A stretch of DNA of 36,484 bases from the NCBI GenBank assembly GCA_019116305.1, contig DXBY01000060.1, positions 1 through 36,484 of the forward strand. The letters are read 5' to 3'. This stretch comes from Candidatus Ruania gallistercoris (lineage in GTDB: Bacteria > Actinomycetota > Actinomycetes > Actinomycetales > Beutenbergiaceae). Each line of letters opens with the position of its first letter. Position 1 is the stretch's first letter. A program made the translations under genes and the position numbers. A model generated the notes under the pieces. It was not told the origin of the DNA. It searched no databases and worked only from the letters and a program-made list of their open reading frames with translations. This document shows, piece after piece, positions 1-36,484 of this stretch.

Positions 1-2469
1 CCCCCGCCCACTGCGTCCGGCTCCCTGCACATCGGGCACGTGTTCTCCTACACCCACACCGACTGCCTGGCCCGCTACCAGCGGATGCGCGGGCGGGAGG
101 TGTTCTACCCGATGGGCTGGGACGACAACGGCCTGCCCACCGAGCGACGGGTGCAGAACTACTACGGCGTGCAGGTGGACACCTCGCTGCCGTTCGAGCC
201 CGACTTCACCCCGCCGTACGCCGGGGACGTGCCGAAGAACCACCGGCCCACCCCGGTCTCCCGGCAGAACTTCGTGCAGCTGTGCCTGACGCTGGCGGCT
301 GAGGACGAGAAGAGCTTCGAGCAGGTGTTCCGCTACCTGGGCCTGAGCGTGGACTGGGACCAGACCTACCAGACCATCAGCCCCACCTCCCAGCAGACCT
401 CCCAGCGGGCGTTCCTGCGCCAGCTGGCCCGCGGTGAGGCCTACCAGATCGAGGCCCCCACCCTCTGGGACGTGACCTTCCAGACCGCCGTGGCCCAGGC
501 GGAGCTGGAGGACCGGGAGCGGGACGGCTCCTACCATCGGATCTCCTTCCACGACGGCGACGAGTCGGTGTTCATCGAGACCACCCGCCCGGAGCTGCTG
601 GCGGCCTGTGTGGCGCTGGTGGCGCACCCGGACGACGAGCGCTACCAGCCGCTGTTCGGCCGCGAGGTCACCTCCCCGGTGTTCGGTGTAGCAGTGCCGG
701 TGCTCGCGCACCCGCTGGCCGACCCGGAGAAGGGGGCCGGGATCGCGATGATCTGCACCTTCGGTGACACCACCGACGTCACCTGGTGGCGCGAGCTGAA
801 CCTGCCCACCCGCACGATCCTCGGCCGCGACGGCCGGGTGCTGGCCGAACCACCGGCGGCGATCACCTCCGCCGACGGTCTGGCTGCCTACGAACAGCTG
901 GTCGGGCTGACCGTGTTCTCCGCGCAGAAGAAGATGGTTGAGCTGCTCACTGCCTCCGGGGACCTGCACGGCGAACCGCGCACGATCACCCACCCGGTGA
1001 AGTTCTACGAGCGCGGCGAGAAGCCGCTGGAGATCGTCTCCTCGCGGCAGTGGTACGCCCGCAACGGCGGCCGGGACGCGGACCTGCGGACCCAGCTGGT
1101 CAAGCGCGGGCAGGAGCTGACCTGGCACCCGGAGTTCATGCAGTCCCGGTACGAGAACTGGGTGGACGGCCTGACCGGGGACTGGCTGCTCTCCCGGCAG
1201 CGGTTCTTCGGCGTGCCGTTCCCGCTCTGGTACCGCCTGGACGAGGCAGGCGAAGTGGTCTACGACGAGCCGCTGGTGCCCACCGAGGACCGGCTGCCGG
1301 TGGACCCGTCCACCGACGTGCCCGAGGGGTACACCCAGGATCAGCGCGGCGAGCCCGGCGGGTTCGTCGGCGACCCGGACGTGCTGGACACCTGGGCGAC
1401 CTCCTCGCTCACGCCGCAGCTGGCCGGCCGGTGGGAGCGGGACCCGGACTTCTTCTCCCGGGTGTTCCCCTACGACGTGCGGCCGCAGGCGCACGACATC
1501 ATCCGCACCTGGCTGTTCTCCACCGTGGTGCGCGCGAACGCCGAGCACGACTCGCTGCCGTGGTGCCATGCCGCGATCTCCGGCTGGATACTGGACCCGG
1601 ACCGGAAGAAGATGTCCAAGTCCAAGGGCAACGTGGTCACCCCGCTGGGGCTGCTGCAGCAGCACGGGTCGGACTCGGTGCGGTACTGGGCCGCCTCAGC
1701 GCGGCTGGGTGGGGACACCGCCTTCGACGAGGGGCAGATGAAGATCGGCCGCCGACTGGCGATCAAGCTGCTGAACGCGTCCAAGTTCGCGCTCTCCTTC
1801 GCCGGTGACGAGCAGGTGACGTTGCGCCCGGAGGCGGTCACCGAGCCGATCGACCGGGCTATCCTCGCCCGGCTCGCCACGGTGGTGGACACCGCGACCG
1901 CCGCCTACGAGGGCTACGACCACGCCCGCGCCCTGGAGGCCACCGAGTCCTTCTTCTGGACCTTCTGCGACGACTACCTGGAGCTGGTCAAGGACCGCGC
2001 CTACGGCAGCGAGCTGTTCTCCCCGGCGGCGACCGAGTCCGCGCGGGCGGCGCTGTGGCTGGCGCTGGACGTGCTGCTGCGCCTGCTCGCGCCGGTGCTG
2101 CCGTTCGCGACCGAGGAGGTCTGGACCTGGTGGCGGGAGGGGTCGGTGCACCGTGCCACCTGGCCCACCTCGCAGGTGCTGCGCACCGCTGCCGGCGACG
2201 GCGATCCCTCCTTGGTCTCGACCGCCGGGTCCGCGTTGGCTGCGCTGCGGAAGGTGAAGTCGGAAGCGAAGGTGTCCCAGCGCACCGAGTTCGCCTCGGC
2301 CGAGCTGGTGCTCGCTGCGGCCGACCATGCGGCGGTGGAGTCGGTGCTCGACGACCTGCGGGCCGCCGGCCGGGTGGCCGGGGAGCTGACCCTGGCGAGC
2401 GCGCCGGCGGATGCCGAGGGTGTGCAAGTGACGGGCGAACTGCTCCCGCCACCGCCGAAGAAAAAGTAG
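1..2469 (+). CDS. valS: Valine--tRNA ligase, 5'-truncated by the window edge
   Basis: Frame is open from base 1 (PPPTASGSLHIGHVFSYTHTD...), with HIGH-like SGSLHIGH, GWDDNGLPTERRVQNYYGV, KMSKSKGNVV (KMSKS) and a C-terminal anticodon-binding region; stop at 2467-2469. Confidence 0.95.
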   Translation, partial: PPPTASGSLHIGHVFSYTHTDCLARYQRMRGREVFYPMGWDDNGLPTERRVQNYYGVQVDTSLPFEPDFTPPYAGDVPKNHRPTPVSRQNFVQLCLTLAAEDEKSFEQVFRYLGLSVDWDQTYQTISPTSQQTSQRAFLRQLARGEAYQIEAPTLWDVTFQTAVAQAELEDRERDGSYHRISFHDGDESVFIETTRPELLAACVALVAHPDDERYQPLFGREVTSPVFGVAVPVLAHPLADPEKGAGIAMICTFGDTTDVTWWRELNLPTRTILGRDGRVLAEPPAAITSADGLAAYEQLVGLTVFSAQKKMVELLTASGDLHGEPRTITHPVKFYERGEKPLEIVSSRQWYARNGGRDADLRTQLVKRGQELTWHPEFMQSRYENWVDGLTGDWLLSRQRFFGVPFPLWYRLDEAGEVVYDEPLVPTEDRLPVDPSTDVPEGYTQDQRGEPGGFVGDPDVLDTWATSSLTPQLAGRWERDPDFFSRVFPYDVRPQAHDIIRTWLFSTVVRANAEHDSLPWCHAAISGWILDPDRKKMSKSKGNVVTPLGLLQQHGSDSVRYWAASARLGGDTAFDEGQMKIGRRLAIKLLNASKFALSFAGDEQVTLRPEAVTEPIDRAILARLATVVDTATAAYEGYDHARALEATESFFWTFCDDYLELVKDRAYGSELFSPAATESARAALWLALDVLLRLLAPVLPFATEEVWTWWREGSVHRATWPTSQVLRTAAGDGDPSLVSTAGSALAALRKVKSEAKVSQRTEFASAELVLAAADHAAVESVLDDLRAAGRVAGELTLASAPADAEGVQVTGELLPPPPKKK

Positions 2470-2480
2470 CGACGCCCTCC

Positions 2481-2546
2481 GCACGCCAGGGTGGTCTGGA
2501 TGTCGAGATCTCGGGGATTTTCGACACCCAGGCCACCCTCGTGTGC
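2481..2546. terminator. Long imperfect stem-loop downstream of valS
   Basis: agggtggtctgg(2488-2499)-a-tgtcga(2501-2506)-loop-tcgaca(2521-2526)-c-ccaggccaccct(2528-2539), flanked by gcac/gtgc; no U tract. Confidence 0.5.
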
Positions 2547-2579
2547 TGGCTGAGCGCCCGGAGCAGCGATACTGGCCGG

Positions 2580-3476
2580 ATGCGTGCAGTGCGATATCAC
2601 GAGTACGGCGGACCCGAGGTGCTCCGGATCGAGAACACCGATTCCCCGGAGGCCGGACCTGGGCAGGTGCGGATCGCCGTCGGGGCGGCCTCGGTGAATC
2701 CGATGGACCTCAAGCTGCGCTCCGGGGCGATGGCCTCCGGGCCGTTGCAGCGGCCCCGCGGCACCGGGTTGGACGCCGCCGGTGTGGTGGACCAGCTCGG
2801 ACCGGACGTGACCGGGGTACAGGTCGGGGACCGGGTGTTCGGCGCCGGCTCCGGAACGCTCGCGGAGCAGGCGGTGCTCAGCAGCTTCGCACCGGTGCCC
2901 GATGGGCTGAGCCTGACCCAGGCGGCGGCGCTGCCGACCGTGGCCGAGACCGCGGGGCGGGTGCTCGGCCTGCTGCCGGACGAGCCCGGGTCGGTGCTGG
3001 TGGTCGACGGTGCCTCCGGTGGGGTGGGCACGATCCTGGTGCAGCTAGCCGTCCGCCGCGGACTCCAGGTGGTCGGCACTGCTTCGGCCGGGAACCAGGA
3101 CCTGCTTCGCCGGCTGGGTGCTACCCCCATCACGTACGGGCCGGGGCTGGCCGAGCGGGTGCGCGCGTTGGTCGGCCAGGTCGACGGCGCAGCGGACCTG
3201 GCCGGGAAAGGTTCTCCGGCCGAGCTGGTCGAGCTGGTCGGGGACGCCGGCCGGGTGGTCACCATCGCGGACTTCTCCGGCACCACCGGGGCCGTGGTCA
3301 GCAGCGGCTCCGAGGGGCGGTCCTGGGAGACGATGGCCGAGGTGGCTGACCTGGTGGCCGCCGGCGAGCTGGAGCTGGTGATGGACAGCGAGCTGGACTG
3401 GTCTCAGGCGAGCGAGGCGCACCGGCGCGCCGAGAGCGGACAGGCGACCGGGAAGATCGTGCTGACGATCGGCTGA
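2580..3476 (+). CDS. Zinc-type alcohol dehydrogenase / quinone oxidoreductase family (MDR superfamily), NADP-dependent
   Basis: MRAVRYHEYGGPEVLRIENTDSPEAGPGQVRIAVGAASVNPMDLKLRSG..., VDGASGGVGTILVQLA Rossmann motif; ATG at 2580 in the long ORF frame. Confidence 0.88.
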   Translation: MRAVRYHEYGGPEVLRIENTDSPEAGPGQVRIAVGAASVNPMDLKLRSGAMASGPLQRPRGTGLDAAGVVDQLGPDVTGVQVGDRVFGAGSGTLAEQAVLSSFAPVPDGLSLTQAAALPTVAETAGRVLGLLPDEPGSVLVVDGASGGVGTILVQLAVRRGLQVVGTASAGNQDLLRRLGATPITYGPGLAERVRALVGQVDGAADLAGKGSPAELVELVGDAGRVVTIADFSGTTGAVVSSGSEGRSWETMAEVADLVAAGELELVMDSELDWSQASEAHRRAESGQATGKIVLTIG

Positions 3477-3576
3477 CCACTCCCGCACTCCCGGCGCCCT
3501 GCTGCCGTCCCATCTACGCGGGCCGGCCGGCCGCCCCGAGCAACGCAGCCGTATCCACCCGGGCTTCGCCGTCGTG

Positions 3577-4599
3577 CTATCCCGCCCGGCGCAGCCGCGG
3601 TGCCAAGTCGCGCTGGAAGAGTTCCAGGAACCGGCGCTGGTCGTGCCCGGGGGCATGGAAGACCAGGTGGTTGAAGCCAGCGCGCCGGTAGGCGAGCACC
3701 TGCTCCACGGCATCGTCCGGATCGGAGGCGACGATCCAGCGCTTCGCGATCTCCTCGATCGGCAGGGCGTCGGCGGCCCGCTCCATCTCCACCGGATCGT
3801 TGATGGAGTGCTTCTGCTCGGCCGAGAGGGAGAGCGGCGACCAGAACCGGCAGTTCTCCAACGCCAGGTCCGGGTCGGTCTCGTAGGAGATCTTGATCTC
3901 GATCATCCGATCGATCTGCTCGCCGTCCCGCTCGGCCTGGCCTGCGCCCTCGGCCACCGCGGGCAGCAGCTTCTCGGTGTACAGGTCCATCCCCTTGCCG
4001 GAGGTGCAGATGAACCCGTCCCCGGCACGTCCGGCGTACCGGGCCACCACCGGACCTCCGGCGGCGATGTAGACCGGCACGCCGCCTTCGGGCTGGTCGT
4101 AGATGCTGGCGTCGTGGGTGGAGTAGTACTCGCCCTCGAAGCTGACCCGCTCGCCGGCCCACAGCTCGCGCATCAGCCGCACTGCCTCACGCAGCCGGGC
4201 GAAGCGCTCCTTGAACGGTGGCCAGGTCTGCTCCCCGGCACCGGCGAACCCGGTGGCGATCTCGTTCAGCGCCTCTCCGGTGCCGACGCCGAGCATCACC
4301 CGCCCCGGGTAGAGCACACCGAGGGTGGCGAACGCCTGCGCGATCACCGCCGGGTTGTACCGGAACGTCGGCGTCATCACCGAGGTGCCGAGCCGGATCG
4401 TCGAGGTCCGCTCCCCCACGGCGGCGAGCCAGGCCAGCGAGAACGGCGCATGCCCGCCCGTGTGCCGCCAGGGCTGGAAGTGGTCCGAGATCGCCGCCGA
4501 CTCCATCCCGTGCTCCTCCGCCGCTACCGCAAGCTCGACGAGCTCACGCGGGCCGAACTGTTCGGCGGATGCCTTGTAGCCGAGGGTCAGAGGAAGCAT
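3577..4599 (-). CDS. fgd: LLM-class F420-dependent oxidoreductase, F420-dependent glucose-6-phosphate dehydrogenase-like
   Basis: [94 protein letters not shown]... closely resembles remembered mycobacterial Fgd1. Confidence 0.85.
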
Positions 4600-4733
4600 G
4601 CGGGCACTCTCCAAGGTCGCTGATCGTGGGGGTCCCCTCAATCTACGGCCCCGTTCCCCTTCCGGGCGACCTCCTCCCGGTAGCCATGCTCGACTTGGCC
4701 ATGCTCGACCCCGGGCCGCCCGGTTGTGCCACG

Positions 4734-4742
4734 TTGTCCACA
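4734..4742 (+). promoter_or_regulatory. Actinobacterial DnaA-box-like nonamer TTGTCCACA
   Basis: Exact ttgtccaca inside gttgtccacaac, between the divergent fgd-like and DUF222 genes. Confidence 0.35.
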
Positions 4743-4794
4743 ACCCCCCTCCCGCACCAGCCCAGGTATCGGCGATCGATGGTGGAGTGGACTC

Positions 4795-6463
4795 ATGACG
4801 ACCACAGCACTCCCGGAGCCCGCAGCGCACCCGCCGCTGCGCCGCGGGCCCAAGGACGGTTTGCTGCGCTCGCTTCGTGCCGCACGGGAAGCGACCACCG
4901 CATGGGAGGTCGAAGCGGCGCGTTTGGTGACGGACTGGGTGAGCGGACACCGGATCGCCGAGCACCTCACCGCCCCGAGCAGCCCCCTGGTCGAATCGGT
5001 GATCGAGCTCGACGAGGGCGTGGTCCGCCCGTCGCTGCCAGGGCTGCAGTCGCCGATGCGCCTTGCCGGGCCCGGTGCCCCGTTGGTGTGGGACCTGCCG
5101 TTCTGCGAGCTCGCGACCACCCTGTCGATGTCGCTGGACGCGGCACGTGGGTACGTAGGTGAGGTGACCGAGCTCTGCTTCCGGCTGCCGTCGCTGTGGG
5201 AGCGGGTCCGTAGTGGTGGGGTCCGATTGTGGCGGGCACGCGAGGTCGCCCGGAGCACCACCCGCCTTCCCGCCGACGGCGCCGCCTGGGTGGATGCCCA
5301 GCTCGCACCTGTGCTCGGGTCCTGTTCGGGTGCGCAGGTGCGGCGGGCGGTCTCCGCGGCGCTGCACCGGTTCGACCCCGAGGCGGCTGAGGCCGATCGC
5401 CGCACGGCTGCCGACGGGCAGCACTTCACCTTCCACTTCGACACCCTGGCCGATCCGCAGCGCCCTGGCTCCGACGGTGTGGTGCCCGTCGACGGACTGC
5501 TGGACACCGCCGATGCCCTGGACCTGGATGCGGCCGTGGCTGCCCGGGCTGCCTGGCTCCGCAGCTGTGGCTCGGCGGAGGGCATCGACGTGCGCCGGGC
5601 ACGGGCGCTGGGCGAGATCGCTCGCCGGGACCAGACGCTGCCGTTCCCGACTGCCCCGGACTCCAGCGACAACGTCTCGCGCACCCAGGAGCCCGTCGCT
5701 GCGGCGGCGACCTCCAGCGGATCCTCAGGCGGTGAAGGGAGCAGCTCTGCCCAGCAGGAGGGCGACCAGCACGCCGCCACGCAGACGATGCCGACAGGAG
5801 CGCCCGGCGCGGAGCCCGGCCGACGGATGCAGCTGATCCTGCACCTGAATGCGGACCAATTGACCTCGATCGGTGCTCCCGGCGGACTCGGTCGCTGTGC
5901 AAACACCCGAACACCGGTCTCTGCGGAACAGATCCGCCGCTGGTGCGCGAACCCTGGAGCGCAGGTAACGGTGCTCCCGGTGATCGACCTGGCCGGGCAC
6001 CACCCGGTGGAGAAGTACGAGGTACCCGCGCCGATGCGTACACAAGTGACGGAGCGGGACCCGCAGTGCGTCTTCCCGTCCGTGCACGCGAAGCTCGCGA
6101 CGGGCCGATCTCGACCACATCGTGCCGTTCGACGAAGGTGGGCCCACGTGTGGGTGCAATCTGGCCCCGTTGTGCCGACGGCATCACCGCGCGAAGACCC
6201 ATGCCGGCTGGTCCTACGTGATGGTCACGCCGGGCACCTACCTCTGGTCCGCACCCGCCGGCGAACGCTACCTGGTCGACGGTCGCGGGACGTTCCGAGT
6301 CCCCTCCGTCGGGGAAGTCTGTGCCCATGGCGGCGGGATGAGGCTCCTCCAGTCGCCATCGTGGACAGAGCCTTCATCCGCCGGCGCTGCAGCGAGTGCC
6401 CTGGAGAGGGCCAGCACCGAACCGGGTCCACCGGAGCCGGAGGGCGACCCGCCTCCGTTCTGA
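4795..6463 (+). pseudogene. DUF222 / HNH endonuclease domain protein, frameshifted near 6076-6083
   Basis: Frame 1 gives the DUF222-type N-terminus up to ...MRTQVTERDPQCVFP; frame 2 resumes CTRSSRRADLDHIVPFDEGGPTCGCNLAPLCRRHHRAKTHAGW (HNH) and stops at 6463. One extra base in ccgtccg splits the gene. Confidence 0.82.
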
Positions 6464-6606
6464 CTCACGCGCCCCGGACCTCGCACGTCTCGCGTGCGGG
6501 GCCTGCGGCGTGTCCGGGTACGTCCGCCGGCGGGCCGCCGGCGCGTCACGTGCGGTCCGATGGGCTCGCACTCCCCCGCTGCTACCAACCTGATGGCCGG
6601 GTAGCC

Positions 6607-6942
6607 CTAGTCGGCGTCGACCCGCCCCGATCGCGCACTCGTGGTGGTGGCGATGTCCTCGTGGTGGCGGATCACCTCAGCGACGATGAAGCTGAGAAAC
6701 TTCTCCGCGAACACCGGGTCCAGGCCGGCCTCCTCGGCCAGCACCCGCAGCCGGGCGATCTGGCGCTCCTCCCGCGCCGGATCTGACGGCGGTAGCCCTT
6801 CCTCGGCCTTCAACCGCCCCACCGACTGGGTGCACTTGAACCGCTCCGCGAGGAGGTGGATGAGCGCGGCGTCGATATTGTCGATGCTGCCCCGGATCCG
6901 GAGCAGCTCGGCGGGCACACCGCGATCGGTTCCCTCAGTCAT
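6607..6942 (-). CDS. Chorismate mutase (AroQ class)
   Basis: ELLRIRGSIDNIDAALIHLLAERFKCTQSVGRLKAEEGLPPSDPAREERQIARLRVLAEEAGLDPVFAEKFLSFIVAEVIRHHE. Confidence 0.88.
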   Translation of the reverse strand: MTEGTDRGVPAELLRIRGSIDNIDAALIHLLAERFKCTQSVGRLKAEEGLPPSDPAREERQIARLRVLAEEAGLDPVFAEKFLSFIVAEVIRHHEDIATTTSARSGRVDAD

Positions 6943-7044
6943 GGGGAGATCCTAGGTGACGGCGCGCTGGGCCGGTGGCAGCCGCCCAGCCTGCGGACTG
7001 CTCCGACCCGGGCGACGCCTCCGGTCGCCTCGTACCCGCCGGCG

Positions 7045-8235
7045 CTAGACCCGTCCGCTGTCTGCGCTCCCGGCGAGAGCATGCCCACCCGGGGTCGCGG
7101 AGTCGTGCCAGCGCAGCAACGCCCCCACCCCGTCCGACACCGCATCCAGCTCCTCCGCGATGGTGATTCCGGCGCCCTGGTCCAGGACCGCACGGCCGAT
7201 GGCGAGGTCGGCACGTACCTCCCAGGGATCCTGCACCCCGAGGCTGTGCAGGTCTTCGGCGGACCGGGCCAGCTCCAGCGCCCCGGGGCCGATCCACAAC
7301 GACCGCTTCGCCAGGCGGCTCGGCGGACCGGCCACGTCCGGGGCGAGCAGCAGGTCGGCCACCTGCCCCTTGCGCAGCACGTCCAGCACCGCGTCGGCAC
7401 CGGACACCGCTGCCCCGTCCCGGCCCATCTCCTGGCGGAACTTCGCCACCGTCTCGGCCCGGCGGCGTTCCCGTAGCTGGGTCTGTGCCGCAGCGACCTG
7501 CTCCTGCAGCGCGCGGGTGTTCACACCCGCAGCACGCCCCCCGCCGGAGATCTCCACCACCTTCTCGTCCGTCGGCCGGCCGAGCTGCTCGCGCACCAGC
7601 GCCACGGCGCGCAGGTCCCCGGTCAGCAGCACCAGCTCCGGACGGCGCTCGGTGTAGATCCGCTCCAGCTCGGTGGCGACCGCCTCCGCGTTGCGCTCCC
7701 AGGAGTCCTCGGCCCGGTTGTCGATCCGCTTGTGCCCCAGCGGGCCCAGGTTCGGCTTGGTCAGGGCGTCGTGCGCACCCTCCACCGTGCCGGCCGTCTC
7801 CACCTCACCGGTCAGCCCAGCCGGGGCGTCGTAGAGCGCGAAGTCCGCACCGGCACGGTCCACGTTCACCAGCAGGTACCGCACGGTCGCATCGGCCGCA
7901 CGGGCGAGTGCGAACGCGTGCGGCCGATCGCTGACCACGGCCCGATCCACACCGGGCGGCTCCGGCAGCAGCCGGTCCAGGACCACCTGGCCACCGGCAG
8001 CCACGAGCACACGACCGAACTCGCCACGCACGTGCACCGGGACTCCCAACGCCTCGGTGACGGCCTCGCAGTCCGCAGCCGGGACGTCGTCAACCCCCTC
8101 GGGCGACAGCGTGCGACGCAGGTCCGACCACCGATGCAGCACAGTGGCATCTCGGGAGTCCGGACCCGAAGTCGCATCGATGATCACGGTCAGCACCGGC
8201 GCCTCCGCCGGCAGATCAGGTACGGCAATGTGCAC
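7045..8235 (-). CDS. Rv2629-like / bacterial archaeo-eukaryotic release-factor family (baeRF2) protein
   Basis: [26 protein letters not shown]...[38 protein letters not shown]...[51 protein letters not shown]; family assigned from memory. Confidence 0.65.
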
Positions 8236-8309
8236 GGCAGACCATCGCTTCCAACTCGGGTGCTTGGTCTCCCCCAGCCTGCTACAGCAGGCGGCCCTCC
8301 GCTACCCGA

Positions 8310-9593
8310 TCAGGCGCTCTTCTCCCGCGGGGTGCGCTTGTTGCGGGATGCTTCACGGGGAACCAGCGTCGGGTTCACGTTCTCCAGCACCACTTCACGC
8401 GTGATCACCACCCGGGCGATGTCCTCGCGGCTGGGTACGTCGAACATCACCGGCTGGAGCACCTCCTCCATGATGGCCCGCAGACCACGGGCGCCGGTGC
8501 CACGCAGGATCGCCTGGTCGGCCACCGCCTCCACAGCGTCCTCGGTGAACTCCAGCTCCACGCCGTCGATCTCGAACATCCGCTCGTACTGCTTGATCAG
8601 CGCATTCTTCGGCTCGGTCAGGATCCGGACCAGCGCCGGTCCATCCAGCGGCGAGACGGTGGTGAGCACGGGCAAGCGACCGATGAACTCCGGGATCAGA
8701 CCGAACTTCAGCAGGTCCTCCGGCATCACGTCCTCGATCACCTCGGCCTGCTCGGCCTCCTTCAGCGGAGCCCCGAAGCCGATACCACGGCGGCCGGACC
8801 GGGAGGAGATGATCTCGTCCAGCCCGGCGAACGCACCGGCCACGATGAACAGCACGTTCGTCGTGTCGATCGTGATGAACTCCTGGTGCGGGTGCTTGCG
8901 TCCACCCTGCGGCGGCACCGAGGCCTGCGTCCCCTCGAGGATCTTCAGCAGCGCCTGCTGCACGCCCTCCCCGGAGACATCCCGAGTGATCGAGGGGTTC
9001 TCGCTCTTCCGCGCGATCTTGTCGATCTCGTCGATGTAGATGATCCCGGTCTCGGCCTTCTTCACGTCGAAGTCCGCGGCCTGGATGAGCTTGAGCAGGA
9101 TGTTCTCCACGTCCTCGCCCACGTAGCCCGCCTCAGTGAGCGCAGTGGCGTCGGCGATCGCGAACGGGACGTTCAGCATCCGGGCGAGGGTCTGCGCCAG
9201 GTAGGTCTTCCCGCAACCGGTCGGGCCGATCAGCAGGATGTTCGACTTCGCCAGCTCCACATCGGCGTCCTCGCCCGTGGTGGAGGCTGCGGCCGGACCT
9301 GCCTGGACTCGCTTGTAGTGGTTGTAGACGGCGACTGCCAGCGACTTCTTCGCCGGGTCCTGGCCGATGATGTACTCCTCGAGGAACTCGAAGATCTCCC
9401 GCGGCTTGGGCAGGTCCACCAGTCCGAGCTCGTTCGCTTCGGCGAGCTCCTCCTCGATGATCTCGTTACACAGGTCGATGCACTCGTCGCAGATGTACAC
9501 ACCGGGTCCTGCGATGAGCTTGACGACCTGCTTCTGGCTCTTGCCACAGAACGAGCACTTGAGCAGATCGGCGCCTTCACCCACTCGGGCCAT
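8310..9593 (-). CDS. clpX: ATP-dependent Clp protease ATP-binding subunit ClpX
   Basis: N-terminal zinc finger [33 protein letters not shown], Walker [16 protein letters not shown], Walker [15 protein letters not shown]-like GIGFGAP. Confidence 0.97.
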
Positions 9594-9786
9594 CTCGTCT
9601 CACCTCTCTGCCGTCATGCTGGGACAACGTGGCCGTCTGGTCATTCTGCGTCATCCGTGCGGCGGCGACCACTGGAATACGTTCGGGATCACGTGCCGGT
9701 GCGTCGGACGCACCGCCATCAACGATACGTCGCCGGCGAGGGGGATATCGACCCGCGGAGGGCGTGTCGTACTTCCACCTACCGAT

Positions 9787-9827
9787 GCACGCAGGGGTGG
9801 CCCGCAGCAGCGGACCACCCCTGGTGC
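9787..9827. terminator. Stem-loop between clpP2 and clpX
   Basis: gcac-g-caggggtgg(9792-9800) / ccacccctg(9815-9823)-gtgc. Confidence 0.5.
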
Positions 9828-9835
9828 GGACAAGC

Positions 9836-10504
9836 TCAGGAGCCCTTCGGCAGCTCCGCGGGCGTCTTCCGACTTTCCAGCACCTGGTCCACCAGGCCGT
9901 AGTCCTTGGCCTGCTCGGCGGAGAGGATCTTGTCCCGCTCGATGTCCTGGCGGACCTGCTCCAGCTTGGTCGAGCTGTGCCGCGCGATCGTGGTCTCCAA
10001 CCACTCCCGCATCCGCATCACCTCGTTGGCGTGGATCTCGATGTCCGAGGCCTGCGCGTAGCCGCCTTCGAGGGCCGGCTGGTGGATCAGCACCCGGGCG
10101 TTCGGCAGCGCGAGCCGCTTGCCCGGCGTACCGGCGGCGAGCAGCACCGCCGCAGCGGAGGCGGCCTGGCCGAGGCAGACCGTTTGGATCTGCGGCCGGA
10201 TGTACTGCATGGTGTCGTAGATCGCGGTCATCGCCGTGAAGGACCCACCCGGGGAGTTGATGTAGAGGGTGATGTCCTGGTCCGGGTCCTGGCTCTCCAG
10301 CACCAGCAGCTGGGCCATGATGTCGTCGGCGGAGGCATCGTCCACCTGCACGCCGAGGAAGATGATCCGATCCTCGAACAGCTTGGTGTACGGGTCCTGG
10401 CGTTTGAATCCATAGGGCGTGCGCTCCTCGAACTGCGGCAGCACGTATCGTGCCGACGGGGCGCTACCTGCCCGGCCGCCGAAAGCCTGGGGGGAAAAGT
10501 TCAC
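9836..10504 (-). CDS. clpP2: ATP-dependent Clp protease proteolytic subunit (ClpP2-type)
   Basis: GTG start [10 protein letters not shown]...; [69 protein letters not shown]. Confidence 0.93.
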
Positions 10505-10533
10505 GATTCTTGCTCCTCTTCGGTTCGCGGCGG

Positions 10534-11154
10534 TCAGGACTTCTGGGTGCCGCCACCGCCGGCCACAGCGGTCGCTTCGGTCACCACGTGGTCGATGAAG
10601 CCGTACTCCAGTGCCTGGTCCGCGGTGAACCACCGGTCCCGGTCGGCGTCACGGTTGATCTCCTCCACGCTGCGGCCGGTCTGCTCAGCGGTCAGCTCGG
10701 CCATCTGCTTCTTCATGTGCAGGATGAGTTCGGCGTTGATCTTGATGTCGGAGGCGGTGCCGCCGATGCCGCCGGAGGGCTGGTGCATCATCACCCGCGC
10801 GTGCGGGGTGGCGTACCGCTTCCCCTTGGCGCCGGAGGCGAGCAGGAACTGCCCCATGGACGCGGCCATGCCCATCGCCACCGTGGCCACATCGGGTGCC
10901 ACGTACTGCATCGTGTCGTAGATCGCCATCCCGGCGGTCACCGACCCGCCCGGGGAGTTGATGTACAGCCAGATGTCCCGGTCCGGGTCCTCGGCTGCCA
11001 GCAGCAGCATCTGCGCGCAGATCTGGTTCGCGTTCTCGTCGCGGACCTCCGAGCCCAGCCAGATGATGCGCTCCTTGAGCAGCCGGTTGTAGATGTGGTC
11101 GCCCAGAGCGAACCCTTGGGTGTCGCCGGCGGCGGCCTGCGGAAACTCACTCAC
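10534..11154 (-). CDS. clpP1: ATP-dependent Clp protease proteolytic subunit (ClpP1-type)
   Basis: [14 protein letters not shown]...[66 protein letters not shown]...[21 protein letters not shown]. Confidence 0.95.
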
Positions 11155-11249
11155 GTGTGTGCTCCTGATCGTCGGGTAGAGACTTGGTGGGTCCTGCGCA
11201 TGACACTAACGTCGCATCCGGGCCAGATCTGCCCGGCTCCGGCTGGTTT

Positions 11250-11260
11250 CGCTGACGGCG
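11250..11260. promoter_or_regulatory. ClgR-box core-like CGCTGACGGCG, copy A
   Basis: Exact fit to core CGCYNANRGCG, upstream of minus-strand clpP1. Confidence 0.5.
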
Positions 11261-11283
11261 CAGCCCACCTCATGCTGTTCAGC

Positions 11284-11294
11284 CGCTGACGGCG
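11284..11294. promoter_or_regulatory. ClgR-box core-like CGCTGACGGCG, copy B
   Basis: Identical 11-mer 34 bp from copy A. Confidence 0.5.
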
Positions 11295-11351
11295 ACTCAC
11301 GCGGGCAGTTCCCCGCTCACCTGGCCTCCGCACGGCCACCGGGAGGACGAG

Positions 11352-11383
11352 CGCCCCCACCTCACCACGGTGAGGTGGGGGCG
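11352..11383. terminator. Strong GC-rich hairpin between tig and clpP1
   Basis: cgcccccacctcacc (11352-11366) / ggtgaggtgggggcg (11369-11383): perfect 15-bp dyad about 50 nt downstream of the tig stop; no U tract. Confidence 0.7.
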
Positions 11384-11433
11384 TCCAGTCGCGGTGCGTC
11401 GTCGCCGGTTCGCGCAGGAGCGACGCGGGCCGG

Positions 11434-12912
11434 TCAGGCCTTGGTGGCGTCCTCGGCGCTGTCGGCGCTCGGGGCGGAATCAGCGCTGTCAGCGGACTCC
11501 GCGGACTCGCCGGACTCCGCGCTCTCGGCCGATTCGCCGGACTCGGCACTCTCGCCGCTGACGTCCTCGACCACCACGGACTCGGTGCCCGCCCCGGCGG
11601 CCGCGGCCTCCTGAGCGGCAGCGGCGGCGTCCTCCTCGTCGGAACCGATGTAGGCGCTGAGGTCCACCTCGTTCCCGGCACCGTCCACGACCTTCACCTG
11701 GCGCAGGGCGACCGCGAGCGCCTTGTTCCGGGTCAGCTCGGCCACGAACAGGGAGATCTGGCCGCTCTGGCTGACCTGCTGGATGAACTCGCTCGGCTCC
11801 TGCCCGTACTGCTGCGCCGTGCGCATCAGGAACTCGAGCAGCTCGTTCTGCTCGATGTTCACCGTCACCTGGTCGGCGAGCGCGTCCAGCAGCAACTGGC
11901 GCTGCAGGGTCTTGGTGGTCTCCTCGGTGACCTCGGCGCGGTGCTCGTCGTCCTCGAGGCGGTTCTCGTTCTCCAGGTGCTGGTGCACCTCGTTCTCGAT
12001 CACGCCGGAGGGCAGCGGGAAGTCCGTGGCCTCCAGCAGGTGCTCGAGGAGCTGGTCGCGGGCGGCCACCGCCCGGTTGTTCTCCTTGGCGTCGGCCACC
12101 TGCGTGCGCAGGTCCTCCTCCAGCTCCGAGACGGTGTCGAACTCGGAGGCGGTCTGGGCGAACTCGTCGTCCACCTCCGGCAGCTCCTGCTCCTTGATCG
12201 CGGTCGGGGTGACCGTGACCTCGGCCTCCTCACCGGCCCGGTCCCCACCGGCCAGCGGTGCCGTGAAGGTGGTGGTCTCGTTCGCGGTCAGCCCGGTGAG
12301 CGCCTCGTCCAGGCCGTCCAACATGTTCCCGGACCCGATCTGGTAGGAGACGCCGGAGACCGAGTCGATCTCCTCCTCACCGATGGTGGCCCGCAGGTCC
12401 AGGGTGACGAAGTCGCCGTCGGCGGCGGCGCGCTCCACACCCACCAAGGTGGCGTAGCGCTCCCGCAGGGAGGTGAGCCGTTCCTGGACGTCGTCCTCGG
12501 TGACCTCCACATCCTCCAGCGTGAGGGTGATCTCCTCGAGCGCTGGCAGGGTGAAGTCCGGGCGGACGTCCATCTCCGCGGTGAACACCAGGTCCGGGGC
12601 GTCCTCGGTGAGCCCGGGCACCGCGGTGACCTCGATGCTCGGCTGGCCCAGCGGGCGCAGCTCGGTCTCGCTGATCGCCTGGCGGTACAGCTCCGGCAGC
12701 GCGTCGTTGACCGCGTGCTCCATCACCGCAGGCTTACCGACCCGCTGGTCGATGATCCGGGGCGGCACCTTGCCCTTGCGGAAGCCCGGGACGTTGATCT
12801 GCTCGGCGATGTGGGAGTACGCGTGGTCCACGCTCGGCTGCAGTTCGTCCAGAGGCACCTCAACGGTCAGCTTCGCCCGGGTGGGCTCGAGGTTCTCGAC
12901 GGCGCTCTTCAC
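11434..12912 (-). CDS. tig: Trigger factor
   Basis: VKSAVENLEPTRAKLTVEVPLDELQPSVDHAYSHIAEQINVPGFRKGKVPPRIIDQRVGK; alternative GTG at 12921. Confidence 0.95.
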   Translation of the reverse strand: MKSAVENLEPTRAKLTVEVPLDELQPSVDHAYSHIAEQINVPGFRKGKVPPRIIDQRVGKPAVMEHAVNDALPELYRQAISETELRPLGQPSIEVTAVPGLTEDAPDLVFTAEMDVRPDFTLPALEEITLTLEDVEVTEDDVQERLTSLRERYATLVGVERAAADGDFVTLDLRATIGEEEIDSVSGVSYQIGSGNMLDGLDEALTGLTANETTTFTAPLAGGDRAGEEAEVTVTPTAIKEQELPEVDDEFAQTASEFDTVSELEEDLRTQVADAKENNRAVAARDQLLEHLLEATDFPLPSGVIENEVHQHLENENRLEDDEHRAEVTEETTKTLQRQLLLDALADQVTVNIEQNELLEFLMRTAQQYGQEPSEFIQQVSQSGQISLFVAELTRNKALAVALRQVKVVDGAGNEVDLSAYIGSDEEDAAAAAQEAAAAGAGTESVVVEDVSGESAESGESAESAESGESAESADSADSAPSADSAEDATKA

Positions 12913-13177
12913 TACGTGCACTCCACTCGTGGGTCGGCGGGCCGGGCGGGGGCGAGGCCCTGATCGTCTGAATGTGTCCGCGGGCATGCAGGAGGGCATG
13001 CAGAAGCGAACAGCGGCCTCTATCGTACCTGCCACGGTGGCCCGGCCCTGACACGGCAGGGAGCACCGCCCAACGACGCTGCGATCGAGCCGGGGGCGCA
13101 GGCTCCGCTATCCTCACTCCGGTCCAGCCGTAGCAGCCGAGGGGTCGCTGCTGCGGGAGTCCTGACCAGGGAGAACG

Positions 13178-14065
13178 ATGCAGTTCCGATTCCGTCATGT
13201 GGTGCCTGCCGCCATCCTGCTCGCTGCTGCTGTGGGCTGCAGCAGCACCGGTACCGAGGATGCTTCGACCACGCCCGAGCCGGAGTACAGTCCGCTGGTC
13301 GAGGCACCGGAGACCGTGATCATCGCCCACCGTGGGTCTCCGCAGGAGGCTCCCGAGAACACCGTGCCCGCGTTCGAGGCTGCGGTCGAGGCCGGTGCCG
13401 ACCTGGTCGAGGTGGACGTGCAGCTCTCCGCCGACGGTGTGCCGTTCCTGTTCCATGACGAGACTCCTGAGCGCACCACAGATGTCGCGGAGGTGTTCCC
13501 GGACCGGGTCGAGGATCCGATCACCTCGTTCACCTGGGAGGAGCTACAGCAGCTGGACGCGGGGGCATGGTTCTCGGCTGCCTTCGAAGGGACCGCGATC
13601 CCAGGCCTCGACGAGGTGGCCGAGACGGTCGGTCCGGACGTCGGCGTGGATATTGAGATGAAGTCGCCGGAGACCTCCCCAGGCCTGGCCGAGGCTGTCG
13701 CCGAAGCACTCGGCACCGAGGCGTGGAGTGATCTCGTGGACAATGATCTGGTGGTGGTCTCCTCGTTCGATACGGACGCCGCCCGCACGTTCCACGAGGC
13801 ACTGCCCGAGGTCCCGGCTTGGCCGATCATCGGGGAGATCCCGGACCAGGCCTGGGTGGATGGCGTGACGGACTATGCCGCCGGGATCAAGGCCGACCAC
13901 CGCTACCTCACTCCGGAGACCTACGCCTATGCCGAGGCCGCGGATCTGCCGGTCTGGGCGTGGACGGTGAACAACCTGAACGACCTGCCCGACCTGGTGG
14001 AGATGGGCGTGACCGCAGTCATCACCGATGATCCGTGGTACGTGGGCCGGGCGCTCGGTCGCTGA
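13178..14065 (+). CDS. Glycerophosphodiester phosphodiesterase family lipoprotein
   Basis: Signal/lipobox ILLAAAVGCSSTG; IIAHRGSPQEAPENTVPAFEAAVEAGADLVEVDVQLSADGVPFLFHDETPERTTD (GDPD motifs). Confidence 0.92.
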   Translation: MQFRFRHVVPAAILLAAAVGCSSTGTEDASTTPEPEYSPLVEAPETVIIAHRGSPQEAPENTVPAFEAAVEAGADLVEVDVQLSADGVPFLFHDETPERTTDVAEVFPDRVEDPITSFTWEELQQLDAGAWFSAAFEGTAIPGLDEVAETVGPDVGVDIEMKSPETSPGLAEAVAEALGTEAWSDLVDNDLVVVSSFDTDAARTFHEALPEVPAWPIIGEIPDQAWVDGVTDYAAGIKADHRYLTPETYAYAEAADLPVWAWTVNNLNDLPDLVEMGVTAVITDDPWYVGRALGR

Positions 14066-14125
14066 CTACTGGCGGGACGCTCCCCTGGCTGACCCGGAAC
14101 CTCTCCCCTGGCCGGGTCGAAAAAT

Positions 14126-14199
14126 TGGAGCGGGTGACGGGAATCGAACCCGCACCATCTGCTTGGAAGGCAGAGGCTCTACCATTGAGCTACACCCGC
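14126..14199 (-). tRNA. tRNA-Gly (anticodon TCC), 3' CCA encoded
   Basis: Minus strand gcgggtgtagctcaatggtagagcctctgccttccaagcagatggtgcgggttcgattcccgtcacccgctcca; acceptor GCGGGTG/CACCCGC, loop cttccaa. Confidence 0.95.
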
Positions 14200-14336
14200 G
14201 GGCGGGGACCAGCCTACCGGGTCCGAGCGGGTGGGTGCGCCGCTGGCTCCTAGCGCCGCGCTGGTCACCGGAGCCGGTCGACACGCTCTAGACTCGGTCT
14301 CGGTGCCCGCCGCTCGATCCGTTGCGGCCGGGCCCG

Positions 14337-14516
<180 letters not shown>

Positions 14517-14527
14517 CACCTCCTCCT

Positions 14528-14560
14528 CTGCTCTCGGCAGCAGCCCGCTGCTCTGGGCAG
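14528..14560. promoter_or_regulatory. Tandem dyad motif CTGCTCTSGGCAG upstream of the accessory clpP pair
   Basis: ctgctctcggcag (14528-14540) and ctgctctgggcag (14548-14560), 12/13 identical, 20 bp apart, each with CTGC...GCAG symmetry. Confidence 0.45.
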
Positions 14561-14603
14561 CGCCGCCGGGACTGCCACGGCTACCCGCGGCCACAGTGGG
14601 GGC

Positions 14604-15245
14604 ATGAGCGATGAGAACCCCACCCCGCCGCGGTTCGGCGAACGTGCCCGGGCTGAGCTGTATCACCAGCGTGTGCTCGTCCTGGACGGTCCGCTGGACG
14701 ACGACAACGGCATGCTGCTGCTGAGCCAACTCATCTCGCTGGCCGCAGAGGATGCCCGTGCCGAGATCTCCCTGTGGATCCACTCCCCGGGCGGCTCGGT
14801 GCCGTCGATGCTGGCGATCCGGGACGTGATGCGCACGATCGAACCGGATGTGGCCACCCTCGCCCTGGGCACCGCCTACAGCGCCGGCCAGTTCCTGCTC
14901 TCCGCCGGCACGCCGGGAAAACGCCGCGCACTCCCGCACTCCAGCATCCTCATGCATCAGGGCTCGGCCGGGTTCGCCGGCACCGCTGTGGATGTGGAGA
15001 CCCAGGCGGACGAGCTCCGCCACACCCGGGACACCGTGCTCGGGCTGATCGCCGAGGACACCGGCCAGGATCCGGACACGGTGTTCAGCGACTCCCTGCA
15101 CGACCGCTGGTTCACCGCCGAGCAGGCTCTCGCCTACGGCTTCATCGACGAGATCGTCGACTCCTTCCGCACCCTGGCACCGTCCCGCCCGCGATCGGCG
15201 GGGATCGGCGCTGCGTTGCCCGTCTCCGCAGGAGGTCCGCGATGA
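14604..15245 (+). CDS. Accessory ClpP-family peptidase subunit, catalytic triad retained (ClpP3-like)
   Basis: MSDENPTPPRFGERARAELYHQRVLVLDGPL...IHSPGGSVPSMLAIRDVM, LGTAYSAGQFLLSAG (Ser), SILMHQGSAG (His), FSDSLHDRWFTAEQALAYGFID (Asp). Confidence 0.9.
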   Translation: MSDENPTPPRFGERARAELYHQRVLVLDGPLDDDNGMLLLSQLISLAAEDARAEISLWIHSPGGSVPSMLAIRDVMRTIEPDVATLALGTAYSAGQFLLSAGTPGKRRALPHSSILMHQGSAGFAGTAVDVETQADELRHTRDTVLGLIAEDTGQDPDTVFSDSLHDRWFTAEQALAYGFIDEIVDSFRTLAPSRPRSAGIGAALPVSAGGPR

Positions 15246-15844
15246 GCACCTACACCGTTCCGAACGTGATCGCCGCCCACCCGCGGGGCGAGCGGATCAT
15301 GGATGTCTACTCCCACCTGCTCACTGACCGGATCGTCTACCTCGGCACCCCGATCGATGCCGGGGTGGCGAATGTGCTGATCGCCCAGCTGCTGCACCTG
15401 GAGTCGGACAACCCCGATGCGGACATCCAGCTCTACATCAACTGCGAGGGCGGCGACCCGAGTGCGATGCTCGCCGTCGTGGACACGATGCGCTACGTCC
15501 GCCCGGACGTGGCCACCATCTGCGTCGGCCAGGCGGTCGCAGTGGGCGCCGTGCTGCTCGCCGCCGGCACTCCGGGAAAGCGAGCGTCACTGCCGCACGC
15601 CCGGATGGTGCTGCACCAGCCGGTCGGCCGCGGTCAGGGCGCCATCCCGGACCTGATCGTGCAGGCCGACGAGCTCGTCCGGGTGCGCTCGGACATCGAG
15701 GAGATCCTTGCGGCGGCGACCGGGCATCCCGCCGCCACGCTGCGTGCCGATACCGACCGGGATCGAGTGCTGACCGCCGCGGCCGCTGTCGAATACGGCC
15801 TGATCGACACGGTGCTCAGCGAGCGGGAGCGGATCACCAGCTGA
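15242..15844 (+). CDS. Accessory ClpP-family subunit lacking the catalytic Ser (ClpP4/ClpR-like)
   Basis: ATGA overlap with the upstream gene; MSTYTVPNVIAAHPRGERIMDVYSHLLTDRIVYLGTPIDAGVANVLIAQLLHLESDNPDADIQLYINCEGGDPSAM...[21 protein letters not shown]: the Ser position reads Ala. Confidence 0.9.
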   Translation: MSTYTVPNVIAAHPRGERIMDVYSHLLTDRIVYLGTPIDAGVANVLIAQLLHLESDNPDADIQLYINCEGGDPSAMLAVVDTMRYVRPDVATICVGQAVAVGAVLLAAGTPGKRASLPHARMVLHQPVGRGQGAIPDLIVQADELVRVRSDIEEILAAATGHPAATLRADTDRDRVLTAAAAVEYGLIDTVLSERERITS

Positions 15845-15850
15845 GTCCCC

Positions 15851-15898
15851 GGGTCGTCCGGTCAAGCGTGCGTCAGAGCGATTCTGACCGGACGACCC
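15851..15898. terminator. Bidirectional terminator-like hairpin between the clpP pair and the XRE gene
   Basis: gggtcgtccggtca (15851-15864) / tgaccggacgaccc (15885-15898): perfect 14-bp stem between convergent genes. Confidence 0.65.
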
Positions 15899-15917
15899 AG
15901 AAGTGGGGTGGGGCGGG

Positions 15918-16292
15918 TCAGGCGGCGAGTGCGAAGCCCTGACCCGAGGGCCGGGTGACATTCGCAGGCACCTGGCGCTGCGCCGTCGCCCGCTGCCCGT
16001 TCAGCTCCCGAGCCACCGCGACGGTCAGGTCCAGCAGAGTGACCTCGAGCGCACCGGCCACCGCCGCGATCATCTCGCTGGACGGCTCCTTGATGCCGCG
16101 TTCGATCTCGGACAGGTACTGCGGCGAGATCCCGGCGCGCTCCGCCGTCTCGGTGAGGGTCTGCCCGCGCTCGGTGCGCTCCCGGCGCAGCCGCCGCCCG
16201 AGCAGATGGCGCCAGAGCGGTTCGCGTGCGGTGCGGCCCGGTCGCGGCGCTTCGGGCGAGGTGGGCACGGCGTGGAGTCGTCGGTTACGCAT
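15918..16292 (-). CDS. XRE-family transcriptional regulator (ClgR/PopR-like) with C-terminal ...FALAA
   Basis: RRLRRERTERGQTLTETAERAGISPQYLSEIERGIKEPSSEMIAAVAGALEVTLLDL HTH; last codons ggc ttc gca ctc gcc gcc tga. Confidence 0.88.
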   Translation of the reverse strand: MRNRRLHAVPTSPEAPRPGRTAREPLWRHLLGRRLRRERTERGQTLTETAERAGISPQYLSEIERGIKEPSSEMIAAVAGALEVTLLDLTVAVARELNGQRATAQRQVPANVTRPSGQGFALAA

Positions 16293-16333
16293 AGTTGATG
16301 CTAGAACCGCACCCCCGGGTCGACGGCGGTCTT

Positions 16334-16346
16334 CCGCTCAGAGCAG
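16334..16346 (-). promoter_or_regulatory. Third copy (11/13) of the dyad motif upstream of the XRE gene
   Basis: Minus strand CTGCTCTGAGCGG vs CTGCTCTGGGCAG; 42-54 bp before the XRE ATG. Confidence 0.35.
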
Positions 16347-16385
16347 AGACGACCACCTCTGCGCATGCGGCAGCAGGCATAAAGA

Positions 16386-16421
16386 CACCGGCCGCCCCCG
16401 CTGTCGCGGGAACGGCCGGTG
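16386..16421. terminator. Rho-independent-type hairpin downstream of rpmF
   Basis: caccggccg (16386-16394) / cggccggtg (16413-16421) with inner cccgc/gcggg. Confidence 0.6.
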
Positions 16422-16438
16422 GATGAGTCTGGTCTCGC

Positions 16439-16609
16439 TCAGTCCTCGACGTCGACCAGGCCGCGCTCGACGGCGCGAGCCAGGCGCCGCGGCACCTTGA
16501 CCTCACGCCCACCGGAGCGGACCGGGACGAGGTCCGTGGGCTGCGCCTTCCACTGCGAACGGCGCGAGCGGGTGTTGCTGCGCGACATCTTGCGCTTGGG
16601 AACTGCCAT
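16439..16609 (-). CDS. rpmF: 50S ribosomal protein L32, no Cys
   Basis: Minus-strand translation [56 protein letters not shown]; below the length cutoff of the ORF track. Confidence 0.92.
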
Positions 16610-16708
16610 GGGCCCTACCTCCCCTTCTGTCGTGGTGTGTCCACCGGCACGCAGACGTGCACGGTGTGGAAATGGTCACCGCCGGGGATCGGGTCCCGGC
16701 GGGTCGGC

Positions 16709-16966
16709 TCAGGCCTTGGCGCCCGCCTTGGCGTACCGCTGGCGGAACTTCTCCACGCGGCCGGCGGTGTCCAGGATCTTCTGCTTACCGGTGTAGAACG
16801 GGTGCGAGGCCGAGGAGATGTCCACGTCCACGACCGGGTAGGTGTTCCCGTCCTCCCACTCCACCGTCGTCTCCGAGGTGAGGGTGGACCGGGTCAGAAT
16901 GGAAAAGTTCGCGGAGATGTCCCGGAACACGACCGGCCGGTACTCCGGGTGAATGTCCTTCTTCAT
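16709..16966 (-). CDS. rpmE2: 50S ribosomal protein L31 type B
   Basis: [78 protein letters not shown]. Confidence 0.95.
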
Positions 16967-17236
16967 GTCTGCTTCCTACCTAGTTCGACTGCGCGATTGC
17001 GGCGTCAGGAGTGGGGCTGGCGGCGCCCGAACTTCTCCTCCGCCCTGGCAGCGCACGCTGGGCGCGCCAGAGATCAGTCACGAAGCGCCCGGACGATGAT
17101 ACCCACAAGTCGGGCCGAACACCTAGCCGCGCCGCGTGCATCCGCCCTGGTCGGGCGCGGATGTGACGTATCGCTCACCCTGAGTAGGGTTGTGCTGCGT
17201 GGGCCGGCTCGGTCCCCGCCCCTCGATCGACGTGAG

Positions 17237-18244
17237 GTGTTCGCCGCAGTGGTTCACGCTCCAGTCCCCCACCGGAGCCGCACCGTCCTCCTGGGCATCG
17301 TGCTCCCGGCGGCGTTCCTGGTCGGGGCGTTGCTGCTCGTGCTGGTCTGGCGCGACCGGCTACCGGCGGAGGTGGCGGTGCACTGGGGACCGACCGGGGT
17401 CGACCGCACCGGCACACTGGCCGAGCTGGTCGCGGTGCCGATGGTGCTCGGCGCCGCAGGCTGGCTGATCGTGAGCATCCTGTGCCTGACCACCGCGCGG
17501 ATCGAACTGATGCGGCGGCTGCTGGTCGGAGTGGGCAGCGGTCTGGGTGCCCTGTTCGCTGGTATCACGCTCAGCAGCGTCGCGGTCCAGCTGGACATCA
17601 CCGATGCGAGCACAGCTACCGATCCCACCATCGGCGTGGTTGTCACCATGGCAGTCGCGATCGCGGTCGGCGGCTTCGCCGCAACTCTGGCCGGAAACGA
17701 CCCGCCGCTACCGAGCCCTGTCCTGGTACCGGCCGACGCCCCGCGCTCCGATCTGCCGGGGTCTGCGTACTGGGCCGGGGAGGCGCGCACCAGACACGTC
17801 TGGCCGATCTGGCTCATGACAGCGGTGCTGGTCGGCGCCGGGGTGTGGTTCGGCAACGCCACCCATCAATGGTGGGCGGTCGTGCCCTTCGTGCTGGTGG
17901 GCGCCCTGCCGCTGCACCTGCTGCGCTGGCGGGTGCGCATCGACCATCGCGGCCTGACCGTGGCCGGGCAGCCGGGCTGGCCCCGCCAGCGCATCCCGGC
18001 CAACGAGGTGGTCCGAGCCGACGTCATCGAGGTGCAGCCGTTCCGGGAGTTCGGCGGCTGGGGACTTCGCATCGCCGGCGACGGTCGCACCGGTGTGGTC
18101 ACCCGCGCCGGTGCTGCGATCCAGGTGCAGCGCTCCGGCGATCGCGTGTTCGTGGTGACGATCGACGGCGCCGCCGAGGCGGCCGCGCTGCTGAACACCA
18201 TCGCCGACCGCAGCCGGCGCCACACTGTTCCCGGAGATCAGTGA
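17237..18244 (+). CDS. DUF1648-like multi-pass membrane protein
   Basis: VLLGIVLPAAFLVGALLLVLVWRDRLPAEVAVHWGPTGVDRTGT plus several hydrophobic segments; GTG start chosen by inference. Confidence 0.7.
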   Translation: MFAAVVHAPVPHRSRTVLLGIVLPAAFLVGALLLVLVWRDRLPAEVAVHWGPTGVDRTGTLAELVAVPMVLGAAGWLIVSILCLTTARIELMRRLLVGVGSGLGALFAGITLSSVAVQLDITDASTATDPTIGVVVTMAVAIAVGGFAATLAGNDPPLPSPVLVPADAPRSDLPGSAYWAGEARTRHVWPIWLMTAVLVGAGVWFGNATHQWWAVVPFVLVGALPLHLLRWRVRIDHRGLTVAGQPGWPRQRIPANEVVRADVIEVQPFREFGGWGLRIAGDGRTGVVTRAGAAIQVQRSGDRVFVVTIDGAAEAAALLNTIADRSRRHTVPGDQ

Positions 18245-18300
18245 GACGATAGGATACGAATCACTCGCACCTTCAACCAATCGGAGGATCGGAGGATCGG

Positions 18301-18354
18301 ATGTCGCTCTTGCGGCTGACCGTGATCGCGGGCTCTGGCGCCTGCTGTCCGTAG
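18301..18354 (+). CDS. Putative 17-aa cysteine leader peptide MSLLRLTVIAGSGACCP*
   Basis: atg tcg ctc ttg cgg ctg acc gtg atc gcg ggc tct ggc gcc tgc tgt ccg tag, preceded by tandem ggaggatcggaggatcgg Shine-Dalgarno; 140 nt before cysK. Confidence 0.6.
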   Translation: MSLLRLTVIAGSGACCP

Positions 18355-18394
18355 AGCGCGGGCGCCTGTGAGCCCCCGCGCTCGCCCCACAGGC
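18354..18394 (+). promoter_or_regulatory. Interleaved alternative stems after the leader ORF (candidate attenuator)
   Basis: Stem A gagcgcggg (18354-18362)/cccgcgctc (18375-18383); stem B gcctgtg (18364-18370)/cacaggc (18388-18394); the two are interleaved. Confidence 0.5.
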
Positions 18395-18494
18395 AGGGAG
18401 ATGCGACCGCTCCCGCCTGAGCTCTTCACCCTGGAGAGCCAGCACAGCTCCGGAACAGTACTCCACGACCACTCACAGCAAAGGAACGCATCCC

Positions 18495-19430
18495 ATGGCA
18501 CGCATCTACGACGACGCCACCGCCCTGATCGGTAACACCCCCCTGGTACGGATCAACTCCCTCACCGAGGGGGCGGGCGCCACTGTGCTCGCCAAGCTCG
18601 AGTTCTACAACCCCGCCAACAGCGTCAAGGACCGGATCGGGGTGGCGATCATCGACGCTGCCGAGGCCTCCGGGGACCTGCCCGCCGGCGGCACCATCGT
18701 CGAGGCCACCAGCGGCAACACCGGGATCGCCCTGGCGTTCGTGGGCGCCGCGCGCGGGTACGACGTGGTGCTGGCGATGCCGGAGACCATGTCCAACGAG
18801 CGCAAGATGCTGCTGCGCGCCTACGGTACCGAGCTGGTGCTCACCCCCGGTTCCGGCGGGATGAAGGGCGCCGTGGAGAAGGCGGAGCAGATCGCCGCCG
18901 AACGGCCCGGCGCGATCCTGGCCCGGCAGTTCGCGAACGAGGCGAACGCGGAGATCCACCGCCGCACCACCGCCGAGGAGATCTGGAACGACACCGACGG
19001 CAACGTCGACATCGTGGTCTCCGGTATCGGCACCGGCGGCACCATCACCGGTGTGGGCCAGGTGCTCAAGGCGCGCAAGCCGGAGGTGCAGATCATCGCT
19101 GTGGAACCGGCCGACTCGCCGATCCTCTCCGGCGGCCAGCCCGGGCCGCACAAGATCCAGGGCCTGGGGGCCAACTTCGTGCCCGAGGTGCTGGACACCA
19201 GTGTCTACGACGAGGTGATCACCGTGGCCACCGATGACGCGCTCGACTACTCCCGCCGCTCCGCCAAGGAGGAGGGACTGCTGGTGGGCATCTCCTCCGG
19301 TGCGGCGTTGAAGGCCGCGATCGAGGTGGCCAAGCGGCCGGAGAACGCCGGGAAGACCATCGTGACGGTGATCCCGGACTTCGGGGAGCGCTACCTGTCC
19401 ACGGTGCTGTTCGCCGACCTGGCTGAGTGA
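18495..19430 (+). CDS. cysK: Cysteine synthase A
   Basis: [23 protein letters not shown]...[15 protein letters not shown] (PLP Lys), [30 protein letters not shown]. Confidence 0.96.
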
Positions 19431-19443
19431 GACCGAGGAGAAC

Positions 19444-20022
19444 GTGTCGCCCCACCTGCCGCTGCGCGACCTGATCGCGGAAGACCTCGCCACGGCGCGC
19501 CGGCGTGACCCGGCCGCTCGCTCCGCCGTCGAGGTAGCGCTGACCTATTCCGGGGTGCACGCCCTGTGGCTGTACCGGCTGGCGCACCGGATGTGGCGCA
19601 CCCAGGTGCTCCGGCTACCGGCCCGGGTGCTGTCCCAGCTGGCGCGCGCCCTCACCGGGGTGGAGATCCACCCCGGTGCGGTGCTCGGCCGGCGGTTCTT
19701 CATCGATCACGGGATGGGCGTGGTGATCGGGGAAACCGCAGTGGTGGGTGACGATGTGCTGATGTTCCACACCTCCACTCTCGGCGGCCGCTCGATGAGC
19801 AAGGGCAAGCGGCACCCCACGCTCGGTGACCGGGTGGTGATCGGGGCCGGGGCCAAGGTGCTCGGCCCGATCACGATCGGCTCCGACGTGCAGGTGGGGG
19901 CGAATGCCGTGGTGGTCAAGGACGTGCCCGACGGCGCTGTGGTGGTGGGGGTGCCGGGGCGGCCCCGGCACGTCTCGGCTCGGTCCGAGGACGATCTGAT
20001 CGACCCCGCGATCTACATCTGA
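19444..20022 (+). CDS. cysE: Serine O-acetyltransferase
   Basis: GTG start; [44 protein letters not shown]...[25 protein letters not shown] (hexapeptide repeats). Confidence 0.95.
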
Positions 20023-20028
20023 GCCCGG

Positions 20029-20355
20029 TCAGTCCTCCCCCGGTTCCCAGCCGGCCCGCCGCAGGTCCACCCGCGGCGGATCGGTCCGGGTGAGTGGAGT
20101 CTGCTCCTCGCGCCAGTGCGGCAGTGCCCGGTCGCGTTTGTCCCCCGGCAGGTCACCGCGAGCATTGACCAGCCGCCACCACGGGGTGTCGCCGCCGTAG
20201 CGGCTCATCACCATCCCGACCACCCGTGGACCGCCCCGGCCGGTCTCCGCCCGGATGGTCTCCGCGATCACGCCATAGGTGCTCGCCCGACCAGGTGGGA
20301 TCGCACACACCAGGTCCAGCACCGCCTCCACATAGTCCTCGGCCACCTCGCGCAC
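20029..20355 (-). CDS. MGMT-family / alkyltransferase-like (Atl) protein
   Basis: VREVAEDYVEAVLDLVCAIPPGRASTYGVIAETI...GPRVVGMVMSRYGGDTPWWRLVNARGDLP; PCHR Cys site replaced by PWWR. Confidence 0.82.
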   Translation of the reverse strand: MREVAEDYVEAVLDLVCAIPPGRASTYGVIAETIRAETGRGGPRVVGMVMSRYGGDTPWWRLVNARGDLPGDKRDRALPHWREEQTPLTRTDPPRVDLRRAGWEPGED

Positions 20356-20376
20356 CTGCCTATGATCGCTGATGAG

Positions 20377-21120
20377 ATGAGCGAGACACCCGTACCGGCC
20401 GAGCCGTACATCTGCCCGCACTGCGAGGCCACCCACGAACACGACCATGTGGACGAGCGCGCCGTGGTGGGCCACTACCGCACCCGGCTCGCCGTGGTCT
20501 GCGGAGTGCGGGCGCTGCTGGTCCTGCTCGCCGTGGCCGGTGTGCTGCTCTGGCTGCCGCCGACGGCGGGTCTCACCCTGGTCGGAGCCGGTGTGCTGGC
20601 GTGGGTGCTCGCCACGGCCGCCGGCCTGCTCGTGGCGTCGGTGGACCTGGCACGGCGCGGCGGTGACGCCCAGCAGGCTGCCTCAGAGCGACGTTTGGTG
20701 ACCGTCTCGGTGCTCACCGGGGCGGCACTGACCCCGGTGCTGGCGCTGCTGGTGGCCCTGGTCGGACGGGCCTGGGCCGACGAGGGTGCCGTGACAGTGC
20801 TGTCGGTCTCCGCCGCTGCAGCCACCGGCTGGCTCGCCGGCTCCGCCGGGGCGGAGGTGGTGCGGGCGCTGCGACTACGCAGCCTGCTGGTCGCCGATAC
20901 CCGCGCCGGTGAGGTGGCGCGAGCCTCGGCGGTGCGGCACCGGGAGCACACCGGCGAGTGGCGCCAGCTGGGCACCGTGGTCGCGACGGCGCTCCTCGTC
21001 GGGCTCTGGGTGGCGCTGTGTCAGCTGATGCCGGTCGTGGCGGTGGTACTCGTCCCGCTGCACCTGGCGCTGGTGGCAGGCACCCGCCGCCTGGTCAACG
21101 ACCAGTCTCGTACTCGCTGA
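20377..21120 (+). CDS. Hypothetical multi-pass membrane protein
   Basis: MSETPVPAEPYICPHCEATHEHDHVDERAVV followed by repeated hydrophobic helices; alternative ATG at 20362. Confidence 0.65.
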   Translation: MSETPVPAEPYICPHCEATHEHDHVDERAVVGHYRTRLAVVCGVRALLVLLAVAGVLLWLPPTAGLTLVGAGVLAWVLATAAGLLVASVDLARRGGDAQQAASERRLVTVSVLTGAALTPVLALLVALVGRAWADEGAVTVLSVSAAAATGWLAGSAGAEVVRALRLRSLLVADTRAGEVARASAVRHREHTGEWRQLGTVVATALLVGLWVALCQLMPVVAVVLVPLHLALVAGTRRLVNDQSRTR

Positions 21121-21544
21121 CCAGGTCGATGCGCCGCTGGTGGCGGGCGTCGCCGGAGAACGTCTCGGCCACGAACGCCGAGACGATCCGCACCGACTCC
21201 TCAGTGGTGTGCTGACGGGCACCGATCGCCACCACGTTGGCATCGTTGTGCTGCCGGCCGAGCTGCGCGGTCTCGGTGTTCCAGGCCAACGCCGCCCGCA
21301 CCCCGGCGACCTTGTTCGCAGCGATCTGCTCACCGTTGCCGCTGCCGCCGATCACCACGCCGAGGGAACCCGGATCGGCGACCACGGCCTCCCCGGCCGC
21401 GAAGCACACCGGCGGGTAGTCGTCCTGGGCGTCATAGACCAGAGCACCGTGATCGGTCACCTCGTGCCCCTCGCTGCGCAGGTGCTCGATCAGGATGGTC
21501 TTCAGCTCGTACCCGGCGTGGTCGGCGGCGATGTGGATGCGCAT
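21095..21544 (-). CDS. rpiB: Ribose-5-phosphate isomerase B
   Basis: MRIHIAADHAGYELKTILIEHL...DYPPVCFAAGEAVV...GVVIGGSGNGEQIAANKVAGVRAALAWN. Confidence 0.94.
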   Translation of the reverse strand: MRIHIAADHAGYELKTILIEHLRSEGHEVTDHGALVYDAQDDYPPVCFAAGEAVVADPGSLGVVIGGSGNGEQIAANKVAGVRAALAWNTETAQLGRQHNDANVVAIGARQHTTEESVRIVSAFVAETFSGDARHQRRIDLVSEYETGR

Positions 21545-21637
21545 GGCGACATTCTGCCGCACCGGGAGGCCAGGAGTGGCCGCCGGGGTGATCCGCGGTG
21601 GACGACGGGACGGTGGTGGCGCGGGTATGTTCGAGCG

Positions 21638-23689
21638 ATGAGCACCGAGACCCCTGCGACCGAGACCGACCAGGCTGTGCCGGAGACACCGGACGGCCGG
21701 CTGACCGCGTCCGAACGGGCCGCCGCCGACCGTGCGGCGATGGACACCGCCGTGCGCCCGCAGGACGACCTGTTCCGGTATGTGAACGGCACCTGGCTGA
21801 CCACACACGAGATCCCCGCCGACCGGGGCCGGGACGGCACCTTCCACCAGCTGCACGACCAGGCGGAGCGGGACGTGCGGCAGCTGATCACCGACGCGGC
21901 TGAGGTGCCTGCGGACGACCCGGCGGCAGCGGAGGCCGCGAAGATCGCCGCGGTGTACGCCTCGTTCATGGACACCGAGACGATCGCCTCGCTCGGGACC
22001 GAACCGCTCGAGCCAGAGCTCGCCCTGGTACGCGCCGCCGCGGACCATGGCGAGCTCGCGGCGGCACTCGGAGCGCTGCAGCGCTCCGGGGTGGGCGGAG
22101 TGGTCGCCCCGTTCGTCGACGTCGACGCCGCCGACCCGACCCGGTACCGGGTCTACCTGGAACAGTCCGGACTGGGCCTGCCGGACGAGGCCTACTACAC
22201 CGACGAGACGCACGGGGCTGTGCGGGCGGCCTACCCTCCACACATCGCCCGGATGCTCACCCTCGCCGGTGTGGCCGGCGAGGGCGAGGCAGAGAGCGCA
22301 GCCGAGCGGATCATGGCGCTGGAGACCCAGCTGGCGGGGCACCACTGGGACAACGTCCGCAGCCGGGACGCCCAGGCCACGCACAACCCGATGACCGCCG
22401 CCCAGCTGCACGAGCACGCGCCCGGCTTCGCCTGGGAGTCCTGGGCCGCCGCGCTCGGCGACGCCGACGCCCTGGCGGAGGTGGTGGTCCGCCAGCCGGA
22501 GTTCCTGGCCGGGCTCGGCTCGCTGTGGGCCGAGATCGACCTGGCGGACTGGAAGCTGTGGTTGACCTGGCGGGTGGTGCGCGCCCGGGCGCCGTACCTG
22601 ACCGATGCCCTGGTCGCGGAGAACTTCGACTTCGTCGGCCGCACGATGACCGGCGCACAGCAGATCCGCCAGCGGTGGAAGCGCGGCGTCTCCCTGGTGC
22701 AGGGGGTGCTCGGCGAAGCCGTGGGCAAGCTGTACGTGTCCCGGCACTTCCCGCCCTCGCACAAGGAGGCGATGGACCGGTTGGTCGCCGACCTGATCGA
22801 GGCCTACCGGCAGTCCATCTCCGGTCTGGACTGGATGAGCCCGGCGACCCAGGAACTGGCCCTGGCCAAGCTGGAGGCCTTCACCCCGAAGATCGGCTAC
22901 CCGGCTCGGTGGCGGGACTACTCGGCGCTGACGGTGACCGCTGACGACCTGCTCGGTAACGTGCGCGCTGCGCACGCGTTCGAGACCGACTACGAGCTGA
23001 ACAAGCTCGGTGGTCCGATCGATCGCGACGAGTGGTTCATGACCCCGCAGACGGTGAACGCGTACTACAACCCGACGATGAACGAGATCGTCTTCCCGGC
23101 CGCGATCCTGCAGCCCCCGTTCTTCGATGCCGAGGCCGACGACGCCACCAACTACGGGGCGATCGGGGCAGTGATCGGACACGAGATCGGGCACGGGTTC
23201 GACGACCAGGGCAGCAAGTACGACGGTGCCGGCCGGCTGCACGACTGGTGGACCGAGGCGGACCGGGCCGAGTTCGACACGCGAACCCAGGCGCTGGTCG
23301 CCCAGTACGACACGCTGTCCCCGGCGCAGCTGGACGGCTCCCAGCACGTCAACGGCTCGCTCACCGTCGGGGAGAACATCGGCGACATCGGTGGTCTGGG
23401 GATCGCGATCAGGGCCTACCGGATCGCCCTCGAACGCTCCGGCCGCGAGGACGAGGTGATCGACGCGTACACCGGCATGCAGCGGTTGTTCCTCGCCTGG
23501 GCGCGAGCCTGGCGCACGAAGGTCCGCGACGAGGAGATGCTCCGACTGCTCGCGATCGACCCGCACTCCCCGGACGAGATCCGGTGCAACGCCGTGGTGC
23601 GCAACCTGGACGAGTTCTACACCGCCTTCGACGTCCAGCCCGGGGACGGGCTCTACCTGCCGCCGGAGGAGCGCGTGCAGATCTGGTGA
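21638..23689 (+). CDS. M13 family (neprilysin-type) metallopeptidase
   Basis: DDLFRYVNGTWL; NAYYNPTMNEIVFPAAILQPPFF; VIGHEIGHGFDDQGSKYDG (HExxH); ENIGDIGGL. Confidence 0.95.
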   Translation: MSTETPATETDQAVPETPDGRLTASERAAADRAAMDTAVRPQDDLFRYVNGTWLTTHEIPADRGRDGTFHQLHDQAERDVRQLITDAAEVPADDPAAAEAAKIAAVYASFMDTETIASLGTEPLEPELALVRAAADHGELAAALGALQRSGVGGVVAPFVDVDAADPTRYRVYLEQSGLGLPDEAYYTDETHGAVRAAYPPHIARMLTLAGVAGEGEAESAAERIMALETQLAGHHWDNVRSRDAQATHNPMTAAQLHEHAPGFAWESWAAALGDADALAEVVVRQPEFLAGLGSLWAEIDLADWKLWLTWRVVRARAPYLTDALVAENFDFVGRTMTGAQQIRQRWKRGVSLVQGVLGEAVGKLYVSRHFPPSHKEAMDRLVADLIEAYRQSISGLDWMSPATQELALAKLEAFTPKIGYPARWRDYSALTVTADDLLGNVRAAHAFETDYELNKLGGPIDRDEWFMTPQTVNAYYNPTMNEIVFPAAILQPPFFDAEADDATNYGAIGAVIGHEIGHGFDDQGSKYDGAGRLHDWWTEADRAEFDTRTQALVAQYDTLSPAQLDGSQHVNGSLTVGENIGDIGGLGIAIRAYRIALERSGREDEVIDAYTGMQRLFLAWARAWRTKVRDEEMLRLLAIDPHSPDEIRCNAVVRNLDEFYTAFDVQPGDGLYLPPEERVQIW

Positions 23690-23735
23690 GTGACCCGGGC
23701 GGCAGCGCGGGTGACCGAGCGCGGCCGCCCGCCGC

Positions 23736-24134
23736 TCAGCCGGTGTGGCCGAGGACCGGGAGGCCGGCCTCGACCCACGCCCGGTACCCACCGGTGGCGT
23801 ATGCCACGCTGGCGAGGCCGAGGTCGCGCAGTTGCTCGGCAGCCGCAGCGGCGGCGGCGCCGTCCTGACTGAGCAGTACCACCGGGCGCAACTCGGGGGT
23901 GTTCACCAGGTGTGCGACCAGGCCGGCGGGGTCCACGACGTCGAGCGGGAGGTCCGGGTGCAGCACACCTTCCGACCGCTCCTCGCCGGTGCGCAGGTCC
24001 AGCACGCGCACCCGGTCGTAGAGCAGTTCCTGGTACAGCGCCCGGGGGCTCATCCCGCAGCCACCGAGCCCGCTCTCGCGCCGGGTCGGCGCACTGAGGA
24101 CGAGGTCCCACGTGGTTCCGGTGGTGAGTGTCAT
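23736..24134 (-). CDS. Rhodanese-like domain protein, no active-site Cys seen
   Basis: RVRVLDLRTGEERSEGVLHPDL...VVLLSQDGAAAAAAAEQLRDLGLASVAYATGGYRAWVEAGLPV. Confidence 0.75.
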   Translation of the reverse strand: MTLTTGTTWDLVLSAPTRRESGLGGCGMSPRALYQELLYDRVRVLDLRTGEERSEGVLHPDLPLDVVDPAGLVAHLVNTPELRPVVLLSQDGAAAAAAAEQLRDLGLASVAYATGGYRAWVEAGLPVLGHTG

Positions 24135-24271
24135 GGCCTGCTCGCTCGGGTGCTCGGGACCCGCCTGGTGCGGGTGCGTGCCATGATCACAGCATCGGAG
24201 GCGCGTCCCTCACCGAGGAGCGGCCGGGTGTCTCATTAATTGAGATCGCACGTCCTCCGCCATCGACCGGG

Positions 24272-24850
24272 TCAGAAACTGCGAGTGCCCTCCCGGGCGA
24301 TCTCGAAGCCGTGCCCGGTGGAGACCGACCGGCAGGTCACACCCTCCTCGGTGCTCTCACAGAGGAAATCACCCACGGCAGTGGCTTCGCCGTAGTCGAG
24401 CTCGGTGAGCTCCTGCGAGGGTTCGGGAACCTCGTCGCTGGGGCAGGTGGGACCGGCCTCGTCGGCGGTGACCGCCCAGACGTGTCCGGCGACGTCCTCG
24501 CTGCAGTCCTCGATCGAGGGTGGAGAGTAGTTGAAGCTCTCGATCACGCACTGGGTGGACTCGTCGGCGAGCTCGCACCAGATGTTGCCGCTGGGCATGA
24601 TGAACCCGGCCACGTCTTGGGCGCCGTCCGGCACCTCGACCGCGTCCGCCTGGGTGGTCTCCTCGCCCTCGCCACTGCCACCGGCATCCGAGGTCGCCGT
24701 AGCCGAGGTGCTCGTACCGGGGCTGGGCTCATCCTCGGCGGCGGAGGTGTCCGGCCAGGTGACCATGATCACCACGAGCGCGACGAGCAGCAGCGCGTCG
24801 AGGACGATCAACGTGATCGCTGCAGGACCCACTGCGCCGCGCTTGGCCAT
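24272..24850 (-). CDS. Membrane-anchored secreted hypothetical protein (DUF6636-like)
   Basis: One N-terminal TM helix, T/S/E-rich linker, then GFIMPSGNIWCELADESTQCVIESF...C...C pattern. Confidence 0.6.
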   Translation of the reverse strand: MAKRGAVGPAAITLIVLDALLLVALVVIMVTWPDTSAAEDEPSPGTSTSATATSDAGGSGEGEETTQADAVEVPDGAQDVAGFIMPSGNIWCELADESTQCVIESFNYSPPSIEDCSEDVAGHVWAVTADEAGPTCPSDEVPEPSQELTELDYGEATAVGDFLCESTEEGVTCRSVSTGHGFEIAREGTRSF

Positions 24851-24939
24851 CTTTCCTCCGTTCGTGCGCCGACCAGCATGCCACTCTAACGGTAACGGCC
24901 ACCGCGCCCCGACCCGGGCGGAGGTGGTAGGCAGGGACG

Positions 24940-25902
24940 GTGCCCGCTGCCGATGTGCCCATCCCGGACGGACTGGTCCGGCTGGTCACCGCCCATGTAC
25001 CGGATCCGGGCATGCCCTCCGGGGCTGACTGGTTGGACCGACTGCCCGGCCTGGTACGCGAGGTGCTCGGTGAGTGGGACCTGAACCTGGACGGGCCACC
25101 GGCGCACGGTTACTCCGCCCTGGTGCTCCCGGTGCGCTCCCCACGTGGTCCTGCCGTGGTCAAGCTCGTCTGGCCGCATGCCGAGGGACGTGCAGAACAT
25201 CGGGCACTTCAGCTGTGGAACGGACGCGGAGCGGTGCGTCTGCTCGCCGCGGACCCGACCCGCTGGGCGTTGCTGCTGGAGCGCCTGGACGCCGGGCGCA
25301 CCCTCGAGCAGGAGGCCCTCGGCTCCGCACTCGGCGAGCTCACTGCCACCGAGGAGCTCGCCACTCTGCTCACTGTGCTCGACCGGCCGGCACCTCCCTG
25401 GGCGGACACGCTCAGCGACCACCTGCACGAGCTCAACGCCGACCTGGACGCAGCGCTCGCCCCGGCGACGACCGCCGTCGCCTATCCCCGCCGGATGCTC
25501 GAGGAAGCGCGCGCCCTGGCCACCGACCTGCTCACCGACGGCGGTCTCGATGCCCGGCTGACGCACACGGACGCCCACCACGGCAACGTGCTCTGGCGGC
25601 CGGATCCGGGCGAGTGGGTGGCCATCGACGCGCAGGTGCGGGCCGCCGAACCGGGCTGGGCGTTCCAGCCGGTGCTGATGAACGCCTGGCCCGCGCTGGA
25701 GCGCGCGACCAGCCTGCGCCAGGCGGTGCGGACCCGGTTGGCAACGCTCGCCGAGGTGACCGGTGTGGACTCAGACCGCGCCCGAGCCCTCACCCAGGTG
25801 CGGCTGGTCCGCGATGCGCTCTGGGAGCTCGGCGCCGGCACAGTGGACCGGGATCAGGTCACCCGGCTGGTGACCGTGGCCAAGGCGCTGGCCGAGCGGT
25901 GA
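24940..25902 (+). CDS. Aminoglycoside phosphotransferase-like kinase family protein
   Basis: SPRGPAVVKLVWPHAEGRAEHRALQLWNGRGAVRLLA...LTHTDAHHGNVLWRPDPGEWVAIDAQ (APH catalytic region). Confidence 0.75.
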   Translation: MPAADVPIPDGLVRLVTAHVPDPGMPSGADWLDRLPGLVREVLGEWDLNLDGPPAHGYSALVLPVRSPRGPAVVKLVWPHAEGRAEHRALQLWNGRGAVRLLAADPTRWALLLERLDAGRTLEQEALGSALGELTATEELATLLTVLDRPAPPWADTLSDHLHELNADLDAALAPATTAVAYPRRMLEEARALATDLLTDGGLDARLTHTDAHHGNVLWRPDPGEWVAIDAQVRAAEPGWAFQPVLMNAWPALERATSLRQAVRTRLATLAEVTGVDSDRARALTQVRLVRDALWELGAGTVDRDQVTRLVTVAKALAER

Positions 25903-25921
25903 GTGTGGCCAGCACCCCGAC

Positions 25922-26575
25922 TCAGTCGAAGATCGGACCCTGCGAGCGCGTGCGCTTCAGCTCGTAGAACCCGGGGTAGGCAGCAACCGCCACCACCCCG
26001 TCCCAGAGGCGCCCGGCCTCCTCTCCCTTAGGCGCCGGAGTGATCACCGGGCCGAAGAACGCGGTGCCGTTGAACGCCACCACCGGGGTGCCGACGTCCT
26101 CACCCACCAGCGAGATGCCCTTTGCGTGCGAGGCGCGCAGGGACTCGTCCAGCTCGTCGCTGTCGGCATACCGGATCAGCTCCGCGGGCAGGCCCACCTC
26201 CTCGAGCGCCTCGGCCAGCACCGCGTGCCGGTCGTCGCCGCGCCCGCCGGGGTGGAACCGGATGCCGATCGCGTCGTAGAGGGGCTTGACCCACTCCTCG
26301 CCATGCAGCTCGCGGGCCGCGTTGATCACGCGCACCGGACCGATCGCCTTGCCGAGCATCTCGCGGTAGCCGGCGTCCAGCTCGTCCCGGCCCTCGTTCA
26401 GGATCGTCAGGCTCATGATGTGCCACCGCACCGTGATGTCGCGGACCTTCTCCACCTCGGTGATCCAGCGAGAGGTCATCCAGGCCCACGGGCAGGCGGG
26501 GTCGAACCAGAAGTCGGCCACATCGGTGGACTGCTCTTCGGTACCGGTGTCCGGGATCTCGGTCTGCGTCGTCAC
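25922..26575 (-). CDS. DsbA-family mycothiol-dependent nitroreductase-like (Rv2466c family)
   Basis: VADFWFDPACPWAWMTSRWITEVEKVRDITVRWHIMSLTILNEGRDELDAGYREML...GTPVVAFNGTAFFGPVITPAP; GTG start inferred. Confidence 0.8.
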   Translation of the reverse strand: MTTQTEIPDTGTEEQSTDVADFWFDPACPWAWMTSRWITEVEKVRDITVRWHIMSLTILNEGRDELDAGYREMLGKAIGPVRVINAARELHGEEWVKPLYDAIGIRFHPGGRGDDRHAVLAEALEEVGLPAELIRYADSDELDESLRASHAKGISLVGEDVGTPVVAFNGTAFFGPVITPAPKGEEAGRLWDGVVAVAAYPGFYELKRTRSQGPIFD

Positions 26576-26677
26576 TGCTGCTCCTCGTTGCTCGTGTTGG
26601 TGCCTCTCGCCGGCCCACCCCACGGTGGCCGTGCATCCGCGTCAACCCGAGACCCATGGCCGGCATTCCCGGTCAGG

Positions 26678-27010
26678 TCAGACGAAGTCCTCGCGCATCG
26701 GGGTGAACAGGTCCAGCAGCACCCCGGCCTCCCGGCAGCGGCAGCCGTGCTCGACGTTGCTGGACTTCAGCATCGAGTCCCCGGCCCGGACCGTCTTGAC
26801 CACGCCGTCGATCTCGAACTCGAACACCCCGCTGACCACGTAGGTGATCTGGGTGTGCGGGTGGTGGTGCAACGGACCGAGGGCGCCGGCGGCGAAGGTG
26901 TTCTCCACACACATCACCTGGCTGTCGTAGGCGAGCACCCGGCGAGTCACCCCCTCTCCGGCCTCGGTCGTCGGGACGTCGTCGCGGAAGACCCATCGCT
27001 GATCGCGCAT
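26678..27010 (-). CDS. Cupin domain-containing protein
   Basis: GPLHHHPHTQITYVVSGVFEFEIDGVVKTVRAGDSMLKSSNVEHGCRC. Confidence 0.85.
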   Translation of the reverse strand: MRDQRWVFRDDVPTTEAGEGVTRRVLAYDSQVMCVENTFAAGALGPLHHHPHTQITYVVSGVFEFEIDGVVKTVRAGDSMLKSSNVEHGCRCREAGVLLDLFTPMREDFV

Positions 27011-27145
27011 GCTGCTCACCCTAGGGCCCGCGGGCATACTCGGCGTCAATCATCTCGGCAGGTGGCCGGTGGCATGGCAGGATCGGTCCCGGCCCACCGG
27101 CCGGAGTCGAGGACGCAGAACCTGCGTCGATGAAGGAGTAGCAGC

Positions 27146-29719
27146 ATGCCTGGAGAGAACCTCACCCGGATCGAGGCCCGCGAGCGCGCCCAGGTGCTCT
27201 CGGTCAGCGAGTACCGGGTGGAGCTGGACCTGACCCAGGGGCCGACCACCTTCGCCTCCCGCACCACGGTGCGCTTCACCGCTACCCCGGGAGCGAGCAG
27301 CTTTATCGACCTGATCGCCCCGACCGTGCACGAGGTGGTGCTGAACGGGCGCTCCCTGCCGGTAGCCGAGGTGTTCGCCGACTCCCGGATCCAGCTGGCC
27401 GACCTGGCCGCGGAGAACGAGCTGAGGGTGGTGGCCGACTGTGCCTACATGAACACCGGGGAGGGCCTGCACCGGTTCGTGGATCCGGTGGACGAGGAGG
27501 TGTACCTGTACTCCCAGTTCGAGGTGGCCGACACCCGCCGGATGTTCGCCGTGTTCGAGCAGCCCGACCTGAAGGCGACGTTCGCCTTCACCGTGACCGC
27601 CCCGGAGCACTGGCAGGTGGTCTCCACCTCCCCCACCCCGGAGCCGGTCCCTGCAGGAGCCGGCACCGCCACCTGGACCTTCGCCCCCACCCCCGTGCTG
27701 CCCTGCTACGTCACCGCGATCGTGGCCGGTCCCTATCACCGGGTCGACGGCGACCTCACCTCCCGTGACGGCCGTACTGTCCCGCTGGGGGTGTTCTGCC
27801 GCAGCTCGCTCGCCGAGCATCTGGACGCCGAGAACATCATGGACATCACCCGGGCCGGGTTCGCCTTCTACGAGGAGGCGTTCGATCTCCCCTACCCGTA
27901 CGAGAAGTACGACCAGCTGTTCGTGCCCGAGTTCAACGCCGGTGCGATGGAGAACGCCGGCTGCGTGACGTTCGTGGAGAACTACGTGTTCCGCTCCAAG
28001 GCTCCCGAGGCGACCGTGGAGCGGCGGGCGGTGACCATCCTGCACGAGCTGGCGCACATGTGGTTCGGCGACCTGGTGACGATGCGCTGGTGGAACGACC
28101 TCTGGCTGAACGAATCGTTCGCCGAGTACGCCTCCACGCTCGCCACGGCTGAGGCCACCCGGTGGACCGAGGCCTGGACCACGTTCGCGGCACTGGAGAA
28201 GTCCTGGGCCTACCGGCAGGACCAGCTGCCCTCGACGCATCCGATCGTCGCCGAGATCAACGACCTGGAGGATGTGGAGGTCAACTTCGACGGCATCACC
28301 TACGCCAAGGGTGCCTCGGTGCTCAAACAGCTGGTCGCCTGGGTGGGTCAGGACAAGTTCCTCGCCGGGGTGCGCGCCTACTTCCGCAAGCACGCCTATG
28401 CCAACACTGAGCTGGCGGACCTGCTGGTCGAGCTCGAAGCCACCAGTGGCCGGGACCTGGGCGCCTGGTCCCGGGTGTGGCTGCAGGAGGCGGGAGTGAC
28501 CGTGCTGCGTCCGCAGGTCGAGACCGATTCCGCCGGGCGGATCACCTCCTTCACCATCGCCCAGGAGGCGCCGCAGAGCCATCCGGTGCTGCGCCCGCAC
28601 CGGATCGCCGTCGGTGGCTATGACCTGGACGACCAGGGGGCGCTGGTGCGCACCCACCGGGTGGAGCTGGACATCGACGGGGCGGCGACGCCGGTACCGG
28701 AGCTGGTGGGGCTGACCCGGCCGCAGCTGATCCTGGTCAACGACGACGACCTCGCCTACGCCAAGATCCGCCTGGACGAGCAGTCCCTCGCAGTGGCCAC
28801 CGAGCACCTGTCGGACTTCAGCAGCTCGTTGCCGCGATCCTTGGTCTGGGGTGCGGCCTGGGACATGACCCGGGACGGGGAGTGGCCGGCTCGCCGCTAC
28901 CTCGAGCTGCTGCTGGCGAACCTGGGGGCCGAGACGGACTCCACCACCACGCTGGTACTGCTGCGTCAGTTGGCCACAGCCGTGGACTTCTACACCGACC
29001 CGGCCGGTCGCGATCAGGTCGCTGTGCAGGTGGCCGACCGGCTCTGGGTGCTGGCCCGGGCCGCCGAGGCCGGTTCGGACAGCCAGTTCCAGCTGGCGCG
29101 GGCCTTTGCCGGGCGCGCGAGCACCCCTGAGCACACCGGCATCCTGCACGGGCTGCTCTCCGGTGCGGTGACGCTGCCGGGGCTGAGCGTGGACACCGAT
29201 CTGCGCTGGGAGCTGCTCACTGCCCTGGTGACCGCCGGTGCGGCCGGTGAGGAGCAGATCGCCGCCGAGCTGGCGCAGGATGCGACCGCCACTGGTCAGC
29301 GCGCTGCGGCCGCAGCCCGGGCCGCCATCCCGACCGCTGCGGCCAAGGAGGCAGTGTGGACCTCGGTGGTGGACAGCGATGAGCTGCCGAACGCTGTGCA
29401 GGCGGCGGTGATCGGCGGGTTCGGCCGGTCCCACGACCGGTCGCTGCTGGCGCCGTTCGCCGAGCGCTACTTCGACTCCATCGAACGGATCTGGGCCGAA
29501 CGCACCAACGAGATGGCGCAGAACATCGTGATCGGTCTCTACCCGGCGAAGCTGGCCGACCTGGACGGCTCCTCGGGCGTGGACGTGCTCGCCCGGACCG
29601 ACGAGTTCCTGTCCGCTCTCGGCGACCGGTCGCCGGCCCTGCGCCGGCTCGTGGTCGAGTCCCGGGACACGGTGCGCCGCGCCCTGGCCGCCCAGGCCCG
29701 CGACCGCAACCCGGACTGA
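27146..29719 (+). CDS. pepN: Aminopeptidase N (M1 family)
   Basis: FVPEFNAGAMENAGCVTF (GAMEN), TILHELAHMWFGDLVTMRWWNDLWLNESFAEY (HExxH-18-E). Confidence 0.97.
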   Translation: MPGENLTRIEARERAQVLSVSEYRVELDLTQGPTTFASRTTVRFTATPGASSFIDLIAPTVHEVVLNGRSLPVAEVFADSRIQLADLAAENELRVVADCAYMNTGEGLHRFVDPVDEEVYLYSQFEVADTRRMFAVFEQPDLKATFAFTVTAPEHWQVVSTSPTPEPVPAGAGTATWTFAPTPVLPCYVTAIVAGPYHRVDGDLTSRDGRTVPLGVFCRSSLAEHLDAENIMDITRAGFAFYEEAFDLPYPYEKYDQLFVPEFNAGAMENAGCVTFVENYVFRSKAPEATVERRAVTILHELAHMWFGDLVTMRWWNDLWLNESFAEYASTLATAEATRWTEAWTTFAALEKSWAYRQDQLPSTHPIVAEINDLEDVEVNFDGITYAKGASVLKQLVAWVGQDKFLAGVRAYFRKHAYANTELADLLVELEATSGRDLGAWSRVWLQEAGVTVLRPQVETDSAGRITSFTIAQEAPQSHPVLRPHRIAVGGYDLDDQGALVRTHRVELDIDGAATPVPELVGLTRPQLILVNDDDLAYAKIRLDEQSLAVATEHLSDFSSSLPRSLVWGAAWDMTRDGEWPARRYLELLLANLGAETDSTTTLVLLRQLATAVDFYTDPAGRDQVAVQVADRLWVLARAAEAGSDSQFQLARAFAGRASTPEHTGILHGLLSGAVTLPGLSVDTDLRWELLTALVTAGAAGEEQIAAELAQDATATGQRAAAAARAAIPTAAAKEAVWTSVVDSDELPNAVQAAVIGGFGRSHDRSLLAPFAERYFDSIERIWAERTNEMAQNIVIGLYPAKLADLDGSSGVDVLARTDEFLSALGDRSPALRRLVVESRDTVRRALAAQARDRNPD

Positions 29720-29732
29720 CCCACTCCCCGGC

Positions 29733-32700
29733 TCAGCCGGTCGGCAGCACGCTCCACGCACCACCGGCCTCGCCCGGCTCCTGGTTCCGGCTCCACCACT
29801 GCGCCCGGTAGAGCTGGCCCTCGTGCACGACCAGCTCGCCGCCGGTGTAGATCCAGGACGCGCTCCAGCGACGCACGTCGTGGTCCCCGTGCTGCACCTC
29901 ATCACCCACCTCGGCCCACGCTCCGGTCGGGTCACCGGGCTGCTCGCCCTCGCTCCACCACTGGGCTTCGAAGACGGCACCGGCGTAGGTGACGCGGTCC
30001 CCGGCCCGGTAGGTGGTCTCCGGATCCCACTGGTGGGGACCGGTCACGACCGTGATCGACGCTGATGGCTCGGACTCTCCGGTAGCGTTCGCGGTGCGGA
30101 CGACGTAGGTGTACTCGGTATCGGGCTCGACGGTGCGGTCGTAGAAGGTGTCGACCTTCGCCGTCCCGACCTGGCGGGGCGCTTCCCCGTCGCTGGAGCG
30201 GTAGACCACGTACTCGGCAGCACCTCCGTGCGAGGTCCAGATCAGCCCGACGAAGGTGTCACCGGTCAGTCCGGCGAACAGGTCCTCGACAGGTTCCGCG
30301 AGTGGCATGGGGATCCGAACCTCGGAGCTCCGATCGGACTCTCCGAGCTCGTTCACCGCCGTGACGGCGTAGCTGTAGCCGGTCGAGGACGAGTCGAGGT
30401 CAGTATCCAGGTACTCCGGCGCCGCCGAGGTGGCGAGCAGCTGATAGTCCCCCTCTCCGTCGGCCTTCCGATACACGTGATAGGTCTCGGCGTGCTCGGC
30501 CTGCTCCCAGACCAGGGAGAAGGCGGTGGCGGTGGCGCGGTCGGACACCAGGTCCGTCGGTGTACCCGCCGGTGCCAGCTCCGGGCCGGTCGTCACCGCG
30601 ACCGGAGCGGAGCGCTCGGACTCCCCACCCGCCGACGTGGCAGAGACCGCGTAGTGGTAGCTCTGCTCCGGGTCGACGTCCTCATCCACGAACGCCGGAC
30701 CGCTGACGGAGCCGAGCGCAGCATAGTCATCGGCTTCGCCGGCAGAGCGGTAGACGGTGTACCCCAGGGCAGTCTCGACCGCGGGCCAGGACAGCTCGAC
30801 CGAGTAGCTGTTCGGCTCCGCCTCGAGCGCCTCGGGAGTCGGAGCGGCTGGCTCCGACGGGTCGTAGCTGAGGGTTGTGACGGGGTCCGAGTGGCCAGAC
30901 TCCCCACCCGCGCTCAGCGCCGTGACGCGGTAGCGGTACTCGACACCGAACGACGCATCGCCATCGGTGAACTCCGCGGTCGAGGCTGACCCCATCGCCC
31001 TCCACTGGGGGTCGAGCATGGACCACCGGTAGACGAGGTAGGAGTCGGCGCCCTCGGCCTCGTCCCAGGTCAGTGCGACTTCGCCTGCAGCTGAGGATGC
31101 GCTCAGACCCGAGGGGGCCGCGGCTGGCGGCGGAGTCTGCGCAGCGGTCGGCTCCACGAGGACGAAGTAGTTCATCCGGGAGCCGCCATTGTTCGGCCCC
31201 ATCACCACCTCGGAGCCCGCCGAATAGCTCTGCTTGAAGATCTCCCAGGTCACCGGCTGGTCGTCCTCGATGGACAGACCGGTCTCCTCGTAACCGGCGG
31301 CCAGCCACTGCGGCTTCTCCGAGATGCGGGTGTCGTGGGCGACGTAGACATCGGCGTCCGCGGTGAGAGAGAAGGACACCAGATCCTCGCTAGTGGCGCC
31401 CCGGCTCTCTACTGCGGAGCGGATCCACTCCAGCCCGCGCAGTTCTTCGGGCACCACCTGGAACGTGTACGTGCGATCACCCGCGACCACGTCACCGAGC
31501 TGGAGGTCCTGCTCCACGGACCAGTGCGTGGCATTGACGGCACCGTTGGTGGTGTCGTCGTGGACCAGAACATTTCGCAGGACGTCGCCGTCGAGCACAG
31601 GCAGCGGGCCCCGCTCCGGCTCCGGCTGGACCGGCGGCTCGAACGGTTCCCCAGTCCACTGCGGCGGCGATTGGGGATAGTCGACCGGGAACCCGGGCGC
31701 GGCCAGCTCGTGCAGGTACTCCTCGAGATTGGTGTAGCCGTTACCGTCGGCGTCACCGTTCCGGTCCTCCGGGTCGGTCGGGTCGAGCCCGTTGCGGCGT
31801 TCCCACTCATCGGCCATCCCGTCCCGATCTGCATCGACGGGAGCCGTGCCGCCGTCGACCTCCGGGAACCCACCGACGTCGCTCTCGTCCCCGATGATCA
31901 CCCCGGTCTGGTCGCGGACGTCACGAATGATCCGTGCATCCACCGCATCGCGCACCAGCGACGCCCCGGCGTGGTCGAGGACCAGCTCGTAGGCCTCTTC
32001 CGGTGCCTGGGTGTGCACCGGAGGGTACTCGAACCGCTCCGGCACCAGTCGGCTGGGCCGTTCCTCCTCCATCATGTCTGCTCCGGTGTCGACACCGTCC
32101 AGGATCCCGTCCCGGTCGCTATCGATCCGGTTGTCCTGCAGGAACAGGCTGTAGTTCTCGTTCCCACGCACCACGGCGTACTCCGGTGACGCCGAGTTGG
32201 CACCGGCGATGAAGTAGTTGCCGACGACGTTGCCGTAACCCTTCGTTCCCGACTCGCCCCCTGCGACGTACGGGTAGGAGCCCCAGTTGTAGACGATGTT
32301 GTTGACGAAGTCCATCTGGCCCTTCGTCTTGGGGTTCCGATCGTTGTTGTGCGCGTACAGGTTGTGGTGCATCGAGATGGTGTTCATCTCCACCAGTCCA
32401 CCCATGGAGTGGGTGAGGAGACCCTCGGACATGATCGACCACTGCACGCTGATCTCCCGGGACCGCGGGTTGTCATAGTCCTTGCTCTTGATGGAGAGGA
32501 CCTCGTCGGTTCCCCAGGAGAACGAGGAGTGGTCGATGATCACTCGCTGACAGTCCTCGAAGTACATCGTGTCGCCCTGGCGCTCGGGGTCGGCGCCCAA
32601 CCGGAACCGTAGGTAACGGATGACGATGTCGTGGCTGTCGACGAACCGGATCTCTCCACCCCGAACGGTGACGCCACCGCCCGGTGCGGTCTGCCCGGCG

Positions 32701-33038
32701 ATCGTGATGTTCGACGCGTCCTCGACGATGATCTGCGGGATCTCCAGGTCGCCGGACACCTCGAAGACGATCGTGCGCGGGACCGAGCCGGTGGTGGTGA
32801 GGCCGTGGTGCAACGTACCCGGCCCGGTGGGCTCGGTGCTGGAGACGTGGTACACCTCCCCACCCCGCCCGCCGGCGGCTGCGTAGCCGAAGCCCTCGGC
32901 CCCGGGGAACGCCGGCAGCTCGCTGTAGTCGGCGCGTGCCGACGGCATCGAGACCGCGACGAAGGACAACAGCACGACCACGCACAGCAGTGCGCGGCCG
33001 AGAACCAGTCTCGGACGTACGGGTGACTGAGCACTCAC
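29733..33038 (-). CDS. Secreted pectate lyase (PL1-type) with a Ca-binding TSP3-like stretch, four FN3 domains and two C-terminal CBM5/12-like modules
   Basis: Signal peptide; ELPAFPGAEGFGYAAAGGRGGEVYHVSS...; DADRDGMADEWERRNGLDPTDPEDRNGDADGNGYTNLEEYL; four FN3-like repeats with YxVYR; WDPETTYRAGDRVTYAGAVFEAQWWSEGEQPG and SWIYTGGELVVHEGQLYRAQWWSRNQEPG. Confidence 0.88.
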   Translation of the reverse strand: MSAQSPVRPRLVLGRALLCVVVLLSFVAVSMPSARADYSELPAFPGAEGFGYAAAGGRGGEVYHVSSTEPTGPGTLHHGLTTTGSVPRTIVFEVSGDLEIPQIIVEDASNITIAGQTAPGGGVTVRGGEIRFVDSHDIVIRYLRFRLGADPERQGDTMYFEDCQRVIIDHSSFSWGTDEVLSIKSKDYDNPRSREISVQWSIMSEGLLTHSMGGLVEMNTISMHHNLYAHNNDRNPKTKGQMDFVNNIVYNWGSYPYVAGGESGTKGYGNVVGNYFIAGANSASPEYAVVRGNENYSLFLQDNRIDSDRDGILDGVDTGADMMEEERPSRLVPERFEYPPVHTQAPEEAYELVLDHAGASLVRDAVDARIIRDVRDQTGVIIGDESDVGGFPEVDGGTAPVDADRDGMADEWERRNGLDPTDPEDRNGDADGNGYTNLEEYLHELAAPGFPVDYPQSPPQWTGEPFEPPVQPEPERGPLPVLDGDVLRNVLVHDDTTNGAVNATHWSVEQDLQLGDVVAGDRTYTFQVVPEELRGLEWIRSAVESRGATSEDLVSFSLTADADVYVAHDTRISEKPQWLAAGYEETGLSIEDDQPVTWEIFKQSYSAGSEVVMGPNNGGSRMNYFVLVEPTAAQTPPPAAAPSGLSASSAAGEVALTWDEAEGADSYLVYRWSMLDPQWRAMGSASTAEFTDGDASFGVEYRYRVTALSAGGESGHSDPVTTLSYDPSEPAAPTPEALEAEPNSYSVELSWPAVETALGYTVYRSAGEADDYAALGSVSGPAFVDEDVDPEQSYHYAVSATSAGGESERSAPVAVTTGPELAPAGTPTDLVSDRATATAFSLVWEQAEHAETYHVYRKADGEGDYQLLATSAAPEYLDTDLDSSSTGYSYAVTAVNELGESDRSSEVRIPMPLAEPVEDLFAGLTGDTFVGLIWTSHGGAAEYVVYRSSDGEAPRQVGTAKVDTFYDRTVEPDTEYTYVVRTANATGESEPSASITVVTGPHQWDPETTYRAGDRVTYAGAVFEAQWWSEGEQPGDPTGAWAEVGDEVQHGDHDVRRWSASWIYTGGELVVHEGQLYRAQWWSRNQEPGEAGGAWSVLPTG

Positions 33039-33084
33039 GGATACCTCGCTCCAGGGCGTCGGCGGCAGCGCCGACCCGATCTCG

Positions 33085-33096
33085 GTAATCGCTTTC
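33085..33096. promoter_or_regulatory. LacI-family operator-like GTAATCGCTTTC
   Basis: Perfect GNAANCGNTTNC match, 47 bp upstream of the pectate lyase ATG. Confidence 0.5.
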
Positions 33097-33298
33097 CGTC
33101 AGCAGGCTACTGAGCACACGATTCGGCTGTCAATGATTCTTGGAAGATATCGAGAAACCGAGCACTCGTACTGCAGCTCGGCTGGGCGCGGGTACGCACC
33201 TCGATTTTTGCTTGCAGTTTCACCAGTTACGGCAGGTTAGCCCGGTCCGAACGACATGATTGCCTTGACGGGGTCCACGTCGTCATGCTTCTCTGTGG

Positions 33299-33310
33299 GC
33301 AACCGGTTCC
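33299..33310. promoter_or_regulatory. LacI-family operator-like GCAACCGGTTCC
   Basis: Perfect GNAANCGNTTNC match upstream of the solute-binding protein gene, about 29 bp after a TTGACG -35-like element (33265-33270). Confidence 0.5.
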
Positions 33311-33447
33311 CTTCGTCAGCGGTGTCTGACATGGGATCACTGTCGCTGAGATTGAAACGAATCAATCTTCAGTCCAGATTCCGTACAGCGCGCTCCGCAG
33401 GCGCTGCGTCCCCGTGCCTCTGCACGTCCTGTCAAGGAGGACTCCTC

Positions 33448-35436
33448 GTGCCCACATCCCAACCCGTCTCGAACCGCATCAGTCGCCGGCAGCTGATCGC
33501 CGGCAGCGGCGGCATCATCGGCTTCGCCACCCTGTCCCTCACCGGGTGCAGCCCCGATGGCGGCGGTGAGTCCGAGGCGCCGAACTCCACGCCGGACCCG
33601 AACCGCCCACTGGAGTCTCCGCTGCTGACCGAGCAGGTCGAAGCCGGCGACCTTCCGCCGATGGACGAACGCATGCCCGTCCCCGAGGACCGCCTGGTCG
33701 TACCCACACCGGAGTACGGCACCTACGGTGGCGAGTTCGCCGGCGTGATCCTGGACCAGGACCGCGGCTGGCTGGACCGCTTCATCCACTACGAACCGAC
33801 CATGCGCGCCAGCCAGCAGCTCGACGAGTTCGGTCTGCCGGGCACCTTCAAGGCGGTGGACATCAACGAGGAGGGCACCGAGTTCACCCTGCACCTGCGC
33901 GAAGGGATGCGCTGGTCTGACGGGGAACCGGTGACCGCCGACGACGTCATGTTCGCCGTCGAGGACGTGTTCTTCAACGACACGCTGTACCCGAGCACTC
34001 CAGAGTTCCTCACTGCTGACGACCAGGTGTGCACGGCGGAGAAGGTGGACGAGTTCACCGTCAAGCTCACCTACCCCGGCCCGCGAGGCGACTTCCTGGT
34101 CACCGCGAGCCGCGGCGAGCAGCCGGTGAACCTCCTCGGCTGGCCGAAGCACTACCTGCAGGACTACATCCAGGATCTGAACCCGGAGGCGAACAGCCTC
34201 GCCGAGGAGGCTGGGTTCAGCGACTGGGTCGACCACTGGGCGCATCTGAAGGCGTACTACAACAACGTCGATCTGCCCACGCTGACCGCGTGGATCGTGA
34301 CCAGCCCGTTGAACGAGGGCAACGTCGTCGTCGCCGAGCGTAATCCCTACTACTGGAAGGTCGACGACGAGGGCGCTCAGCTGCCGTTCATCGACCGTCT
34401 CGAGTTCGAGATCGTCCAGAACGACGAGGTGATGCTGCTCAAGGCGGTCAACGGTGAGATCGACATGCACGCCCGGAACTTCAACACCGACCCGAACCGG
34501 CCGGTGTTGGCGGACGCACGGGAGAGCGGCGACTTCCGATTCATCAGCGTTGAGCCGACCTCGATGAACCAGATGATCATCGCGCTCAACCTGAACCACC
34601 GGGACGAGACCCTCCGGGAGATCTTCCAGAACAAGGACTTCCGGATCGGGTTGTCGCATGCGATCAACCGCCAGGACATCATCGACACGGTGTATCAGCG
34701 TCAGGGTGAGCCCTGGCAGGCGGCACCGCACCCGAACTCGGACTTCTACGACGAGGAGTTCGCCAAGCAGTACACCGAGTACGACCCCGAGCTGGCCAAC
34801 CAGCACCTGGACAGCGCCGGCCTCACCGAGAAGGACGCCGAGGGGTTCCGGCTACGCCCTGACGGCGAACGGCTCACCTTCCAGGTCGATGTCACCGCTT
34901 CGGGTGCCCAGCAGATCCAGGCGATGAGCCTGGTGGTGCAGTCCTGGGAGGCGGTCGGAGTCCAGGCATCGGTCAACACCCTGGAGCGCACGCTGTTCTA
35001 CGACCGCAAGTCCGCCTCGGCGAACCAGCACGACGCGAACGTGTGGTCCGGGGACGGCGGCTTCCGCACCGAGATGGACGAGCTGCGCTGGTGGTTCCCC
35101 TCCTGGGGCGAGTCCAACTACGCGGTGAAGTGGGCCGAGTACTACACCACCGACGGCACCGGACCGAACAGTGTGGAGCCCCCTGCCGAGGTCCTGGAGC
35201 AGATGGAGCTGGCCAAGCAGATGGAGCTGGAGCCCGATCCCGAGGCTCGCGACGACCTCTTCCGGTCCATCCTGGAGATCACGAAGGACCAGTTCTTCGC
35301 GATCGGCACTGCCCTGCCTGGTAACGGGTACGCCGTGGCGAAGAACCACCTGCGCAACGTCGTCGACTCCTACCCCGCCTCGCCCCTGTACTTCTCGCCG
35401 GGACACATCGATCCGCCCACCTGGTACTACGCCTGA
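33448..35436 (+). CDS. ABC transporter substrate-binding protein (family 5, peptide/oligosaccharide), Tat lipoprotein
   Basis: aaggagg SD then GTG; SRRQLIAGSGGIIGFATLSLTGCSPDGGG (Tat + lipobox); FTLHLREGMRWSDGEPVTADDVMFAVED. Confidence 0.9.
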   Translation: MPTSQPVSNRISRRQLIAGSGGIIGFATLSLTGCSPDGGGESEAPNSTPDPNRPLESPLLTEQVEAGDLPPMDERMPVPEDRLVVPTPEYGTYGGEFAGVILDQDRGWLDRFIHYEPTMRASQQLDEFGLPGTFKAVDINEEGTEFTLHLREGMRWSDGEPVTADDVMFAVEDVFFNDTLYPSTPEFLTADDQVCTAEKVDEFTVKLTYPGPRGDFLVTASRGEQPVNLLGWPKHYLQDYIQDLNPEANSLAEEAGFSDWVDHWAHLKAYYNNVDLPTLTAWIVTSPLNEGNVVVAERNPYYWKVDDEGAQLPFIDRLEFEIVQNDEVMLLKAVNGEIDMHARNFNTDPNRPVLADARESGDFRFISVEPTSMNQMIIALNLNHRDETLREIFQNKDFRIGLSHAINRQDIIDTVYQRQGEPWQAAPHPNSDFYDEEFAKQYTEYDPELANQHLDSAGLTEKDAEGFRLRPDGERLTFQVDVTASGAQQIQAMSLVVQSWEAVGVQASVNTLERTLFYDRKSASANQHDANVWSGDGGFRTEMDELRWWFPSWGESNYAVKWAEYYTTDGTGPNSVEPPAEVLEQMELAKQMELEPDPEARDDLFRSILEITKDQFFAIGTALPGNGYAVAKNHLRNVVDSYPASPLYFSPGHIDPPTWYYA

Positions 35437-35475
35437 GCCGGACCTCGCTGCACCGACGTTTCGATAGGGACCTGA

Positions 35476-36468
35476 ATGCTGCGGTACATCCTCCGCCGGA
35501 TCCTCGTGCTCATCCCCACCGTATGGGCCATCTCGCTGATCACGTTCATCATCATCCAGCTGCCTCCGGGCGACTACCTCACCACTGTGCAGGCCTCGCT
35601 CGCCGAGGCCGGCGACCAGCCGCTGGATGCTGCTGAGCTGGCACGGCTCACCGAACGGTACGGGCTGAACGACCCCTGGTACGTGCAGTACTGGAAGTGG
35701 TTCAGCGGGATCATCTTCCACGGTGACTTCGGTGACTCCTTCAGCTACGGCCGCCCGGTCAGCGCCCTGGTGTGGGAGCGGTTGCCGCTGACGGTGATGC
35801 TGTCCGTGCTCACCCTGGTCTTCATCTGGGCAGTCAGCTTCCCGATCGGCGTCTACTCGGCGCTGCGGCAGTACTCCAAGGGTGACTACGTGTTCACCTT
35901 CATCGGCTACCTCGGTCTGGCAGTTCCCAACTTCCTGATCGCACTCGTGCTGATGTGGATCGGGCTGACCTATTTCGGCCAGAGCGTGGGCGGACTCTTC
36001 TCCCCCGAGTACCGGGACGCACCCTGGAGCCTGGCGAAGTTCGGGGATGCGCTCGCCCACCTCTGGATCCCGGTGGTCATCTGGGGTACCGCGGGTACCG
36101 CCGGGAACATCCGGATCCTGCGGGCCAACCTGCTGGACGAGCTGCGCAAGCCCTATGTCACCGCGGCCCGCGCGCGTGGCGTGCCGAAACGCCGGCTGAC
36201 CATCAAGTACCCGGTTCGTGCCGCTGTCAACCCGTTCTTCTCGACGATCGGGTGGATCCTGCCCGGCCTGATCGCTGCCGACGCCATCACGTCCCAGGTG
36301 CTGAACCTGGACACCACCGGACCGCTGCTGCTCAACGCCCTGATGGCACAGGACATGTACCTCGCCGGGTCCGTGCTCCTGATCAGTGCCGTGCTGGTGG
36401 TGATCGGCACCCTGATCTCCGATCTCGCCCTCGCGTGGCTCGATCCGCGTGTCCGATTCCGATACTAA
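35476..36468 (+). CDS. ABC transporter permease (DppB/OppB family)
   Basis: MLRYILRRILVLIPTVWAISLITFIIIQLPPGDYL...RILRANLLDELRKPYVTAARARGVPKRRLTIKYPVRAAVNPFFS (EAA motif). Confidence 0.95.
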   Translation: MLRYILRRILVLIPTVWAISLITFIIIQLPPGDYLTTVQASLAEAGDQPLDAAELARLTERYGLNDPWYVQYWKWFSGIIFHGDFGDSFSYGRPVSALVWERLPLTVMLSVLTLVFIWAVSFPIGVYSALRQYSKGDYVFTFIGYLGLAVPNFLIALVLMWIGLTYFGQSVGGLFSPEYRDAPWSLAKFGDALAHLWIPVVIWGTAGTAGNIRILRANLLDELRKPYVTAARARGVPKRRLTIKYPVRAAVNPFFSTIGWILPGLIAADAITSQVLNLDTTGPLLLNALMAQDMYLAGSVLLISAVLVVIGTLISDLALAWLDPRVRFRY

Positions 36469-36484
36469 GGATCCGCTCCATGAC

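Follow-up and report, generated by a model that had tools for sequence, protein, structure and literature searches.

The window analyzed here is a 36,484-nucleotide stretch of Candidatus Ruania gallistercoris (contig DXBY01000060.1, positions 1 to 36,484), and all of its own features described below lie on the forward (+) strand. It carries cysK (18495..19430), encoding cysteine synthase A (TIGR01139, 449 bits against a cut-off of 351), and cysE (19444..20022), encoding serine O-acetyltransferase (TIGR01172, 237 bits against a cut-off of 211). Between the end of the upstream ORF at 18244 and the start of cysK at 18495 lies a short ORF (18301..18354) for a leader peptide, MSLLRLTVIAGSGACCP*, which has orthologs in many genera, including MSPSRLTVIVPSGCCCP* at locus L002 and MSHRRLVSSVLSGCCCL* at locus L003. 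The cysK gene has its own Shine-Dalgarno (SD) sequence, AAAGGA (18480..18485), and the leader ORF is preceded by a tandem one (18283..18296), in which GGAGGA occurs at 18283-18288 and again at 18291-18296. Near the 3' end of the ORF are two Cys codons, TGC TGT (18343..18348). The second of them, TGT, stands at codon -2, and only a CNN codon separates it from the TAG stop. A preliminary description of the window had proposed this ORF to be a cysteine-responsive attenuator leader followed by two interleaved stems, A and B. Its ORF, stop, strong tandem SD, Cys codons and stems were all confirmed at the positions given here. It had also called the leader short and not poly-Cys, which fits the window (two Cys codons and no run of them), whereas the leaders of relatives range from a single Cys to many (e.g., CCRCCGCCCL*). 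A repeat of the octamer ggcgcctg is indeed present twice, but at 18337-18344 and 18361-18368, one base to the left of where it had been reported; it is not kept in the nearest relative, L002, and was dismissed.

The leader peptides have no match in Pfam or NCBIfam. Only two tRNAs in the window exceed an Rfam gathering threshold, so that the leader RNA falls in no Rfam family, and a relaxed search with the element (E <= 10) gave nothing credible. A conserved stretch, TTCAACCAATCGG (18272..18284), lies upstream of the leader, with one copy per genome in four genomes of the family; in each of them TTCAACCAATYGG, at the same window positions (18272-18284), is found just 5' of cysK. The four genomes include one genus without the leader element. 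It is a possible operator or 5' UTR element.

Leader reading frame and last Cys codon

A protein search with cysK in 39 related genomes and the GTDB contig collection returned 110 loci, about thirty of which have a short Cys-ended ORF ending in TGT-CNN-TAG-AGC. Altogether, 74 distinct cysK-linked elements share UGU-CNN-UAG-AGC and a hairpin, stem A, that starts on the G of the stop codon. Their leaders are 15-43 codons long, with an unconserved N terminus. An in-frame ATG or GTG start with an SD sequence (at least 4 of 6 matches) is present in 63 of the 74 elements, compared to 5 and 6 for the other two frames; under a stricter criterion (ATG, 5 of 6 SD matches) the leader frame qualifies in 35 of the 74 and the other frames in 0 and 0. 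By this comparison, the leader reading frame is real.

In the 74-element set, Cys at codon -2 is a consequence of motif selection, and the position was therefore retested without requiring the motif. Of the 21 Cys-ended leaders that have a strong stem close to their stop, 20 proved to carry the TGT-CNN-TAG motif, and the remaining one is a doubtful ORF. Codon -2 (window 18346-18348) is TGT in all 20 convincing cases. At the remaining Cys codons of the 74 leaders, TGC outnumbers TGT threefold (151 vs 48), so the fixed TGT is not a matter of plain codon usage. Cys is enriched at codons -3 to -6 of the 74 leaders and many leaders have Cys codons well upstream, but only the last Cys position is fixed. 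The leader ORF and its Cys codons are conserved in relatives, as is stem A, and this supports the original proposal of a cysteine-sensing leader peptide before cysK-cysE.

The nucleotides of stem A and UGUC-NN-UAG are better conserved than the N terminus of the peptide, as would be expected if the ORF were incidental to a structured RNA or to a site bound by a protein. Such a reading is very unlikely, given a start and SD specific to one frame, the enrichment of Cys at codons -3 to -6 and the lack of an Rfam match. Alternatively, the product might be a functional Cys-rich micropeptide, for example a metal or thiol binder, to which the most Cys-rich leaders would lend themselves. This is extremely improbable: the leaders vary from 15 to 43 codons with no conservation at the N terminus, some have one Cys, none matches Pfam or NCBIfam, and stem A lies directly against the stop codon.

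Stem A and candidate alternative helices

The 5' arm of stem A (18354..18362), placed by a slide test and by covariation, has the G of the TAG stop as its first base; the 3' arm (18375..18383) is followed by a conserved flank, GCCCC. In the window the stem is 9 bp long (GAGCGCGGG/CCCGCGCTC). Across elements it ranges from 7 to 12 bp, with a 5' arm of mostly 9-11 bp, and its loop ranges from 3 to 77 nt. Anchored at the stop, stem A has a mean score of 25.5 over the 74 elements vs 14.4 in shuffles, and in the slide test the score peaks exactly at stop+2. Because the 3' arm was picked for complementarity, shuffles in which the same choice is made are the fairer test; against these, z is 3.9 in the window and averages 3.15 over the 74 elements, a mean that is somewhat raised by the selection of part of the set on stem A. 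In 29 sequences retrieved by their protein similarity, pairing is kept in 92.5% of stem A cells and 12 cells have changed on both sides, compared to 3.1 in shuffles (0/500), and shifting the partner arm destroys the pairing signal. Moreover, an Isoptericola locus, L052, which was found by the protein search and lies outside the 29-sequence covariation set, has TAGGGCGTC/GACGCCC, with a compensatory change from A-U to G-C at an otherwise invariant pair.

Stem B is a 7-bp helix in the window (GCCTGTG/CACAGGC; 5' arm 18364..18370, 3' arm 18388..18394) that joins the loop of stem A to sequence just beyond stem A. Since the two stems are interleaved, together they would form an H-type pseudoknot, and with no base common to both they are not strictly exclusive. 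In the preliminary description they were competing structures, with a stall at the Cys codons favoring stem B, and covariance of the two among relatives was suggested as a check. Stem A does covary (12 vs 3.1 cells). In favor of the A/B pair, the window sequence allows both stems, and one compensatory change in B distinguishes L001 from L002. However, among the three closest relatives this change in L002 is accompanied by a mismatch in L003, stem B does not outscore shuffles either in the window (z = +1.2, positive being weaker than shuffles) or over the 74 elements (mean z +0.18), and the stem A loop that would supply one of its arms varies from 3 to 77 nt. We consider an A/B switch highly improbable, and stem B is not supported as a conserved helix.

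No other alternative helix emerged in its place. Over the elements, pairing was no better than in shuffles for the stem A 3' arm with downstream sequence (mean z +0.25), the leader with the 5' arm (mean z +0.09) or the 5' arm with downstream sequence (mean z -0.14). With both arms and the loop tested, there was no conserved, mutually exclusive antiterminator helix sharing an arm of stem A. In L001, L002, L017, L022 and L025, a conserved A+B pseudoknot resembling that of the LEU element was an appealing fold; it was rejected because loop-to-downstream pairing does not exceed that of shuffles over the 74 elements. A small hairpin between the Cys codons and the 5' arm was likewise set aside, as the partner bases do not covary. 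Stem A is, on these comparative data, the only conserved helix of the element.

The region downstream of stem A has slightly more structure than shuffled sequence does (mean z -0.77). It includes hairpin C (CAGGCAGGGAG/CTCCCGCCTG, 18390..18419), which folds in all ribosome positions modelled and has counterparts in L002 and L003 but is not universal. Hairpin C as the terminator of a classical A/B/C attenuator was rejected on two grounds: no U-tract comes after it, and in two elements, L178 and L180, stem A and cysK are only about 45 nt apart. No intrinsic terminator with a U-tract is found in 18150-18560. In a thermodynamic model, the mean unpaired probability of the cysK SD-AUG region is 0.53-0.56 in all four ribosome states, and the mean change in SD accessibility with ribosome position is 0.00 to 0.02; sequestration of the cysK SD by leader structure is thus not seen in the modelled folds. 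The spacer to cysK (18384..18479) is C-rich and a possible Rho-loading region. Between stem A and the cysK SD, the composition across elements is 47% C and 27% G, and within the window's family it is 45% C and 26% G in members with the element vs 39% C and 30% G in those without, a weak hint at Rho.

A separate feature was seen in the Cellulomonas group (L034, L053, L057, L119, L176, L181, L184 and relatives), where a GC-rich hairpin lies within the last 45 nt before cysK. Its sequence changes, and it sits right before the conserved CUCGACCGAAGAGGAACCAUG at the start of cysK; it is a possible second control acting at initiation.

Distribution of the element and its linkage to cysK

The element occurs in Actinotalea, Cellulomonas, Promicromonospora, Demequina, Myceligenerans, Georgenia and the closest relatives of the window, and also in Gordonia zhenghanii. 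In the Isoptericola locus L052 it appears as a TAG-GGC variant with a compensating C, and two Cellulosimicrobium loci have a Cys-rich leader that ends in TGT-CGC-TGA, without the motif. Among the 110 loci, it is absent from the cysK loci of Agromyces, Leucobacter, Brachybacterium, Corynebacterium and others. It is also absent from five of the eight genomes of the window's own genus and is therefore dispensable. The window's family also includes Pseudactinotalea; the Pseudactinotalea suaedae locus (L031, NZ_WNXY01000012.1) has the same upstream sequence as L011, the cysK contig of G014, a genome of this family.

Linkage to cysK is tight. The pattern CTGTCNNTAGAGCG, searched in 149 genomes of the order, gave 30 fetched matches, of which 26 have a strong stem A with cysK directly 3' and the other four have neither. 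In a later set, all 41 strong-stem-A copies checked precede cysK, and all four weak-stem motif matches do not. When 248 genomes of the order were scanned with a covariance model of the element, 42 of them had a hit, a single one in each. A stricter pattern had three matches in 396 genomes of the class; judged by their arms, only that of the window is a true case, and the element is therefore confined to a few families. In Mycobacteriaceae, one of 30 cysK loci (L190) has it, besides that of Gordonia zhenghanii (L040). The cysK of L190 is 78% identical to that of the window, higher than in other members, and L040 and L190 possibly reflect horizontal transfer of cysK together with its leader. Two identical copies of leader and cysK, near the two ends of contig 1 of genome G226 (L257 and L258), are probably an assembly overlap of a circular chromosome.

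The same searches brought up Chloroflexi cysK genes with Cys leaders of their own (L085:1774-1927 and L092, with similar ones in L079, L110 and L093). The peptides are MFTCICRRRGS*, MFTCSCLRRGS*, MTHCICTRRGH* and MKLNCLCKRRGTI*. At L085 the leader lies between a perfect TTGACA-16-TATAAT promoter and a hairpin that, with its T-rich tail, resembles a terminator; this one looks like a textbook-type cysteine attenuator.

Predicted control of cysK-cysE

Taken together, the conserved ORF, the position of its last Cys codon, stem A and the link to cysK are the observed basis for proposing that the element is probably a ribosome-mediated, cysteine-responsive attenuator of cysK-cysE, genes that make the very amino acid to be sensed. 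From these we infer translation of the leader in the cell and the direction of the response to cysteine. With enough Cys-tRNA, the ribosome would pass the last Cys codon, release at UAG and depart, whereupon stem A would form from the stop-codon G and turn the transcript off. With Cys-tRNA in short supply, the ribosome would wait with the UGU of codon -2 in its A site. By toeprint spacing, the leading edge of a ribosome lies about 15 nt past the first base of the P site. A ribosome waiting at UGU would cover roughly stop+1 to stop+6, blocking 5 of the 7-12 pairs of stem A, and cysK-cysE would be expressed. The last Cys codon is thus placed so that a waiting ribosome would cover the 5' arm, as the preliminary description had it, and stem A is an RNA helix within reach of a ribosome stalled there. 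In elements with a 7-bp stem A, such a ribosome leaves at most 2 pairs; a stall should therefore keep stem A from forming, which would make stem A the OFF signal. Counting against the model, a starved ribosome that stops at an early Cys of a multi-Cys leader may leave stem A uncovered. For the last step we favor Rho-dependent termination, which would take place in the exposed C-rich spacer once stem A forms. Blocking stem A would free its interior, which could pair with the spacer and mask it, and no single fixed alternative helix would be needed.

The opposite logic, that of the 2:3 helix of the E. coli trp leader, would make stem A the ON structure, formed when the ribosome stops upstream; in the OFF state a ribosome at the stop codon, with its leading edge at about stop+12, would cover the whole 5' arm. 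The usual 5' arm length of 9-11 bp is the extent covered by a ribosome at the stop codon. Cys codons also occur well before the stop in many leaders, and a ribosome stalled at the first Cys of the window leader would cover only about two of the nine stem A pairs. Against this, leaders of the L022 type, with a 7-bp stem and their only nearby Cys at codon -2, could not form stem A during a stall at that codon. Downstream of stem A there is no conserved sequence with which its 3' arm would pair in the OFF state (mean z +0.25), and the last Cys position is the only fixed one. Because multi-Cys leaders would allow upstream stops, we retain this reading as an unlikely alternative to stem A as the OFF signal.

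Candidate leader peptides of cys operons were described in Mycobacterium, Propionibacterium acnes and Bifidobacterium longum (cbs) by Seliverstov et al. (2005; PMC1262725), who found no conserved hairpins and suggested Rho. Common to those leaders and the present ones are a short ORF with Cys codons near its stop, a place before cysteine-synthesis genes in Actinobacteria, the lack of an intrinsic terminator and the suggestion of Rho. Those described here differ in having a 7-12 bp covarying hairpin that starts on the stop codon and a last Cys codon fixed as UGU at codon -2. The cysteine-responsive polycysteine ORFs of mycobacteria (Canestrari et al. 2020, as recounted in PMC9094748 and PMC13236596) likewise lie upstream of cysteine-related operons, with a response to cysteine reported. 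As those accounts present them, they are leaderless and poly-Cys, whereas the present leaders have an SD and the stop-codon hairpin and may contain just one or two Cys codons (one-Cys leaders exist among relatives); also unlike the mycobacterial case as recounted there, the modelled folds give no sign of cysK SD sequestration. The strong SD of the window leader would argue against a leaderless transcript.

More distant systems share single features. The uORFC-8-2 motif of Rhodobacterales cysS (PMC8632094) likewise links an RNA stem to a short ORF with tandem Cys codons, but it belongs to another gene and phylum, has its Cys codons inside its first stem, and ends in an intrinsic terminator with a U-run, of which none was found here. 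The E. coli trp leader also has codons for the sensed amino acid just before its stop and a helix at the stop codon; its antiterminator/terminator pair and U-tract were not found in the present element. The LEU element of actinobacterial leuA (PMC1262725) is similar in combining a leader peptide and RNA structure with no terminator, but its leucine codons pair with the leuA SD and it has a conserved pseudoknot, neither of which is seen here. We found no published description of the stop-codon-anchored hairpin in the open-access papers searched. It is conceivable, if rather less than an even prospect, that the element represents an undescribed class of cysteine attenuator, in which clearance of the UAG would let the hairpin, as the only conserved RNA structure, form and act through Rho or another factor, with no alternative helix or U-tract terminator.

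Judged by sequence comparison, the element is real and conserved, and it adds a hairpin to a known kind of regulator, the actinobacterial cys leader peptides. No conserved RNA structure had been assigned to those leaders, known since 2005, and their mode of action therefore stayed open. The element supplies one, a covarying stop-codon hairpin whose distance from the last Cys codon is fixed and which recurs in many genera. A handful of point mutations in cultured relatives (Cellulomonas or Demequina) would now be enough to test the mechanism, and the element serves as a search motif for cysK control where leader peptides lack annotation.
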